This document shows, in pieces, positions 1-64,000 of a stretch of DNA of 64,000 nucleotides. Positions within the stretch are counted from its first letter, which is position 1. Each line of letters opens with the position of its first letter. Below the pieces are notes generated by a model. It was not told where the DNA came from. It saw only the letters and a program-made list of their open reading frames with translations, and did not search any database. Origin of the DNA: Pseudomonadales bacterium (GTDB lineage: Bacteria; Pseudomonadota; Gammaproteobacteria; Pseudomonadales; Azotimanducaceae). The stretch spans positions 1 to 64,000 of the forward strand of contig JADHNU010000004.1 in assembly GCA_016779325.1 (NCBI GenBank), written 5' to 3'. The translations under genes and the position numbers were made by a program.

Positions 1-2
1 TC

Positions 3-1385
3 GAACGCCGCCGCGCCTGCTGTGAAGCCGAAGTGCGCTTGAATGGGCGCTTCGCCCCAAACCTTTACGAAAGCGTGGTCACGTTCACCCGCAGCGCCCG
101 TGGCCTCCGGTGCGAGCCCGGCGCGCACTCAGGTGACGAGTACGGGGTCCTCATGGCCCGCTTTCCCGACCCAGAGCAACTAGACCGGCGCTTGGCCGCC
201 GGGGACCTGTCCCTCGCGGACCTCAACGCCTTTGGCCATAGCTGGGCCCGCCGCCAGAAGGAATTTGCTCGGGCCGATACCTCATCGCCCTTCGGGTCGG
301 CGGAATCGGTGCAAAAGCCGGTGGCCGCCAACTTCTTCCATCTTTGGCCTAAGGTGGCCTACATCCATAAGGGTGCAGCCCGTCTTACCGCCCTGGAAGC
401 GAAAAGCCGGGAGGAGGGCGCAGCCCTCACGCCCCTCTTTAATCGACGGCTTGCCGAGGGCTTCATCCGCGAAGGCCATGGCGATCTTCACCTCAAGAAC
501 CTTTGCTTCTACCAAGAAACGATCCAGGCCTTTGATTGCATTGACTTTTCTGACCAACTCCGGTGGGTCGACACGGTCAGCGATTTAGCCTTTCTTTTCA
601 TGGACTTAACCGCGCGAACCGCACAGCCGGAGGCCATGGCGCTGCTCAATGGCTGGCTTATGGAAAGTGGCGACCACGAAGGCCTCGCGCTGCTGCCGTA
701 TTACTTTCGCTACCGGGCTCTGGTGCGGGCCAAGGTGGCGGCCCTCGATCTGGCACAAGCGACCAACTCCGCGGCCCGAGAGGCCTGCCAAGAACGGCTC
801 GAAGCCCAGCTTTCCCTTGCGGAGCGGCCGTTGTTTTCTCCTGGCTTAGTGCTTATGCAGGGCGTTTCTGGCAGCGGAAAAACCCACTGGAGTACGCGCC
901 TGGCGCCACACCTTAGCGCCTTACACCTGCGTAGCGACGTGGAACGCAAGCGACTCCTTGGGCTAGACGCAACGGCCCGTCCTGCAACAGCTGGGGAACG
1001 CGCGAGGCGCTACGGCGCGGAAATGGGCCAGCGCACCTATGAGCACCTGCGCTTGCTTACGAAACGTCATCTTTTAAGTGGCTATCGGGTGCTTGTCGAT
1101 GCCACGTTCCTTAACCCCGACGAGCTACAGGCGTTTCAGGCTCTAGGAGAAACCCTTGGCGTGCCGACGGTGATCGTCCATTGCACGGCGCCCGAGGCCC
1201 AGCTCAGGGACCGCGTGCAAGCGCGAAGCGTCGCGGGAGTGGATGCCTCGGACGCGGACCTGGCCGTCTTACAGGCGCAGCTGGCGCGGGGCACCGGAGC
1301 ACCAGCAGGGACGAGCCTGACCTTAACGGCACAGAGCGATGAAGTTGCCGCGCTAGAAAAGGCAGAAGCGCTTTTAGCGCGCTAG
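3..1385 (+). CDS. Aminoglycoside phosphotransferase-like / P-loop kinase fusion protein (5' partial)
   Basis: Two-domain protein cut by the left edge. The frame is open to base 3 and the first residues read as the middle of the family's phosphotransferase half, so the real start lies outside the window. The N-terminal part carries the phosphotransferase catalytic motif GHGDLHLKN near 474-500. The C-terminal part has a Walker A motif, GVSGSGKT, near 861-884, followed by an adenylate-kinase-like fold (LVDATF near 1093-1110). This matches the known 'bifunctional aminoglycoside phosphotransferase/ATP-binding protein' family, usually about 510-520 aa. Its substrate is not established and resistance should not be assumed. 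It ends with TAG. Confidence 0.85.
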   Translation, partial: ERRRACCEAEVRLNGRFAPNLYESVVTFTRSARGLRCEPGAHSGDEYGVLMARFPDPEQLDRRLAAGDLSLADLNAFGHSWARRQKEFARADTSSPFGSAESVQKPVAANFFHLWPKVAYIHKGAARLTALEAKSREEGAALTPLFNRRLAEGFIREGHGDLHLKNLCFYQETIQAFDCIDFSDQLRWVDTVSDLAFLFMDLTARTAQPEAMALLNGWLMESGDHEGLALLPYYFRYRALVRAKVAALDLAQATNSAAREACQERLEAQLSLAERPLFSPGLVLMQGVSGSGKTHWSTRLAPHLSALHLRSDVERKRLLGLDATARPATAGERARRYGAEMGQRTYEHLRLLTKRHLLSGYRVLVDATFLNPDELQAFQALGETLGVPTVIVHCTAPEAQLRDRVQARSVAGVDASDADLAVLQAQLARGTGAPAGTSLTLTAQSDEVAALEKAEALLAR

Positions 1386-1426
1386 CGCGTAGCCGCGCCC
1401 TAGGGAACGCCCCTTATCAGACTGCG

Positions 1427-1442
1427 CATAATACATATTATG
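1427..1442. promoter_or_regulatory. AT-rich perfect palindrome upstream of the merC-like gene
   Basis: CATAATA-CA-TATTATG is a perfect 7-bp inverted repeat with a 2-nt spacer. It sits in an AT-rich patch of otherwise GC-rich DNA, about 100 bp before the merC-like start. It could be an operator or part of the promoter; no regulator is identified for it. Confidence 0.35.
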
Positions 1443-1495
1443 TTAAATTAAGCGTTTTATAGGCGAACGCCCCCAGGAAGGCTGGCGAAGCCGGA

Positions 1496-1510
1496 TGTTA
1501 TGTTATAACC
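1496..1510. promoter_or_regulatory. Zur-box-like operator
   Basis: The sequence TGTTATGTTATAACC matches the core of the enterobacterial Zur consensus (GTTATAATATAAC) at 11 of 13 positions. It lies immediately upstream of the merC-like gene and next to a hairpin that pairs with its ribosome binding site. Zur control is inferred from the motif alone; no zur gene is visible in the window. Confidence 0.45.
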
Positions 1511-1531
1511 TCCTCCGCGGATTCGGAGGAG
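1510..1531 (+). promoter_or_regulatory. Hairpin sequestering the merC-like Shine-Dalgarno
   Basis: CTCCTCCG (1510-1517) and CGGAGGAG (1524-1531) form a perfect 8-bp stem with a 6-nt loop. The 3' arm is itself the ribosome binding site of the next gene, whose TTG start is 7 nt downstream. The hairpin would hide the site in the mRNA. Confidence 0.55.
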
Positions 1532-1538
1532 CGCCCCC

Positions 1539-1916
1539 TTGGCCTTTAAGAAAGTTGATCTGGCTGCCATTGTGCTTTCGGGCTTGTGCGTGCTGCACTG
1601 CTTGAGCGTGCCTCTGCTCGTCTCCTTCGCCCCCTTTCTGTTCGCCACCGGCGGCGACGACCAACTCGTGCATAGCCTCTTCTTCTTTGTGGCCTTACCG
1701 CTCTCGGCGCTAGGCTTCTGGCAAGGCTATCGTCGGCACGAGCGCATCTTTATTCCCGCCCTCGGCGGAGTCGGACTCTTGCTGATGGGCTACGATCTTC
1801 AGCCTCTGGTTCACAGCCTCGACCACGCGCACAATCTCACCCTACCGGGCGTGCTTTTGGTGGCGGCGGCGCACATGCTGAACATCCGCTCCATCCGCCA
1901 GCGCGCCCTCGCCTAG
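1539..1916 (+). CDS. MerC-family small membrane protein
   Basis: 125-aa membrane protein with about four hydrophobic segments. The motif LCVLHCLSVPLL near the N-terminus (a Cys and an adjacent His-Cys pair inside the first membrane span) is the hallmark of the MerC family. The TTG start is chosen because GGAGGAG lies 7 nt upstream. MerC proteins carry mercuric ion in mer operons, but chromosomal stand-alone members often have no mer genes around them, as here. The Zur-like box upstream suggests a role in zinc or another metal instead. No mer reductase or merR is seen. Ends TAG. Confidence 0.8.
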   Translation: MAFKKVDLAAIVLSGLCVLHCLSVPLLVSFAPFLFATGGDDQLVHSLFFFVALPLSALGFWQGYRRHERIFIPALGGVGLLLMGYDLQPLVHSLDHAHNLTLPGVLLVAAAHMLNIRSIRQRALA

Positions 1917-1954
1917 CCTCGGCCGCTTACGGTGGCCCCGACTCGGAGCCACCC

Positions 1955-3127
1955 ATGTCCAACGCCCTCAGCTTTCCTCGTCTCGTCCGTCTCGGTCACG
2001 GCGCTTTAGACCAGCTTCCTGAACTTCTTGCCGCCTTGGGCGTTTCCCGACCCTTACTGGTTAGTGATTCGGCTATGGCGAGCCTTGGACACGTAGATCG
2101 CGTGCTTGCCGTGCTAAACGCCGCGGGGCTGGCCGCTCAGGTCTATACGGAGACGGAGCCCGAACCGGGGGACGCGAGCATTTACCGGGGGGTAGAAGCG
2201 CTCCGCGCCGCCGGGGCGGACGGGCTGGTGGCCCTTGGGGGTGGTAGCGTTATCGATACGGCGAAAGCCATGGCCGTACTGTTCGCTGGCGGAGGCGTGA
2301 TTCGTGATTACGCCGTGCCCCGAGAGGTCACCCTCTCCCGCCTACCCCTGGTTGCCGTGCCGACCACGGCCGGGACGGGCTCGGAAGCCACCCGCTTTAC
2401 GGTGATTACGGAAGCAGCGAGCCAGGAGAAGCTGCTCTGCCGCGGCGCGGCTTTTTTGCCCGATGCGGCCCTAGTCGATCCCGTTTTCACCCTGAGCGCG
2501 CCGCCCCGGCTCACCGCCGACACGGGGCTCGACGCCCTTACCCACGCTCTGGAGGCCTTTGTTTCCCGGCTCGCAAACCCCGTTTCCGACACCTTTGCTC
2601 GCGCGGCGCTTGCGCGCATTGCCAGCCATCTTGAGCGCGCCTACGCGCGGGCGGATGATCTTGAGGCTCGGGAAGCGATGATGCTCGGCGCGTTCGAGGC
2701 CGGGTTGGCCTTTTCTAACGCATCCGTCGCGCTCGTACACGGCATGTCGCGACCCGTGGGCGCCCTCTTCCATGTGCCCCATGGCCTATCCAATGCCATG
2801 CTGCTACCGACGGTCACGGCCTTCTCCTGTGACGCCGCAGCGGAGCGCTATGGCGAAGCCGCCGTACTCATGGGCCTGGCAGATCCCGCGGCGCCCCTAA
2901 GCGAGAAAACCACAGCCCTCATCAACGGTCTCCAGGGCTTGAACCGACGGCTTTCCGTGCCGAGCCCCGGCGCCTTTGGTATCGAGCGGGAGGCGTGGTT
3001 TGGTGCCCTGGGCACCATGGCGGCCCAGGCCGAGGCCTCCGGGTCTCCCGCGAATAATCCCCGGGTGCCCACCTTAGCCGAGATGGAACGGCTTTATGCG
3101 GAAGCCTGGGGCAACGAGGCCCCTTAG
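1955..3127 (+). CDS. Iron-containing (group III) alcohol dehydrogenase
   Basis: 390 aa, the usual length of the Fe-ADH family, which oxidises or reduces alcohols and aldehydes with NAD(P). The nucleotide-binding GGGSVIDTAKA motif lies near residues 97-107. The metal-site region includes LDALTHALEAF and ALVHGMSRPVGALFHVPHG, which supply the Asp and His ligands. ATG start. The following phosphotransferase begins 1 nt after the stop, so the two genes are very likely co-transcribed. The substrate cannot be read from sequence. Confidence 0.92.
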   Translation: MSNALSFPRLVRLGHGALDQLPELLAALGVSRPLLVSDSAMASLGHVDRVLAVLNAAGLAAQVYTETEPEPGDASIYRGVEALRAAGADGLVALGGGSVIDTAKAMAVLFAGGGVIRDYAVPREVTLSRLPLVAVPTTAGTGSEATRFTVITEAASQEKLLCRGAAFLPDAALVDPVFTLSAPPRLTADTGLDALTHALEAFVSRLANPVSDTFARAALARIASHLERAYARADDLEAREAMMLGAFEAGLAFSNASVALVHGMSRPVGALFHVPHGLSNAMLLPTVTAFSCDAAAERYGEAAVLMGLADPAAPLSEKTTALINGLQGLNRRLSVPSPGAFGIEREAWFGALGTMAAQAEASGSPANNPRVPTLAEMERLYAEAWGNEAP

Positions 3128-3128
3128 C

Positions 3129-3947
3129 ATGGTCAGCCTCGAGGCGCTGCTCGCAGGCTACGCACCGCAGCCGCTGGATGCCCTCGGTTGGACCAATACG
3201 GTGCAGCGTTTCACGGGCCCAGGAGGCGTCCGCTTTCTACGAACGCCTCGGTCCTCCGCCGCGCCCGCCCCCGGTGTCGCCTGGACTCGGGAGGCGGTCC
3301 TGCTGAAGTACGCGGCAGGCCTGGCCCCCACGGTACTGTTTTGTGATCCCCAAACGGGACGCTTATTAACCGAAGCCGCCCCGGGGCGGCCCTTAAAGGC
3401 CCCAGACCTTGCGCAGGCAGGCGTGGCGGAGCGCCTAGGGCAAACCCTCAGATGCCTACATGCCCTGCCCCCCAGCTCGGCCTCCGCCTTTCATCCAGCG
3501 GTCTATGCCCTCTCCTGCCTACAGCGGGCAGCGCAGCAGGGCGCAACGGTCCCGGCGCCCTGGCTGGCGCTTGCGGACGCCGAGCGCGCTCTACCCCTTC
3601 GGCGGGACCGCCTCACCCATAACGATCTTCACGGCGGCAATCTCCTGATCGATGGCGCGCGTCTCACCGTGCTCGATTGGGAGTTGGCGGCGCCAGGCGA
3701 TCCGGTCTTCGACCTCGTGACCCTTTGCTGCCACCTGGCCCTCGATGGCAAGGCGCGCAGAACGGTTTTTAGGGCCTACGGTGCATGTTTCCCCATGGGC
3801 GCCGCCTGGATGCGCCTAGAGCAACTCCACTGGCTCCGGGAGTTCAGCTGGGCCTGCTGGGCGGAAACGGAGGGGATCGACGAAGCGCGGGCCCAACGCT
3901 ACAGCGCAGAAGCGGCCTTGCGCCGCCTCGGGGCGGGCGCGATCTAG
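3129..3947 (+). CDS. Phosphotransferase of the aminoglycoside/choline/thiamine kinase superfamily
   Basis: 272 aa. The catalytic loop THNDLHGGNLLID and the metal-binding LDWELAAPGDPVFDL define a protein-kinase-like small-molecule kinase. The ATG at 3129 follows the upstream dehydrogenase stop by 1 nt; a longer frame exists upstream but overlaps that gene. It converges with the NadR-like kinase and pnuC, and their stops overlap through a shared CTAG. By context it might phosphorylate a vitamin or nucleoside, but sequence alone does not fix the substrate. Confidence 0.8.
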   Translation: MVSLEALLAGYAPQPLDALGWTNTVQRFTGPGGVRFLRTPRSSAAPAPGVAWTREAVLLKYAAGLAPTVLFCDPQTGRLLTEAAPGRPLKAPDLAQAGVAERLGQTLRCLHALPPSSASAFHPAVYALSCLQRAAQQGATVPAPWLALADAERALPLRRDRLTHNDLHGGNLLIDGARLTVLDWELAAPGDPVFDLVTLCCHLALDGKARRTVFRAYGACFPMGAAWMRLEQLHWLREFSWACWAETEGIDEARAQRYSAEAALRRLGAGAI

Positions 3948-4453
3948 GGCTGGGTAAGCATCGGGGACAAAGCCGTCAGGGCATGCTGCAGCCGGGCGGC
4001 GCCCGTTCCACCGATCTCGACCCAGGGCCAGCGCTGGCCCTGCAAGCACGCGCGGTAGCGCGCATGAAGGCGTTGCCGGTCGGCCTCCGCCGGATGTTCC
4101 CGGAGCGGGTCCGGCGCCCAGGGCAAATCCGGGGCACAAAGCAGATAGACCCGCGCCCCCTGCGCCGCCGCAGCGTCTTCCAGCCAGGGCGCCACCCGCC
4201 CGTAGCGTTCCTCCGCCCAGAGCACGAGGGTCCAGAGGTCCGTATCGAGCACCGCCGGCGCCTTAGGCCAGCGCGCCCAGGCCCACTGGCGCCGCCCGAG
4301 GGCGAGAAGGTCGGCTTCGTCGTAGCGACCGCCCCGCTGCGCGAGATAGCTGCGCGCGGCTTCGGCGACAAGGGGGCGGCCGAGGGTCGCTGCCAGGGCC
4401 TCAGCCAGGGTACTTTTGCCCGTGGATTCCACCCCCGTCAGCACCACGTCCAT
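3944..4453 (-). CDS. NadR-like AAA/P-loop kinase (ribosylnicotinamide kinase-like)
   Basis: 169 aa, comparable to the ribosylnicotinamide kinase domain of NadR. It begins MDVVLTGVESTGKST, a Walker A in the GxESxGKST form typical of the NadR kinase domain. A Walker B-like stretch (PAVLDTDLWTL) follows. The start is the ATG at 4453, 2 nt after the pnuC stop, rather than the longer frame that runs into pnuC. Co-transcription with the transporter fits uptake of nicotinamide riboside followed by trapping as the mononucleotide. There is no NMN adenylyltransferase or HTH domain. Confidence 0.8.
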   Translation of the reverse strand: MDVVLTGVESTGKSTLAEALAATLGRPLVAEAARSYLAQRGGRYDEADLLALGRRQWAWARWPKAPAVLDTDLWTLVLWAEERYGRVAPWLEDAAAAQGARVYLLCAPDLPWAPDPLREHPAEADRQRLHARYRACLQGQRWPWVEIGGTGAARLQHALTALSPMLTQP

Positions 4454-4455
4454 GG

Positions 4456-5049
4456 CTAGGCGGCCACCCCAAGACTCTGGCGCCACTGGCGATAGCCCTG
4501 CACCGCAAGCCCTAGGTAGATGGCGTAGAGCACGGCGTAGAAGGGCAAGCCCTTCAAGGCATAGATGCCCGTCGCAACCACGTCAACGGCGAACCACAGG
4601 ACCCAGTTCTCCAGCCGCTTGCGCGCGGAGAGCCACATGGCCCCCAGGGAAAAGGCCGTCGTGGCATTATCCCAGTAGGGCAGCGAGGCATCGGTGTAGC
4701 GGGCAAAGAGGGTTCCAAATACGACCGTGCCCACGAGACCAAGCATTAACACCGCGAGGAGCTCGCCTCGAGGGCTTCGGGTAACGGGCAGTTCCCCGCC
4801 GCTAGCGCCCCGGCCCTTTGCCCAGGTCCACCAGCCATAGCCGTTCAGCGCCAGGAACCCCAGATGCAAAAGGAAGTCTGCGTAAAGCCGGGCCTGCCAA
4901 AATAGGTAGAGGGACAGGAAGACGTAGACGATACCCAGGGGCCAGGTGGCAATATGTTGGCGGATGAGCAGCCACACGCAGGCCAGACCCGTCCCCAGCC
5001 CCGCCAGTTCGAGGGCGCGATCTAGGGTCCAAAAGCTCATAAACTCCAT
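4456..5049 (-). CDS. pnuC: PnuC-family nicotinamide riboside transporter
   Basis: 197 aa with about seven hydrophobic spans. It has the family motifs ALNGYGWWTW in the middle and a second Trp/Asn-rich block, RKRLENWVLWFAVDVVATG, towards the C-terminus. PnuC proteins facilitate uptake of nicotinamide riboside; close relatives (PnuT) carry thiamine. The adjacent NadR-like kinase favours the riboside. Divergent from the response regulator with only 27 bp between the starts. Confidence 0.9.
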   Translation of the reverse strand: MEFMSFWTLDRALELAGLGTGLACVWLLIRQHIATWPLGIVYVFLSLYLFWQARLYADFLLHLGFLALNGYGWWTWAKGRGASGGELPVTRSPRGELLAVLMLGLVGTVVFGTLFARYTDASLPYWDNATTAFSLGAMWLSARKRLENWVLWFAVDVVATGIYALKGLPFYAVLYAIYLGLAVQGYRQWRQSLGVAA

Positions 5050-5076
5050 GGGGTAACCCCTTCGGGAAGGCAGCGC

Positions 5077-5778
5077 ATGAAAAAAACCATCGCCATTGTC
5101 GAGGACGATCCAGACCAGCGCGAGAACTACCGAGACGCTATCACTAAAAAGGGCTACCTGGTGCGTGCCTTTGGTTCCCGGGAGGAGGCCCTTGCGGGCT
5201 TCGAGCAGGCCCTCCCCGATCTGGCCATTCTCGATATTATTCTCGGGGACGAGGTCGATGCCGGCTTCGAACTCTGCCGCGATCTCCTCGCCCGCCGTCC
5301 GAGCCTTCCCGTGCTCTTTCTTACGGAGCGGATCGATGAAATCGACAAGATCTCCGGGCTTCGCCTCGGCGCGTGGGATTATCTGCCGAAACCCATTTCC
5401 CTGGATTACCTCGCGGAGCGCATCGCCTCCCTCCTTCGCATCGGCACCCAGCGCGACGGCGGCGCCACGGCGCCGAGCGCCAGCGCCCAGCGGGTGGGCG
5501 ATTTAATCCTCGATCAGGACGCCCTCCTGGTTTCCTGGAAGGGGCAAAGCATCGATCTCTCAGGGACGGAGTTTCGCATGCTGGCCAAACTCGTCCGCGC
5601 CCCGGGGCACGCCGTAAGCTACGAAACGCTGATGAACGCCACCATGCAGTCTCTCGTGACCAACAACACGATCAACACCCACATGCGCAATATTCGCAAA
5701 AAGTTTGAACGGGTGGACGGCAGCTTCTCTGCCATCAAAAGTGAGTATGGCTACGGCTATCGCTGGGTCGGCGCCTAG
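5077..5778 (+). CDS. PdsR-like response regulator (dedicated sortase system type)
   Basis: 233 aa, OmpR-type: receiver domain (acidic pocket ED at 9-11, phospho-acceptor Asp about 53 in LAILDIILGDE, Lys in YLPKP) plus a C-terminal winged-helix DNA-binding domain ending EYGYGYRWVG. The insert GDEVDAGFELCRDL after the phospho-Asp and the pairing with the next gene match the response regulator of the proteobacterial dedicated sortase system known from marine gammaproteobacteria. The SD GAAGG precedes the ATG. The kinase gene starts 3 nt after the stop. Confidence 0.85.
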   Translation: MKKTIAIVEDDPDQRENYRDAITKKGYLVRAFGSREEALAGFEQALPDLAILDIILGDEVDAGFELCRDLLARRPSLPVLFLTERIDEIDKISGLRLGAWDYLPKPISLDYLAERIASLLRIGTQRDGGATAPSASAQRVGDLILDQDALLVSWKGQSIDLSGTEFRMLAKLVRAPGHAVSYETLMNATMQSLVTNNTINTHMRNIRKKFERVDGSFSAIKSEYGYGYRWVGA

Positions 5779-5781
5779 CCC

Positions 5782-7944
5782 ATGGCCCAGCGCCGCTTCC
5801 GAGGCCCAAGCCTCGCCACGAAGCTCATGTTGCTCGGGGCGGCGCTCCTAAGCCTGCCCTACTTTAGCCTTCGGCAGCTGCTCGCCATGGAGCAGTTCCT
5901 TATTCAAGGCCAGGCGCAGGCGCAGCTGCTGACCGCCGAAGGCATCTCCACCCTCCTCAATGGACGGGATGATCTCTTCAACGATTTGCCCTTAAGCGCG
6001 GAAGGCTATGCCTCGCTCTACGCCCATCCCCTGCCCTCGGCCATTCGCCTTGATGGACGCGACGGAGATTGGGACAGCCTCGCCGAACGCCGACTCATCT
6101 TCGGCGCCGATCCGGAAACGGGGGCCCGCCCCGATGGCTCCTTTGATCTGCTCCTCGGGGAGCGCGCCGATCAGCTCTATGCCGTGCTACGGATCCTCGA
6201 CCGGGACCGCATTTGGCGGGACCCGGACGCGCTCCGTCTCGACAACGCGGACCACATTCGCCTGTCCTTTCAGGATCCCAGCGGCACCCGGGCCCGCATT
6301 CAACTGAGCTTCTCGGGCCCCGGGGTGCTGACGGCCTACCCCATGGATGAGGCCTGGCGCTTCGCCGCCGATGGGCAGCCGGACAACCGCATTCAGGGCT
6401 TTGTTGCCCCCACGAACACAGGCGAAGGCTACGTGGTGGAATTTCGCCTCCCCCTAAGCCTACTCAATGCGCGGGAGTCCTTCGGCATTAGCGTGGTGGA
6501 CGTCGACGACTCCGCTACCCGGGCCCAGCGGACCATGGTGCAAACCCTGCCCACGGCCGGGCCCGAGGCGTTCAACCTGATTGTGCTGCGCTCGCCGGAG
6601 GTGCTGAACATTGTGGAGGGCCTCGGCTACGCCGGCGCCCGTATTCTGGTTATCGACGGAGAGCGCCGGGTGCGCGCGGAAACCGGCGCCTACCAGCGCC
6701 CCGAAGGCGGTGCTGGCGCTGCGCCGCTGCAGCCCCCAGACCTGGGGCCCCTGGAGTTCTTCCGGCCCCTGGTGCGCGGCCTCCTTGCCCTGGCCCGCCT
6801 TGGGCAAGATCCGGCGGCGCCAGCCATGGCCAGTGATGCGGTCCTTGATACGGCCCTCGCGGGCGCCCCCCTCGCGGTGCGCCGGCGTCTAAATGATGAG
6901 GAAGAAATCATCATGGCCGCCGTACCCATCCGCGGCCGGGATCGATCCCTCGGGGCCGTGGTGGTGGAACAAAACACCGATGAAATTCTCGCCCTTCAGC
7001 GCGACGCCCTTGACCGGATCATTGGCTTTGCCGTGCTCACCATTGCCCTGGTGTTTCTTGCCCTCCTCACCTTCTCCCTGCGCCTCGCCTGGCGCATCCG
7101 GGGCCTGGGCGCCGAGGCCTCCCGGGCCATCGACCAGCAGGGGCGCCTGCGTACCCACGAACTGCGGCGGGAAAGCCGGGCGGGGGACGAGCTCGGCGAG
7201 CTCTCCCGAAGCGTTTCTCAGATGCTCGCGCGGCTCCACCAGCACAATCAATTTCTAGAGAACATGCCAAGAACGCTGCGCCACGAGATCAATAATCCCT
7301 TAAACACGCTGTCCACCTCCCTGCAGAATCTGGAAGATGCGGAGCCAAGTTTACGAGACAGCAAGTATTTGGATGCGGCGCGGCGCGGTGTGCAGCGCAT
7401 CGGCGCAATCGTGCAGAACCTGGCCGACGCCGCGAACCTGGAAGAGTCCCTGAAGGCGGAGGACCTCGAAATTCTCGACCTAGAGGCCCTGGTGGAAAGC
7501 TACGCGCGTAATTCCGCGGCCCTCCACGCCCCCCGAAGCATCACCTTTTCGGGCACGGGCGCCCCGGTGCCGGCGGAAGCGGCAGATTACCGCATCGAGC
7601 AACTGCTCGATAAGATCGTTGATAACGCCCTGGACTTCGCCACGCCGGGCACGGCCATTGACCTTGCCCTGCGAAGAGACCGCCAGGAAGTCGTGCTCAC
7701 GGTGACCAACCGCGGCCCGATTTTGTCCGAGGACACGCGGGCAAGCATGTTCGAATCCATGGTGTCCCGGCGCGATGGCACCAACGACACCCGCCTCCAC
7801 TTCGGCCTGGGGCTCTACGTGGTTCGGGTCATCGCCGAACACCACGGCGGCCGGGCCGAGGCGCGCAACCTCCCCGACGGCTCGGGCGTGGTGGTGGAAG
7901 TGCGCCTACCTCTGGCCCGCCGTCCTAAAGGGAGCACGCGATGA
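5782..7944 (+). CDS. PdsS-like sensor histidine kinase (dedicated sortase system type)
   Basis: 720 aa, the family's usual size. Transmembrane segment at about 11-30, then a long periplasmic region of about 380 residues that includes a CBM9-like stretch beginning AIRLDGRDGDWDS. A second transmembrane segment at about 413-438 is followed by a HAMP-like linker, the H-box LRHEINNPLN with His 501, the N-box DKIVDNALDFA, and the GLGLYVVRVIAEHHGG loop of the ATPase domain. The layout matches the sortase-associated kinase of marine gammaproteobacteria. No sortase or GlyGly-CTERM/PdsO-type substrate is encoded in the window. It overlaps the next start by ATGA. Confidence 0.85.
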   Translation: MAQRRFRGPSLATKLMLLGAALLSLPYFSLRQLLAMEQFLIQGQAQAQLLTAEGISTLLNGRDDLFNDLPLSAEGYASLYAHPLPSAIRLDGRDGDWDSLAERRLIFGADPETGARPDGSFDLLLGERADQLYAVLRILDRDRIWRDPDALRLDNADHIRLSFQDPSGTRARIQLSFSGPGVLTAYPMDEAWRFAADGQPDNRIQGFVAPTNTGEGYVVEFRLPLSLLNARESFGISVVDVDDSATRAQRTMVQTLPTAGPEAFNLIVLRSPEVLNIVEGLGYAGARILVIDGERRVRAETGAYQRPEGGAGAAPLQPPDLGPLEFFRPLVRGLLALARLGQDPAAPAMASDAVLDTALAGAPLAVRRRLNDEEEIIMAAVPIRGRDRSLGAVVVEQNTDEILALQRDALDRIIGFAVLTIALVFLALLTFSLRLAWRIRGLGAEASRAIDQQGRLRTHELRRESRAGDELGELSRSVSQMLARLHQHNQFLENMPRTLRHEINNPLNTLSTSLQNLEDAEPSLRDSKYLDAARRGVQRIGAIVQNLADAANLEESLKAEDLEILDLEALVESYARNSAALHAPRSITFSGTGAPVPAEAADYRIEQLLDKIVDNALDFATPGTAIDLALRRDRQEVVLTVTNRGPILSEDTRASMFESMVSRRDGTNDTRLHFGLGLYVVRVIAEHHGGRAEARNLPDGSGVVVEVRLPLARRPKGSTR

Positions 7945-8678
7945 TTTTTGAAGGCCAAAGGCCCGGCGCCCATAACGCCCTGGTGGTGGGCGCCGGCGGC
8001 GTGGGCCTGTCCCTCGCCAAAGCGTTGGCGGCCCACCCCGCCATAGGCTCCGTGGTAGCCACCCACCGGGGACCGGAAGGGCTGCGCGAGGGCATCCCCC
8101 ATCTTTCTCTGGAATTGACCGATGACGACGCCATCGCCGCCCTGGGAGCGCGCCTAGGGGAGCGCCTAGAAAATCTTTCCGTGGTGTTTTTTTGCGCAGG
8201 ACGGCTTCAGGGCCCGGGCTTTAGCCCAGAAAAGCGGCTGGAGGACGTGGACAGCCAAGCCCTTCTCGATAGCTACCGCGTTCACGCGATTGCCCCCCTG
8301 CTCCTTGCGAAAGCGCTTAAGCCCTTGCTGCCCCGCCGGGAACCTGCCCTGTGGGCAAGCCTATCGGCGCGCGTGGGCAGCATAGGGGACAACCGCTTAG
8401 GAGGCTGGTACGGCTATCGCATGAGCAAAGCTGCCCACAACATGGGCCTTAGGACCCTGGCTATTGAACTGAAACGGCAGCACCGGGGCCTGCTCTGCGT
8501 CGCGCTTCACCCGGGCACGGTGGCCACGGCTTTGTCAGCGCCCTTCCGCAAGGCCGACGACCCTAAGCTCCTCACCCCCGAAGCCTCCGCCGCCGCCCTC
8601 CTCCGCACCGTTTCTGGACTCGCCCTCGCCGATCACGGCGGATTCTTCGCCTACGACGGCCAGCCCATCCCCTGGTAA
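7941..8678 (+). CDS. Short-chain dehydrogenase/reductase, C-factor-like
   Basis: 245 aa Rossmann-fold SDR. The cofactor loop is LVVGAGGVGLSLAKAL. The catalytic Ser-Tyr-Lys set is seen in LSARVGSIGDN and YGYRMSKAAHN, and the latter is typical of the C-factor/sniffer subgroup. Translationally coupled to the histidine kinase by a 4-nt ATGA overlap, so it belongs to that operon. The substrate is unknown. Confidence 0.85.
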   Translation: MIFEGQRPGAHNALVVGAGGVGLSLAKALAAHPAIGSVVATHRGPEGLREGIPHLSLELTDDDAIAALGARLGERLENLSVVFFCAGRLQGPGFSPEKRLEDVDSQALLDSYRVHAIAPLLLAKALKPLLPRREPALWASLSARVGSIGDNRLGGWYGYRMSKAAHNMGLRTLAIELKRQHRGLLCVALHPGTVATALSAPFRKADDPKLLTPEASAAALLRTVSGLALADHGGFFAYDGQPIPW

Positions 8679-8681
8679 GCC

Positions 8682-9584
8682 CTAGCGCGCCAGGGCCAAT
8701 TCCGCCTCCGCGGACAGGGTCCCGCGCACGGTGATTTTCCCCTGATCCTCGAGATAGGCCACGGCCGCCAGCACGGAGCGCGTGGCCGCGGGATACAGCT
8801 GCGGGGCCACATCCGCGTACATCTTCGGCACCATGACGGACACGCGGGTGAGGCCTGCGGCGAGGGCATCGATAATCTGCTGCGCCCGGGCCTGGCGATG
8901 GGCGATGAAGGCGCGCACGTGGGTTTTCGGGTCCTCTATGGACGGACCGTGGGTGGGCCAGTAGCGGACGTCGTCCCGGTCCAGGAGTTTTTCCAGGGAC
9001 GCCATATAGGCGGCCATGTCCCCATCGGGGGGAGATATCACGCTCGTGGACCACCCCATCACGTGATCTCCGGAGAACAGCGCTTTCTCTTCCCGGAGTT
9101 GGTAGGCCATATGGTTTGAGGTGTGCCCGGGGGTGAATACGCACTCCACGGACCAGTTTCCGCCGTCGATAATTTGCCCATCAACCACGCGATGATCGGG
9201 CGTGAAGTCCCAATCTGCCCCCTCTTCACTTTCCCCCTCGCCGAGGCGCCCGGCGCCATGGGGGCCAAAGGCATAGGTGGGCGCGCCCGTCTCCGCTTGC
9301 AGCATGCGTGCGCCGGGGGAGTGATCGTGATGGCAGTGGGTAATGAGGATATGGGTGACCCGTTCCGCACCAAGCGCCTCAAGCAAGGCTTCGATGTGGC
9401 GAGGATCGTCCGGGCCCGGATCAATCACGGCCACTTCCCCCTCCCCGAGCACATAGGTGCCCGTGCCATGAAAGGTAAAGGCACTGGGATTGTGGGCGAT
9501 GATGCGCCGAATTTTTGGGCTTAAGCGCTCGAGCTCGCCATACGCAAAGCTCATTTCACGCCGATAGGGAATGGATACGCTCAT
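8682..9584 (-). CDS. Metallo-beta-lactamase-fold hydrolase (LACTB2-like)
   Basis: 300 aa. Metal-binding motif THCHHDHSPG (HxHxDH), distal His in FTPGHTSNHM, Asp in LFSGDHVMG and His in YWPTHGPS, all in the standard order. The C-terminal winged-helix-like tail of about 80 residues (YLEDQGKI) matches the LACTB2/glyoxalase-II-related group, whose members act as RNases or thioesterases. The exact substrate is not readable. ATG start; ends with TAG. Confidence 0.85.
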   Translation of the reverse strand: MSVSIPYRREMSFAYGELERLSPKIRRIIAHNPSAFTFHGTGTYVLGEGEVAVIDPGPDDPRHIEALLEALGAERVTHILITHCHHDHSPGARMLQAETGAPTYAFGPHGAGRLGEGESEEGADWDFTPDHRVVDGQIIDGGNWSVECVFTPGHTSNHMAYQLREEKALFSGDHVMGWSTSVISPPDGDMAAYMASLEKLLDRDDVRYWPTHGPSIEDPKTHVRAFIAHRQARAQQIIDALAAGLTRVSVMVPKMYADVAPQLYPAATRSVLAAVAYLEDQGKITVRGTLSAEAELALAR

Positions 9585-9620
9585 AGCCGATGGCCCTACT
9601 TAAAAGGTGAACTCAGGCCC

Positions 9621-10724
9621 CTAGGCCCCCCGATCCTTCAGCCACTGGTCGATCTTCGCGACCGCCGCGGCGCGCGCCCCCCCGGGCGCCGTGAGGTAGT
9701 GATCCCCGGAGAAAAACGCCAGGGTCTTATCCTCGCTTGCGAGCGCACCATAGATGGCTTGGGCATCGCTTGGAAAGACCCCCGTGTCCGCATCGCTTTG
9801 AAGCACCAGCGCCGGCACCGTGAGGCGCGCGAGGTGGGGCGCCCCCTGGCAGTCCGACGCCTCGAGGCTCCACATGGACAACCAGCTTCGGAGGGTGCAG
9901 GTCAGGCCCACGGAATAGGGACTGTAATTCGCCCGGGACGGATCCCCGGCATAGCAGGCCTGAGCCGGGCGCGCGGAAGGATCGAGGGTGGCATCCCACA
10001 TGCGCGGGTCTGCCCAGGCGCGGTGGAAGAGAAACGCTTCATCGCGAAAGCCGTCGGTGGTCAGGGCCGCAAGGCGGGCTCGGGCCCAGGCCGTAATCCG
10101 ATGATTCCGCGCCCGCTGCGCCGCCCGATAGCGCGCGACGAACTCCGCGCTCAGCGGGAGCGTCTGAGCGAAAAGGTCGAGGTTTGGATCCTTGGCGAAG
10201 GGATCGCGCTCATCGATCACAGAGGGATCGCTCCAGGCGGTTAGCACTTCCGGTCGGCCACCGTGGGCATTTAGGGAAAGGTAGTAATCAGCGCTCGGCA
10301 GTTGGCTGAGGGCTTCGGGGAAGCGCTCCCCGGCGACGGGGCGCAGAGTGACCCCCTGACTCTGGCTCTGATAGGCCGCCATGAGGGAGCCCCCCCCAGA
10401 GTTGCCCAGGAGCACCACCCGCTCCACCCCCCGCTCCCGCAGCCAACGCACCCCCACGGCAATTTCGCAGAGCGCGTGATCAAGGCGGAAAAACGCTTCG
10501 TTGCCCCGGAATTTGGTATTCCAGCCAAGAAAGCCATAACCCTTAGCGGCCAGCAGAGGTGCTAGATAGTGCTCGCTGAAATCGACGTTGTAGTGGGTGG
10601 CGATGAAGGCCGTTTTCACCGGGTGCCCGAGGTGATACCAAAGCCCCTGGCAAGGGGCGAAGCCCGCCCCGTTGATTGGGGTGACGGGGGACGCACTCGA
10701 GACAAACTCGCGCTCGACGGTCAT
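9621..10724 (-). CDS. Alpha/beta-hydrolase family protein
   Basis: 367 aa. Nucleophile elbow GNSGGGS, acid loop LQSDADTGVFPSDA and catalytic His in FFSGDHYL give a complete Ser-Asp-His triad. No signal peptide is evident. Its ATG overlaps the stop of the malonyl-CoA synthetase-like gene (TCAT on the plus strand), so the two are translationally coupled and probably act in one pathway. A thioesterase or ester hydrolase is possible, but the substrate is unknown. Confidence 0.8.
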   Translation of the reverse strand: MTVEREFVSSASPVTPINGAGFAPCQGLWYHLGHPVKTAFIATHYNVDFSEHYLAPLLAAKGYGFLGWNTKFRGNEAFFRLDHALCEIAVGVRWLRERGVERVVLLGNSGGGSLMAAYQSQSQGVTLRPVAGERFPEALSQLPSADYYLSLNAHGGRPEVLTAWSDPSVIDERDPFAKDPNLDLFAQTLPLSAEFVARYRAAQRARNHRITAWARARLAALTTDGFRDEAFLFHRAWADPRMWDATLDPSARPAQACYAGDPSRANYSPYSVGLTCTLRSWLSMWSLEASDCQGAPHLARLTVPALVLQSDADTGVFPSDAQAIYGALASEDKTLAFFSGDHYLTAPGGARAAAVAKIDQWLKDRGA

Positions 10725-12223
10725 GGCGTCGCCTCCGCCCCGAAAATGGCCTCGAATTGAGATCGGAGCGCATGCTTCTGCACCTTACCCATGGTGTTTC
10801 GAGGCAGTTCGGCCATGGCAAAAAGGGCCTTGGGGACCTTAAACGCGGCCAGCTGTTCTCGGAGGCCCTCAAGGGTAGCCTCATCGCCGGGGTAGCGCGC
10901 CTCATCGAGCACGAGCACGGCCACCACCGCTTCCCCGAAATCGCGATGGGGCACCCCAATCACGGCGCTTTCCACCACGCCGGGCAGGGTGTCCAACACG
11001 CTCTCCACTTCGCGAGGGTAGACGTTGAGCCCCCCGGAGATGACCAGATCCTTGTGTCGCCCGACGATGGTGACGCGTCCGGTCTCATCGATTTGGGCCA
11101 TATCGCCGGTGATAAACCAGCTGCCGCGGAAGCTTTCTGCGGTTTTATCGGGCTGTTTCCAGTAGCCGGAAAAGACATTCGGGCCCTGAATCTCAAGGAC
11201 CCCAACGCCGCCGTCCGGCACGGGCTCCCCCGCTTCCGAGCGGAGCCGGAGCGCCCCCTCGGGCAGGGCAAAGCCTACGGTACCCGGCCTGCGCTCGCCG
11301 TGAAGGGGGTTGGAGGTAATCATGCCCGCTTCCGACATGCCGTAGCGCTCCAGGATGGCCTGGCCGGTGCGGGCCTGGAAGGCCTCGTGGGTTTCGGGCC
11401 GCAGGGGCGCTGAACCGGATACCCACAAGCGCATGCCCTCGCTGGCCTCTCGCGAAAGCCCGGGGGCATCGAGCAGGCGCACGTAATGGGTGGGTACGCC
11501 CATGTACACCGTGGCCGTTGGCAGCTCCGCGAGCACCGCCTCGGGGCTGAAGCGGGGCAAAAAGCGCACCTCCGACGGTTCCAGCATGGCGCAGTGGAGC
11601 GCCACAAAGAGGCCATGGACGTGATAGATCGGCAGGGTGTGCAGCAGAACGTCGTCGCGCTGCCAGCCCCAAAGGCTGCGAAGGGTGCGGGCATTCGACA
11701 GAAGATTGCCGTGACTGAGCATGGCGCCCTTCGAGCGCCCCGTGGTGCCCGAGGTATACAGAATCGCGGCGAGGTCCTTAGCCTCGCGCGGCACCGGCGC
11801 CAGGGGCGCTGGCGCCTGGTCGAGTTCCTCGGCGAAGGCTGGGGTTGCCAGGCTGCGCAGCACGCAGCGATCCGCCCACTCGGGGAAGGCGCCGGGCTCC
11901 GGCAGCACGGCCAGGGTCGGTTCGGCGTCATCGAGGAAATAGCGCATTTCCCGCGGCGTATAGGCCGTATTGAGGGGGACATAAACGGCCCCCGCGCGCA
12001 GCGTCGCCAAATAGAGGACGACCACTTCGGCGCTTTTTTCCGCCTGCACCACCACCCGATCCCCGGGCTGTACGCCAAGGGCCGCCAGCCCCGCGGCCCA
12101 GCGCCCAGCGCGTTCATGGAGCGCCCCATAGGTGATTCCCGGCCCCGCCAACGCGTCGCCGCTAAGGGCGATTTGCGCAGGCCGCTGCGCCGCCGCAGCG
12201 CTCAACGCCTCATAAAGACTCAT
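10721..12223 (-). CDS. matB: Malonyl-CoA synthetase-like AMP-forming ligase
   Basis: 500 aa ANL-superfamily ligase. P-loop motif YTSGTTGRSKGAMLSHGN, then HTLPIYHVHGLFVALHC, YMGVPTHYVRLL, ERYGMSEAGMITSNP, FITGDMA, GRHKDLVISGGLNVYP and the C-terminal catalytic Lys in NTMGKVQK. The HVHGLFVALH and SGSAPLRPETHEAF stretches are characteristic of malonate-CoA ligase (MatB), which activates malonate or methylmalonate for fatty-acid or polyketide synthesis. No malonyl-CoA decarboxylase is adjacent. Divergent from the TSUP transporter. Confidence 0.82.
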   Translation of the reverse strand: MSLYEALSAAAAQRPAQIALSGDALAGPGITYGALHERAGRWAAGLAALGVQPGDRVVVQAEKSAEVVVLYLATLRAGAVYVPLNTAYTPREMRYFLDDAEPTLAVLPEPGAFPEWADRCVLRSLATPAFAEELDQAPAPLAPVPREAKDLAAILYTSGTTGRSKGAMLSHGNLLSNARTLRSLWGWQRDDVLLHTLPIYHVHGLFVALHCAMLEPSEVRFLPRFSPEAVLAELPTATVYMGVPTHYVRLLDAPGLSREASEGMRLWVSGSAPLRPETHEAFQARTGQAILERYGMSEAGMITSNPLHGERRPGTVGFALPEGALRLRSEAGEPVPDGGVGVLEIQGPNVFSGYWKQPDKTAESFRGSWFITGDMAQIDETGRVTIVGRHKDLVISGGLNVYPREVESVLDTLPGVVESAVIGVPHRDFGEAVVAVLVLDEARYPGDEATLEGLREQLAAFKVPKALFAMAELPRNTMGKVQKHALRSQFEAIFGAEATP

Positions 12224-12311
12224 GGCTCTCCCCCCTTTTTTCGCCCCGAGCCGCTCTGAAGCCCCTCGCGAAAATCGTTATGCTGCCCCCCTTTTGCCCA
12301 GGGGCCCCTCC

Positions 12312-13112
12312 ATGCTTGAGCTTGCCGCCTTCGGCACCTTATTGCCTCTCTGCCTGGCCCTCGGCCTTGGCACGGGGTTTCTTGGGGGCCTGCTGGGTAT
12401 TGGGGGCGGCGTGGTCATCGTACCGTCCCTGATCCTGATCTTCGACGCCTTCGCCCTACCCCTGGGCATTCGGGAAGCCGTGGCCACGGCCCTCGGCGCC
12501 ATGGTGTTCACCAGCCTTGCCGCCGGCCGAGCCCAGCTTCTCCGCGGCGCCCTGGAGTTCCCTCTCCTGGCCCGCTGGACGCCCGGGCTGATCCTCGGGG
12601 GCCTGGGGGCCGGTGCCCTCGCGAGTCAACTTCCGGAAAGCCTGCTGACGCGCTTCCTCGGGGTCTTTTTGGCGCTTATCGCCCTTATCTTCCTCACCCG
12701 TTGGCAACCGCCGGCGAGCCGGCGCCACCCCGGTACCCTGGGGACCGGACTTCTCGGGCTGGGCACGGGGCTCCTTTCCGGCTTAGCGGGCATTGCGGGC
12801 GGCAACATCATCGTGCCAACCCTCATCTTCTTTAACATCAGCCCCGTGCGCGCGGCGGCCCAATCCAGCGCGCTGGGGGTGCCCGTGGCCCTCTCCGGCG
12901 CCCTCGGCTACGCCGTGCTGCCACCGGCGCCGGTACCCGGTGCCCTAGGGGCCCTCTACCTGCCCGCGGTGGGCGCGCTCGCCCTTGGGGCCATGATCAG
13001 CGCCCCCCAGGGCGTTCGCCTGGCCCATCGGGTGCCCGCCCTCCTGCTGAGGCGCGCCTTCGCCCTGCTTCTACTGCTGGCTGCCATCCGGCTGCTCACG
13101 AAGACGGTCTAG
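12312..13112 (+). CDS. TSUP (TauE/SafE) family membrane transporter
   Basis: 266 aa and very hydrophobic, about eight membrane spans. The two internal repeats each carry a Gly-rich signature: FLGGLLGIGGGVVIVPSL and LLSGLAGIAGGNIIVPTL. TSUP proteins export or import sulfite, sulfoacetate and other small organosulfur or carboxylate anions. The ATG at 12312 begins directly in the first span; an upstream in-frame start would add an unlikely leader. Stop overlaps the convergent helicase gene through CTAG. The substrate is unknown; the matB neighbour could hint at a carboxylate. Confidence 0.88.
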   Translation: MLELAAFGTLLPLCLALGLGTGFLGGLLGIGGGVVIVPSLILIFDAFALPLGIREAVATALGAMVFTSLAAGRAQLLRGALEFPLLARWTPGLILGGLGAGALASQLPESLLTRFLGVFLALIALIFLTRWQPPASRRHPGTLGTGLLGLGTGLLSGLAGIAGGNIIVPTLIFFNISPVRAAAQSSALGVPVALSGALGYAVLPPAPVPGALGALYLPAVGALALGAMISAPQGVRLAHRVPALLLRRAFALLLLLAAIRLLTKTV

Positions 13113-15442
13113 GCCGCAAGGCCCTCCCCGGCGCGCCAAAAGGCCCTCGCCTGGGCCAACGCGCCCTCTAGGGTGCAGGCCTTGGGCGTTAAGTGGGCGG
13201 GCCAGAGCTCGGCAAAGCGAACATCGCCATAACGCCCATCCACAAACATCACCACGCCCCGATCCTCGGGACGACGGCATAGGCGCCCCGCAGCCTGCAG
13301 CGCTTGGCGCAAGGCCTGCCCCTGATAGGCCCGGAAGGCGCCCTCCTCCGCCTGCGCCGCCAGGGCTTCGCGCTCTTCGAGGGGCGGGGGCACGGGTAAG
13401 CCGATCATCACGACGCTGCTGAGGGCACCAGGGGGTAAGTCAATGCCTTCCGTGAAGCGTCCCCCTGCCACCACCAAGGCGAGGCGTCCGCAGGTACTTG
13501 GCTGCGCCAGGGCAGCGAGGAAGCGGTCCTGAGCGTCCTCGGTCATGGCCCGGGCCTGGACCGGACCGAGACGGTCCGGCGCCACCGTTTGCAGCTCGCC
13601 AACCAGGGCCTCGAGCACGGAAAAAGCGGGAACCACCACTAGGTGATGGCCTTGCTGGCTTGCGGCCCAGCGCGTAAGAAAGCGCCCCAGGCGCGGCCAG
13701 GCCCGCTCCCGGTGCCGGGCGCGGAGATCGAGCTCCGAGACCAGGAGCGTTCGCTGCTGCTGAGGCGAAAAGGGACTCGGCAGGCGCAGCTGGGGCCCCG
13801 GCGGCAAGCCCAGCGCGCGCCGTTCTTCGGCTAGGGGCGCGAGGGTGGCAGAAAAGAGCACCCGACCCTGGCCCCGGGGCCACAGCCCCCCGAGGACCGC
13901 GCCCGGAGACAGCAAAGCCAGGGTCAGCTGCCCCGGGGCCGTGGTGAGCCAGAAGGCATCGGGATGCTGTTCCTGCAGGCTGCGGAGCCGCTCAAGGCGC
14001 AGGAGCATCCCCAGCACTGGGCGCAGGGGCGAAGCAAAGGGCACCGTGCCCAGGGCTTGAGCCAGCTGGGACAAAAGCGGCTGCCAGGCCGTGAGCAGAG
14101 CGGCGTCCGTTCCCCCCTGGGGCGCCAGGGCCTGCAGCCGACCAAGAAGCGTCTTCAAGGGCCCCTGCCACGGCCCGGAACCGCTTTCCGCGAGCGCCCC
14201 TTGAAGGCTCTGGACGTCGAGCTCAACGCGATGCATGCCCCGCAGCCGGCTGTGCAGCTGATGCGCTTCATCAATCAAAAACAGGGCCCCGCCCTCCCCC
14301 GGCGCCTGCAGGCCGGTCTTCTTTTGGAGGGGATCGAAGGCGAAGTTCACATCGCTGAGCACCACGTCCGCATCCCGCGCCAGGCGCTGGGCCAGGGCAA
14401 CGGGGCAGAGCCGCGCCCGCGCCCCCAGGCGCCGGAGCTTTGGGCCTGTCAGCACAGCAGTCCGCTGCCCCCGTCGGGGCGCGCGCAGAGCCTGGAGCAC
14501 GGGTCGACTGCGCGCATGGAACGCCTCCCCAAAGGGACACGCCGGGCCCAGGCAAACGCCCCCCTCCGCAAGGCACAGGGACTGCTCGGCGGGCAGCTCC
14601 ACCACCCGTAGGGCAAGGGCCTGGGGAAGACGCTGCTGGAAGGCGTCGATAAAGGCCCGCCGCTGTGTGCGCCGAGGGGTCAGGATCCACAGCCGCTCCT
14701 CCCGAGCGCGGGGCAGCGCGCGCAGAGCGCCGTACAGCACCGCCAGGGTTTTGCCGAGTCCCGTGGGGGCCTCCGCCAGCAGGGAGTCGCCATCGCGACA
14801 GGCGCGATAGGTGGCCCGGGCCAGGGCCAGCTGCCCGGCCCGGGGCGCGGACTCGGGGAAGGGTAAGGAGACCAGGGCCTGATTACGCGCTTCGAGCCGG
14901 GCCCCCTCTCCAGCGAGAGTGGCCACGTAGGCCTGGAGGCTTTCCTGAAGAAAGGCCTTCAGGGTGGCGAGGGGCGCGTCCCAGCGCACCTGATCAAGCC
15001 GCCCCGTCGCCTCGTGCAGGTAAGTCAGGCACAGGCAGAGGGGGTCGGGCGTCGCCGGCTCTTGCAGCGCAAGCAGGGCGCCGTAGCAAAGGAGCTGGGC
15101 ACGATGCAGGCCCTGCTCTGCCTGTGCTTCCTCGAGGCTGAAGCCATAGCTTTTCACCTCTTCAAGGCACCACCCCTGAGGGCCGCGCGCGAGCCCATCG
15201 GCGCGGCCACTCAGGTGCAGGCTGAGGGCGCCGAAGGGAAACTGCGCCCCTAGGCGGACCTCCGTTTCGTAGGGACCGCTGCGGCCCGCCTGGTAGCGCT
15301 GCTGCGCCCGGAGCCCCGCGAGGGGCGTCAGGGGCGAGGCCCGGCGATCGAACAGGCCCCCTTCCCGATAGAGGCTGTGCACCAAATGGCCAACGGAAAG
15401 GCGCCGATCGTTCACGAGGTTGCCCGCTGAAGCACGAGACAT
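13109..15442 (-). CDS. RecB-like nuclease fused to XPD/DinG-type helicase
   Basis: 777 aa. The N-terminal part (about 50-150) has PD-(D/E)xK nuclease features: SGRADG, LEEVKSY and HRAQLLCYGALLAL (the QxxxY motif of RecB/Cas4 nucleases). The helicase part has Walker A APTGLGKT, an Fe-S cysteine cluster candidate (CLAEGGVCLGPAC and a later CPVAL), the DEAH box LIDEAHQLHS, GGRFTEGIDLPPG and the arginine-finger motif AAGRLCR. DinG-like helicases unwind D-loops, R-loops or G-quadruplexes 5' to 3'. It overlaps the VRR-NUC gene by 31 nt, so the two are co-expressed under the tandem LexA boxes. Confidence 0.85.
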   Translation of the reverse strand: MSRASAGNLVNDRRLSVGHLVHSLYREGGLFDRRASPLTPLAGLRAQQRYQAGRSGPYETEVRLGAQFPFGALSLHLSGRADGLARGPQGWCLEEVKSYGFSLEEAQAEQGLHRAQLLCYGALLALQEPATPDPLCLCLTYLHEATGRLDQVRWDAPLATLKAFLQESLQAYVATLAGEGARLEARNQALVSLPFPESAPRAGQLALARATYRACRDGDSLLAEAPTGLGKTLAVLYGALRALPRAREERLWILTPRRTQRRAFIDAFQQRLPQALALRVVELPAEQSLCLAEGGVCLGPACPFGEAFHARSRPVLQALRAPRRGQRTAVLTGPKLRRLGARARLCPVALAQRLARDADVVLSDVNFAFDPLQKKTGLQAPGEGGALFLIDEAHQLHSRLRGMHRVELDVQSLQGALAESGSGPWQGPLKTLLGRLQALAPQGGTDAALLTAWQPLLSQLAQALGTVPFASPLRPVLGMLLRLERLRSLQEQHPDAFWLTTAPGQLTLALLSPGAVLGGLWPRGQGRVLFSATLAPLAEERRALGLPPGPQLRLPSPFSPQQQRTLLVSELDLRARHRERAWPRLGRFLTRWAASQQGHHLVVVPAFSVLEALVGELQTVAPDRLGPVQARAMTEDAQDRFLAALAQPSTCGRLALVVAGGRFTEGIDLPPGALSSVVMIGLPVPPPLEEREALAAQAEEGAFRAYQGQALRQALQAAGRLCRRPEDRGVVMFVDGRYGDVRFAELWPAHLTPKACTLEGALAQARAFWRAGEGLAA

Positions 15443-16956
15443 TCGGCCTGAAAGCCCATGGTGGCCAGCGCTTGAAGCCAGACCCGCTGCTCAAAGCGCA
15501 GCTGATCTCCCGGGGCCTTCACTTCATAGAAGGCCAATTCCCCCTCCTCCGACAACACCGTGAGGTCGGGAAAGCCGCGGCGGCAGCGCCCGGGATGGGC
15601 CACAAGCCAAGCCAGGAGCGCTGCCCAGCGCCGGGGCTGGGCGCCGAGGGCAGCGCTCGCCCGCCATAGGGCGGAGCTGGGCACTAAACGCGGCAGGAGC
15701 GGATTTTCAAAGCCGCCGAAGCGGTGCCAGAGGGCCTGGGCCTCCGTCAGGGTAAAGCGCCCCTGGCGCACGGCCTCGAGGCGAGCGCCCAGGGCACCGG
15801 CGCGCCGGGAGAAAAATTGCGGCTCGAACAGATCGTCCGGGCCCGCCTGCCTGGGATGGGTAAAGGCCCCGGGCACGGGCGTGAAGAGCACGTCGGCTGC
15901 GCTCATGAACAGCACCCAGGCGGGAAAGCGGTTCTCCCAGTGCCAGCCCCGAAACGGAGCCAGGGCCGCGAGGGCATAGGGCTCGGCAACCCCCGCCTTC
16001 AGTGGCGATGGGAGGGCTAGGGTGAGCCTGCGCTGGGCCACCCGAGGGCCGCCCAGGGCCCGGCCTCGCCCGTAGTCATAGGTGGGCGCAACGCCCTCCT
16101 CCCCAAGGCCCCGAACTGCCCCCTGAGCCGCCTTCTGCGCACTTAAGGCCCAGGCTTCCTGCTCCCGCGCCCCCCGGCGCCGCAGCCATCGAAGCGTATC
16201 CCCCGCACCGGCCCCCGGCGGCAAAGCCCCCAGGGCCCGTAGCGCCAACGCCCCGTCCCCCGCGCGCTCGGCCTGGCGCGCGAGCCGAAGCAGCGCCCGG
16301 GCTCGCCGCGCCTCATCCAGGGGGCGAGATCCTGGGTACGCCAGCGCATAAAAGAGCTGGCGGCGAAACCGGCCAGCGGCGCCCTGGGCCAGAGCCGGAT
16401 CCCAGGTGCCATCGGCGGCGCGATGCAGGGCAAAGGCCCGCTCAAAGGCCTCCCGGGAGGGCCAGGGAGCGCCCTCGGGGCAGCAGGCATAGCTGCGCCT
16501 TTGGAGGCGATCAAGTACCAGATCGCTCAGGGTTTGATCGGTCCGGCCAAAATAGGCGAAGAAGAGACGGGCTGTAGCCAACTCCCGCTGGCGCCGCACC
16601 ACCCGAGGTAGGCCCGACGTCCCCGGTGCAAGCCCCGGAAGGGGCAGCTGAGCCGGCGTCATCTCAAGCTTAAGGAACCCCGTCAGCAGGAGCTCCAAGG
16701 TGGCCTCCTCGACCTTCGGCACTTCCCCATAGGCCAGCGTGGTGCCGAGGAAGGCCGGGCCCCGGCGCAGGAGCAGTCGTACCCAAAGGCGCTGAGCGAG
16801 CACGGACAGGCGCCGAAAATGGCGCGCGTAGGCGACCAAATCCGGCAGCAGCACGGACGCCTCCCACCCCCGCACCCAAGCCAAGAGGTTTAGGAATGGC
16901 TCACGATAGTAATCTCCAAGGTCCGCCGCCTTGGGCGGGGGAAGCACAGACGGCAT
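15412..16956 (-). CDS. FAN1-type VRR-NUC domain nuclease
   Basis: 514 aa. The C-terminal VRR-NUC fold shows the active-site pattern FPDLTVL then LAFYEVKAPGDQLRFEQRVWL (Asp, ExK). The long N-terminal helical region starting YYREPFLNLLAWV matches bacterial FAN1 homologues, which act as structure-specific 5'-flap nucleases in interstrand-crosslink repair. Length is right for the bacterial form. ATG at 16956 lies 9 nt from the nearer LexA box, so the gene is probably SOS-induced. The helicase-nuclease gene follows with a 31-nt overlap. Confidence 0.88.
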   Translation of the reverse strand: MPSVLPPPKAADLGDYYREPFLNLLAWVRGWEASVLLPDLVAYARHFRRLSVLAQRLWVRLLLRRGPAFLGTTLAYGEVPKVEEATLELLLTGFLKLEMTPAQLPLPGLAPGTSGLPRVVRRQRELATARLFFAYFGRTDQTLSDLVLDRLQRRSYACCPEGAPWPSREAFERAFALHRAADGTWDPALAQGAAGRFRRQLFYALAYPGSRPLDEARRARALLRLARQAERAGDGALALRALGALPPGAGAGDTLRWLRRRGAREQEAWALSAQKAAQGAVRGLGEEGVAPTYDYGRGRALGGPRVAQRRLTLALPSPLKAGVAEPYALAALAPFRGWHWENRFPAWVLFMSAADVLFTPVPGAFTHPRQAGPDDLFEPQFFSRRAGALGARLEAVRQGRFTLTEAQALWHRFGGFENPLLPRLVPSSALWRASAALGAQPRRWAALLAWLVAHPGRCRRGFPDLTVLSEEGELAFYEVKAPGDQLRFEQRVWLQALATMGFQAECLVLQRATS

Positions 16957-16964
16957 CGTCCAGC

Positions 16965-16980
16965 CTGTTTATTTGATCAG
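16965..16980. promoter_or_regulatory. LexA (SOS) box 1, upstream of FAN1-like operon
   Basis: CTGTTTATTTGATCAG fits CTG-N10-CAG, with an AT-rich centre in a GC-rich background. It ends 9 nt before the FAN1-like ATG. Repression would block the promoter or early transcription. Confidence 0.75.
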
Positions 16981-16981
16981 G

Positions 16982-16997
16982 CTGGTTTTATTAACAG
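16982..16997. promoter_or_regulatory. LexA (SOS) box 2, upstream of FAN1-like operon
   Basis: CTGGTTTTATTAACAG is a second CTG-N10-CAG site, offset by 17 bp from the first. On the minus strand it covers a plausible -10 element (TAATAA) positioned 17 nt after a TTGTAA -35, so LexA would sit on the promoter. Confidence 0.75.
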
Positions 16998-17019
16998 TGA
17001 TGCTGGCGAATTACAACCG

Positions 17020-18291
17020 CTAGGCGCCCGGGGGCCAGGGAATCAGGGCATCAAAAACGGGGGCCGGCAGGGGCGTCCGGGGTCGCTCGCGAGCCTCCTC
17101 CAGGAGAGCTTGGCCGAGCGCGCGCAGGAAGGGAAAGCCCACCGTTTCATATTCGTAGTGATCGTCATTGAAGATGCCGTTTTCGTTCACGTAAACCGTG
17201 GCGGCGAGGAGAAACTCCGTTTGCGTGCTCCGTTCGACGAAATAGGCCACGTCCGTGAGAAAGCCGTAGGCATCCCCCACCTTATTGAAGATCACGAGAT
17301 CCTCGGGCAGGGCGGGCGCACTGCCGCCGAAGGCCAGGAACTTGACGAAGCCTTCAGGCAGCGCATCGTAGGCGGCGTAGCCGCTCCGCGGCGCGAGCAT
17401 GCCGAAACGCTGGAGAAACCAGCGCCGCGCCGCCTCCGGCAGGGCCAAACGCGCCTCGGCGGGGACCGATTCGGGGAAGTACAGGCTCTGCAGGAAGTTC
17501 AGCTGCGCCTCTAGGGGATAGGCATTCTTTTCATCAAAAGCCTTCGGACCCGGCACCACTTGGCCATCGAGCCACTCCCCCCGGCCCAGGGGCAAGACCG
17601 GGCCCGGCAGTTCGGGGCGCTCCCGCCGCAGGGGCCAGGACCACTGCTGACCCGTGGGCGCCAGGAGCCGGCCAGGATTAAGGCGATAGCCCGCCTCCTC
17701 GCTCAGGGAGACGGAGAGGCGATGGCGAATGCGCACGCCCTCCAGGCCGAGGGCCCGGAGGCGACTTTCAATATGCTGGGGGCCCAGCCACTCATAGAGC
17801 CGGTTGTAGGCGTCGTTGTCGCTGACGAAGGCGATCTTTTCGATATAGCGCCCCACCGTCGGCAACGCCCCGTCTCCGAAAGCGTCATAGGCGACGGGCG
17901 TCTGCTCCGGGGCCCCCGCACCGGTGAGCAATACGCTGCCCCGGGTGGCCCCCGGGAGCGTACCCAGCCGCTCTAGAGCAAGGGCCGCCACGGGCAGCTT
18001 GACCGTCGAAGCTGGATAAAAATACTCATTTTTATCAACGCGGTAGCGATACCTCTTAATGCTAACGGCCCCATCGCTTCCCCGTTCAAGGGGCGCGTAC
18101 AGCACTTGCACGCGGTGTGTTTCCGGCTTGGCCATCACCGGCCCGAGGGCCGCGCGAGCCAAAAACTCGGCGAGATCCGCGTCGCTGGCCACGGGCGCCG
18201 CAACGACCCAAGGCGCACCCAGCATCGCCCACAGGCCCGTCAGCAGCCTATTGATGAAGATTCGGAATGTATTAGTTGTCTCTCTTTCCAT
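17020..18291 (-). CDS. Class A beta-lactamase-like serine hydrolase, secreted
   Basis: 423 aa. N-terminal signal peptide (about 1-32, ending WVVAAPVA). The motifs are those of the penicillin-binding/beta-lactamase family: PASTVKLPV (SxxK, Ser about 95), VSDNDAYNRLYE (SDN) and FNKVGDAYG (KxG in place of KTG). The long extra region of about 150 residues between SDN and KxG is not found in ordinary class A beta-lactamases, so peptidoglycan or another ester/amide substrate is at least as likely as resistance. The ATG at 18291 is preferred over an upstream TTG because it gives a clean signal peptide. Confidence 0.8.
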   Translation of the reverse strand: MERETTNTFRIFINRLLTGLWAMLGAPWVVAAPVASDADLAEFLARAALGPVMAKPETHRVQVLYAPLERGSDGAVSIKRYRYRVDKNEYFYPASTVKLPVAALALERLGTLPGATRGSVLLTGAGAPEQTPVAYDAFGDGALPTVGRYIEKIAFVSDNDAYNRLYEWLGPQHIESRLRALGLEGVRIRHRLSVSLSEEAGYRLNPGRLLAPTGQQWSWPLRRERPELPGPVLPLGRGEWLDGQVVPGPKAFDEKNAYPLEAQLNFLQSLYFPESVPAEARLALPEAARRWFLQRFGMLAPRSGYAAYDALPEGFVKFLAFGGSAPALPEDLVIFNKVGDAYGFLTDVAYFVERSTQTEFLLAATVYVNENGIFNDDHYEYETVGFPFLRALGQALLEEARERPRTPLPAPVFDALIPWPPGA

Positions 18292-18336
18292 ACTCTTTAG
18301 CAATCGAGGCTGGTAGGGTGCGCGCCGTCAGCTTAT

Positions 18337-18424
18337 AGCGGTGGAAGCGGAAGCACTCTCTAGGTCTCCAACCCTCCCCCTCCCTCCCCGGGGGCCTAGC
18401 CAGAGTGCTTCCTCTTCTACCGCT
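18337..18424. repeat. Long imperfect inverted repeat in the aceA leader
   Basis: Arms 18337-18359 and 18402-18424 are inverted copies matching at 21 of 23 positions. Inside them CTAGG (18360-18364) and CCTAG (18395-18399) extend the pairing. The central segment is a C-rich run. The structure lies in the divergent promoter region of the serine hydrolase and aceA and ends 31 nt before the aceA ATG. It may be a leader RNA structure, a twofold operator, or a remnant of a small non-autonomous element. Confidence 0.6.
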
Positions 18425-18455
18425 TTCAGCCGCTGCTCATCCACGGGAGCTTGCC

Positions 18456-20057
18456 ATGTCGAACTATCTAAACGAAATCGAAGCCGTTCGGGAAACCCTG
18501 AAGGGGAAAGCCGAATGGGGCGCCATCAACCCGGAATACGTGGTGCGCATGCGCCAGCAGAACCGGTTCCACACGGGGTTGGACATCGCCAAGTACACCG
18601 CCGGCATCATGCGTCGGGATATGGCCGCCTATGATGCGGACACCAGCAAGTACACCCAGTCCCTCGGCGCTTGGCACGGCTTTATCGCCCAGCAAACCAT
18701 GATGTCCGTGAAGAAGCGCCATGGCGCTACGGATCGTCGCTACATCTACCTGTCCGGCTGGATGGTGGCCGCGCTGCGCTCCAAGTTCGGCCCCCTCCCC
18801 GACCAGTCCATGCACGAAAAGACCACGGTCCCGGAACTGATCGAAGAGATCTATACGTTCCTCAAGCAAGCCGATGCCCGCGAACTCCGTCATATCTTCA
18901 CGGCCCTCGACGAGGCCCGGGCCGCTGGCCAGGACACCACGGCACTCCTCGAGCAGATCGATAACTACGAAACTCACGTGGTGCCGATCATTGCCGACAT
19001 CGATGCCGGCTTCGGTAACGAAGAGGCCACCTATTTGCTGGCCAAGAAAATGATCGAGGCGGGCGCCTGCGCCATCCAGATTGAAAACCAGGTGTCCGAT
19101 GCCAAGCAGTGCGGTCACCAGGCCGGCAAGGTGACGGTCCCCCATGAGGACTTCATCTCCAAGATCAACGCCGTGCGCTACGCATTCCTAGAACTCGGCA
19201 TTCCCGAAGGGATCATCGTCGCCCGCACCGACTCCCTCGGCGCCGGCCTCACGCAGAAGATTCCGGTCTCCCTCACCCCGGGGGATTTGGGCGACCAGTA
19301 TTGCAGCTTCCTCGAAGTGGAGCCGGTCAACGAACTCTCCGAGCTGCGCCAGGGCGACATCACCATCCAGCAAGATGGCAAGCTGTGCCGGCCCAAGCGC
19401 CTCGACAACGGTCTCTATGCCTTCCGGGAAGACACGGGCATCGACCGCGTGGTCCTCGACTGCGTGACCAGCCTTGAGCACGGCGCCGACCTCCTCTGGA
19501 TCGAGACGGAAAAGCCCCACGTTGGCCAGATCGCCGAAATGGTGAACAAGATCCGCGAGAAGCGTCCCGAAGCCAAGCTGGTCTACAACAACTCGCCGTC
19601 CTTCAACTGGACCCTGAAGTTCCGCCTGCACGTCTACGAGACCTGGAAGGCGGAAGGGCAAGACGTCTCCGCCTACCCCGACCCGGCTACGGACGAGAAG
19701 GTCCTCATGGACGTGCGCTTCGACACGACGCCCCTGGGTGAAGAGGCCGATCGGCAGATTCAGTCCTTCCAAGCCGATGCGGCGCGGGAAGCGGGGATCT
19801 TCCATCACCTCATTACCCTGCCGACCTATCACACGGCGGCCCTGTCCACGGATAGCCTCTCTGAGGGCTACTTCGGTGGCGATGGCATGCTCGCCTACGT
19901 CCTCGGCGTCCAGCGCGCCGAGCTGCGCCGGGATCTGGCCGCGGTGAAGCACCAGGATCTTGCTGGCTCCAACATCGGCGACGATCACAAGGAGTACTTC
20001 CTTGGTGAAAAGGCGCTGCTCGCCGGCGGCGCTGCCAACACCATGAACCAGTTCTAA
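18456..20057 (+). CDS. aceA: Isocitrate lyase
   Basis: 533 aa, the long form seen in Pseudomonas and related gammaproteobacteria. It cleaves isocitrate to glyoxylate and succinate, the first step of the glyoxylate shunt used for growth on acetate, fatty acids or alkanes. Active-site Cys in KQCGHQAGKV; the short E. coli form has KKCGH, while the long subfamily normally has Gln here. Mg-binding region DIDAGFGN and the YNNSPSFNW substrate motif are present. The ATG at 18456 follows GGGAG. A strong terminator lies downstream. Malate synthase is not in the window. Confidence 0.96.
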   Translation: MSNYLNEIEAVRETLKGKAEWGAINPEYVVRMRQQNRFHTGLDIAKYTAGIMRRDMAAYDADTSKYTQSLGAWHGFIAQQTMMSVKKRHGATDRRYIYLSGWMVAALRSKFGPLPDQSMHEKTTVPELIEEIYTFLKQADARELRHIFTALDEARAAGQDTTALLEQIDNYETHVVPIIADIDAGFGNEEATYLLAKKMIEAGACAIQIENQVSDAKQCGHQAGKVTVPHEDFISKINAVRYAFLELGIPEGIIVARTDSLGAGLTQKIPVSLTPGDLGDQYCSFLEVEPVNELSELRQGDITIQQDGKLCRPKRLDNGLYAFREDTGIDRVVLDCVTSLEHGADLLWIETEKPHVGQIAEMVNKIREKRPEAKLVYNNSPSFNWTLKFRLHVYETWKAEGQDVSAYPDPATDEKVLMDVRFDTTPLGEEADRQIQSFQADAAREAGIFHHLITLPTYHTAALSTDSLSEGYFGGDGMLAYVLGVQRAELRRDLAAVKHQDLAGSNIGDDHKEYFLGEKALLAGGAANTMNQF

Positions 20058-20119
20058 GGTTCCTCCCCGGGCCGGTTTCCGGCCCCTTTGGGTAAGCCCT
20101 ATTCCTACCCAGCCTTAAG

Positions 20120-20145
20120 CGGCGCCCCCGGGCGCCGTTTTTTTT
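20120..20145 (+). terminator. Rho-independent terminator after aceA
   Basis: Stem CGGCGCC / GGCGCCG with a 4-nt loop, followed by eight T residues, 62 nt after the aceA stop. Confidence 0.85.
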
Positions 20146-20209
20146 GCCCCGTTTTTTTTATGTAGGGATCAGGTCACACTCCGTGCTATCTGATCGAAGG
20201 AGTCCGCTT

Positions 20210-22453
20210 ATGCCCAGCCGCCGCCTCAGTCTTCTCCTCTCCCTGAGCGCCCTGCTCTTTCCTGGCCTAGGCCACAGCGCTCCGCTGCTGGGCTTTGATG
20301 CACAAGGCACCGAAGCGCAGCTCGCGCTTGAGGCGCGTTTTAAGGCCGCCCTCGATGGGAAGGACCAAGACCGCTGGATGCAGCGCCTGACGGCCCAGCC
20401 CCATCACGTGGGCTCTGCCGCCGGCGCCGAATACGCCGCCTGGATGAAAGCCCAGTTCGAAGCCTGGGGCTATGACGCGGAAATCGTGCGCTACGACGTG
20501 AGCGTCCCCGTACCCACGGTGCGCAAACTCACCCTCACGGCCCCGGAGCGCTTTGAGGCTCGCCTCGAGGAAGCGCCCCTGGCGGAAGATCCCAGCACGG
20601 TGGCGCCGGAAGGGCTTCTTCCGCCCTATCACGCCTTCTCCGCGGCAGGGGATGTGGAGGCGGAGCTGGTCTTTGTGAACTACGGCCTGAAGGACGATTA
20701 CGAGGCCCTCGCGCGCCGGGGCATCGACGTGGAAGGCAAGATCGTGCTCGCCAAGTACGGCCGCTCCTGGCGCGGCATCAAGCCGAAGCTGGCCGCGGAG
20801 CACGGCGCCATCGGTGCACTGATTTATTCCGACCCCGCAGACGACGGCTACGGCCAGGGCGACACCTACCCCGCCGGGCCCTATAAGCACGAAACGGGGG
20901 TGCAGCGCGGCTCCGTGATGGATCTGCCGCTCCGCCCCGGGGATATCCTGACGCCCTATGCCGGGGCTCGGGAGGGAACGCCCCGCCTCGCCCTTGAAGA
21001 GGTCGAAACGCTCACCCCCATTCCCGTGCTGCCCATCTCCTACGCCGATGCCACCCCCTTGCTGAAAGCCTTGGGTGGCGAGGTCGCGCCCAAGGATTGG
21101 TTTGGGCAGCTGCCCTTCGCCTATCACATCGGCCCGGGGCCGGCGCAGGTGCGCCTCACCCTGGCCTTCCGCTACGAAACGGTCCCGGCCTATAACGTCC
21201 TCGCCCGCCTCCCCGGCGCGCGCCAGCCGGATCAGTGGATCCTCCGAGGCAACCACCACGATGGCTGGAACCACGGCGCCGCCGACCCCATTTCCGGGCT
21301 GGTGGCGCTCCTCGCGGAAGCCAAGGCCCTCGGCGAGCTGGCCGCCGCCGGCTATCGCCTCGACCGCACCGTAATGTACGCCGCCTGGGACGCCGAGGAG
21401 CCGGGGCTGATTGGCTCCACGGAATGGGTGGAAGATCACGCCGCGGAGCTCCGGGCGCACCTTGTGGCCTATCTCAATACCGATGGAAACAGCCGAGGCT
21501 TCGTCAACATCGGCGGTAGCCATAGCCTGCAGCGGCTCATGAATGAAGTGGCCGAGGTCACCCTCGATCCGCTTCTGAACGTACCTGTGGACCAACGGCT
21601 CCGAGCTAAGCTGCGGCTCAGCAAGGATGGGGAAGACCGGCAGCTCGCGGGGCAGCCTGAGCTGCCCATCGAACCGTTGGGCTCGGGCTCCGATTATTCG
21701 CCCTTTCTCCAGCACCTGGGCATCGCGTCCCTGAACACCAGCTTTGGGGGCGAAGGCCCCAGCGGGAGCTATCACACGCTCTACGATACCTACGCCCACT
21801 ACACCCGCTTCCGGGATCCGGAGCTGCGCTATGGCGTGGCCCTGGCGGAGCTCAACGGCCGCGCCACCCTGCGCCTCGCTCAGGCGCCCCTCTTACCCTT
21901 TGAATTTGAGGGGGTGGCCGACGCCGTCGATCGGTTCCTCAACGACCTAGAGGGCGCCGCGGAAAAGCAGCGCGCGGCGCAGCAAACGCGGGCGGCACGT
22001 CTGAAGGATGGCAGCTACGCCCTCGCCCTCGACCCCCTGGCCGCCATCGCGCCTCCGACTCCGGAACGGCCCGTGCCCTATTTCAACTTTGCGCCGCTGC
22101 GCAATGCGCAGGCCGATCTGGCCGCGGCGGCGAAGCGCTATGGGGAACTCACGACCGAGCCGGAAAGCTTGCCCGAAAGCCTCCGGGCTACCCTCGACCG
22201 GCGCCTGGCCCAGGCCGAAGCCCAGCTGACGGCGGAAGACGGCTTGCCCCGGCGCCCCTGGTTCCGCCACTTCCTGTACGCCCCGGGGTTCTATACGGGC
22301 TATGGGGTAAAAACCCTGCCCGCCGTGCGGGAAGCCATCGAAGAGGCCCAATACGAGCAGGTGGAAGGGGAAGTGGCCCGGACCACGGCCCGGCTTCGGG
22401 CCCTTGTAGACCACATTGAAGGCATGAATGCCTTGCTAGAAGCCCCGCGCTAG
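20210..22453 (+). CDS. Secreted M28 metallopeptidase, glutamate carboxypeptidase II-like
   Basis: 747 aa. Signal peptide (about 1-23, LLLSLSALLFPGLGHSA). A PA (protease-associated) domain at about 110-280, then the M28 zinc peptidase core with NHHDGWNHGAADP, the Glu pair in WDAEEPGLIGSTEW, LNTDGNSRGF and the last ligand in YHTLYDTY. The C-terminus is the helical transferrin-receptor-like dimerisation domain. This is the GCPII/NAALADase layout, trimming C-terminal acidic residues from peptides. GAAGGAG precedes the ATG at 20210. Its TAG stop overlaps the convergent oxygenase gene. Confidence 0.92.
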   Translation: MPSRRLSLLLSLSALLFPGLGHSAPLLGFDAQGTEAQLALEARFKAALDGKDQDRWMQRLTAQPHHVGSAAGAEYAAWMKAQFEAWGYDAEIVRYDVSVPVPTVRKLTLTAPERFEARLEEAPLAEDPSTVAPEGLLPPYHAFSAAGDVEAELVFVNYGLKDDYEALARRGIDVEGKIVLAKYGRSWRGIKPKLAAEHGAIGALIYSDPADDGYGQGDTYPAGPYKHETGVQRGSVMDLPLRPGDILTPYAGAREGTPRLALEEVETLTPIPVLPISYADATPLLKALGGEVAPKDWFGQLPFAYHIGPGPAQVRLTLAFRYETVPAYNVLARLPGARQPDQWILRGNHHDGWNHGAADPISGLVALLAEAKALGELAAAGYRLDRTVMYAAWDAEEPGLIGSTEWVEDHAAELRAHLVAYLNTDGNSRGFVNIGGSHSLQRLMNEVAEVTLDPLLNVPVDQRLRAKLRLSKDGEDRQLAGQPELPIEPLGSGSDYSPFLQHLGIASLNTSFGGEGPSGSYHTLYDTYAHYTRFRDPELRYGVALAELNGRATLRLAQAPLLPFEFEGVADAVDRFLNDLEGAAEKQRAAQQTRAARLKDGSYALALDPLAAIAPPTPERPVPYFNFAPLRNAQADLAAAAKRYGELTTEPESLPESLRATLDRRLAQAEAQLTAEDGLPRRPWFRHFLYAPGFYTGYGVKTLPAVREAIEEAQYEQVEGEVARTTARLRALVDHIEGMNALLEAPR

Positions 22454-23148
22454 GGCGCAGGCACGGGTCCGGCGCGAAACCAGCCCGTCACCGATAAGCG
22501 GGGGCCTCCGGCAAAGGGGGCCACGTAGGTGACGGAATGGACGTGGCGCACATCAAAGAGTGATAGGACGTTCCAGCCCGGCACCCAGGCATCGCGAGGC
22601 GTACCGTCGTCCTCAAAAAACTGCAACAGCCCGCCCCAATCGGGGTGCCAGCGGGCCGTCAGGCTGAGTACATAGGCCACGCGCCGGGCTTGGCCGCTGA
22701 GATCGTCGCGGTGGCGCGTGAGAAAGTGCCCCCCGCGATAGCGGGTGGCTTGTCCATCGGCGTGGGTGATGTCCCCAAAGCCCGTGAGGGTGCGGACGCG
22801 CTCGAGGGTTTCCGGCGCATTCACCGCGGCCAAGATCGCCCGCAACGCGGGATCGTGCGAACCCCGCAGCTGATGCCCCTCATAGAGAAAGCCCACCCCC
22901 TGGCTAGCGGCCTCATGGAGCTCACGCTGGAGCCCCTCCCGAGCCGCCGGGGTCAGCTGGGCCAGCGCATCCGGAGTCAGCACCGTTCCCTGCCCGCCCC
23001 GGGTGAGCATGAGCGCATAGCCGGCCTGGGCCAGCACGCCATGCCAGGCCTGCGCCTCGGCTTCAGGCAGCGCATCCCGTAGGCGCAGTCGGCCTTCCGC
23101 GGCAAAGCGTGCCGCGCCCACCGCCCAATCCTCTCGAGGTGCAAACAT
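22450..23148 (-). CDS. 2-oxoglutarate/Fe(II)-dependent oxygenase family protein
   Basis: 232 aa. HxD iron motif in FLTRHRDDLSG, distal His in VRHVHSVTYV, and the 2OG-binding Arg in GPRLSVTGWFR. The layout resembles Ofd1/Tpa1-type prolyl hydroxylases that modify proteins, but small-molecule substrates are possible. The ATG at 23148 is preferred over a GTG one codon upstream because AGGA lies at the right distance. Stop overlaps the peptidase gene by CTAG. Confidence 0.82.
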   Translation of the reverse strand: MFAPREDWAVGAARFAAEGRLRLRDALPEAEAQAWHGVLAQAGYALMLTRGGQGTVLTPDALAQLTPAAREGLQRELHEAASQGVGFLYEGHQLRGSHDPALRAILAAVNAPETLERVRTLTGFGDITHADGQATRYRGGHFLTRHRDDLSGQARRVAYVLSLTARWHPDWGGLLQFFEDDGTPRDAWVPGWNVLSLFDVRHVHSVTYVAPFAGGPRLSVTGWFRAGPVPAP

Positions 23149-23198
23149 CACCGTAGGTCCTAAAAAACGTCCAGCGCTAAGAGCCCGGGACCCTCAAG

Positions 23199-23225
23199 AA
23201 AAAAGGGCGGCCTGCGCCGCCCTTT
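23199..23225 (-). terminator. Rho-independent terminator after the Tat aminotransferase gene
   Basis: On the minus strand, GGGCGGC-GCAG-GCCGCCC is followed by six T residues. It sits 22 nt downstream of the aminotransferase stop. Confidence 0.8.
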
Positions 23226-23246
23226 CGAAGGCCCAGGCCCCTGCCC

Positions 23247-24365
23247 CTAGCCGAGGGTATAAACCCGCTCGAAGGTGGCCACAAAGCGCTCAAGATCCTC
23301 GATCTTGCCCATGCTCACGCGGGACCAGGTCTTGTAGGGCTCGTAAACGCCGCGAATGAGCACGTTTTCCGCGCGCATCTTCGCCTGGAAGGCGTCTGCA
23401 TCCCGGCCAATGTCGGCGTAGACGAAGTTGGTCTGAGACGGCACATGGGGAATTTCGAGGCGATCAAAGAGCGCCTGCACCATTTGCCGACCTTCGACAA
23501 TCTTGCTCTTCGAATAAGCCAGGAAGGCATCGTCGTTATAGCTTGCCAGGGCGGCGGCAGCCCCCACCCCACTTGGGGAGGTCATGGCATGGCGCTGGAG
23601 CATTTCGGCGAGATGGGGCGGCGCCAGGGCATAGCCCACGCGCAGGCCTGCCAAGCCATAGAGCTTGGAGAAGGTGCGCGTAACGATGACGTTCTCCCCG
23701 CGCCGCACCAAATCCACCATGCTCGTGGCATCGGGGTTATCGGTCAGCTCGTTATAGGCCTCATCCACCATCACCGTGGCCCGAGCACTGACCGCTTCGC
23801 AGAAGTTGCGCATGCGCCCCCCTTCTACCGTCAGCCCCGTGGGGTTATTGGGATTACAGACGTACACCAAGCTGGTCATGCTGTCCGTGAGGGCCGCCAT
23901 GCGCTCGAGATCCTGATCCATGGCGCCAGTTAAGGGCACGCGGAGCACTTCCCCTCCCATGCGCTCCGCCACCTTCAGGTGGGGGCCGAAGGTCAACCCC
24001 GGCGCCACAATGCGGCCGTACTTGGTGAAGGCCGCAGCGGCGGCAAAGAGGCATTCCATGGAGCCAGAGGTGAGCACGACATGATCTGGCGTGAGGCCGT
24101 GACGCTCCGCAATGGCTTCCGCTAGGGCCCGATTGATCTTACCGGGATAGTAGGCCCCGCCCTGGGCGGCCGAATCGTTAATGGCCTGCAAGGCCTTCTT
24201 CGAGGGCCCATAGGGGTTTTCGTTGGCATTGAGCTTCACCACGCTGGCGCTTGGCCCATAGAGCATGGGCGCAGCGGCCCAGCTGCGTTGCGGTAAGGCC
24301 GTGGCCACGGCGGCGGCCCCTGCCAAGGTAGCCATAAAAGCTCTGCGACTCACTTCTGCTGTCAT
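23247..24365 (-). CDS. Tat-exported PLP aminotransferase, histidinol-phosphate aminotransferase-like
   Basis: 372 aa. The N-terminus begins MTAEVSRRAFMATLAGAA, a twin-arginine signal, cleaved near RSWA. The mature part is a fold-type I aminotransferase of the HisC/class II group: LNANENPYGPS, YVCNPNNPTG, MVDEAYNEL and the PLP lysine in TRTFSKLYGLAGLRVGYA. A periplasmic location is unusual for this enzyme class and argues against a histidine-biosynthesis role. The ATG at 24365 is chosen because GGAG precedes it and the Tat motif starts just after; a longer frame crosses the imuA promoter. Substrate unknown. Confidence 0.85.
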   Translation of the reverse strand: MTAEVSRRAFMATLAGAAAVATALPQRSWAAAPMLYGPSASVVKLNANENPYGPSKKALQAINDSAAQGGAYYPGKINRALAEAIAERHGLTPDHVVLTSGSMECLFAAAAAFTKYGRIVAPGLTFGPHLKVAERMGGEVLRVPLTGAMDQDLERMAALTDSMTSLVYVCNPNNPTGLTVEGGRMRNFCEAVSARATVMVDEAYNELTDNPDATSMVDLVRRGENVIVTRTFSKLYGLAGLRVGYALAPPHLAEMLQRHAMTSPSGVGAAAALASYNDDAFLAYSKSKIVEGRQMVQALFDRLEIPHVPSQTNFVYADIGRDADAFQAKMRAENVLIRGVYEPYKTWSRVSMGKIEDLERFVATFERVYTLG

Positions 24366-24521
24366 GTAGACGGTCTCCACTCCGTAGACGATAACGTCGT
24401 TATTTGCGCCTTTGCGCTCGCTTAGCGATCCCCAACCTTCACAGATACGCCCCCCTTCGGCAGAGATCAAGCCCTTAAGGGGCATGGAACGCCTGACCCT
24501 GCGAGGCGATGCAAAAAAGGC

Positions 24522-24550
24522 TTGACCGAATACTGGTTGTTTATACAGTA
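24522..24550 (+). promoter_or_regulatory. LexA-controlled promoter of imuA-imuB-dnaE2
   Basis: TACTGGTTGTTTATACAGTA at 24531-24550 is a near-consensus LexA box (CTG-N10-CAG with flanking TA). A -35-like TTGACC at 24522-24527 and -10 candidates (TACAGT or CAGTAT) overlap the box. LexA bound here would occlude RNA polymerase. Confidence 0.85.
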
Positions 24551-24585
24551 TTTGCTTCCAAGCCATGACTCACGAGGGCCCAAGC

Positions 24586-25413
24586 ATGAACGCCTCCCTA
24601 GATCAGCTTCTTCAGCACCCCAAGCTTTGGCGCGCCACGGCGTCGAGCACGCTGCCCGGGCCCCGGCAAAGCACGGGCTTTGCCAACCTAGATGACGCCT
24701 TAGATCACGCGGGCTGGCCTCAGGACGGGCTCATTGAACTCCTCGCCGATACGCAAGGCATTGGGGAGCTCCGGGCCCTCCTGCCCACGCTCCGCACCCT
24801 GACGCAGAAGGAAGATCGCTGGGTGGCCTGGGTCGCTCCGCCCCACCTGCCGTCCGCCCAGGCCCTAGAGGCCGCCGGCGTCCGCCTCGACCGGCTCTTG
24901 CTGATTCATCCCAAGACGCCCCAGGAGCAGCTCTGGGCCCTGGAGCAAGCCCTAAAATCCGGCACCTGCAGCGCACTACTGGGCTGGCTCGATCCGCGCC
25001 ATGTTACCCATCAGGTGCTGCGCCGCCTGCAGCTGGCCGCGCGCCAGGGGGGCACCCTCGCCTTCCTATTCCGTCCCGAAGCCGCGGCTCAAGAGGCTTC
25101 CCCCGCGGAACTGCGGCTACGCCTAGAAGCCACGGACGAACCGGGCACCGTTGCCCTACACATTCTTAAGCGCCGCGGGGGCTGGCCCCTGGGTCCCCTT
25201 CAGCTCACGCTCCAGGACCCCTTAAGCCAGCGCCTTTGCCTGCCCGAGGAAGCACCGGTCCCCCAGCAGCGGCGTCTCTGGGTGCCTCGAGGCCCCTTCC
25301 GGGAATCGCTCAACCCCAATCCCACCGCGGCGCCCACCCCACCCCTGGGGGCCCAGGCGGCGCCTCTGGGAGGCTCACCGGAAGCCACGCCCCTCAGCGG
25401 TGCGCGTCACTAA
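24586..25413 (+). CDS. imuA: Translesion-synthesis accessory protein ImuA
   Basis: 275 aa. RecA/SulA-like ImuA: starts LDQLLQHPKLWRA, then GFANLDDALDHAGWPQDGLIELL, the usual opening of the family, with no functional Walker A. ImuA supports the ImuB-DnaE2 mutasome in SOS-induced, error-prone repair. I favour the ATG at 24586 because GAGGG lies 8 nt before it; an ATG at 24565 is in frame and also possible. The C-terminal 45 residues are Pro/Ala/Gly-rich. imuB starts 24 nt downstream. Confidence 0.88.
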   Translation: MNASLDQLLQHPKLWRATASSTLPGPRQSTGFANLDDALDHAGWPQDGLIELLADTQGIGELRALLPTLRTLTQKEDRWVAWVAPPHLPSAQALEAAGVRLDRLLLIHPKTPQEQLWALEQALKSGTCSALLGWLDPRHVTHQVLRRLQLAARQGGTLAFLFRPEAAAQEASPAELRLRLEATDEPGTVALHILKRRGGWPLGPLQLTLQDPLSQRLCLPEEAPVPQQRRLWVPRGPFRESLNPNPTAAPTPPLGAQAAPLGGSPEATPLSGARH

Positions 25414-25437
25414 GCGCCGGCATGGCCCTACGCCCCC

Positions 25438-27039
25438 ATGGCTCGGGAAACCCTTTGGCTATGCCTGCACTTGCCACGCCTTGGCCTGGAGCACTGGCTA
25501 AAAAGCGATCCCGAGGGGGGCGGTGCCCTGCCCCGGGCGCTCTCAGAGGCCGGGCGCCTAACCCAGCTCAATCTGCCGGCCCGGGCCCAGGGGCTGAAGC
25601 CTGCCATGGCCCTAAGCACGGCCCTCAGCATTTGCCAAAGCCTTGAAACGCGCCCCCGGGATATCCCCACTGAGCAACGTACGCTCCGTCTCCTAGCAGA
25701 CTGGGCCTACGCCCTTAGCCCCGAAGTGAGCATCTCGAAGAATTCGAATATTCTTGTTCAAATAGCTGACAGCATTCAGCTTTTTAATGGCGCAGAGCGA
25801 ATCCAGGAGGCCGCCGTGGCCGGACTTCAGGCGCAAGGCTATAGCGTGAGCGCCAGCCTCGGACCCACGCCCCTCGGCGCGCAGGCCCTAGCCGAAGCGG
25901 GCCAAGGGCTTTCCCTGGAGCGGCTGCAAAGCGCTTTGCAGGACAGCCCTGAGGCCAGCCTCAAGGCACGCTGGGTTCACGCGGTACACGCTCAGGCTTC
26001 TTCTGCCCTAGATGGCCTAAGCCCCGCCTGCCTCTTCCCCAGCGGTCCCACGGCAAAGCTTTTGGACGCCCTAGGCCTCCATCACCTCGGCGCCCTCCGC
26101 GCCCTCCCCCGGGGCGCCCTCCGGCAGCGCCTGGGGGTCGAGGCCACCCAAACCTTAGAGCAACTTTGGGGCACTCAGGCCGACCTCCGGGTACCGCTCA
26201 AGCCCCGGCGCACTTTCTATCGAGACCAGCCCTTTCTCGAGGATGTCCTCCACCGCGGGGGGCTGCGCTTTCCCTTAAAGCGCCTCTGCGGAGAGCTCGC
26301 CCAGTGGCTCCGGGATCGGCAATTGCAAACCGATCGGCTCCAGTGGCGCCTTCAGCACCGGGATCACGGCAGCCAGTTTCTCAAGGTCACCCTCGCCGAA
26401 CCCCAGGGGCAAGCCAACGCGTTCTACGAGCTCTCCTGGCTTCAGCTCAGCCGCAGCCCCCTCCTGCCCGCCGTGGATCGGCTCACCCTACGGGTAACGG
26501 CCTTGAGCCCCTTCGGCGGCGAAAGCACGGGCCTCTTTCAAGGCCCCCGGCGAGAAGGACAAGAGCCGCCCCACGCCCTCCTTGGACGCCTCTTTGCCCG
26601 CCTGGGCCAGGCAAGCTGCTATGGCCTGAGCACCTACGATGACCCAAGGCCCGAGCAGGGCACGGTGCGCTGCCCCCCGCCCACGCTCCGCGCACCAAGC
26701 CCTGGCAAGGCGCCCCGGAAGTCCCCCGGGAAGGGGCCTGCGGAGCCCCACCAGGAAGAGGGCGCAGGCTGGCGCCAAAGCCCCCGCCCCCTGTGGGTGC
26801 TCGCGCAGCCCCGGCGTCTCGGGGGACAAACCACCACCCCCGCCTACCAGGGCACGCCCCTCAAGCTTCAGCAGGGCCCGGAGCGCTTGAGCTACGGCTG
26901 GTGGGCACCCCCCGAAAAACCTGGCCAGCCTGGTCCAAATCGCGATTACTGGGTAGCCCAGGGGCCCCGGGGGGCCTGGCTATGGGTGTTCCAGGACCGC
27001 GCAAGCCAGGCCTGGTATCTCCACGGGCTCTTTGCCTAG
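25438..27039 (+). CDS. imuB: Catalytically inactive Y-family polymerase ImuB
   Basis: 533 aa. Y-family fold (LCLHLPRLGLEHWL at the start, GPTPLGAQALAEAGQ and the helix-hairpin-helix LDALGLHHLGALRALP) but without the acidic catalytic residues: the usual DxD/DE positions are not acidic. This is the normal state of ImuB, which acts as the hub linking ImuA, DnaE2 and the beta clamp. The last 80 residues are Pro/Gly-rich and end in a conserved YWVAQGPRGAWLWVFQD block. DnaE2 starts 8 nt later. Confidence 0.9.
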   Translation: MARETLWLCLHLPRLGLEHWLKSDPEGGGALPRALSEAGRLTQLNLPARAQGLKPAMALSTALSICQSLETRPRDIPTEQRTLRLLADWAYALSPEVSISKNSNILVQIADSIQLFNGAERIQEAAVAGLQAQGYSVSASLGPTPLGAQALAEAGQGLSLERLQSALQDSPEASLKARWVHAVHAQASSALDGLSPACLFPSGPTAKLLDALGLHHLGALRALPRGALRQRLGVEATQTLEQLWGTQADLRVPLKPRRTFYRDQPFLEDVLHRGGLRFPLKRLCGELAQWLRDRQLQTDRLQWRLQHRDHGSQFLKVTLAEPQGQANAFYELSWLQLSRSPLLPAVDRLTLRVTALSPFGGESTGLFQGPRREGQEPPHALLGRLFARLGQASCYGLSTYDDPRPEQGTVRCPPPTLRAPSPGKAPRKSPGKGPAEPHQEEGAGWRQSPRPLWVLAQPRRLGGQTTTPAYQGTPLKLQQGPERLSYGWWAPPEKPGQPGPNRDYWVAQGPRGAWLWVFQDRASQAWYLHGLFA

Positions 27040-27047
27040 GGGTGCCC

Positions 27048-30000
27048 ATGGCCGGTTATGCCGAGCTTCACTGCCTCACCTACTTTTCCTTTTTGCGGAG
27101 CGCCGCCGATCCCGAGCGCCTCGCGGAGCGCGCCAAGACCCTGGGCTATGCCGCCCTTGCCGTTACCGATGAGTGCTCCCTTGCCGGGGCCGTCCGCATG
27201 CACCAGGCGTGCAAGGCAGAAGGGCTTAAGTTGCTGCTCGGCAGCGAATTCACCCTTGAAGAGGGACCCAAGATCGTCCTGCTGGCGCCGGATCGTCCCA
27301 GCTATGGCGCGCTCTGTACCCTCATTACCCTGGCGCGCCGGCGCTGCCCCAAAGGCCAGTACCGCCTAACCCTGCAAGACCTCTCGCCCGCTCGCACGGG
27401 CCGCTGCCTTGCCCTCTGGTTTCCGGATCGCACCACGCCCCTGCCCACCCAAGGCACCTGGGGCGAGGCCCTGAAGGCGGCCTTCCCGGAACGCCTCTGG
27501 CTGGCCCTGGCCGCCTTTGATGAAGGCGACGACCTCTCCCGCTACCGCGATGCCCTCACCCTGAGCCAGCGCCTTCAGGTCCCCCTCACCGCCGCGGGGG
27601 ATGTACGCTTAGTCACGCCGGAGGACAAACCCCTGCAGGATGTGCTCACCGCCATCCGGCTCGGCCGTCCGGTCTCGGAACTGGGCTCGGCACTGCACAG
27701 CAATGGGGAACGCCACCTCCAGCCCTGGGCCGAACTGCAGCGGCGCTACCCACCGGAGCTCCTCGCGGAAACCCTGAAGATTGCCGAGCGTTGCACCTTC
27801 TCCCTGGACCAGCTCCGCTATGAATACCCGGAAGAGCTGGTCCCCCCGGGGGAAACGCCCAGCAGCCATCTCCGCAGCCTGACGCTGGCCGGCGCCGGCC
27901 AGCGCTGGCCCAGCGGCGTCCCGGAAGCGGTGCAGAGCCAGCTCGATCACGAACTCACGCTCATCGAAGCCCTCGGCTACGAATACTTTTTCCTGACGGT
28001 CTACGACATCGTGGCCTTTGCCCGCAGCGAAGGCATCCTCTGCCAGGGGCGGGGGTCCGCGGCCAATTCCGCCGTATGCTATTGCCTGGGCATCACGGAG
28101 GTCGATCCCGCCCAAAGCCAGCTGCTGTTCGAACGCTTTATCTCCAAAGAGCGTAACGAGCCCCCGGATATCGACGTCGACTTTGAGCACCAGCGCCGCG
28201 AGGAGGTCATCCAATACATCTACCGTAAGTACGGGCGCCACCGGGCGGCCCTGGCCGCCACGGTCATCGCCTATCGGCTCCGCAGCGCCCTCCGGGACGT
28301 CGGGAAAGCCCTAGGCTTCGAGGGGCCCTTTATCGAAAAGCTGGCGCGCCAGGCGCGGGGCTGGGAGCGGGGGCGAAGCCTGAGCGAGCTCTTCGCGGAG
28401 AGCGGCGCCGATCCCACGGCCCCGGCCCTTGCTCACTATCAGGCGCTGGTGCAGCAGATCCTGGGCGTACCCCGGCACCTGTCCCAACACGTGGGCGGCT
28501 TCGTCATTTCCCGGGGCCCCATGGCCGAGCTCGTGCCCATCGAGAATGCAAGCATGGCCGAGCGCACGGTTATTCAATGGGATAAGGACGACCTCGAAGC
28601 CCTGGGGCTCCTTAAGGTGGACGTGCTAGGCCTCGGCATGCTCAGTGCTCTCCGCCGCAGCCTTGCCTTGCTCGAGCCGCTTCGAGAGGGCCCCCACCGC
28701 CTCGCCGACATCCCCCGGGAGGATCCGGACACCTACGCCATGCTCCAGGCAGGGGATGCCATCGGCGTGTTCCAGGTGGAATCCCGGGCCCAGCTGGCCA
28801 TGCTGCCGCGGCTACGCCCGGCCTGCTTTTACGATCTCGTGGTAGAAGTCGCCATCGTCCGCCCGGGCCCTATTCAGGGTGACATGGTCCATCCCTATTT
28901 GCGGCGCCGGCAGGGGCTGGAACCCGTGCACTACCCCAACGAGGCCGTGCGGGAAGTCCTCGAGCGCACCTTAGGGGTGCCTATCTTTCAAGAGCAGGTC
29001 ATCAAGCTGGCCATGGTGGCGGCAGGCTTCAGCGGCGGCGAAGCGGACGCCCTCCGGCGCGCCATGGCCGCCTGGAAGCGCCAGGGCGGGCTCAGCCACT
29101 TCCGCGACAAGCTCCTCCGGGGCATGCGCGAGCGCGGCCACGATGAGGCCTTTGCGGAACGGCTCTTCGCCCAAATCCAGGGCTTTGGGGAATACGGCTT
29201 TCCCGAATCCCACGCTGCCAGCTTTGCCCACCTGGTGTACTGCTCCGCCTGGCTCAAGCGCCATGAACCGGCGGCGTTCTACGCCGGGCTCTTAAACAGT
29301 CTGCCCATGGGGTTCTACAGCGCCGATCAGCTCCTTCAGGATGCGCGCCGCCATGGCCTGGAGGTCCGGCCCGTGGACGTACAACAAAGCAGTTGGGATC
29401 ACCAACTGGAAGGGAGCGCAGAGAGCCCCGGGCCCGGGCAGCGCGGGCCCGGTCCCTGGCACTACCGCTATACGGCCACGCAAAGCGCCCTGCGCCTTGG
29501 GCTTCGGCAAATTAAGGGCCTGGCTCGGGCTGTGGGGGAACGCATCGTGGCAGCCCGCACCGAGGGCGGACCCTTTAAAAGCCTCGAGGCGCTGAGGACC
29601 CGCGCCCAGCTCGATACCGGAAGCCTTCGCTGCCTTGCGGAGGGGGACGCGCTCCGTCCCCTGACGGGACACCGCCATCAGAGCCATTGGCAACGGGCGG
29701 CCCTGAAGCCACCGGCCCCCCTCCTGCCGGAGACGCCGGAGGAGGCACCCCTGGCCCTGCGCCCGCCGCGGCTGGCCGAATCCCTCCGCGCCGATTATGA
29801 AAGCCTTGGCCTAACCCTCCGCCCCCATCCCATGGCGTTGCTTCGGGGTCGGAAAAAATTCCAGAGCCTGCCCCGGGCGGACGTGCTGCGTACGCTCCAT
29901 AGCGGCCGATTTCTGCGCCTTGCGGGGCTTGTGACGGGGCGTCAGCGCCCGGGAACGGCGTCTGGGGTGCTATTCCTCACCCTCGAGGACGAAACGGGCT

Positions 30001-30188
30001 TCATCAACGTGATCGTCTGGCCCCGGGTCCTTGAGCGCTATCGCGCCGCGGTCCTCGGGGCCAGCTTGCTTTATGTGAAGGGGGTCCTACAGCGGGAAGG
30101 CGAGGTTATCCACGTGGTGGGCGGGGCCTTCTTTGATGAAAGCGCCGAACTCGCCCACCTACCCCTTAAGGCGCGGGATTTTCACTGA
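27048..30188 (+). CDS. dnaE2: Error-prone DNA polymerase III alpha subunit
   Basis: 1046 aa, the expected size for DnaE2. PHP domain at the start (YAELHCLTYFSFLRSA), catalytic Asp pair in PPDIDVDFEHQRREEV and third Asp in LLKVDVLGLG. A helix-hairpin-helix and OB fold are at the C-terminus (FLRLAGLVTGRQRPGT). It is the catalytic polymerase of the ImuA-ImuB-DnaE2 mutasome. The ATG at 27048 starts the conserved sequence; a longer frame lies inside imuB. Ends TGA, one of the few non-overlapping TGA stops here. Confidence 0.94.
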   Translation: MAGYAELHCLTYFSFLRSAADPERLAERAKTLGYAALAVTDECSLAGAVRMHQACKAEGLKLLLGSEFTLEEGPKIVLLAPDRPSYGALCTLITLARRRCPKGQYRLTLQDLSPARTGRCLALWFPDRTTPLPTQGTWGEALKAAFPERLWLALAAFDEGDDLSRYRDALTLSQRLQVPLTAAGDVRLVTPEDKPLQDVLTAIRLGRPVSELGSALHSNGERHLQPWAELQRRYPPELLAETLKIAERCTFSLDQLRYEYPEELVPPGETPSSHLRSLTLAGAGQRWPSGVPEAVQSQLDHELTLIEALGYEYFFLTVYDIVAFARSEGILCQGRGSAANSAVCYCLGITEVDPAQSQLLFERFISKERNEPPDIDVDFEHQRREEVIQYIYRKYGRHRAALAATVIAYRLRSALRDVGKALGFEGPFIEKLARQARGWERGRSLSELFAESGADPTAPALAHYQALVQQILGVPRHLSQHVGGFVISRGPMAELVPIENASMAERTVIQWDKDDLEALGLLKVDVLGLGMLSALRRSLALLEPLREGPHRLADIPREDPDTYAMLQAGDAIGVFQVESRAQLAMLPRLRPACFYDLVVEVAIVRPGPIQGDMVHPYLRRRQGLEPVHYPNEAVREVLERTLGVPIFQEQVIKLAMVAAGFSGGEADALRRAMAAWKRQGGLSHFRDKLLRGMRERGHDEAFAERLFAQIQGFGEYGFPESHAASFAHLVYCSAWLKRHEPAAFYAGLLNSLPMGFYSADQLLQDARRHGLEVRPVDVQQSSWDHQLEGSAESPGPGQRGPGPWHYRYTATQSALRLGLRQIKGLARAVGERIVAARTEGGPFKSLEALRTRAQLDTGSLRCLAEGDALRPLTGHRHQSHWQRAALKPPAPLLPETPEEAPLALRPPRLAESLRADYESLGLTLRPHPMALLRGRKKFQSLPRADVLRTLHSGRFLRLAGLVTGRQRPGTASGVLFLTLEDETGFINVIVWPRVLERYRAAVLGASLLYVKGVLQREGEVIHVVGGAFFDESAELAHLPLKARDFH

Positions 30189-30208
30189 CCCAAAGGGCCC
30201 CGCAGGGC

Positions 30209-30805
30209 TCAGTAGCCGGCGAGCTGGAGGAACTCCTGCCGCGATTTCTCATCCTCTCGGAAGACCCCCATCATGCGGCTCGTGGTCATGATGACTCCGG
30301 GGGTCTCGACGCCGCGGCAGGTCATGCAACCGTGGGTGGCCTCAACGATCACGCCCACGCCGAGGGGGTCTAGCCCCCGGGCGATGCAATCGGCGATCTC
30401 CGCCGTAAGGCGCTCCTGCACCTGAGCTCGGCGAGCGAAGGCGTGCACCACCCGCGCGAGCTTACTGATACCCACGACCCGATCCCGAGGCAAATAGCCG
30501 ACGTGGGCCTTGCCGTGAATGGGCGCGAGGTGATGCTCGCAGTGGGAAACAAAGGGAATATCGCGCAGCAGCACGATCTCGTCGTAGCCGCCAACCTGCT
30601 CGAAGGTCCGCTCCAGGTAGAGGGCGGGGTCCTCGGCATAGCCGCGGAAATACTCCAGGTAGGCGTCGACCACCCGGCGCGGCGTATCTTGCAGGCCTTC
30701 GCGGGTAGGGTCTTCTCCCACCCAGCGGAGAAGCGTCCGGACCGCCTCGAGCGCCGCTTCGCGGGCCTCCGGGGAGGCGTCGGGGGGGGGCATAGGTTCA
30801 CTCAT
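30209..30805 (-). CDS. folE: GTP cyclohydrolase I
   Basis: 198 aa, homodecameric enzyme making 7,8-dihydroneopterin triphosphate for folate and tetrahydrobiopterin. Zinc ligands in [10 protein letters not shown] and HGCMTCRGV, substrate motif [16 protein letters not shown]. All family motifs are intact. It follows the thiolase gene by 33 nt on the same strand, so co-transcription is possible although there is no functional link. Converges with dnaE2. Confidence 0.95.
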
Positions 30806-30838
30806 GGGCTTAAAACTCCAACGGTAGAAGGACGCGCC

Positions 30839-32035
30839 TTAGCACGCCTCAAAGATGGCAGCTATTCCCTGTCCGCCGCCCACACACATCGTTTCTAAAC
30901 CATAGCGATCCCCCCGGCGCGCCATGGCGTGGAGCAAGGTGGTCATGATACGCACCCCCGTCGCCCCAATGGGATGGCCCAGGGAAATGCCCGAGCCTTG
31001 AATATTCAAACGCGCCGTATCCTCAAGGCCTAGGCCCTGCATCACCCCCAGCACCTGGCAGGCAAAGGCTTCATTGAGCTCAATAAGCCCCATGTCCTCG
31101 AGGGTCAGCCCCGTGCGCTTAAGGAGCTTCTCCACCGCCGGCACGGGCCCAAGGCCCATGGTGGCGGGATGGCAGCCCGCCGGCGCCCAGCCAACGAGGG
31201 TCGCCATGGGCGTCAGCCCCAGGGCTTCAAGCTGATCCTCCGCCACCACCAGGCAGGCCGCTGCCGCGTCGTTTTGCTGGCTCGCATTGCCTGCGGTGAC
31301 CACGCCGTCTTTCATGAGCGGCCGCAGCTTGGCGAGGGAATCCATCGTCGTCTCGGGCCGGAAGCCTTCATCCCGAGCCACGACCACCGGATCGCCCTTG
31401 CGCTGGGGTACGCTGACGGGCACCACTTCCGCGTCAAAATCCCCCCGCGCCCAGGCCGCCGCGGCCCGGGCGTGGCTGTCCGCCGCGTAGGCATCCGAAG
31501 CCTCCCGGCTGATGCCGCATTGCGTGGCCACGTTTTCCGCCGTCTCGATCATCCCGGAGATCACCCCAAAGCGCTCCACGGGCTGGGACCGCTCCCGGCC
31601 TCGCTCGAGGCGATCATAAAGCGCAACATTCCCCGCCCTGGCCCCACCGCGCAGCGCTGTGGTGTAGTACTCAATGTTGCTCATGGATTCGACGCCGCCA
31701 GCAAGCACGCAATCCGCCGCGCCCGTTTGCACCATCATGGCGGCGGTGACGATGGCCTGGAGCCCCCCGCCGCAGCGCCGATCCAGCTGGATGCCAGGCA
31801 CCTCGAGGGGCAGCCCCGCCGCAAGGGCCGCCCAGCGCCCGATGCACGGCGCTTCGGAATTGGCGTAGCTCTGGGCAAAGACCACGTCCTCGATGCGGCT
31901 CGGGTCCACCGCACTCTTCTCCACCACGGCCTTGATGATTTCCGCAGCAAGGGCTTCCGCCGGCAGGGCCGACAGCCCGCCGAGGAAACGGCCCACGGGG
32001 GTACGAAGGGGCGAAACGATGGCGGCACGGCGCAT
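30839..32035 (-). CDS. Acetyl-CoA acyltransferase (thiolase)
   Basis: 398 aa. Nucleophilic Cys in DRRCGGGLQA (most thiolases have CGSGLQA), the NEAFA motif, GHPIGATGVR and the second Cys in CVGGGQGIA. Catalyses thiolytic cleavage of 3-ketoacyl-CoA or the reverse condensation; beta-oxidation is likely given the lipid and alkane genes around it, but FadA or PhaA-type roles cannot be separated. AAGGAAG precedes the ATG. Confidence 0.92.
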   Translation of the reverse strand: MRRAAIVSPLRTPVGRFLGGLSALPAEALAAEIIKAVVEKSAVDPSRIEDVVFAQSYANSEAPCIGRWAALAAGLPLEVPGIQLDRRCGGGLQAIVTAAMMVQTGAADCVLAGGVESMSNIEYYTTALRGGARAGNVALYDRLERGRERSQPVERFGVISGMIETAENVATQCGISREASDAYAADSHARAAAAWARGDFDAEVVPVSVPQRKGDPVVVARDEGFRPETTMDSLAKLRPLMKDGVVTAGNASQQNDAAAACLVVAEDQLEALGLTPMATLVGWAPAGCHPATMGLGPVPAVEKLLKRTGLTLEDMGLIELNEAFACQVLGVMQGLGLEDTARLNIQGSGISLGHPIGATGVRIMTTLLHAMARRGDRYGLETMCVGGGQGIAAIFEAC

Positions 32036-32063
32036 GACAAAAGCTTCCTTAGGCTAGAAATGG

Positions 32064-32087
32064 CGCGCGGGCCCTGGGGCCCGCGCG
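32064..32087. terminator. GC-rich hairpin between NHL protein and thiolase genes
   Basis: Perfect 11-bp inverted repeat (CGCGCGGGCCC / GGGCCCGCGCG). No good T-run follows on the minus strand, so it may act as a processing hairpin or weak terminator for the NHL-protein transcript. Confidence 0.4.
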
Positions 32088-32128
32088 GGAATCGGAAAAC
32101 CGGAGGGCAAAAGCCCCGGCGGACGACG

Positions 32129-33325
32129 CTAGCGCGCGCCCGCGGGCCAGGGGGTACCCTGGTTACGCGCTTCCACAGGCTTCATCCCTTGGTAGGCGAA
32201 CCGCTGCACCCGCTTCCCTTCGTAGGTTTCCGTCGTAAAGATGTTGCCCTTGGAATCCACGGCAATGCTGTGCACCCCAAAGAACTGGCCAGGTTGGCGG
32301 CCCCCATCCCCAAAGGTGGTGATGATCTCAAGGCTCTGCCGGTCCATCACATAAACCCGCTCGTTCTTGCCATCGGCCAGGTAGATAAAGGTTTGCTCCG
32401 GATCGGGGGAGAAGGCGATGTCCCACACCGACCCATCACCTAAGGTTTTCGGCGCAATAAAGCGCTCCTTCACGAAGGTGCCGTCCTTCTTGAACACCTG
32501 GATGCGGTCATTGGCGCGGTCGCACACGTAAACGAGGCCGTCCCGGGTGGGCTCGGCGCAGTGCACCGGGTTACGGAACTGCTGCGCGGGCGGCTCGTCC
32601 GGATTGTAGCGGCCAATGTTCTCATCGGACGGCCTGTTGCCATAGGCGCCCCAGTAACGCTTCACCGCACCGCTGTCCGCGTCGAGCACGGCGACCCGAC
32701 GGTGGGTGTAGCCATCGGCCACGTAGGCCTCGTTATCCTCGGCGTCCACGGTAATCTTCGCCACCCGGCCAAAGTACTCCGTGCTGTTGCTGTCCAGCGG
32801 CGCCCCGGGCATGCCGTACTGAGCCAGGAATTTGCCTTGGCGGGTGAACTTTAGGATGTGGGCGTCGTTGCGGCCATTGCCCCCAATCCAAATATTGTCC
32901 TTGTGATCCACCGTAATACCGTGGTTCGACTCGGGCCAATCGTAGGCCTCATTCGGCCCCCCAAAGGTATTCACCAGCGTGCCATCGGGGCTGAACTCAA
33001 GGATGTTGGGTGCGGGAATGCAGCACTCGCCCGTGGGCGGATCGGTGAAGGCCCCAATCTCCGTGCGCTCATTAAAGGATTGGCGGCGATGAATCACGTA
33101 GACGTGATCTCGGGAGTCCACCGCCACCCCAATGGCGGAGCCAAGAATCCAATGATTCGGCAGCGGCTTGGGCCAGAAGGGATCCACCTCAAAGCTCGGC
33201 GCCATCACCGCCGCCGCGTCCGCTTCTGCGTACAGGAAGCTCTCCGCAGCCAGGGTGAGGCCGAGCCCCCCCGCCAGCAGCGCCATGCCCCAAGTCTTTT
33301 TACTGCCCCATTCAAATCGTGCCAT
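32129..33325 (-). CDS. NHL-repeat beta-propeller protein, membrane anchored or secreted
   Basis: 398 aa. N-terminal hydrophobic segment (about 12-30, GMALLAGGLGLTLAAESFLYA) then NHL repeats, for example IGVAVDSRDHVYVIHR, HGITVDHKDNIWIGGN and HSIAVDSKGNIFTTET. The overall pattern resembles the lyase domain of peptidylglycine alpha-amidating enzymes, a common annotation for such bacterial propellers, but activity is unproven. ATG at 33325 is preceded by GGGGAGG. It is divergent from a HupE-like gene that is followed by a second propeller gene. Confidence 0.8.
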   Translation of the reverse strand: MARFEWGSKKTWGMALLAGGLGLTLAAESFLYAEADAAAVMAPSFEVDPFWPKPLPNHWILGSAIGVAVDSRDHVYVIHRRQSFNERTEIGAFTDPPTGECCIPAPNILEFSPDGTLVNTFGGPNEAYDWPESNHGITVDHKDNIWIGGNGRNDAHILKFTRQGKFLAQYGMPGAPLDSNSTEYFGRVAKITVDAEDNEAYVADGYTHRRVAVLDADSGAVKRYWGAYGNRPSDENIGRYNPDEPPAQQFRNPVHCAEPTRDGLVYVCDRANDRIQVFKKDGTFVKERFIAPKTLGDGSVWDIAFSPDPEQTFIYLADGKNERVYVMDRQSLEIITTFGDGGRQPGQFFGVHSIAVDSKGNIFTTETYEGKRVQRFAYQGMKPVEARNQGTPWPAGAR

Positions 33326-33419
33326 GAGTGGCCTCCCCATCTATTTGCTCGCCGGAGAGTATACTGGCCGCCGGGGAATTTCATCTTCCCTAGCCCAGCC
33401 CACGACTAGGGGAAAGTCG

Positions 33420-34757
33420 GTGAAGGAACAACGAACGCAACGTGTCCGCCCCACGCTTTTTCGCCTCCTCCTGGCCCTAAGCCTCGCCCTCCTCGCTCTG
33501 CCCGGGCGCAGCCATGAAGTGCCTGCGGAGGTGCGCCTCGACTTCTGGGTGGTGGAGCGCTTAGACGCCCTCGACCTTTACGCCCGCCTGCCCGTCGAGG
33601 CTCTCCGGGATATCAACCTCCCCCTGCGGGGGCCCGGGTATTTGGATCTAGCCCGGGCCGAGGCGCCCTTGCGCGAAGGCCTTGAGCTCTGGCTCCTGGA
33701 CGGGCTCACCCTGTCCCGCGAGGGGGCGGCCCTCGGGCGCGGTGCCCTCGAGGCCTTCCGCGTGGCCCTTCCGAGCGACCGGCGCTTCTTCAACGGGGCG
33801 GAAACCCTCGAAGCCTATTTCGCTGCGCCGCCCCTCGCCGAGGACGAAGCGCTCTTCTGGGAGCAAGCGGTGGTTGACGTGGCCCTACGCTTTCCCCCGG
33901 GTAAGGGCACCCTCACCTTTCAGGGTCCCCTGGGCACGCTTGGACTGGCCACCCATACGCAGCTCCGCTACGTGACCGCTACCGGCGAAACCCGGCTGTT
34001 TCAATTCACCGGCGACCCCGGCGCCGTCGCCCTCAACCCGAACGCCCTCGATGCCACGCTTCGCTTCCTGCGCTCAGGAATGGCGCATATCCTCGGGGGC
34101 CTGGATCACCTGCTCTTTCTCGCCTGCCTGCTGCTTCCCCTGGCGCGCGTGCTCCCGCTCCTCGCCGTGGCCACGGCCTTCACCGCCGCCCACAGCCTGA
34201 CGCTCATGGCCGCGGCCTTAAATACCCTACCCACGGCCCCCTGGTTCCCCCCCCTGGTGGAAGCGGGCATCGCCGCCTCTATCCTCTTTCTCGCCCTGGA
34301 GCATGGGCTTCGCCCTCGCCCTACCCCGCGCTGGCGCCTGGCCTTTGCCTTTGGCCTGCTTCACGGCTTTGGCTTCGCCTTCATGCTGACGGAGGGCCTC
34401 CAGTTTGCCGCGGGGCATGAAATAAGGGCCCTGATCGCCTTTAACGTGGGGGTGGAGCTGGGCCAGCTCCTCGTGCTCCTGCTGGCCGTGCCAGCCCTTG
34501 CCTGGCTCCGACGCCAGCTGCCTGGGCGGGCCCTGGACTGGGTCCTCATCGCGATCATAGGCCATACGGCCTGGCACTGGTGCCTAGAACGGCTTGCGGT
34601 GCTCGGCGCCTACCCCTTCGCCCTCCCCGCGCCGAGCACCTGGCTCGCCGCCGGCGGCCTGCGCTGGCTGGCCCTCGCCTTTGCCGCCGCCCTGATCTAC
34701 GGCGCGCTCAGTCACCTTGCGTCCCGGCTAGCCCGGGCCCCAGAGCAGGCTCTATAG
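33420..34757 (+). CDS. HupE/UreJ-family membrane protein with periplasmic N-terminal domain
   Basis: 445 aa. Signal peptide ending LPGRSHE, an extracytoplasmic domain of about 190 residues, then six or seven membrane spans with the HupE/UreJ motifs GGLDHLLFLACLLLP, AHSLTLMAAAL, LLHGFGFAFML and FNVGVELGQL. HupE proteins move nickel or cobalt, but this longer class with the N-terminal domain has unknown function. No urease or hydrogenase genes are present. GTG at 33420 is chosen because AGGGGA precedes it and the signal peptide starts there. The next gene starts 29 nt after its stop. Confidence 0.8.
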   Translation: MKEQRTQRVRPTLFRLLLALSLALLALPGRSHEVPAEVRLDFWVVERLDALDLYARLPVEALRDINLPLRGPGYLDLARAEAPLREGLELWLLDGLTLSREGAALGRGALEAFRVALPSDRRFFNGAETLEAYFAAPPLAEDEALFWEQAVVDVALRFPPGKGTLTFQGPLGTLGLATHTQLRYVTATGETRLFQFTGDPGAVALNPNALDATLRFLRSGMAHILGGLDHLLFLACLLLPLARVLPLLAVATAFTAAHSLTLMAAALNTLPTAPWFPPLVEAGIAASILFLALEHGLRPRPTPRWRLAFAFGLLHGFGFAFMLTEGLQFAAGHEIRALIAFNVGVELGQLLVLLLAVPALAWLRRQLPGRALDWVLIAIIGHTAWHWCLERLAVLGAYPFALPAPSTWLAAGGLRWLALAFAAALIYGALSHLASRLARAPEQAL

Positions 34758-34786
34758 TGGGCAAAGACCTAGATAAGGGAGGACCT

Positions 34787-35803
34787 ATGCGAAAGACCAC
34801 ACTCACCCGAGGCCTGCTAACCGCCGGCCTGCTCACCTTGAGCCTAGCCAGCTTGGCGGAAAACCTGGCGCCCAACCCCTTCACTGCTGAGCGGGGCTGG
34901 GGGAAGTTACCCGAGGGCCGCAGCTGGGGATCCACCAGCGCGATCTATCCCGCGCCGGACGGCAAGACGATTTGGGTGGCCGATCGCTGCGAGCAGAACC
35001 ATTGCATCGGCAAGGAAGATCTCGACCCCATCTTCCAGTTTGACCTGGAGGGCAACCTCTTAAAGAGCTTCGGCGCCGGCCTTCTCACCTGGCCCCACGG
35101 TATGTTCGTGGATGCGAACGGCAATGTGTGGGTAACCGATGCCCGGGGCGACGGCACCCGCGGCCATCAGGTGTGGAAGTTCAGCCCGGAAGGCGAAGTG
35201 CTCATGACCCTCGGTACCGCCGGGGTGGCCGGAGAAGGCGACTACGTCTTCCACGCCCCGAACGACGTGCTGGTGGCGCCGGACGGCAGCATTTTTGTCG
35301 CCGATGGCCACGGCCCGGGGAACAACAACCGCATCGTGAAATACGACGCCGACGGTAAATACCTCCTCGAATGGGGCGGCACGGGTCGGGATTTCGGCCA
35401 GTTCCGGGAACCCCACGCCCTGGCCATGGATTCCGCGGGGCGTCTGTTCGTAGCTGACCGCCACAACAACCGGATCCAAATTTTCGACCAGGAAGGCAAG
35501 CACCTGGATACCTGGACCCAGTTCAGCCGCAACAGCGGGCTCTTTATCAAGAATGACGTGCTCTACGCCGTCGACTCGGAGTCAAACCGGACTTGGGGCA
35601 ATAACCCCGGCTATCGCCGCGGCATGCGCATCGGCAGCGTGCTTGATGCCTATGTCGATTTCTTCATCCCGGACCCGGTGCCGAACCCGGACGACGTCAG
35701 CACCACCTTTGCCGAAGGCGTTGCCGTGGATGCGGAGGGGAATGTGTATGGCGCGGAAGTCGGCCCGAAGGGGGTGGTGAAGTATCACCGCAACGCCGAC
35801 TAG
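34787..35803 (+). CDS. Secreted NHL-repeat beta-propeller protein
   Basis: 338 aa. Signal peptide (LLTAGLLTLSLASLA) then NHL repeats such as HGMFVDANGNVWVTDA, NDVLVAPDGSIFVADG, HALAMDSAGRLFVADR and EGVAVDAEGNVYGAEV. The closest known type is the peptidyl-alpha-hydroxyglycine alpha-amidating-lyase-like propeller; function unknown. AAGGGAGG lies just before the ATG at 34787. It is in one transcription unit with the HupE-like gene and ends at a strong bidirectional terminator. Confidence 0.82.
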   Translation: MRKTTLTRGLLTAGLLTLSLASLAENLAPNPFTAERGWGKLPEGRSWGSTSAIYPAPDGKTIWVADRCEQNHCIGKEDLDPIFQFDLEGNLLKSFGAGLLTWPHGMFVDANGNVWVTDARGDGTRGHQVWKFSPEGEVLMTLGTAGVAGEGDYVFHAPNDVLVAPDGSIFVADGHGPGNNNRIVKYDADGKYLLEWGGTGRDFGQFREPHALAMDSAGRLFVADRHNNRIQIFDQEGKHLDTWTQFSRNSGLFIKNDVLYAVDSESNRTWGNNPGYRRGMRIGSVLDAYVDFFIPDPVPNPDDVSTTFAEGVAVDAEGNVYGAEVGPKGVVKYHRNAD

Positions 35804-35842
35804 CCAAGGCAAGCAGAAAGCCGAGCAGAAAGCCCAGCAAAG

Positions 35843-35881
35843 AAAAAGCCGGCGGGCCCGAGCGGGCGCGCCGGCTTTTTT
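35843..35881. terminator. Bidirectional terminator between convergent NHL and BVMO genes
   Basis: Long stem AAAAAGCCGGCG / CGCCGGCTTTTT with A-run and T-run on the two sides. Serves the plus-strand NHL gene (stop 35803) and the minus-strand monooxygenase (stop 35908). Confidence 0.85.
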
Positions 35882-35907
35882 ATGGCCGAAGCTTTAGCGC
35901 GCTCGCC

Positions 35908-37872
35908 TTAGGCGCGCTTCTGCGCAGGCCCTTCTGGAGAGAAGAAATCGAAATCTTCCGGCGCCGGAGCCCGCGTGCGATTCCAGTACTCGAGCAGGGT
36001 AAAGGGCCAGTTCTGCGTGACCCGCCCCTTCGCATTCTTGTACCAGCTGCGAACATGGGGCGCGCCCCAAGCCATCTGACTGTTCGCCTCATCCACCGCC
36101 TCGTTGAAGCGATCATGCACGGTGTGCTTCACCGCCAGGCTCTGCTGCCGCTCCATGGACAGGGCCAGGCAGCCAAGGATGTAACGCATCTCGCACTCGG
36201 AGAAGAACACGATGGAGCCGTTCACCACGATGTTCGTATTCGGCCCGTAGGTCATGAAGAAGTTCGGGAAATCAGGCACGGTAATCCCGAGGTAGGCGCG
36301 GGGGTCTCCATCCCAGAGATCCTGAAGGTTCTCCCCCGTGCGACCATAGATGGCCATGGGCCAAACGATCTTGCTAGCGTGGAAGCCCGTGGCGTAAATC
36401 ACCACATCGAAGTCATGGGCCGCCCCGGACTCCGTCTGAAGCCCCGTGGGCGTGAACCGCGCGATGCGATCGGTCAGCACCTCCACCTGGGGGAGCTTTA
36501 GGGTCTGATACCAGGTGCCGTTGTCCACCAGCATGCGCTTGCCCGCCGGGGGATAGTGGGGCGTAACCTTTTCCACCAGGTCAGGCCGGTCCCCGAGCAT
36601 TTCGTGAATGAACTCCGTAAGCATGGCCCGGAGCTCGTCGTTCGCCTGCCCCACGGCGTCATCCCGGTTTTCAAAGCCGGGCTCGCGACGCACGGAGCCA
36701 AGGAGCCCCTCGCTGGTAGACCAAAACTGGGAGAAGCGGAACCACTTGGCGTAGAACGGCACGTGCTGGAGCAGCCAATGCTTGCCGTCCTCAATGGGCT
36801 CGAAATAATGGGCCTGGGGGGACACCCAGGGTGGGGTCCGCTGAAAGATTGTCACCTTGGCAGCCTGCTTGGCCACGTGAGGCACAAACTGGAAGGCGCT
36901 TGCCCCCGTGCCCACCACGGCCACCCGCTTCCCGGTCAGGTCCACGTCATGATTCCACTTTGCAGAGTGCCAGCTCGGCCCCTGGAAGCGATCCATGCCC
37001 TCGATTTCCGGCATGCGCGGCCGGTTCAGCTGCCCCGTCGCGGTGATGAGGGCATCGCCGGCAAAGCTTTCCGCCCCTTCCGGGCTCTTGACGGACAGGA
37101 CCCACTGCTGCGTTTCCGTATCGAAGCGGGCCGCTTCCACTTCCCGGTTGAAGCGGATGTTCGGCAGCACGCCCATGGCTTCCGCGCACTGCCGGAAGTA
37201 ATCGAGCAGCACGGGCTGGGCGCTAAAGTGCTGGGGCCAATCGTTCGGCGCGAAGGAATAGGAATAGGTGTGGTTCGGGCTGTCCACGCGGCACCCGGGA
37301 TAGGTGTTCTCGAACCAGGTCCCACCCACGGAGGCGTTTTTCTCCACAATGGTGAAGGGCACGCCCGCCTGCTTTAGGCGATAGCCTGCCAGCAGCCCGG
37401 ACATGCCGGCCCCGATGATCAGCACATGGAAGTTGGCCCGCTTGCCTTCCTCTACAGCAAAGAGGGCCGGCTGAGCGTAGGCATCTTCCTGGTCGAGGCC
37501 GAGCTCACCCATAAGGAAAGGACCGTAGTGCTCCGGGAGCGGCTGGCCGGCAATGAAGTCGATCATTTCCCGAAGGACGGCCAGGCCCGGTGCCGGGGGC
37601 AGGCTTTGGGCGCCGTCCCGGTAGGCCTTGAGGGCGTCCAGCGCTTGCGCGCGCACCGCGGCCTGATCGGCCTCGGAGATGCCCCCCTGAGGGTCGCCCA
37701 TGAATTCCGAACGGGGCTTAATCGCGCCGCGAATGATGCCGGCGTCCCCCGTGAGATGCACCAGCGCGCACATAAGCGCCGGAATATTCGCCGAAGCGAG
37801 GGCCTTTTCCAGCGCGGCGTCATCCGCCGTGATCGGCGCCCAGGAATCAAAGCGGTCTGCTAGCTTTACCAT
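35908..37872 (-). CDS. Flavin-containing Baeyer-Villiger-type monooxygenase
   Basis: 654 aa. FAD loop VLIIGAGMSGLLAGYRL (about 150), the fingerprint FQGPSWHSAKWNHD (the type I BVMO FxGxxxHxxxW motif with Asn replacing the last Pro/Asp) and the NADPH loop VAVVGTGASAFQFVP. An N-terminal extension of about 145 residues is typical of the larger subgroup acting on cyclic ketones, steroids or alkyl ketones. GGGGAG precedes the ATG. Divergent from the NhaC-type antiporter. Confidence 0.9.
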   Translation of the reverse strand: MVKLADRFDSWAPITADDAALEKALASANIPALMCALVHLTGDAGIIRGAIKPRSEFMGDPQGGISEADQAAVRAQALDALKAYRDGAQSLPPAPGLAVLREMIDFIAGQPLPEHYGPFLMGELGLDQEDAYAQPALFAVEEGKRANFHVLIIGAGMSGLLAGYRLKQAGVPFTIVEKNASVGGTWFENTYPGCRVDSPNHTYSYSFAPNDWPQHFSAQPVLLDYFRQCAEAMGVLPNIRFNREVEAARFDTETQQWVLSVKSPEGAESFAGDALITATGQLNRPRMPEIEGMDRFQGPSWHSAKWNHDVDLTGKRVAVVGTGASAFQFVPHVAKQAAKVTIFQRTPPWVSPQAHYFEPIEDGKHWLLQHVPFYAKWFRFSQFWSTSEGLLGSVRREPGFENRDDAVGQANDELRAMLTEFIHEMLGDRPDLVEKVTPHYPPAGKRMLVDNGTWYQTLKLPQVEVLTDRIARFTPTGLQTESGAAHDFDVVIYATGFHASKIVWPMAIYGRTGENLQDLWDGDPRAYLGITVPDFPNFFMTYGPNTNIVVNGSIVFFSECEMRYILGCLALSMERQQSLAVKHTVHDRFNEAVDEANSQMAWGAPHVRSWYKNAKGRVTQNWPFTLLEYWNRTRAPAPEDFDFFSPEGPAQKRA

Positions 37873-38024
37873 TTTACTCTCCCCATGAAGCGACCGGCCC
37901 AGCCCGCATCGCTCTTCCTTTCCCTAGGCCTAGAGCCTGCCTCGGCCCGCGCGGGGGTGCAACCAGGGAAAAGCAAGGCATACTCTGGGGCCCTTGTTGA
38001 TCATCCCGAAGCCTTGGACGCCCC

Positions 38025-39434
38025 ATGACCGATGTGAGCTGGACCGCCCTCCTTCCCCCGGCCCTCGCCATCGGCTGCGCCCTGCTGACGCGGCAGGTTC
38101 TCCCCTCGCTCTTCGCCGGCCTCTGGCTGGCCCAGAGCCTGCTCGCTTACCAAACCGACGGAGCCCTTAATCCGCTGGTGGGCCTGGGGCAGGCCATCGA
38201 TGGGCTCATCGGGGTCTTTTCCAGCGCCGGGGATACGCGGGTGCTGGTCTTTATGCTGCTTATCGGTTCCATGATGGCCCTGATCGAACGCAACGGCGGC
38301 ATTGGCGGCCTGGTGCGGGCCCTTGAGCGCTTTCCCTTCAGCCGATCGCCGAAGGGCGCGCAGTGGCTCGCCTGGGGCACGGGGGTGGTCATTTTCCTCG
38401 AATCCACCGTCACCCTCTTGGTGGCCGGGGCCGTGGCCCGCCCCCTCTTCGACCGCTTTCGCCTTGCCCGGGAACGGCTTGCCTATCTCATCGACAGCAC
38501 GTCGGCCCCCGTGTGCATTCTTATCCCCCTCAATGCCTGGGGCGCCATCAATCTGGGCCTGCTTGAAAACACGGGACTGGAGAACAGCCTAGAAGTCTTC
38601 CTCGGCGCTATTCCGCTCAACATTTATGCATTCAGTGCGGTCGGCTTCGCCGCCGCCACCATCGCCTTCGGCTGGCGCTTTGGCCCCATGGGCGCCGCCG
38701 ATGATCGCGCGGCGGCGGCCCCCGCGCCGGCCCTTGCGGCGCCCACGACACCGGACGACCAAGCCCACCCCCGGGGCACGGCAGCCCATATGCTGCTGCC
38801 CCTGGCCGCGCTCCTGGTGACCGTCCCCCTGGGCCTGTGGATCACGGGCGAGGGTAATCTCATGGCCGGCTCGGGCTCGAAGGCCGTGCTCTGGGGCGTG
38901 CTCGCGGGCCTCGCGGTGGCGGGGGTTCAGGCCTATGGCCAGGGCGCCAACACGGAAACCATCCTCGAGGAGAGCCTCCGGGGCGCCGGCAATCTGCTGA
39001 CCATTTCCGTCATTCTGCTCTTCGCTCTGGCCCTTGGCAGTGCCGCCAAGGCCCTCGGGACCGGCCCCTATCTCGCCCAGGTGGTGGGCGATCAGGTGCC
39101 CGTCTTCTTACTCCCGGCCCTGGTTTTCCTGGTCAGCGGTGCCACGGCCTTTTCCATTGGCTCCTCCTTCGGCACCTTCGCACTCATGATTCCCCTGGCC
39201 ATTCCCCTAAGTCTGGATTTAGGCCTGCCCCCCTCCCTGCTCCTGGCCACGGTACTGGGCGGCGCGGTCTTCGGCGATCACGCCTCACCCATCAGCGACA
39301 CCACGGTGGTGGCCTCCCTTGCTGCCGACACGCCTCATATTGAGCATGTTCGCACCCAGCTGCCCTTCGCCCTCTCCGCCGGCGCCATCGCGCTCGTCGC
39401 CTACCTCCTGCTCGGGCTGTTTTACGCCCCCTAG
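38025..39434 (+). CDS. NhaC-type Na+/H+ antiporter family protein
   Basis: 469 aa with about 11-12 membrane spans. Family motifs: VVIFLESTVTLLVAGAVARP, DSTSAPVCILIPLNAWG and LGGAVFGDHASPISDTTVVAS. NhaC/ArcD-like members exchange sodium for protons or carry carboxylates such as malate-lactate; which one cannot be read here. A hydrophilic Ala/Pro-rich loop lies between spans near 225-250. ATG start. Confidence 0.88.
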   Translation: MTDVSWTALLPPALAIGCALLTRQVLPSLFAGLWLAQSLLAYQTDGALNPLVGLGQAIDGLIGVFSSAGDTRVLVFMLLIGSMMALIERNGGIGGLVRALERFPFSRSPKGAQWLAWGTGVVIFLESTVTLLVAGAVARPLFDRFRLARERLAYLIDSTSAPVCILIPLNAWGAINLGLLENTGLENSLEVFLGAIPLNIYAFSAVGFAAATIAFGWRFGPMGAADDRAAAAPAPALAAPTTPDDQAHPRGTAAHMLLPLAALLVTVPLGLWITGEGNLMAGSGSKAVLWGVLAGLAVAGVQAYGQGANTETILEESLRGAGNLLTISVILLFALALGSAAKALGTGPYLAQVVGDQVPVFLLPALVFLVSGATAFSIGSSFGTFALMIPLAIPLSLDLGLPPSLLLATVLGGAVFGDHASPISDTTVVASLAADTPHIEHVRTQLPFALSAGAIALVAYLLLGLFYAP

Positions 39435-39446
39435 GGGACTCGCCTA

Positions 39447-39475
39447 TTGACAGCGGCGAAGTCAAGGGGGACATT
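39447..39475 (+). promoter_or_regulatory. Possible sigma-70 promoter of the CYP153 gene
   Basis: TTGACA, a 17-nt spacer and GACATT, 41 nt before the P450 ATG. The -35 is perfect and the -10 is weak (3 of 6). Confidence 0.35.
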
Positions 39476-39515
39476 TGAGGAAAAGCGAGCCGCGACTCAT
39501 CTTTAGGAGCCACTC

Positions 39516-40796
39516 ATGAGCGAAGCGCCGACCCTGGGGAAAATTGACTGGTCGAACCCCTTTCCTGATGTCCCGAGCCATCTAGGCTTAGATCCCTACA
39601 GCCTCCCCCTCGAGGAACTCAATCCGGCCCAACCGGAACTTTTCGAAGCGGACCAGCAGTACGCTTTCTTCGAGCGGCTGCGCCGGGAAGCGCCGATTCA
39701 CAAAACCGAAGTGAGCCAGTTCGGCCCCTACTGGTCCGTGACGCGCTATGAAGACATCATGTACGTCGATAAGTCCCACCAGATTTTCTCGTCCGAAACG
39801 GGCATCACGCTCAACGACGAAGACGAAGACTTCCAGCTCCCCATGTTCATTGCCATGGATCAGCCCAAGCACGACGTGCAACGGAAGACGGTCCAGGGCG
39901 TGGTTTCCCCTCGAAACCTCATGAACCTCGAGCCTCTTATCCGCGAGCGGGCCGGCAAGATTTTAGACGAGCTGCCCGTGGGGGAAGCCTTCAACTGGGT
40001 GGACAAGGTCTCCATCGAGCTCACGGCGCAAATGCTGGCCACCCTCTTCGACTTCCCCTTTGAGGACCGCCGTAAGCTGACGCGCTGGTCCGACGTCGCC
40101 ACGGCGGGCCCGGGCATGGGCATCATCGATTCGGAGGAGCAGCGCCGGGCCGAGCTCATCGAGTGCCTCGAGTACTTCACCCGGCTCTGGAACGAGCGGG
40201 TGAACAGCGAGCCGGGGAACGACCTTATTTCCATGCTGGCCCACGGCGAGTCGACGAAGAACATGCCGCCCATGGAATATCTGGGGAACCTGATCCTCCT
40301 CATCGTCGGGGGTAATGACACCACCCGGAACAGCATCACCGGCGGGCTCTACGCCCTTAACAAGTGGCCCGAGCAATTCGCCAAGGTCAAGGCCGATCAC
40401 AGCCTCATTCCCAACATGGTGGCGGAAATCATCCGCTGGCAGACGCCGCTGGCGCATATGCGTCGCCGTGCCCTCGTGGATACGGAACTCGGCGGGCAAC
40501 AGATCAAGGCCGGGGACAAGGTGTGCATGTGGTACCTCTCCGGGAATCGGGACGAAAACCAATTTCCTGACGCGGATAAGCTCATCATCGATCGCCCCAA
40601 CGCCCGCAGCCACGTGTCCTTTGGCTATGGCATTCACCGCTGCATGGGCAACCGCCTCGGGGAGATGCAGCTGCGCGTTGTTTGGGAAGAAATCTTGAAG
40701 CGCTTTAAGGATGTGGAAGTGCTCGAAGAGCCCACGCGCGTGCGCTCGGCTTTTGTGAAGGGCTACTCCAACCTGCAGGTCAAACTGCACGTCTGA
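39516..40796 (+). CDS. Cytochrome P450, CYP153-type alkane/fatty-acid terminal hydroxylase
   Basis: 426 aa. I-helix LIVGGNDTTRNSITGG, K-helix EIIRW and heme loop SFGYGIHRCMGNRLGEMQLRV (split here as SFGYGIHRCMG then NRLGEMQLR). PMFIAMDQPKHDVQRK and the NDTTRNS motif are characteristic of the CYP153 family, which hydroxylates medium-chain alkanes and fatty acids at the terminal carbon. CYP153 needs a ferredoxin and ferredoxin reductase; neither is adjacent, so redox partners must be elsewhere. GGAG lies before the ATG. A strong hairpin follows the TGA stop. Confidence 0.9.
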   Translation: MSEAPTLGKIDWSNPFPDVPSHLGLDPYSLPLEELNPAQPELFEADQQYAFFERLRREAPIHKTEVSQFGPYWSVTRYEDIMYVDKSHQIFSSETGITLNDEDEDFQLPMFIAMDQPKHDVQRKTVQGVVSPRNLMNLEPLIRERAGKILDELPVGEAFNWVDKVSIELTAQMLATLFDFPFEDRRKLTRWSDVATAGPGMGIIDSEEQRRAELIECLEYFTRLWNERVNSEPGNDLISMLAHGESTKNMPPMEYLGNLILLIVGGNDTTRNSITGGLYALNKWPEQFAKVKADHSLIPNMVAEIIRWQTPLAHMRRRALVDTELGGQQIKAGDKVCMWYLSGNRDENQFPDADKLIIDRPNARSHVSFGYGIHRCMGNRLGEMQLRVVWEEILKRFKDVEVLEEPTRVRSAFVKGYSNLQVKLHV

Positions 40797-40803
40797 AGCA
40801 CCT

Positions 40804-40859
40804 CGGTCAGGGAAAGGGCCCCTCCCTTTCCCTGACCGTGTCCCGGGCTCCCCTTTTTT
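40804..40859 (+). terminator. Terminator after CYP153
   Basis: Perfect 15-bp stem (40804-40818 with 40824-40838, 5-nt loop), then a six-T run 15 nt further on. Confidence 0.65.
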
Positions 40860-40901
40860 CAAGCGCCTCTGCTAGAGTCGGGGTCTAAGAAAGGAGTCCC
40901 G

Positions 40902-41597
40902 ATGGCACCTCGCTGGCTCTCGACCTTCTACCTCCTGCTGGCCTGCACCTTAGCCGGCTGTACGACAACGGCTGTCACCGTCGAGGCCACCTTTCCCGAA
41001 CGGCCCGTGGTCCAGCAACTCCCCTTGGCCGTAAGCGTGGTCTACACGGACGCCTTCCGGAACTATACCCTTAAGGAAAGCATCCCCCAGCGCGGGGACT
41101 GGGAAATCGACCTCGGCGCGGCCCAGGTCACCCTTTTCCGAGCCATGTTGCCGGCCATTTTTACCGAGGTCCGGGAGCGGGAAACGCTGGCGGCGGAACC
41201 CGAGGATAGCCCCGTCGACCTCATCCTTGCGCCTGAGCTGTTGGATATGCAGTTCTCCATTCCCTTTCAAACCCGATCGAACTTTTTTGAGGTTTGGTTG
41301 AAGTATGAAGTACAACTTTATGAAAAAAATGGCAAAACCCTCGTAGCCCGCTACCCCCTAACGGGCTACGGGCGCACCCGGGACGGGTTTCTTGATAGCG
41401 CTCAGGTGGCCATTGAGCAGGCGGCCATTACGGCCCTACGGGACGCCGGCGCGTTCTTCGCCATCGAGTTTCCCCGCAACCAAGATCAGCTTGCCGCAGC
41501 GCGGGCCCGGGCTCGCCTCGCCGCCCCCGCGCCCCCCGTCGATCCGGCCCCGGCTCCCGAGCCGGCGCCGACGGACCTTGAGGACCCCACAATATGA
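40902..41597 (+). CDS. Predicted outer-membrane lipoprotein
   Basis: 231 aa. Lipoprotein signal with lipobox LAGC at about 17-20, cysteine followed by TTTAV. The mature part has a mixed alpha/beta pattern; the tail of about 35 residues is Ala/Pro-rich and ends in an acidic segment. I do not recognise the family. AAAGGAG precedes the ATG. Overlaps the next lipoprotein gene by ATGA, so the two are a coupled pair. Confidence 0.75.
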   Translation: MAPRWLSTFYLLLACTLAGCTTTAVTVEATFPERPVVQQLPLAVSVVYTDAFRNYTLKESIPQRGDWEIDLGAAQVTLFRAMLPAIFTEVRERETLAAEPEDSPVDLILAPELLDMQFSIPFQTRSNFFEVWLKYEVQLYEKNGKTLVARYPLTGYGRTRDGFLDSAQVAIEQAAITALRDAGAFFAIEFPRNQDQLAAARARARLAAPAPPVDPAPAPEPAPTDLEDPTI

Positions 41598-42262
41598 ATA
41601 CCGTCGCCCGAGCCATGCTCACCATCGCCTCTGCCCTAACCCTCGGTGGCTGTGTCAGTGCGACCATCGAAGAGGTCCGTACCGGGCCGGCAGCGAGCGC
41701 GCTGGCCATGGAGAGCCCTATCGTTGTTCTCGGGCGCCGCCACAACAACGGCTATGAAACGGAAAGCCAGTTTGTGGACTGCGTGGGGAAAAACCTCAAG
41801 GCGACCAAAGTCCTTCCCGAGCAGCAATTTGTGGATGCCCTCTACCCCTGGTTTGAGCCGCGCACCGCGCCCCTGGGCACGGCCGACCTGCCCCGCCTCT
41901 TTGCTAACGAGGCCGTGGCAAAGCGCGTAGAAGCCCTCGGCGTGCGCTACCTCATTTGGGTGGACGGCGTGACCAACACCACGGACCAGGCCGGCAGCAT
42001 GACCTGCACCATCAGCCCCGGCGGCGGCGGCTGCTTTGGCTTTGTCACCTGGGCCCGGGATGCCTCCTATGAGGCGACGGTGTGGGATCTGGAGACCCAG
42101 CAATCCATGGGACGCATCTCCAGCGACGCAAGCGGCACCTCCTACATGCCCGCGATGGTAGTGCCCGTTCCCATCATCGCCCGGGTGCAGGCCCAGGCCT
42201 GCTCGGGGCTCGCGAATCAGCTAGACGCCTTTCTGAGCGGCGCCCCGCCGGAAGCCAGCTAA
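41594..42262 (+). CDS. Predicted outer-membrane lipoprotein
   Basis: 222 aa. Lipobox LGGC at about 17-20. The mature part has four Cys, two of them in a Gly-rich loop (MTCTISPGGGGCFGF), which could form disulfides in the periplasm. Family not recognised. Coupled by a 4-nt overlap to the preceding lipoprotein gene. Its TAA overlaps the stop of convergent holB. Confidence 0.72.
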   Translation: MNTVARAMLTIASALTLGGCVSATIEEVRTGPAASALAMESPIVVLGRRHNNGYETESQFVDCVGKNLKATKVLPEQQFVDALYPWFEPRTAPLGTADLPRLFANEAVAKRVEALGVRYLIWVDGVTNTTDQAGSMTCTISPGGGGCFGFVTWARDASYEATVWDLETQQSMGRISSDASGTSYMPAMVVPVPIIARVQAQACSGLANQLDAFLSGAPPEAS

Positions 42263-43203
42263 GCCTGAAGCGGCAGCAGGAGCTCCTCAAGCAGCAGCTG
42301 GGGGTTTGGGTTGGCTGCGCTTTGAAGCTTACGCCGCGCCCCCTCGAGCTGGTCGTAGCGGGCGAGAAGCCGCCGATCCACGCCCTCCGCCACCCCGGCC
42401 CGAAGCGCCTCAAGGGTATGCATGCGCAGCACATCGATGACGGCCCGGGCGTGGGCACGCTGCCCCGCTGCATCAAGGCGCGGAGGAAAGGTCAGCAGCG
42501 GCTGGGGATCCCCCCCATGGAGAGCGGCCCGGGCAGCCCCCTCTAAACTTAGGCGCAGGGTGGTCTCTTCCTCGAGCGCCTTCCCCGGGGCGCCCTCCCC
42601 AAGGACCAGACGCCGCTCCGCCTCGGCCCCCGTCAGCCCCGTCGCCTCGAGCACGGCCCGCGCCTCCGCTGCCGTACCCGGTGGTAGGGAAAAGCTTTGG
42701 CAACGGGAGCGCAGGGTGGGCAGCAGCTGCCCCGGCGCGTGGCAGACCAGCAGCAGGTAAACCCCTGGGCCCGGCTCTTCCAGGCGCTTTAGAAAGGCAT
42801 TCGCCGCCGCGCCGTTGAGCGCTTCGAAGGGCTCCAGCACCACCACCCGCGCCGACCCCAAGCTCGCGGTGCGCTCCAGAAAGCCCCCGAGCTGACGGAT
42901 CTGGTCGATGGTCAGCTGAGCGCGCCGGGGCCCACCTTCCCGAGCCGCCTCCCGCACCAGCAGACGCGCATCCGGATGGGTGCGCAAATCATCATCGTCT
43001 TCCTCCCCGGGACTGAGCCAGCGATGGGCCGACGCGAGGGGACGCCCGAGCAGATGGCGGGCGAACTGGCGGGCGAAAAAGCCGCTCCCCCACCCGCTCG
43101 GGCCGGCCAGGAGCAGCGCGTGGGGCAAGCGCCCCTCCGCCGCCCGCGCCGTGAGCTGGGCCCAGCGCGCGCGGTGCCAGGGCGCCACGGGCGCGTCAGT
43201 CAT
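42259..43203 (-). CDS. holB: DNA polymerase III delta-prime subunit
   Basis: 314 aa, clamp-loader subunit. LLLAGPSGWGSGFFARQFA is a degenerate Walker A, normal for delta-prime; then VLEPFEALNGAAANAFLKRLEEP and LPTLRSRCQ (SRC motif). The zinc module is not obvious: the four-Cys pattern of most bacterial delta-prime subunits is missing. The ATG at 43203 overlaps the tmk stop by 8 nt and is preferred over a longer frame inside tmk. Last gene of the fatty-acid cluster; no pilZ or tatD follows. Confidence 0.9.
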   Translation of the reverse strand: MTDAPVAPWHRARWAQLTARAAEGRLPHALLLAGPSGWGSGFFARQFARHLLGRPLASAHRWLSPGEEDDDDLRTHPDARLLVREAAREGGPRRAQLTIDQIRQLGGFLERTASLGSARVVVLEPFEALNGAAANAFLKRLEEPGPGVYLLLVCHAPGQLLPTLRSRCQSFSLPPGTAAEARAVLEATGLTGAEAERRLVLGEGAPGKALEEETTLRLSLEGAARAALHGGDPQPLLTFPPRLDAAGQRAHARAVIDVLRMHTLEALRAGVAEGVDRRLLARYDQLEGARRKLQSAANPNPQLLLEELLLPLQA

Positions 43204-43840
43204 GGGTCCGGGCCGCCTGCAGAAAAGGCCGGAGAATCTCACGCAGGCTGGCCGCCACGGCGGCCTCCGAACGGGAGGCATCCACCACACGAAAGCGGTC
43301 CGGGCTTGCTCCGGCTTGCTCAAGGTAGGCCATGCGCACCCGCTCGAAGAAGTCGAGGGTCTCCTGTTCGATACGATCCTTCGCACCGCGCTTGGCCGCG
43401 CGGTCGAGGCCTTCGGCGACCGGAAGATCGAGCAGCACGGTCAGATCGGGCCAGCAGTCTCCATGTACCCACGCCGCCAGAGCGTCGATCCGGGCGAGGG
43501 GCATGCCCCGGCCGCCCCCTTGATAGGCGCGGGTGGCGTCCGTAAAGCGGTCGCAAAGCACCCAGGTACCGGCCTCGAGGGCCGGCTCAATCCGATGGCG
43601 CACGTGCTGGGCCCGGGCGGCAAACATGAGCAGAAGCTCCGTCTCCGCCGCCATGGGCTCGGCCTCGTCGGCACTTAAGAGCAGGCCCCGGATCGCCTCC
43701 GCGCGCGCCGTACCCCCGGGTTCCCGGGTGGTGATAAAGGGCACGCCGGCCTCCCGCAGGCACGCTGCCACCGTCTGAAGCTGCGTGCTCTTTCCCGCCC
43801 CCTCGCCGCCCTCGAGGGTGATAAATCGACCCCGCGCCAT
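43196..43840 (-). CDS. tmk: Thymidylate kinase
   Basis: 214 aa. P-loop GGEGAGKST, dTMP-binding TREPGGT, and CDRFTDATRAYQGGGRG (DR motif with lid). Phosphorylates dTMP to dTDP. 2 nt after mltG and overlapping holB, as in other gammaproteobacteria. Confidence 0.95.
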   Translation of the reverse strand: MARGRFITLEGGEGAGKSTQLQTVAACLREAGVPFITTREPGGTARAEAIRGLLLSADEAEPMAAETELLLMFAARAQHVRHRIEPALEAGTWVLCDRFTDATRAYQGGGRGMPLARIDALAAWVHGDCWPDLTVLLDLPVAEGLDRAAKRGAKDRIEQETLDFFERVRMAYLEQAGASPDRFRVVDASRSEAAVAASLREILRPFLQAARTHD

Positions 43841-43842
43841 GG

Positions 43843-44847
43843 TTAATCCTTTTGCGTCCGCTGTCGTCGTTGAAAGCGATCCACCGCTTCCTCATGCGCC
43901 TTAAGGGTAACGGAAAACTCCGAGGTGCCGTCGCCCCGGGCGACGAAATAGCGCCAGGGACCCGGCGCTGGCCGCGCCGCCGCTTCCAGGGCCGCACGCC
44001 CGGGAAAGGCAATGGGCGTTGGCGGAAGGCCTCGGCGCCGGTAGCTGTTATAGGGCGTATCCCGGCGCAGATCGGCGCGGGTCAGATCTCCGTTAAAGGC
44101 CGGCCCCAGGCCATAGATTACGCTCACATCGGTCTGCAGGCGCATCCCCTCCCTAAGCCGGTTATGAAACACCCGGGCAACCCGGGGACGATCTGCCGCC
44201 TGCCCCGTTTCCTTCTCCACGAGGGAGGCCAGAATCAGCAGCGCCTCCGGAGACGGCAGCACCTCCGTGGGTTCGCGCTGGGCCCAGGCGGCTTCAAGGA
44301 GCCGGTCCATGCGGGAAGCGGCCTGAGCCAGCAGCGCCAGGGCCGAGGACCCCGCGGTATAAGCATAGCTATCGGGAAAAAAGCGGCCTTCCAGGGACCC
44401 GCTACGCCCAAGCTGCTCAGCCCGCTCGGCCCAGCCGCTTGCCAGCGGGGCACGATCGAGCCGGGGCGCCGCCGTCAAGGCGGCCTCCAGATCGCGAAGG
44501 GTCCAGCCCTCTAGAATTTGAAAAGTCCGCTGGTGGACCTTGCCCTCCCGCACCTGGGTGACCAAGCTCCGCGGCGTGGTTCCGGGAGACAAGCAATATT
44601 CGCCGGCCTTCAGCGCTCGGGCGGCGCCGCTCAGGCGAAGATAGCCCTGGAGCGCCAAACGCGTTGGGGGCGCAAGGCGCGGTGCGAGGCGCGAAGTCAG
44701 CTCCCCTGCGGAGGCGCCCGAAGGAAGGTCAAAGCAAGGCTGAAGGCCATCAGGGAGGGGCGAGGTCAACAGGTGCCAGGCCCCACCAAGCCCAAAGGCG
44801 CCCAGGGCGCCCAGGACGAGAACGCCCCGCCGCCAAGCGCGCCCCAT
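43843..44847 (-). CDS. mltG: Endolytic murein transglycosylase MltG
   Basis: 334 aa. One N-terminal membrane anchor (about 8-25), a LysM-like domain, and the YceG catalytic region with the conserved Glu in LASLVEKETG, then LQTDVSVIYGLG and SYRRRGLPPTPI. Cuts nascent glycan strands at the inner membrane. Lies 4 nt after the fabF stop. pabC, which usually sits between fabF and mltG, is absent. Confidence 0.93.
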   Translation of the reverse strand: MGRAWRRGVLVLGALGAFGLGGAWHLLTSPLPDGLQPCFDLPSGASAGELTSRLAPRLAPPTRLALQGYLRLSGAARALKAGEYCLSPGTTPRSLVTQVREGKVHQRTFQILEGWTLRDLEAALTAAPRLDRAPLASGWAERAEQLGRSGSLEGRFFPDSYAYTAGSSALALLAQAASRMDRLLEAAWAQREPTEVLPSPEALLILASLVEKETGQAADRPRVARVFHNRLREGMRLQTDVSVIYGLGPAFNGDLTRADLRRDTPYNSYRRRGLPPTPIAFPGRAALEAAARPAPGPWRYFVARGDGTSEFSVTLKAHEEAVDRFQRRQRTQKD

Positions 44848-44851
44848 AGGC

Positions 44852-46093
44852 TTAGGAAACGCTGCGGAAGATCAGGGTACCGTTGGTGCCGCCAAAGCCG
44901 AAGGAGTTGCTGAGGGCGGCTTTCACGGACACGTCCCGAGCCGTACCGGGCACGTAATCCAGATCGCACCCTTCCCCGGGGTTTTCCAAATTAATGGTCG
45001 GCGGCAGCACCCCGTCACGGAGCGCGAGGATGCTGAAAATCGCTTCCACGGAGCCGGCGGCCCCCAGAAGGTGGCCAATCATGGATTTTGTGGAGCTCAC
45101 GGCCAGCTCGGGCTTGGCGCCGAATACGGTTTTGATCGCCTGCGTTTCCGCCACATCCCCCTGGGGCGTGGAGGTGCCATGGGCGTTGATGTAGCCTACC
45201 TCGGAGGGATCCATGCCGGCTGAGCGCAGCGCATTGCGCATGGCCGCCACGGCACCGGCGCCATCTTCCGGGGGGCTGGTAATGTGGAACGCATCGCCGC
45301 TCATGCCAAAGCCGGCCAGTTCGGCGTAAATGGTGGCGCCCCGGGCCTTCGCGTGCTCGTACTCTTCAAGGACCACCACCCCGGCGCCATCGCCGAGGAC
45401 GAACCCGTCCCGATCCCGATCCCAGGGCCGGGAGGCTGCGGTGGGGTCGTCATTGCGCTGGGAAAGGGCTTTCATGGAGGAGAACGCCGCCAAAGGGACC
45501 GGGGACGTCGCCATTTCGGCGCCACCGGCCACCATCACATCAACATCGCCGTCGCGAATGAGCCGCCCGGCCATGCCAATGTTATGCGTGCCCGTGGTGC
45601 AGGCCGTCACGATGGCCAGGTTTGGCCCGCGCATGCCATAGCGGATCGACACGTTCCCGGAGATCATATTAATGACGCTGCCCGGAACAAAAAACGGCGA
45701 GACGCGCCGCGGACCGCTTTTAAGCAACGTTTCATGCGTTTTTTCGATGGTACTGATGCCACCAATGCCCGAGCCAATGGCCACCCCGTAGCGATCGCCT
45801 TCCGCTTCGGGAATGTCCGTGAGCCCGGCGTCTTCGATCGCTTGACTGGCCGCTGCCAGGCCGTACTGGACAAAGACGTCAACGCGCCGCGCTTCCTTCG
45901 CGTCCATGTAGCGCGTGGGATCGAAATCCTTCACCGTCGCCGCAAACTGAACGCTGTAGTCGCTGATATCAAAGGTTTCGATGGTGGCGGCGCCGCTTTG
46001 CCCCGCCAGAATGCCGGACCAGGAGCTTGCCACGTCGAGCCCTAGGGGAGACAACATCCCCAAGCCTGTAACTACGACTCGTCTACCGCTCAT
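44852..46093 (-). CDS. fabF: 3-oxoacyl-[ACP] synthase II
   Basis: 413 aa condensing enzyme of type II fatty-acid synthesis. Catalytic Cys in [12 protein letters not shown], His in [11 protein letters not shown], Lys/His in [14 protein letters not shown]. The ATG at 46093 follows AGGAG; a longer frame adds a leader without SD. 151 nt separate it from acpP, with two hairpins. Confidence 0.96.
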
Positions 46094-46125
46094 GGGGTGT
46101 CTCCTGTAGGCGCCAAAAGGTTTGC

Positions 46126-46194
46126 TCAAGCCTTAGGCTTGAACAGGACGCGGAAGAACAAAAACATCGTCGCCCCGAGGCGCCCATGGCGCCT
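46126..46194 (-). other. Two hairpins in the acpP-fabF spacer
   Basis: TCAAGCC-TTA-GGCTTGA (46126-46142) and AGGCGCC-CAT-GGCGCCT (46178-46194) are perfect 7-bp stems. On the minus strand a T5 run follows the second stem after 12 nt. They could partly terminate or process the transcript so that acpP mRNA is made in excess of fabF. Confidence 0.45.
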
Positions 46195-46244
46195 GGGCGT
46201 GCAGCGGCACCCCCCCCGGCTTGCCGCTGCCCTTACGGTTTTTA

Positions 46245-46481
46245 CTACTGATGCGCGAGAACGTAATCGATCGCTTCGCGAACCGTCGTAATCTTTTCGG
46301 CTTCTTCGTCAGGAATTTCCGTTTCAAATTCCTCTTCTAGAGCCATCACGAGTTCTACGGTGTCGAGGGAATCGGCACCAAGATCTTCAACGAAAGAAGC
46401 GTCGTCACTGACTTCGTCTTCCTTCACCCCCAGCTGCTCGCAGATCAGTTTCTTGACCCGTTCTTCAACGCTGCTGCTCAT
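46245..46481 (-). CDS. acpP: Acyl carrier protein
   Basis: 78 aa, acidic. The phosphopantetheine Ser is in [12 protein letters not shown]. The ATG at 46481 gives the usual N-terminus ([12 protein letters not shown]); a longer frame upstream has no SD. Carries the growing acyl chain for FabD, FabG and FabF around it. Confidence 0.97.
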
Positions 46482-46573
46482 CTGAAAGCTAACTCCCAAG
46501 TGTCGAGGCGGCGCCACGATGCGTCGCAAGTTTAGTGGAACGATTTAGCGCCCTTCAAGCTGGCGCGATGCCT

Positions 46574-47305
46574 CTAATTCATGTACAGACCGCCGTTGAT
46601 GGCGATGGTCTCCCCGGTAATATAGCCCGCCCCGTCGCTCGCAAGGAACGCCACCAGGGCAGCCACTTCCGAGGCGGCCCCGAAGCGCCCGAGGGCAATC
46701 GCCGAGCGAAGGTTTTCGGTCACCTCCTCCCCAAGGCCAGCGGTCATTTCCGTCTCAATGAACCCCGGGGCCACGGCATTCACCGTAATCCCGCGGCTAC
46801 CGACTTCCTGCGCCAGGGCCCGGGTGAAGCCTTCCACGGCGCCCTTCGAGGCCGCGTAGTTGGCTTGCCCCGCATTGCCGCGCCGAGCAATCACGGACGA
46901 CAAGTTGATGATGCGTCCAAAGCGCGCCTTCATCATGCCCCGAAGGAGCGGCTTGGTCACACGAAATAGTCCGTTGGCGTTGGTATCCATAACCTTCACC
47001 CACTGCTCCACGGACATACGCAGCATGAGATTATCCTGCGTAATGCCGGCGTTATTCACGAGCACAAGGGGGGCACCCAGCGTCGCTTCCACGGCTTTGA
47101 GGGCCTCGGCGACGGAGTCGTCGCTCTCAAGGTTCATCTCCAGCCCGAGATGTTCGGCGCCAAGGGCTTGACCAATGGCCGCCGCCCCCGCTTCCGAGGT
47201 GGCCGTGCCGGCTACGCGAAAACCCGCGTCGGCCAGGGCAATCGCAATGGCCGCGCCAATACCCCGGCTTGCGCCCGTAACAAGGGCCACTTTCGCTTCG
47301 GTCAT
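46574..47305 (-). CDS. fabG: 3-oxoacyl-[ACP] reductase
   Basis: 243 aa NADPH-dependent SDR. VTGASRGIGAAIA, NNAGIT, and Ser-Tyr-Lys in SSVIARRGNAGQANYAASKG. The ATG at 47305 overlaps the fabD stop by 4 nt (coupled translation). Ends in TAG. Confidence 0.96.
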   Translation of the reverse strand: MTEAKVALVTGASRGIGAAIAIALADAGFRVAGTATSEAGAAAIGQALGAEHLGLEMNLESDDSVAEALKAVEATLGAPLVLVNNAGITQDNLMLRMSVEQWVKVMDTNANGLFRVTKPLLRGMMKARFGRIINLSSVIARRGNAGQANYAASKGAVEGFTRALAQEVGSRGITVNAVAPGFIETEMTAGLGEEVTENLRSAIALGRFGAASEVAALVAFLASDGAGYITGETIAINGGLYMN

Positions 47306-48243
47306 GCCGATGCTCCGAGGGCCTCGCAGGTTTTCGCAAGGGCGTCCGGCGTGCCCGTCGCGTGACAGGTAATCGCTTTGTCGATCCGACGCACCATGGT
47401 GGCTAAGACCGCACCGGGGCCACACTCCACCATCGCGGTGATGCCGGCATCGGCCATGGCTTGTACGCTCTTGGTCCACTGTACCGGTGCGGATAGCTGC
47501 GCAAGTAGCTGCGCCTCCAGAGCAGAGGGATCCTGCGTGGGCGCGGCGGTGACATTCTGAAAGACCGGCACGGCGGCAGGCTGGAACGTCACTGCGGCCA
47601 GATCGGCGCGGAAAGCCTCGGCCGCCGGGGCCATCAGGGCGCTGTGGAACGGACCGCTTACGCGAAGTCCCAGGGCGCGCTTGGCGCCACGGGCTTTGCA
47701 TGCTTCGATGGCGCGCTCCACGGCGGCGGCATGGCCCGCAATCACAATTTGCCCCGGGGCGTTGTAATTTGCGGCGGCCACCACCTCGTCCCCAGCGGCT
47801 TCCGCGCAGGCCTGCGCCACGGCGTCGTCATCGAGGCCCAAAATGGCGGCCATGGTGCCCTGCCCCTCGGGCACGGCCTCGGCCATGAGCAAGCCCCGGC
47901 GCCGCACCAGACGGACCGCGTCAACAAGGCTCAGGGACCCGGCGGCGACGAGCGCGGCATATTCGCCCAAGCTGTGGCCAGCCACGGCCAGGGGCGCAAG
48001 GTCCACTTCCCCTTGCAGCACCCGCAAGGCGGCGATGGAGGCGGTGAGCAGTACGGGCTGGGTTTGCTCCGTGGCGTCCAGGCGCTCCGCCGGCCCCTCG
48101 GACGCCAGCCCCCAGAGGTCGAGGTCGATGGCGTCACTGGCTTCCGCGAAGGTTTCCCGAACCGACGGGAAAGCCTCAGCAAGCGCGTCAAGCATGCCAA
48201 CGCTCTGAGCCCCCTGGCCCGGAAAAACTAAGGCGTAACCCAT
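47302..48243 (-). CDS. fabD: Malonyl-CoA:ACP transacylase
   Basis: 313 aa. FPGQGAQSVGM, nucleophilic Ser in GHSLGEYAAL, catalytic His in VSGPFHSALM, and NVTA. Follows rpmF by only 9 nt; plsX and fabH, which often lie between them, are not there. Confidence 0.96.
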   Translation of the reverse strand: MGYALVFPGQGAQSVGMLDALAEAFPSVRETFAEASDAIDLDLWGLASEGPAERLDATEQTQPVLLTASIAALRVLQGEVDLAPLAVAGHSLGEYAALVAAGSLSLVDAVRLVRRRGLLMAEAVPEGQGTMAAILGLDDDAVAQACAEAAGDEVVAAANYNAPGQIVIAGHAAAVERAIEACKARGAKRALGLRVSGPFHSALMAPAAEAFRADLAAVTFQPAAVPVFQNVTAAPTQDPSALEAQLLAQLSAPVQWTKSVQAMADAGITAMVECGPGAVLATMVRRIDKAITCHATGTPDALAKTCEALGASA

Positions 48244-48252
48244 GGCTTCGAC

Positions 48253-48432
48253 TTAGTCGTCTTTGCCGTTGGTAACCTTGCGACCGCGGTAGAAGCCATC
48301 CGCGGAAACGTGGTGCCGACGGTGCGTCTCACCGGTGGTGGCATCGGTGGACAGGGTCGGACCCGTGAGCGCATCGTGCGCCCGACGCATGCCGCGCTTG
48401 GAACGGGTTTTACGGTTTTGTTGAACGGCCAT
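48253..48432 (-). CDS. rpmF: Ribosomal protein bL32
   Basis: 59 aa. The N-terminus [20 protein letters not shown] is classical bL32. The ATG at 48432 has AGGAG upstream; an upstream in-frame start would add 14 residues that do not belong. No zinc-binding Cys pairs (the 'C-minus' form, usual in gammaproteobacteria). It follows yceD by 48 nt. Confidence 0.96.
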
Positions 48433-48480
48433 GGTACGCCTACTCCTTCGCGTAAGGTCGGCTCCCGCCGACAAGAAAAC

Positions 48481-49017
48481 CTATTCCGGAGGCAGCTCCC
48501 CGGTTTTTAACTGGGCCAGGGCCGCGAAGGGGTTCTCCCGCTTCTTCGGCGCTTCCGGCTCCGCTGCCTGCTGGCTTGCCATTACCCACAGTGCTTCCGC
48601 ATAGGGGCAGGGCTCGGCCTGCGCCGCACAAGGGCGCTCGGGCAAGGCCAGCAACAAATCATCCTCAAACACGTCCGCCAAGGGAACCTTCTTCCCTTCC
48701 AGAGTGATCGGATCCCGGTGCCCCGCATACTGGGCTTGAGCCGCTTCATCCCGCAGCACCACCAGGTCGACCCGAACCTCAAGCGCCAGGGCTTCCTCAC
48801 GCTCACAGTTCGCGCAGCGCTGACGCCCGTCAAGACGCACTGTCGCTTCCACGCAGGGCCGCCCCTGCTCATCGCGAAAGAAGTGGGCGTCCACCGCCAC
48901 CATACCGCCAGCGCCCGCCGGGCCCAGGGCCTCGGCAATGCGGGGGAAATCGGCAAGGGATACGCGCACCGTGTACTGAGCGTCTTCTCGGGCTAAGCGA
49001 TAGGGTTCAAGCACCAC
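48481..49017 (-). CDS. yceD: YceD (DUF177) family protein, 23S rRNA accumulation protein
   Basis: 178 aa. Central CxxC in QRCANCEREEAL and the acidic FEDDLLLALPERPC motif place it in DUF177/YceD, which is always next to rpmF and promotes 23S rRNA accumulation. The start is uncertain: the frame opens with two consecutive GTG codons and only a weak SD. Divergent from maf. Confidence 0.88.
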   Translation of the reverse strand: MVLEPYRLAREDAQYTVRVSLADFPRIAEALGPAGAGGMVAVDAHFFRDEQGRPCVEATVRLDGRQRCANCEREEALALEVRVDLVVLRDEAAQAQYAGHRDPITLEGKKVPLADVFEDDLLLALPERPCAAQAEPCPYAEALWVMASQQAAEPEAPKKRENPFAALAQLKTGELPPE

Positions 49018-49147
49018 GGTCGCAGGCCCTCGGCTAAACAGGCGCGCAATAATAGGGATGGGCTAAAGCTCTGTCAAAGGGCCAGGGCCCGCCGTTGCCC
49101 ATGTTAAGCTTTTGAGCTGGCTGGCAAATTTCACGAGGTTTGGCGCC

Positions 49148-49768
49148 TTGGTCCCCTTTCTTTTACTTGCGTCCCGCTCCCCCCACCGGGCCGCTGTCCT
49201 CGAGCGCCTGGGCGCGCCCTTTCTTACCGCCGACAGCCAGGTCGATGAAACGCCCCGGCCCGGCGAACGCCCCCCTACCCGGGCGGCGCGCCTTGCCCTA
49301 GAAAAGGCCCAGCGGGTGGCCGATGCCTGGGCCGGGCCTGGGGCCGCGCTGGTCATCGGCGGCGACCAGGTCGCCCATGACGAGGGAGAGATTTTGCGCA
49401 AGCCCGGCACCCTGGAGCGCGCGCGAGCCCATCTCCTGCGCAGCCGGGGACGCTGGCTGACCTTTGAGAGCGCGCTCGCCGTGGTCCATAGCGAAAGCGG
49501 CGAATGCCAGACCGGCCAATGTTCGGTGCGGGTGCGCTTTGCCAACCTAACGAAGGGGGAAATCGACGCCTACCTCGCTCAGGAGCAGCCCCTGGACGCC
49601 GCCGGCGCCCTTTACTCCGAGAAACTGGGTGCGGTCCTTCTCGATCGTTGGGAGGGCGCGGATCCCTCAGCCTTGATCGGACTTCCCCTTCATCTATTAC
49701 ATCGCCTCACGAAAGCCCAGGGCTGGCCCCTCCTCGGGACGTCCTGGCCCCCCGTGCCTAGCGCCTAG
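49148..49768 (+). CDS. Maf-family nucleoside triphosphate pyrophosphatase (YceF type)
   Basis: 206 aa from the TTG at 49148. LLASRSPHRAAVLERLG, the RAARLALEKAQ segment, VIGGDQVAHDEGEILRKPG and ALYSEKLGAVLL are the Maf motifs. The YceF subgroup prefers m7GTP and related nucleotides, and its place divergent from yceD-rpmF supports that subgroup. The TTG is preferred because GAGG lies 9 nt before it; a TTG at 49112 is in frame but adds 12 unconserved residues. Stop overlaps rluC through CTAG. Confidence 0.85.
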   Translation: MVPFLLLASRSPHRAAVLERLGAPFLTADSQVDETPRPGERPPTRAARLALEKAQRVADAWAGPGAALVIGGDQVAHDEGEILRKPGTLERARAHLLRSRGRWLTFESALAVVHSESGECQTGQCSVRVRFANLTKGEIDAYLAQEQPLDAAGALYSEKLGAVLLDRWEGADPSALIGLPLHLLHRLTKAQGWPLLGTSWPPVPSA

Positions 49769-50745
49769 GACGCCTGCCGAAGGGCTTTGATCAGGGCGGC
49801 AAGATCGTCGGGGAGGGGGGCTTCAAAGCGCCAGGGGGGCTGCTCCGGATCCCGATGGGGGATCGTGAGGGCGTGGGCATGCAGGGCAAGGCGAGGCACG
49901 GGGACGGCCCCCAGCGCCGTACGCAGCTCGGGGGGAGCATATTTCTCATCCCCCAGAATGGGAAACCCAGCGTGAGCGAGATGGACTCGAAGCTGATGGG
50001 TCCGCCCCGTCTCGGGCATCAGCTGAAGCACCGTGGCCGTCGCCAAGCGCTCTCCGAGCGTAACCTCCGTCCGCGCGGGCTTGCCCGCTTGGGCGACGCG
50101 CACAAAACGCTCCCCATTGGCCGCGAGCACCCGCTCTAGGGGCGCCTCAAGGCGGCGCAAGGTCCGTGGCCAGGCCCCCGCCACCACAGCGAGATAGCGC
50201 TTCGTCACGTGCCGCTCCCGAAAGGCCGCCTGCAAATAACGCAAGGCAGCCCGCCGTTTGGCCAGTACGAGCACGCCGGAGGTATCCCGGTCGAGGCGAT
50301 GGGCCAGGGCGAGGGCTGGCGCCTCAGGCCAGGGACTCAGGGCTTCAAGGACGCCAAAGCGCACCCCGCTTCCCCCGTGGGCCGCGAAGCCGGGCGGCTT
50401 GGCCAGCACGAGAAGGTCCCGATCCTCAAAAATCACCGCGGCCTCGAGGCGCGTGCGCACGGCACGGGGTACCACGGGCGTCTCCGTCACCTCCCGCTGA
50501 TGGGGAGGAATGCGGAGTTTCTGCCCCGCAGCCACCCTCGTGGTCACCTTAACCCGGCCCCCATCGAGGCGCACCTCGCCTTTCCGCACCATGGCGTAGA
50601 TACGGCTTTTAGGCACGGACTTCAGCAGTCGCAAAAGCACATTATCGACGCGCTGCCCCGTCTCCCCGGCGTCAATTTCGTAGAGCCGGGCCTGGTGCCG
50701 CTCAGCCGCCCCTGCGGGATTGTTTTTCCCTTTCGATTGAGTCAC
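49765..50745 (-). CDS. rluC: 23S rRNA pseudouridine synthase RluC
   Basis: 326 aa. S4 RNA-binding domain (RVDNVLLRLLKSVPKSRIYAMVRKGEVRLD, here about 32-61) and catalytic Asp in HRLDRDTSGVLVLAK, then PETGRTHQLRVH. RluC modifies U955, U2504 and U2580 of E. coli 23S rRNA. GTG start. Divergent from rne across a 492-bp region, the standard gammaproteobacterial arrangement. Confidence 0.93.
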   Translation of the reverse strand: MTQSKGKNNPAGAAERHQARLYEIDAGETGQRVDNVLLRLLKSVPKSRIYAMVRKGEVRLDGGRVKVTTRVAAGQKLRIPPHQREVTETPVVPRAVRTRLEAAVIFEDRDLLVLAKPPGFAAHGGSGVRFGVLEALSPWPEAPALALAHRLDRDTSGVLVLAKRRAALRYLQAAFRERHVTKRYLAVVAGAWPRTLRRLEAPLERVLAANGERFVRVAQAGKPARTEVTLGERLATATVLQLMPETGRTHQLRVHLAHAGFPILGDEKYAPPELRTALGAVPVPRLALHAHALTIPHRDPEQPPWRFEAPLPDDLAALIKALRQAS

Positions 50746-51237
50746 TTAAAAAACCCTGTTAACCTCGCCTCAAGGTCAGCCGCGGCGCTCGCTCCAGTAA
50801 TGGATCGCAGAGCCGCCCCGTGTTCGCCTGACCCGCCGCCGCTGAGCGCGCCTAGCGCCGCGTCGGAATGGAACACGCCAGGGCCTCGGCCCGGCTACGC
50901 CGGTAGCAGCGAATTCGATGCTATCGATTAAATAAGAGTACACGCGCTGGCGCTTGGATGCGCGGCGTTAACGGATAGTGCGCAGGCCGCGATGAGCCGC
51001 GGCCGCCGGTAAGCGAACTTCTCGAGCACGTGATTGTTTCGAGGCCCCTGCTGCCCGCCTTCGGCAACCAGGTGTGCCCGTGCTTGAATCTCGCGCAGTG
51101 CGGGGCCTCTCGTGCCCCCAATGGTGTTGCGTTGCGCCCCTGGCCCAATGCCCCCGCCCCTGCAAACCGGGTCTCGCCTTCGAGCCTGAGCCCTACCCTA
51201 ACGCCCACCCCGCCACGCCCTCACTTGAGTGCACAGC
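50746..51237 (+). promoter_or_regulatory. rluC-rne divergent region and long rne 5' leader
   Basis: 492 bp without a gene. It must hold promoters for rluC and rne. An AT-rich patch (CTATCGATTAAATAAGAG around 50920-50938) is the best promoter candidate for rne, which would give a leader of about 290 nt. In E. coli the rne leader folds into hairpins through which RNase E controls its own mRNA; a similar role is likely here. I see no ORF, tRNA or riboswitch. Confidence 0.5.
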
Positions 51238-54200
51238 ATGAAAAGGATGTTGATTAACGCCACCCAACCCGAAGAGCTTCGGGTTGCGCTGGTCGATGGG
51301 CAAAAGCTTTACGATCTCGATATCGAATCCCGCATGCGGGTTCAAACCAAAGCCAATATTTACAAAGCGCGCATCACGCGTGTCGAGCCCAGCCTCGAAG
51401 CCGCCTTCGTGGATTACGGCGCAGACCGCCACGGCTTCCTTCCCCTGAAGGAAATCGCCCGGGAATACTTCCAAAAGCGCGGCGGTGATGGGGAAGGCCG
51501 CACGTCCATCACGGACCTTGTGAAGGAAGGCCAGGAACTCATTGTCCAGGTCGACAAGGAAGAACGGGGCACGAAAGGCGCCGCCCTCACCACCTTTGTT
51601 TCCCTTGCGGGACGTTACTTGGTGCTCATGCCCAACAATCCTCGGGCCGGCGGCATCTCCCGCCGAATTGAAGGGGAAGAGCGCGATCTGCTGCGGGAAG
51701 CCATGAGCGGCCTGGTGATCCCCGAGGGCATGGGGGTCATCATTCGCACCGCCGGGGTCGGCCGGAGCAGCGAGGAACTCCAGTGGGATCTGGACTACCT
51801 CTGCCAAATCTGGGAGGCCATCGGCCGGGCCGTGGAGGAGAACCCCGCGCCCCAGCTCATCTATCAAGAAAACAACGTCATCCTGCGGGCCATTCGAGAC
51901 TACCTCCGCCAGGACATCGGGGAAGTGCTCATCGACTCCGCCGATGCGCACCGGCAAGCCCTCGAATTCATCCAGCAGGTGATGCCCAGCTACGAAAGCC
52001 GCATTAAGCGTTACGAAGATCCGGTCCCCCTGTTCTCGCGTTATCAGATCGAGACGCAAATCGAGACGGCTTTCCAGCGGGAAGTCCGTCTCCCCAGCGG
52101 CGGCGCCATCGTGATCGACCCCACGGAGGCCCTCGTCTCCATTGATATCAACTCGGCCCGGGCCACCCGCGGGGCCGACATCGAAGAAACGGCGCTCAAT
52201 ACCAATCTCGAAGCGGCGGAAGAAATCGCCCGGCAACTGCGCCTCCGGGATATGGGCGGCCTCATCGTTATCGACTTCATCGATATGAACGCCACGCGGA
52301 ATCAGCGCGCCGTGGAAAACCGCATGCGCGACGCCCTTGAGGCCGATCGTGCCCGGGTTCAGGTGGGTCGGATTTCCCGCTTCGGGCTCATGGAAATGTC
52401 CCGCCAGCGTCTTCGCCCTTCCCTAGAGGAAACGACCGCGATCATCTGCCCCCGCTGCACGGGCCAGGGCGTTATACGGAACGTCCGTTCCCTCGCCCTC
52501 TCCGTACTTCGCATTCTGGAAGAGGAAACGCTGAAGGAGCGCAGCGCAGGCGTACGCGCCATCGTACCGGTGCCCATCGCGTCCTTCCTGCTGAACGAGA
52601 AGCGGAGCGATATCACGGCTATCGAAGCGCGCAATGGGGTGCGCATTATGATTGTGCCGAACCCCAACATGGAAACGCCTCATTTTGAGGTGGTGCGCAT
52701 TCGCGACGACCAAGTTGAGGCCCTCCTCTCCCAGGAGAGTCATGAAGTTGCGGAAGCGGTCCTTGAGGCCAGCACGGAGAATGGCTACGAAGCGCCCCCC
52801 GTGCCGGAAGCGCAAGACGCCATTGTGAAATCCGTTGCGCCCCAGCAACCGGCCCCGGCCCCGGCGCCCGCTGAAGTCGCTCCGGTCCCGGCGGCCGCGC
52901 CAGCGGCGCCCGTTACCGCCGCTTCGGCGAACCAGGGTGGGTTCCTCGGCCGCTGGCTGAAGAGTCTGTTCGGTGCACCGGCCGCTGCCGAGGCACCGGC
53001 GCCAACCCCGGCTGCGGACGCAGAGAAGAACGAAGCCAACGAAGAGGGCGAAGAGAACCGTAATCGGAGCACAAACCGCCAGCGCGGCGGCCGCAACCGT
53101 CGTCGCGGGGATAGCCGTCCCCGTCGCTCGGCCCGCAACGCCGAGGAGCAAGACAACGGCGACGAAGCCGCCCAGGCCGAAGAGCAGGAGAGCCGCGGGA
53201 ATCGCCGGCGGCGCGGGCGCCGTCGCGACGACGCACCGTCCCAGGACGATGCGGCCCAGGATGAAACTGCGCTGCAGGAGGATCCGGCGCCGCAGGGCGG
53301 AAATGATGAGGACGGTGCGCAGGATGAGGAAGGCAATCGCCGTCGCCGTCGCCGTCGCCGGGGGGGACGGGGACGCCGCCGGGGCCAGGAAGGGAGCGGC
53401 GAGGCCGACGGTAATACGGACGACGATGGCAACGCCCTGGACGACGACGAGGACGGCCAGCAAGACGACAACGAAAGCGATGACAGTGAGCTGACCCCGC
53501 CCGCGGAGGCGCACGTGCCGCCGGAAAACAGCCGCCGCCGTCCCCGCCGTAGTCGCGGTCGCGGCCGCAGCGCAAGCCAGAGCGAAGGCGACGCCGACGT
53601 CGCGGTCGATGCCACTGCTGACGCGGTAGCCGAGGCCCCCGAAGCAGCCACCGCGGCGGACAACGCCCCGGAGGCGACAGTCGAGATTGCCGCAGAGGCG
53701 CCTGCCGCCGAAGCCGCGCCGGTCCCGGAAGCGGCTGCGGAGGCCGCTGCCGAAGTCGCCGAGGCGATTGTCACTGACGAGGTAACGGCTACCGCTGACG
53801 AGACCGCTGAGCCGGCCCCAGAAGCCGCGGAAGAAGCGCAAGCCGCGGAAGAGGCGCAAGCCGCGGAAGAAGCGCAGGGCACACCTGAGCCCGAGGCTGC
53901 GCCCCAGGCGGAAACCATCCAGCCGGCCCAGGGTGCGCTTGCACTCGACGCAAGCGCGGCTACCGAGGACGCCGAACCGGAAGCTGAACCCGCAGCGCTG
54001 GCCGCGGAAGAAGGGGAAGCTGCAGAAACGGTCGAGGCAGTGGAAGCGCTAGAACCCGAGACGGTGACGGCTGAAACCCTGCCTGCGGTTGAGGCATCGG
54101 TGGCCGCTCCCGCTGCAGCGCCGGTAGACGCTGGCAGCCCCGGCCGCGCCGCCAACGATCCTCGGAATCCGGGGCAGGATCAGCGTCCCATGGTGAGCAT

Positions 54201-54333
54201 CGAAAGCGCAGCCCCGACCCGGGCTCAGCGCCCCGCGGTCACCAAGACGCCGGAGCCCATCGCCCCACTGGAAATCATCCCCAGTGCTCGGGCAGCGAAC
54301 GATCCGCGAGCGCAGCGCAGCGCAGCGGAGTAA
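51238..54333 (+). CDS. rne: Ribonuclease E
   Basis: 1031 aa. The catalytic half (1-510) has the S1 domain, catalytic Asp residues in [13 protein letters not shown] and [14 protein letters not shown], and the zinc-link [11 protein letters not shown]. The C-terminal half (about 520-1031) is low complexity: an acidic/Arg-rich stretch with an [16 protein letters not shown] block, then a very long Ala/Glu-rich tail ending in [15 protein letters not shown]. This tail is the degradosome scaffold and RNA-binding region. The ATG at 51238 begins the conserved [13 protein letters not shown]. Bidirectional terminator follows. Confidence 0.96.
53824..53877 (+). repeat. Three tandem 18-bp repeats in rne
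   Basis: Three in-frame 18-bp units encode AAEEAQ three times, differing only at third positions. The number could vary between strains. Confidence 0.85.
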
Positions 54334-54336
54334 GTC

Positions 54337-54373
54337 AAAGGCCGAGCCTTCGCACGAAGGCTCGGCCTTTTCT
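54337..54373. terminator. Bidirectional terminator between rne and murB
   Basis: Near-perfect 16-bp stem (54337-54352 with 54355-54370) flanked by A and T runs, only 3 nt after the rne stop and 17 nt from the murB stop. Confidence 0.88.
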
Positions 54374-54390
54374 CCCGTACCGCCTCGCAG

Positions 54391-55389
54391 TCACAGCATC
54401 AACGGCTCGCGCTCCAAGCGAACGCCGTAGCGTGCATAGACGCTCGCCTGGACCGAACCCGCAAGCCAAAGCACGTCTGCGCGCGTCGCGCCACCATAGT
54501 TCACCAGCACTAGCGCATGACGCTGGGCCATTCCCACGGGGCCACGACGGCGCCCACGCCACCCCGCGGACTCGATCAGCTGCGCAGCCGACAGCTTGCC
54601 GCCAGTTCGCTCATAGCGGTCCATGGCCAGCGCTGGCGCGCGAGCCTGCAGGCGCGCCCAAGCCGCCTGAGCAAGCACGGGGTTCTTAAAAAAGCTCCCA
54701 ACGTTCGGGTATTGGTGCCAATCGGGCAGTTTCTCGCGACGAAGGGCCCGAATCGCCGCAGACAGGTGAAGCGGCCGCAGCGCTGCCTCCGACACCCTCA
54801 AGGTTTCGAGCCGCTCGCGTACGCCGTCGTAATGAAGCCTGGCCGTGCCTTTAAGGTGAAGGCGGAGGCGAAGGGACAGGATGCAGTAGGCCCCGGGTTG
54901 GCGACGAAAAAGGGAATCGCGATAGGCAAAGGCGGCCTGAGCACGGGACCAGCGCGCGATCTGCCCCGTGCGCAGATCGAGCACCTCAAGGGCCTCGATC
55001 ACCTCGTCCAGGCTCTGCCCATAGGCGCCCACGTTCTGCACCGGCGCCGCTCCGATCGTTCCGGGAATGGCCGCCAGGTTCTCCATGCCCCACAGCCCCG
55101 CTTCCCCAACGCTGTGGACGAGCGCATCGAGCCCTACGCCCCCAAAAACCTCAACGCGCCCGTGCCGCTCAAGGCGTGGGGCCGGCGCCGCCAGGCGCCA
55201 CACCACCCCCCTCAAGCGCGGCGGCAGCAAAACATTGGACCCCCCGCCCAGCACGGTGAGGCGCAGGCCCTGCCCCCGCAGGGACCGCCAGCTCGCCGTC
55301 GCCTCGGAAAGGGAGCGAATCGTTACGCCATGATCAGCAAGGCAGGGAAGGCCTAGGGTGTTGGCGCAGGTCAGATCTAGGGGCCGCAT
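54391..55389 (-). CDS. murB: UDP-N-acetylenolpyruvoylglucosamine reductase
   Basis: 332 aa, type I MurB (E. coli length 342). FAD-binding VLGGGSNVLLP, NLAAIPGTIGAAPVQNVGAYGQ, FAYRDSLFR, the catalytic Ser in NVGSFFKNP and the C-terminal Glu in LEREP. Reduces the enolpyruvyl group in the second step of peptidoglycan precursor synthesis. ATG at 55389 is preferred to a GTG three codons upstream. It lies apart from kdsB because an SDR gene and the UGSC selenoprotein are in between. Confidence 0.95.
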   Translation of the reverse strand: MRPLDLTCANTLGLPCLADHGVTIRSLSEATASWRSLRGQGLRLTVLGGGSNVLLPPRLRGVVWRLAAPAPRLERHGRVEVFGGVGLDALVHSVGEAGLWGMENLAAIPGTIGAAPVQNVGAYGQSLDEVIEALEVLDLRTGQIARWSRAQAAFAYRDSLFRRQPGAYCILSLRLRLHLKGTARLHYDGVRERLETLRVSEAALRPLHLSAAIRALRREKLPDWHQYPNVGSFFKNPVLAQAAWARLQARAPALAMDRYERTGGKLSAAQLIESAGWRGRRRGPVGMAQRHALVLVNYGGATRADVLWLAGSVQASVYARYGVRLEREPLML

Positions 55390-55467
55390 GGGGTACACTT
55401 AGGGGGACCGTTCGGCGCCGACGACGGCGAAACGGACTTGTCCATTCGCAAGGGAGAGATGCGTGCA

Positions 55468-56238
55468 ATGAAGCTTGAGAACAAAGTGGCCGTCATTACG
55501 GGCGGTGCCTCGGGTTTGGGTCGTGCGACCGCCGAGAAGGTTATCGCAGCGGGCGGCAGGGTCGCCATTTTCGATCTGAATGAGAAACTCGCGACGGCTA
55601 CGGCGGAAGCCCTGGGCGCCTCCGCCAAAGCCTTTGCCGTGAACGTTGCGGAAGAAGACTCCGTGAAAGCGGCCATCGCCGGCACCCTCGAGGCCTTCGG
55701 AGCCATTCACATCAACGTCAACTGCGCCGGGATAGGCGCGGCGGCGCGCACTCTGGGGAAAGACGGCGCCATGCCCCTCTCCACCTTCAATTTCGTGCTC
55801 GGCGTTAACCTCATCGGCACCTTCAACGTGCTGCGCCTCTGCGCCGAAGCCATGGCAAAGAACAACCCCGATGACGAAGACGGGGAACGCGGCGTGATCA
55901 TCAACACCGCCTCCGTGGCCGCCTTCGACGGCCAGATCGGCCAGGCCGCCTACAGCGCTTCCAAGGCCGGGGTAGCGGGCATGACCCTGCCCATCGCCCG
56001 CGACCTGTCCCGCACCGGCGTTCGGGTAAACACCATTGCCCCGGGGATTTTCGAGACCCCCATGATGATGGGCGCACCGGATCAGGTCCGCATGCCCCTC
56101 ATCGATATGGTTCAGTTCCCCAAGCGCCTCGGCAACGCGCCCGAGTTCGCGGCCCTGGCCGTGCACATCATGGAAAATACCTACCTGAACGGCGAAACCA
56201 TTCGCCTGGACGGTGGTATTCGGATGCAGCCGAAGTAA
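55468..56238 (+). CDS. SDR family, 3-hydroxyacyl-CoA dehydrogenase type 2-like
   Basis: 256 aa. ITGGASGLGRATAEKV, NCAGIGAAART, catalytic Ser-Tyr-Lys in TASVAAFDGQIGQAAYSASKAG, and the YLNGETIRLDGGIRM tail typical of the HSD17B10/type 2 hydroxyacyl-CoA dehydrogenase group of beta-oxidation. The ATG at 55468 is preferred because AGGGAG is 11 nt upstream, while the ATG at 55459 is too close to it. Converges on the UGSC gene. Confidence 0.88.
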   Translation: MKLENKVAVITGGASGLGRATAEKVIAAGGRVAIFDLNEKLATATAEALGASAKAFAVNVAEEDSVKAAIAGTLEAFGAIHINVNCAGIGAAARTLGKDGAMPLSTFNFVLGVNLIGTFNVLRLCAEAMAKNNPDDEDGERGVIINTASVAAFDGQIGQAAYSASKAGVAGMTLPIARDLSRTGVRVNTIAPGIFETPMMMGAPDQVRMPLIDMVQFPKRLGNAPEFAALAVHIMENTYLNGETIRLDGGIRMQPK

Positions 56239-56248
56239 GCCACTCGCG

Positions 56249-56274
56249 CAGGCACCGGCTTAGGCCGGTGCCTG
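56249..56274. terminator. Hairpin between SDR and UGSC genes (possible terminator)
   Basis: Perfect 11-bp stem CAGGCACCGGC / GCCGGTGCCTG with a 4-nt loop. The selenoprotein TAA stop lies in the loop. There is no clear T-run on either strand, so it may act mainly as an mRNA 3'-end stabiliser. Confidence 0.5.
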
Positions 56275-56787
56275 TAAGTTCCCCAGAATTTCCGCCCAGG
56301 CCGCTTCCGCCAGCGCTTCCATTTCCTCATCCGTTCGGTCCTGAATGGGATGCGGCACAAAGCATCGCCGGGCCGGAAAGGCGAGCGCTTCCGCCTGCAC
56401 TTCCGCCGCTTCCACAAAGGCCGAGGAGGCCAGGAAGGCACCGGGAATGCCGCGCTGATCAAGATCCCGCAGGTCATGCAGACTGCACGACGTACAAGAG
56501 CCTCAATCAGCCAGCGCTTCCAGCACCAAATCGCACTCGTCGGCAATCTGCTGACGCAAGGCCGTAGGCGCCGGCCGGGTGAAGGTGGGCTTGCTATAGC
56601 GCCGCACCGTCGCGCCTGCCGCCTTCAACTTCTCCTCCACGCGATTTAGAAAGACATCGCCCCGAGGCTTCGAGATATCCAAAAGCGCCACCACCTTCCC
56701 CTGCACGGACATCGGCAGGGCAAGGGGCGCCCGCGCCGCGGGACTGCTCTCCCCCGTGGGGTCCATCACCACAAAACTGGACGTCAT
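56260..56787 (-). CDS. UGSC-family selenoprotein (TGA decoded as selenocysteine at residue 95)
   Basis: 175 aa if the TGA at 56503-56505 is read as selenocysteine; a naive reading stops after 94 aa. Beyond the TGA the frame stays open for 80 sense codons and reads GSCTSCSLHDLRDLDQRGIP, then a segment ending AEILGNLQAPA and TAA. The U-G-S-C motif, the following SxHD, RGIP and FVPHPI stretches match the known UGSC-like (seleno)protein family, first reported from marine metagenome surveys, where other members have Cys in place of Sec. The ATG at 56787 is preceded by GAGGAGGG. A SECIS-like hairpin lies 11 nt after the TGA. U95, C98 and C101 suggest a redox role; the substrate is unknown. Last gene of the operon with the thioredoxin-fold protein. 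Confidence 0.85.
56473..56491 (-). other. Bacterial SECIS-like hairpin for the UGSC gene
   Basis: On the minus strand, GUCGUGC pairs with GCAUGAC (one G-U pair) around the loop AGUCU. The stem starts 11 nt after the UGA and the loop is about 18-19 nt from it. E. coli fdhF has the same 11-nt spacing and a G/U-containing apical loop read by SelB. The G-U in the loop fits that requirement. Confidence 0.7.
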
Positions 56788-56816
56788 CAAGCGCCCTCCT
56801 CTTTTGAACTCACCAC

Positions 56817-58226
56817 CTACAAACGAATCTCATGGGTCACGGGGCTGCTACCAATCGTTCCGCTCGCCCCCCAACCGCCAATCACGGCGGAAAACATGCC
56901 CGCTTCCCCACCGGCGCGCACAAGGCGAAGGCCGCCCTCGCGAAATTTCTCGAAGCTTCGCTTAGCCAGCGCCGGCGGCAAGCCCTCCTCCATGCCGCCC
57001 GCGCCGCGAATCAGTTCCGTGCCGGGCCGAGTCAGATCGGCCCGCAGGGCCGCCAGCACCTGCGCCTTGCTCCAGCCCGCGTCGTGGAAAACCCGCGCGT
57101 GCTCCGGGGAAATGACCAGGAAGGCGTCGGCAGCCTGAACCATCTTGGGGTGCGAGACCACCTTAAGGGCCTCCGCGAAGGATCGGCAGAGGGGCTCGGG
57201 GGTGCGAGCCTTTTGATCGACGATGCCCTGCACGCCGTCGGCCGCAAAGAGGGTAACGCTATTGGCGTTCCGGGCCAGGCCCGCATCCTCATTCAAGTTT
57301 TGCCATTGGGGATCGTCGTCTTCGGCAAAGCAAAAGGTGTATTTACCTGGGTTACCCAGGGTGGCGCGATCCACCCCCTGGGGACGGCCACCGCCGACAT
57401 TGCGAATCACCAGCTGCAGGGCCCGACCGATGGTGGCATTCGCCCGATTGCCCTGCCCCAGCGCGTTGCCCTTGCTGTTCATGCCCAGCGCCCGGGCGAT
57501 GGGGCCACACACCACCACCATGGGGCCAGAAAAATAGGTGGTCGCTAAAAGTCCGTGCATGCAGAAGGGCGGCAGCAAGGCAGCCTCCACGGTGGCCACC
57601 ACCACGGGAAGGTATTCGGGCTTGCAACCAGCCAGCACGGCGTTCACCGCAACCTTCTCCACGGTGACGGGCACGAGATTCGGCGGCACTTCGCCGAGCA
57701 CTTCCCTCGGATCGCGGGTGGTGCCCTCCAGCATGCGCGCCACGCGCTCCGGCGTCGGCGGCACCACAGGGAGGCCGTCCGTCCAGCCACGGTCAAAGAG
57801 GGCCTCCTGCACGTCCTCTTCCACCCCAAGGGTGATGCGGCGGGACGCTAAACGCTGGGCGCGGAGCCGCTCCCCATGGGGCGGTGTCACGGAAAGGGAA
57901 GCGCACCCGGGCCGCAGAGCCGGCAGGTCTGCCCCCAGGGCGCTATCGCCGACGAGGCCTTGCCAAGCGCTGCGCTCCCAGCCTTCACAGCGGCCCGTCT
58001 CGATCCCACCGTCGAAGGCAAGCAGCGCGGGCACGATTTCTATCCCCAGGTCGAAGGAACGCTCGAGACTGCCGTCGTACTCCACCCCCGGCACCGCGGG
58101 AAAGGCCGGGTCGTCCTGGGTGAGCAGCGTGACGTCGCCCCGGCCCGCCAAGGTCTCCAATACCGGGAGTACCAGCTGACAGGTGGGACAATCCGCCTTC
58201 ACCACCACGAGATACGATTGGCTCAC
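56817..58226 (-). CDS. Thioredoxin-fold protein with a large uncharacterised C-terminal domain
   Basis: 469 aa. The first about 75 residues are thioredoxin-like: YLVVVKADCPTCQLVLPVL (CPTC at about 13-16), then IVPALLAFDGG. The remaining about 350 residues form a domain I do not recognise, starting near GVEEDVQEALFDRGWTDGLPVV. It is Gly-rich and contains Cys residues (LAGCKPEYL, PPFCMHGLL, VVVCGPIARALGMNSKGNA) and a Gly-rich end (GGWGASGTIG). GTG at 58226 overlaps the kdsB stop (GTGA). It lies 29 nt before the UGSC selenoprotein gene, so it is the best candidate redox partner. Confidence 0.75.
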   Translation of the reverse strand: MSQSYLVVVKADCPTCQLVLPVLETLAGRGDVTLLTQDDPAFPAVPGVEYDGSLERSFDLGIEIVPALLAFDGGIETGRCEGWERSAWQGLVGDSALGADLPALRPGCASLSVTPPHGERLRAQRLASRRITLGVEEDVQEALFDRGWTDGLPVVPPTPERVARMLEGTTRDPREVLGEVPPNLVPVTVEKVAVNAVLAGCKPEYLPVVVATVEAALLPPFCMHGLLATTYFSGPMVVVCGPIARALGMNSKGNALGQGNRANATIGRALQLVIRNVGGGRPQGVDRATLGNPGKYTFCFAEDDDPQWQNLNEDAGLARNANSVTLFAADGVQGIVDQKARTPEPLCRSFAEALKVVSHPKMVQAADAFLVISPEHARVFHDAGWSKAQVLAALRADLTRPGTELIRGAGGMEEGLPPALAKRSFEKFREGGLRLVRAGGEAGMFSAVIGGWGASGTIGSSPVTHEIRL

Positions 58227-59008
58227 GAGCGATCCCCTCCAAGCTCGGCCCACTGCGCCTGCAAGCGGGCAAGGTCCTCGGGCGTATCCACGCCGCCGGG
58301 CACGGGCGCGCAGGCCGCGGCCACATGAATTGCCTCACCATAGGCAAGCACGCGCAGCTGCTCAAGGGATTCGAGGCGTTCGAGGGGCGCTGGGGGCCAG
58401 GCCACAAAGCGCTGAAGGAGGCCAACGCGGTAAGCATAAAGGCCCAGGTGCCGCCAAACCGGTGAGGGCAAAGCCTGCTCCCCTTGCGTTGCCGCCGCAT
58501 CCCGGGGCCAGGGAATGGGCGCTCGAGAGAAATACAGGGCGAGCCCCGCTTCGTTCATGACCACCTTCACCACGCTCGGATCTCGGAAGGCCTCGGGGGT
58601 GGTGATGGGCTCACAAAGCGTGGCCATGGCCGCGCCCGAGTGGGCGAGATTAGCGGCCACCTGCCGGAGCACGGCCGCGGGGACGCAAGGTTCATCGCCC
58701 TGGAGATTGACCACGATGGTCTCCGCGGCCCAGCCCCGCCGTCGCGCCACCTCTTCGATGCGGTCGGTGCCGGAGACGTGGTCCGGGTTGGTCAATTCCA
58801 CCTCCGCACCGTAGTCCCGGGCCACGGCTTCGATGCGCGCATCGTCAGTGGCAACGACCACGCTCTCGGCCCCCGCCGCCAGCGCGCGACGCCAGGCCTG
58901 GATCACCATGGGGGCATCCCCAAGCGGGGCCAGGGGCTTGCCCGGGAGCCGGCTCGAGCCATAGCGCGCGGGAATGACAATATGAAAGGGAACCTCAGGG
59001 CTTGCCAC
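58223..59008 (-). CDS. kdsB: 3-deoxy-manno-octulosonate cytidylyltransferase
   Basis: 261 aa. Nucleotide-binding IPARYGSSRLPGKPL, VVATDD, SGTDRIEEV, VNLQGDEP and YFSRAPIPWPRD are intact. Activates KDO as CMP-KDO for lipid A-core assembly, so the organism should make LPS. GTG start overlaps the exbD stop by 14 nt. lpxK, commonly between exbD and kdsB, is missing here. Confidence 0.94.
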   Translation of the reverse strand: MASPEVPFHIVIPARYGSSRLPGKPLAPLGDAPMVIQAWRRALAAGAESVVVATDDARIEAVARDYGAEVELTNPDHVSGTDRIEEVARRRGWAAETIVVNLQGDEPCVPAAVLRQVAANLAHSGAAMATLCEPITTPEAFRDPSVVKVVMNEAGLALYFSRAPIPWPRDAAATQGEQALPSPVWRHLGLYAYRVGLLQRFVAWPPAPLERLESLEQLRVLAYGEAIHVAAACAPVPGGVDTPEDLARLQAQWAELGGDRS

Positions 59009-59423
59009 GCGTCGGCGCCTCCGCCAATTGGGTTTCTAAACTTAGCGCGGTAAAGCCCGCAACTTCCGCTAGGGTGAGCACGGCCACCACCTGCCCGTGA
59101 TCGATGCGCCGGTCCGCCGCCAATACCAAGGGGCCCGGGGCGCTTGCCCGGGCTTGCCGAAGGGCCGCCAAGCGGCCGGTTTCGTCCTCGGGCAGCAGGG
59201 TCCCGGAGAGGGTCAGGGCCCCTTCATGGCTCAGCACCAAGCGCACCGTACCCGCTTCTTCATCTAGCACATCGCCCCCCTTCGCCGGCTCAAAGGCGAA
59301 GCCGGCAGGCACCTCGGGAAAGCGGCTGGCCACCATAAAAAATACGAGCAGCAGGAACAGAACGTCGACCAAGGGCGCCAGTTCCAGTGCCGGCGCATCG
59401 GGACGGCGCCGAGGAAACCTCAC
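58995..59423 (-). CDS. exbD: ExbD/TolR-family biopolymer transport protein
   Basis: 142 aa. One N-terminal membrane helix containing the essential Asp (LVDVLFLLLVFFMV), then a periplasmic domain. Works with ExbB and TonB to energise outer-membrane transport. GTG start coupled to the exbB stop (GTGA). Confidence 0.9.
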   Translation of the reverse strand: MRFPRRRPDAPALELAPLVDVLFLLLVFFMVASRFPEVPAGFAFEPAKGGDVLDEEAGTVRLVLSHEGALTLSGTLLPEDETGRLAALRQARASAPGPLVLAADRRIDHGQVVAVLTLAEVAGFTALSLETQLAEAPTRGKP

Positions 59424-59998
59424 GGGCCCGTTTCCTCGGCCACGAGGGGCGCCACCGCCGTTTCGAGCTGCTGCATCAGCTCATCAACCCGTCGGGAAAG
59501 AAGGCGGTGTGCCGTTAGGGTGGGAATAGCAATGGCAAGGCCCGTCGCCGTACTGATGAGCGCGGCCCCAATGCCGCCCGCCAGGAGGGCCCCGGCGCCG
59601 GAGGCCAGGGCATCGAGGCTCGAGAACACCTCAATCATGCCGAGCACCGTGCCAAGCATGCCCAGCAGCGGCGTGACCATGGCCAGAATCCCCAAGAGCG
59701 TCAGATAGCGCTCCAGGTGCTGAAGCTCCTGCGCCGCCTGCTGCTCAAGAGCGCCCTTCACCGCCGCGCCCCCCCGGCCCCGCTGGGCCGCCGCCGCGGC
59801 CAGGAGCCGACCGAGGGGGCTCGTCGCGAGATCTCCGCCGAGCCTAAGCCCCGGGCTTCCCCCGGTCCGCAGCGCAAGCGGAAGCACCCGGGCCGTGCGC
59901 AGGGCGTAAAGGCGTTCGAAGATCAGCCCCAGGGCCAGCACGGAAGCCAGGCCCAGGGGCAGCATGGTGGGACCGCCCTGTTGCAACAATTCAAGCAT
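59420..59998 (-). CDS. exbB: ExbB/TolQ-family biopolymer transport protein
   Basis: 192 aa, three membrane helices. LGLIFERLYALRTARVLPL near the start, then LGILAMVTPLLGMLGTVLGMIEVF and GIGAALISTATGLAIAIPTLTAH, both family signatures. The ATG at 59998 overlaps the upstream FAD-oxidase gene by 8 nt; a longer frame exists but has no SD. Confidence 0.9.
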   Translation of the reverse strand: MLELLQQGGPTMLPLGLASVLALGLIFERLYALRTARVLPLALRTGGSPGLRLGGDLATSPLGRLLAAAAAQRGRGGAAVKGALEQQAAQELQHLERYLTLLGILAMVTPLLGMLGTVLGMIEVFSSLDALASGAGALLAGGIGAALISTATGLAIAIPTLTAHRLLSRRVDELMQQLETAVAPLVAEETGP

Positions 59999-61172
59999 GG
60001 TTGGGGGCACCGAAAAGGGGCGCGAGGCCCGCCGTGAGGAATCGCCCCTCTGGATCGAGGCGCGCGCGAAGGGCCCGGAAGCGGTCCAGGCCGGCGCCAT
60101 AGGCGGCCTCAAACTCCTGGCGAGACCAGGAAAACCGCTTGCCCCAGTGGGGCCGGCCCCCGTGGGCCTTAAAAATGGGCTCTACCAGATCAAACAGGGG
60201 CGCGAAGGGTCGACGGGCATCCTGATGCACGGAGATGGCGGCCACGCGCTGTCCCCCGGTGGGCGATAACCACCCCTCATCGCCCGCGACAAGGCGATAT
60301 TCCACGGGCCAGGGCAGCTTCGGAAAGGTGCTCAGGATCGCCGAGCGCAGCGCGCGAAAGCAGGCCGGGCCTGCTGCCACGGGGACCGAGTACTCCATTT
60401 CGTTGAAGCGCGCCGATCGGTCGCTGGGGAAGACGGCCCAGGACGGCCCCCAGCGGGTGCCCTCTTCCCCAAAGGCCAGGGGCGTCAGGCGGGAGGTGCG
60501 CGGGATGGGGATTTCCCGGAGCTGCTTAAAAAGCGTTTCGTCCGTGGCTGGCACCCACCAAAACTCCCCATGGCGCTGAGCGCGCAGGCGGGCGTGCTGT
60601 CCCTCGAAGAGGGCCTCGAAGGGCACCCCTTGATTGCGCTCCAGCAGGCCATAGGCGGGGCGCAGGCGCAGGGCCACGGCGGTGATCAAGCCCAGCGCGC
60701 CCAGATGAATGCGGGCCCCCGCTAGGACGTCCGAATCGCTTAGGACCTGCAGGGTCCCCGTGCCATCGATCAGGCGCAATCCGGTCACCGTTGCCGCAAG
60801 GGACGGTAGGGCCCATCCCGTGCCATGGGTGCCGGTGCCAAGCGCCCCAGCGAGGCTCTGGCGATCGATATCGCCTTGGTTCGCCAGCGCCAACCCCCTG
60901 CCGGCGAGCTTCGGGCCCAGGTCCGCCAGCCGTTGTCCGGCGCCCAGCCATAGCTGTCCCCCCGCCTCGGCTACGCCGTCAAAGGCATCGAGGCTCAGGA
61001 GCTGGTCCCCCGCGCCCCAGAGCGGGGAAAAGCTATGCCCTGCCCCCACGGCGCGAAAGCGCTGCCCCCTGGGGGCGGCCCGAAGGCGGGCTTGAAGGGC
61101 GGCTTCCGTCCCCAGGGGCTCGCAATGGGCCTCGGGGAAAACCTGCGCGCCGGACCAGTTCGCCCAGGCCAT
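59991..61172 (-). CDS. FAD-linked oxidase, D-arabinono-1,4-lactone oxidase-like
   Basis: 393 aa, vanillyl-alcohol-oxidase fold. FAD-binding FRAVGAGHSFSPLW and GTGTHGTGW, and the substrate-site motif RPHWGKRFSW near the C-terminus, typical of aldonolactone/alditol oxidases. The ATG overlaps the previous stop by one base (TAATG). The substrate could be a sugar lactone or alditol; the flanking aldolase/racemase-like gene does not settle it. Confidence 0.85.
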   Translation of the reverse strand: MAWANWSGAQVFPEAHCEPLGTEAALQARLRAAPRGQRFRAVGAGHSFSPLWGAGDQLLSLDAFDGVAEAGGQLWLGAGQRLADLGPKLAGRGLALANQGDIDRQSLAGALGTGTHGTGWALPSLAATVTGLRLIDGTGTLQVLSDSDVLAGARIHLGALGLITAVALRLRPAYGLLERNQGVPFEALFEGQHARLRAQRHGEFWWVPATDETLFKQLREIPIPRTSRLTPLAFGEEGTRWGPSWAVFPSDRSARFNEMEYSVPVAAGPACFRALRSAILSTFPKLPWPVEYRLVAGDEGWLSPTGGQRVAAISVHQDARRPFAPLFDLVEPIFKAHGGRPHWGKRFSWSRQEFEAAYGAGLDRFRALRARLDPEGRFLTAGLAPLFGAPNHA

Positions 61173-62347
61173 TACCAGCTACCACCCCGGGCCGTAATGG
61201 GCCAAGCCTCGACGATCCAGGCGTTCCCATCTTCCACCCAGAGCCAGTCGTAGAGATTCACCGTGGGGTCGCAATGGGACACGCGCAAGCGCACCCGACT
61301 GCCAAGGGTCAGGCCCTCACAGGCCTCCCCAAAGCGGACAATGCCGTGCTCATCGCCGGCGAAGTAGAAACGCATGGCCGGATGGTCCAGCACCGCCGGG
61401 GTTGGGGTGGGCCAGAGGCTTTTCAGCCCCGCATCCACGGTGAGCGCCCCCGACCGCGGCTGGCTAATGGCAGTGGCATGCACGGTGAGGGCCGTTTCGA
61501 AGCTGTCGAGCAGCGTGCCTTCCGGGCCCTCAAGCACCCCGTACTCCTCGTCCATAAAAGCGTAGGAACCACACTGAAAATCCGTGTAGAGCCCCGCGGG
61601 GCCATCGTAGTGGATGCTGCCCGTACCCCCGCCGGTGAAGATCGGGGCCGCCACGCCCGCCTGCCGGGTTGCCTCCAGGAGCGCAAAGGCTGCCTCATGA
61701 TGGCCTTCGCAGGCAGCGCGGCGCGCCCCCTCCTCCTGGATATGCTGAACTTGCCCGGCGTAGTGCTGATAACCCTGAAAGGCGAGGGCCGGCGCGGCCA
61801 GGACCGCGTGCACCCGCGCTAGGGCCTCCGGACCGGGCGCGACCCCCGTACGCCCCATAGCCGGATCGAGGTCCACCAGCACGGGCATCACCACCCCCGC
61901 GGCCTGGGCCCGGACCCTTAAGGCTTCGATCCCCTCGAAGCTGTCGACCACGAGCGTGAGCTCGGCGCCCGCGGCGCGCAGGGCCACCATGCGATCGAGC
62001 GCCCCCGGCGCCAGCACCGGCGAGGTCACCAAAAGGGGCCCGAGCCCTGCGTGATGCATGACCTCCGCCTCCCGGGGCTTGGCGACGCAGAGGCCGATGG
62101 CCCCCGCCGCCAACTGACGCCGCGCCACCTCGGGGCATTTGTGCATTTTTCCGTGGGGGCGCAGCCCCACCCCAAAGCGCGCCACCAGGGCCGCCATGGC
62201 CTGGAGATTCCGCTCGAAAGCGGGAAGGGAGAGCACCAGCGCCGGGGTCGGCAAGGCGTCCCGGGGGAAGGGCTTTTCAAACACCTTGGGGGCGTGCGGG
62301 CCCCTAGGCCGGACCCCTTCCCAGGCCTCCGTTTGTGCTGTCGCCAT
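61172..62347 (-). CDS. D-threonine aldolase/alanine racemase N-terminal-type PLP enzyme
   Basis: 391 aa, fold-type III. PLP Lys in RPHGKMHKCPEVA, TGGGTGSIHYDGPAG, and the metal-binding C-terminal motif HCDPTVNLYDW (His and Cys). This is the D-threonine aldolase/D-hydroxyaspartate dehydratase group acting on beta-hydroxy-D-amino acids. The ATG at 62347 is preceded by GGGGAGAGG. First gene of the seven-gene minus-strand operon ending at the UGSC gene. Confidence 0.82.
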   Translation of the reverse strand: MATAQTEAWEGVRPRGPHAPKVFEKPFPRDALPTPALVLSLPAFERNLQAMAALVARFGVGLRPHGKMHKCPEVARRQLAAGAIGLCVAKPREAEVMHHAGLGPLLVTSPVLAPGALDRMVALRAAGAELTLVVDSFEGIEALRVRAQAAGVVMPVLVDLDPAMGRTGVAPGPEALARVHAVLAAPALAFQGYQHYAGQVQHIQEEGARRAACEGHHEAAFALLEATRQAGVAAPIFTGGGTGSIHYDGPAGLYTDFQCGSYAFMDEEYGVLEGPEGTLLDSFETALTVHATAISQPRSGALTVDAGLKSLWPTPTPAVLDHPAMRFYFAGDEHGIVRFGEACEGLTLGSRVRLRVSHCDPTVNLYDWLWVEDGNAWIVEAWPITARGGSW

Positions 62348-62464
62348 GCGCTGCCTCTCCCCTTGCTCAGCTTTGCCGTGCCCTTGGCGCGGCTCTTGCT
62401 TTATCCCCGTCGTCGGGGAGCAGAGCACATCGTTTACGCCTCGAATCGCAGAGAGTGCCAAGAC

Positions 62465-63661
62465 ATGGAAAGGGATGCCACCAGAAGCCACTTCGGACCC
62501 AACCTTCCCCTGGCCTACTCGGGGGTGGAGGCGCAAGAGGCGGGCCGCTGGGCCCTTAACCATGAGGCCCACTGCTACGAGAGCACCTTTCACCCCCTCG
62601 TGTCCCGGGCCCACGGCCGGCCCGTCGCCTTTCGCGCCGCCCTTAAAAACAGCGATCCCAAGGCCCTGGTGAGCCCGAACCCCAGCCTAGAAACCACGGC
62701 AACGACTCTGCACATGCGGCAATTTGAGGCCCTCCACAAGGGCGCGGGCGCCTGGCTTCTGCTTCCCGTGCCCCAGGCGGCGTTGGAGGATGCGCGTCAC
62801 TGGCCGCCCGTGCCCCAGGACCTCTTCGCCTCCGATGGCTATCTCCCCTCGGAGATTATGCTCAGCGTGACCCTGGGGGCGGCCCCCCCGGCCGTGCTGG
62901 CGGACTTTGCCCAGTTCCACCGGGAACTGGGGTTTACCATCGAGCTGCGCGGCCTTTCGCCCCAGCAGGGGGACCTTGCCCTCCTCTGGGCGCTGCGCCC
63001 CGATCTTGTCACGCTGAGCGCCGACTTCCTGGCTCCGCGCAGCGGCGAGCCCCTTGCCCTTGGCCGCTTGAGTGCACTGATCACCTTGATGCACGAAAGT
63101 GGTGCAATGGTGGCTCTCGATGCCGTACCGACGCCTGAGGCCCTGGCCCGGGCCCTCGAAACCCCGGTGGATCTCCTGGGGGGGCCCGCCACCCAACCCT
63201 GGACGCCCCAGCCCGCCCGCGGCACGCCCCCCAGCAGCATCAACCAAGACTGCCAGCGCGCCTTTGAGGCGAGCCTTGCGGCCCTGCGTCAGGGGGAGAT
63301 TTTCGAGACGGCCTGCACCAGTCTGCTGTACCAGCCAGGGGTGCTGCGCTGCTATCTACTCGATGGAGCGGGCACACAGCTGACGGAGAATCTTTCTCCT
63401 GCGGGCACCCGCAGCGACCCGCGCTATTGGCCGCTCGCCCAGGCCGCGGGCGCCAGCTGGGCCCATCGGCCCTATTTCCAAGCCGCCCTAGCTCAGGCGG
63501 GGGCCATGGCCGTTAGCACGCCCTATCTATCCCTGCCCGACGGGGGGCCCTGTCAAACGCTCGCCGCAAGCTTTTTGCACGGGGAGAAGCGCCAGATTCT
63601 TTGCTGTGACCTCGAGGCCCGGACGGGCCTCGGCCCCGCGCGCGTTAGCTCTCGCGCTTAA
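62465..63661 (+). CDS. Degenerate EAL-like protein with a C-terminal Cache/YkuI-like domain
   Basis: 398 aa, no signal peptide. The first about 250 residues follow the EAL order (FHPLVSRAHGRPVAFRAAL for FQPIV...GFEALL, LHMRQFEAL, VALDAVPTPEALARAL, LLGGPATQP) but the EAL triplet is RAA and the metal-binding acidic residues are not recognisable, so it should not hydrolyse c-di-GMP. The last about 120 residues (LRCYLLDGAGTQLTENLSP, DPRYWPLAQAAGASW, YLSLPDGG) look like the PAS/Cache domain of YkuI. A sensory or c-di-GMP-binding role is inferred. The ATG at 62465 has only a weak SD. Its 3' end overlaps galU by 17 nt. Confidence 0.65.
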   Translation: MERDATRSHFGPNLPLAYSGVEAQEAGRWALNHEAHCYESTFHPLVSRAHGRPVAFRAALKNSDPKALVSPNPSLETTATTLHMRQFEALHKGAGAWLLLPVPQAALEDARHWPPVPQDLFASDGYLPSEIMLSVTLGAAPPAVLADFAQFHRELGFTIELRGLSPQQGDLALLWALRPDLVTLSADFLAPRSGEPLALGRLSALITLMHESGAMVALDAVPTPEALARALETPVDLLGGPATQPWTPQPARGTPPSSINQDCQRAFEASLAALRQGEIFETACTSLLYQPGVLRCYLLDGAGTQLTENLSPAGTRSDPRYWPLAQAAGASWAHRPYFQAALAQAGAMAVSTPYLSLPDGGPCQTLAASFLHGEKRQILCCDLEARTGLGPARVSSRA

Positions 63662-64000
63662 AGAACGTCTCGTAGCAGTGGTTCGTGGCTTCCATGAAGC
63701 CCGGGACCGACCCACAATCAAAGCGCCGGCCCTTGAACTTATAGGCCATGACGCAGCCCTCCTGAGCCTGGGCGCGCAGCGCATCGGTGAGCTGAATTTC
63801 CCCGTTCTTGCCTGGTTCCGTGTTCTCGATCAGGCGAAAGATATCCGGGGTGAGGAGATAGCGGCCGATGACCGCCAAATTGGAGGGGGCCTGGGAAGGG
63901 TCGGGCTTCTCGACCATGTCCGTAACGCGGATGAGATCGTCGCTGATGGCCTCTCCCGCAATCACCCCATAGGCGCCGATTTCTGCCTGAGGCACTTCCA
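63645..64000 (-). CDS. galU: UTP-glucose-1-phosphate uridylyltransferase (3' part, cut by window edge)
   Basis: The last about 118 residues of GalU. The frame is open to the right edge (EVPQAEIGAYGVIAGE), followed by VTDMVEKPDPSQAPSNLAVIGRYLL, GEIQLTDALRAQA and the substrate motif RRFDCGSVPGFMEA. Makes UDP-glucose for LPS and exopolysaccharide. The start is outside the window. Its TAA overlaps the EAL-like gene. Confidence 0.93.
   Translation of the reverse strand, partial: EVPQAEIGAYGVIAGEAISDDLIRVTDMVEKPDPSQAPSNLAVIGRYLLTPDIFRLIENTEPGKNGEIQLTDALRAQAQEGCVMAYKFKGRRFDCGSVPGFMEATNHCYETFFKRES

Follow-up and report, generated by a model that had tools for sequence, protein, structure and literature searches.

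A UGSC-family selenoprotein gene with a constant partner gene: a putative thioredoxin-driven reductase distantly related to GrdB and PrdB

The window (the whole stretch of 64,000 nucleotides analysed here) almost certainly contains a real selenoprotein gene of a known family, the UGSC family, on the minus strand at 56260..56787. Directly upstream of it lies a gene for a protein of no known family (minus strand, 56817..58253), which we call the partner. We propose, with a probability of roughly 45%, that the pair represents a branch of the GrdB/PrdB superfamily that is widespread in organisms other than the anaerobic fermenters of amino acids, and that it works as a two-component, thioredoxin-driven reductase of a small organic substrate; in this case the partner would contain the electron donor as a fused domain. 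The UGSC family is already known and, judged by sequence, the window gene is an additional member. What we present as new is the fixed partner, the profile link between UGSC and GrdB/PrdB, and the fusion or adjacency of thioredoxin.

The reading frame begins at ATG 56787, meets a TGA at 56505-56503, and then stays open for 80 codons up to the TAA at 56262-56260, just as an earlier note on this DNA had described. With the TGA read through, the product has 175 residues, and the TGA is codon 95 (56503..56505), a predicted selenocysteine (Sec) in the motif U95-G-S-C98-T-S-C101, with the GSC right behind it that the note had pointed out. An AGGAGG at 56795..56800 (minus strand) is, from its sequence, the likely ribosome-binding site. 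Membership of the UGSC family, also proposed in the note, was borne out by two models: Pfam PF24696 matches residues 7-172 of the 175 with an E-value of 7.1e-39 (134.1 bits, cut-off 25), and the NCBI equivalog NF041046, 'UGSC family (seleno)protein', scores 143.4 bits (cut-off 125). The window protein resembles the family over its whole length, including the UGSC motif, and shows no essential difference from it, sitting in the subgroup with a thioredoxin-fused partner. The motif is kept in all 46 rows of an alignment of Sec genes (A1, 46 of 48 genes; the fused L097 and L117 were left out) and in all 24 rows of A5, where P10, K66, D105, F124 and H146-P147 are also invariant. As the note had said of a standard gene caller, 94 residues precede the TGA, and a caller without recoding would return 94 of 175 residues, a product ending before the active site.

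An open frame and a hairpin alone are weak evidence for recoding, because comparable cases arise by chance in a window as GC-rich as this one: of 118 TGA-terminated frames of at least 90 codons, 19 continue without a further stop for at least 80 more codons, and a SECIS-like stem of at least 6 bp (by our own version of the criteria) lies behind 136 of 1360 TGAs on the two strands. That frequency is what a plain stop codon, followed by a chance frame and a chance hairpin, has in its favour; we consider this reading to have a negligible probability, as family homology spans the TGA, Sec exchanges with Cys at this column, and the sequence beyond it is under selection. We take the TGA as sense because homology runs across it, 48 genes share it, selection is purifying, and codons in the hairpin are frozen. 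The genetic code as a whole is not changed, since TGA terminates 6 of the 14 window frames read as genes.

The family is present in 25 of 38 genomes of relatives, the window's own genome counted, with 53 matches, of which 49 are near full length, covering 146 or more of the 172 model positions, and four are fragments. Exactly one TGA, immediately 5' of GSC, occurs in 48 of these 49 near-full-length copies (window gene counted). The 49th has neither Sec nor Cys at the motif position; in this paralogue from genome G006 (L118:5004-5471) the motif reads S-E-C-S, and no partner was detected nearby. A wider sample yielded the family in 5 of 398 genomes (own counted). Cys replaces Sec in more distant copies, one of them in G180 (L129, 42% identical). 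The Cys form was also found in named bacteria, from Burkholderiales (L133), Nonomuraea (L134), Nocardioidaceae (L135) and Pseudonocardia (L136), and in Natrinema (L193) and Arthrobacter (L195), which is the Sec/Cys exchange expected by the note. In the Arthrobacter form (L195:5004-5816) the C-terminus is extended by about 90 residues, which include a CxxC motif. Another copy, L128 (G314:C6), has Cys at the UGSC motif and a TGA farther downstream, at the position of the relatives' Trp, with its N-terminal part matched separately; it is likely decayed or a sequencing error.

Conservation past the TGA, which the note had noticed by eye, was confirmed by dN/dS values of 0.066-0.088 after the TGA between the window gene and four same-genus orthologues, compared with 0.087-0.115 before it, where dS is near saturation. 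Among the four orthologues themselves the values are 0-0.066 before and 0.048-0.147 after the TGA. The central interpretation of the note, that the TGA is decoded as Sec, is thus supported by family homology, Sec/Cys exchange, conservation behind the TGA, and the presence of selA and a partial selB (below).

The SECIS-like hairpin (minus strand, 56473..56491) begins 11 nt past the TGA and has a 7-bp stem closing the loop AGUCU (or 8 bp with the loop GUC), confirming the gap and stem given in the note. The bacterial SECIS model, in the part of PMC13188914 available, comprises a 3-9 nt loop with a G in its first two positions, a stem of 4-16 bp, a loop 16-37 nt from the UGA and a minimum free energy of at most -7.5; the window hairpin falls within this model, with its 5-nt loop 18 nt from the TGA, 7 bp and -9.1 kcal/mol. 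Its presence therefore stands, while its weight as evidence is less than the note had claimed, given the 136 similar cases counted above. Folding z-scores were -4.8 (57 nt, starting 6 nt before the TGA), -2.2 (51 nt from the TGA) and -3.7 (81 nt). Across the 22 genes of the window's own subgroup, the commonest residue is encoded by a single codon at three positions inside the hairpin (+5, ACG 15/15; +6, TGC 22/22; +7, AGT 21/21) and at +11 just past it (ACG 16/16), with two codons each at +8 to +10; other conserved residues before and after the hairpin mostly use several codons. In alignment A6, which comprises 21 distinct sequences from 32 genes outside subgroup C, 98.4% of cells in the 6-bp core stem are paired; L117 and the 15 subgroup-C genes, whose hairpin shape differs, were left out. 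One pair is altered on both sides in 2 of the 21 sequences and three pairs never vary, and covariation support for the stem is thin. A strict SECIS stem test was passed by 14 of 47 genes, and a subgroup of 15 genes has another, shorter stem with GU in the loop.

The search for selA, selB, selC and selD that the note had suggested gave a divided result. A complete selA (520 bits) lies on contig C68, and selB is present as a 269-residue N-terminal part that runs off the end of the same contig (233.5 bits, against a full-length cut-off of 242). The note had counted a genome with no selB or tRNA-Sec, or close relatives with no Cys or Sec or no conserved sequence past this position, against its reading; this case did not arise, selB being present in part. 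In the draft assembly, which is 93.45% complete, selD was not found, nor was selC in tRNA searches that scored 150 of 436 and 83 of 438 candidates. Of ten tRNA-Sec matches in this genome, eight were examined with ARAGORN and rejected as tRNA-Ser, -Gly, -Leu and -Tyr, among them the one over the cut-off. A selD-like match on C44, carrying AIR synthase domains, was also rejected; we take it to be probably ThiL.

Neither selC nor selD was found in three of four same-genus drafts; the fourth, G004, has both, with a tRNA-Sec of anticodon TCA and a SelD fusion frame of 754 aa. One could suppose from this that the gene is decaying, the genus having lost tRNA-Sec and SelD so that the TGA is now a stop, and four of the five genus drafts, own included, do lack a detected selC and SelD. 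We hold this to be very improbable, as dN/dS past the TGA stays low among genus members, selA is complete with selB interrupted only by the contig end, and G004 carries both missing genes. We read the absence of selC and selD as an assembly gap, not as proof. For the 4-kb stretch around G004 selC, the first 1900 bases were unmatched in the window's own genome (G000) and the rest gave scattered matches of 67-74%. Of the 10 selC loci tested (22 in total), 3 have a fragment of selB no more than about 1.5 kb away, and no such fragment was detected in the 6 kb around G004 selC. In three relatives (G015:C33, G022:C210 and G006:C37) the SelD match contains one in-frame TGA, and this SelD is probably itself a selenoprotein; other relatives have long SelD frames of 722-776 aa.

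The partner gene encodes 478 residues from GTG 58253, although a likelier start is GTG 58226, which overlaps the stop of a kdsB-like gene as GTGA. It adjoins UGSC in each of 47 loci, on the same strand in 46, of which one (L097) is a single fused frame, and convergent in L072; with L117, where the two genes are divergent, all 48 Sec loci are adjacent or fused. The same adjacency holds in nine of nine further loci (L126-L129, L131 and L133-L136). No intact Sec or Cys copy examined thus lacks an adjacent or fused partner, and a search with the partner profile recovered this gene in the same 25 of 38 genomes as UGSC. On plasmids, all six records with a UGSC match also have a partner match close by; among 18 further partner records (of 24), five were examined, of which three have an adjacent UGSC gene (Roseovarius, Variovorax and Halalkalicoccus) and two have UGSC fused to the partner (Vibrio europaeus and Sporomusa). 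In the part of the 2008 GOS paper available, a UGSC fusion to a domain 'Unknown_1' is described.

No Pfam or NCBIfam model matched the partner core in 43 members (alignment A2, 43 of 48; L075, L097, L108, L113 and L115 were left out as open-ended or fused); the model matches obtained, in some members only, are nearly all of thioredoxin type. D159, R270, R277, K304, C308, E311 and H385 of the core are invariant in all 43, and C210 is kept in 95%. PF09338, of the GrdE/PrdA kind, was absent from the matches of the 43 partners up to an E-value of 0.01, and the core, compared with GrdG as the single GrdE-type representative, gave no profile match (hhalign E 0.35). No pyruvoyl group is implied, because the partner is not recognisably GrdE or PrdA. 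A sequence search of solved structures with the partner profile returned two chance-level matches only. Structure searches with the partner model returned thioredoxins for the N-terminus and weak matches, at a TM of about 0.2, to fumarate hydratase and cyclic amide hydrolases, and the matches listed by VIA for this model fell within the thioredoxin part. Clustering of neighbouring genes revealed SDR, TauD-type dioxygenase, CoA-transferase and transporter genes with no fixed pathway, together with a ComA-like synthase in four loci, tricarboxylate or TRAP transporters, and aconitase X close to the fusions that lack Sec, which suggests small organic acids and no single substrate.

The N-terminal domain of the window's partner (57945..58253, minus strand; residues 1-103 of the AlphaFold2 model) has a predicted thioredoxin fold, matching thioredoxins with Z up to 9.1, and contains a CPTC motif at residues 22-25 (58179..58190, minus strand); the Pfam thioredoxin model gave no match for this particular partner. 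A pattern search found CxTC in the first 60 residues of 18 of the 19 thioredoxin-bearing partners in A2, and in the 19th, L088, CPTC lies farther on. The fused-thioredoxin subgroup makes up 22 of 47 genes, the window's included. Elsewhere the link takes the form of gene order: trxB-trxA-partner-UGSC in Arthrobacter (L195) and L135, trxA-partner-UGSC in Nonomuraea (L134), partner-UGSC-trxB in Roseovarius, trxB two genes off in Variovorax, and, next to UGSC in L131, a gene for a pyridine-nucleotide reductase. In the flanking DNA of the relatives' 48 loci, a trxA or trxB match occurred only at L099, about 3 kb off.

Profile comparison indicates that UGSC is probably a distant relative of the Sec segment of GrdB and PrdB. 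With hhalign, 46 UGSC sequences aligned to 22 GrdB/PrdB-like sequences at an E-value of 5.6e-6 for this single comparison and a probability of 85.6%, and to a set with named GrdF, GrdH and PrdB at 3.5e-6 (again a single comparison) and 87.6%, with Sec on Sec. The matches cover about 80-100 columns at probabilities of 79-88%. Alignment A3 consisted of 20 of the 34 PF07355 matches plus L124 and L125, and A4 (17 sequences) and A5 (24) were hand-picked. In local mode, the score of 50.5 compares with 21.5 for the best of 100 column shuffles and 19.7 for the reversed profile; the partner profile, included as unrelated, scored 23.9 against GrdB/PrdB, exceeding all shuffles. Masking the four UGSC columns lowered the score to 35.3 (E 5.9e-4). 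A separate shuffle test used the global mode of hhalign, and 59 of its 60 shuffles gave a score.

PF24696 matched the GrdB of Acetoanaerobium (L188) with an E-value of 6e-5 at 23.7 bits, just below the family cut-off, L137 with 0.0035, and two PrdB with 0.008 and 0.018; it was not matched by L187, L189 and L190 (GrdB type) or by L141, L143, L149 and L155 (PrdB-like), and the UGSC protein had no match to PF07355 (GRDB) up to an E-value of 1. The PF07355 match stops directly before Sec in L137 and L187, and the link may be missing from Pfam because the GRDB match ends there. The GrdB motif UxxCxxC (PMC13188914, in the part available) is the pattern of the window's UGSCTSC, and its last Cys is missing in two other UGSC subgroups. 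With GrdB, GrdF, GrdH and PrdB (PF07355), UGSC thus has in common about 90 aligned columns around and after Sec, UxxCxxC, and a partner protein. It differs in having no N-terminal GrdB part and a partner not recognisable as GrdE or PrdA, and the hosts of the pair in our data are mainly Pseudomonadota, actinobacteria and haloarchaea. The excerpts of UGSC literature that we searched contained no link between UGSC and GrdB, which we do not claim to be unpublished. Among the relatives, L137 (G018) is a full-length Sec GrdB, and L138-L156 include many PrdB-like selenoprotein genes with an in-frame TGA, mostly with VPVUPxC and several with long C-terminal extensions.

These results lead us to favour, with some reserve, a thioredoxin-driven two-component reductase as the function of UGSC and its partner. 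The TGA would be read as Sec to give the 175-residue protein, whose domain would share with the GrdB/PrdB Sec segment a beta strand, U-x-x-C at a helix start and a downstream HP motif. This protein would work with the product of the gene directly upstream, a CPTC thioredoxin domain joined to a large conserved core, and the core would most likely bind a small organic compound as its substrate. The U95 selenolate would then attack this substrate, in a reductive cleavage or reduction, Cys98 would resolve the selenium adduct with formation of an Se-S bond, and the fused thioredoxin domain, presumably fed by NADPH and thioredoxin reductase, would restore the selenol. In the part of PMC3091704 available, the Sec of PrdB in D-proline reductase is thought to attack the alpha carbon, with a Cys resolving the selenoether, and electrons for glycine reductase pass from NADPH through thioredoxin reductase to thioredoxin. 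The parts common to such reductases and the UGSC-partner pair are a selenol, a resolving Cys, a large second subunit and thioredoxin, the electron source of glycine reductase as well.

If this proposal is right, glycine- or proline-reductase-like chemistry would extend into aerobic life, as we take many of the named hosts of the pair to be aerobes. A fixed partner, an electron donor and a characterised superfamily would also turn a 'hypothetical selenoprotein' into a testable enzyme.

The AlphaFold2 model of UGSC, with Cys for Sec, has a pLDDT of 91.8 and a pTM of 0.85, and comprises five alternating strand-helix units, residue 95 lying where strand 87-93 gives way to helix 96-111. A thioredoxin topology had been suggested for UGSC (PMC2398784, in the part available), and we set this fold aside for the UGSC domain, whose predicted topology of five strand-helix repeats differs. 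Foldseek returned folds of a generic alpha/beta kind, with TM values by query of about 0.3-0.5, and the structure searches as a whole gave flavodoxin-, receiver- and Rossmann-like folds; when solved structures were searched by sequence with the UGSC profile, nothing matched. The matches listed name no structure of GrdB or PrdB, which we do not regard as evidence against homology. The model and the folds returned also bear on whether UGSC might simply be a selenoprotein of the usual thioredoxin fold, acting as a reductase of peroxides or disulfides, its partner being incidental. UxxC is indeed a redox motif, but the model lacks thioredoxin topology, the searches return other folds, and the partner is adjacent or fused at every intact copy examined, which makes this explanation unlikely.

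The top structural match was chain H of PDB 8S7V, part of an MCR activation complex, with a Z of 13.3, 130 residues at 2.8 Å and 13% identity; the next match had a Z of 10.9. We know of no Sec in this chain. Together with the fused forms without Sec, the match could mean that the selenol and thiols bind a metal or Fe-S cluster, or that the pair is a scaffold, rather than that a substrate is reduced. We think this slightly less likely still, as the fold is common and several lineages have thioredoxin or its reductase together with the pair.

Besides L097, the UGSC-partner fusions are those of Vibrio europaeus (L207:3323-5005) and Sporomusa termitida (L208:3320-5041), which have M-G-T-S in place of U-G-S-C and lie near aconitase X and DUF126 genes. 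They form a branch without the redox residue, so the UGSC module can exist without it. The window's genome itself contains a second UGSC selenoprotein gene, at G000:C6:18045-18551 (L043, L095), which belongs to the GHUGSCTTG subgroup and has its own partner gene directly downstream, and same-genus genomes carry three or four UGSC copies each.
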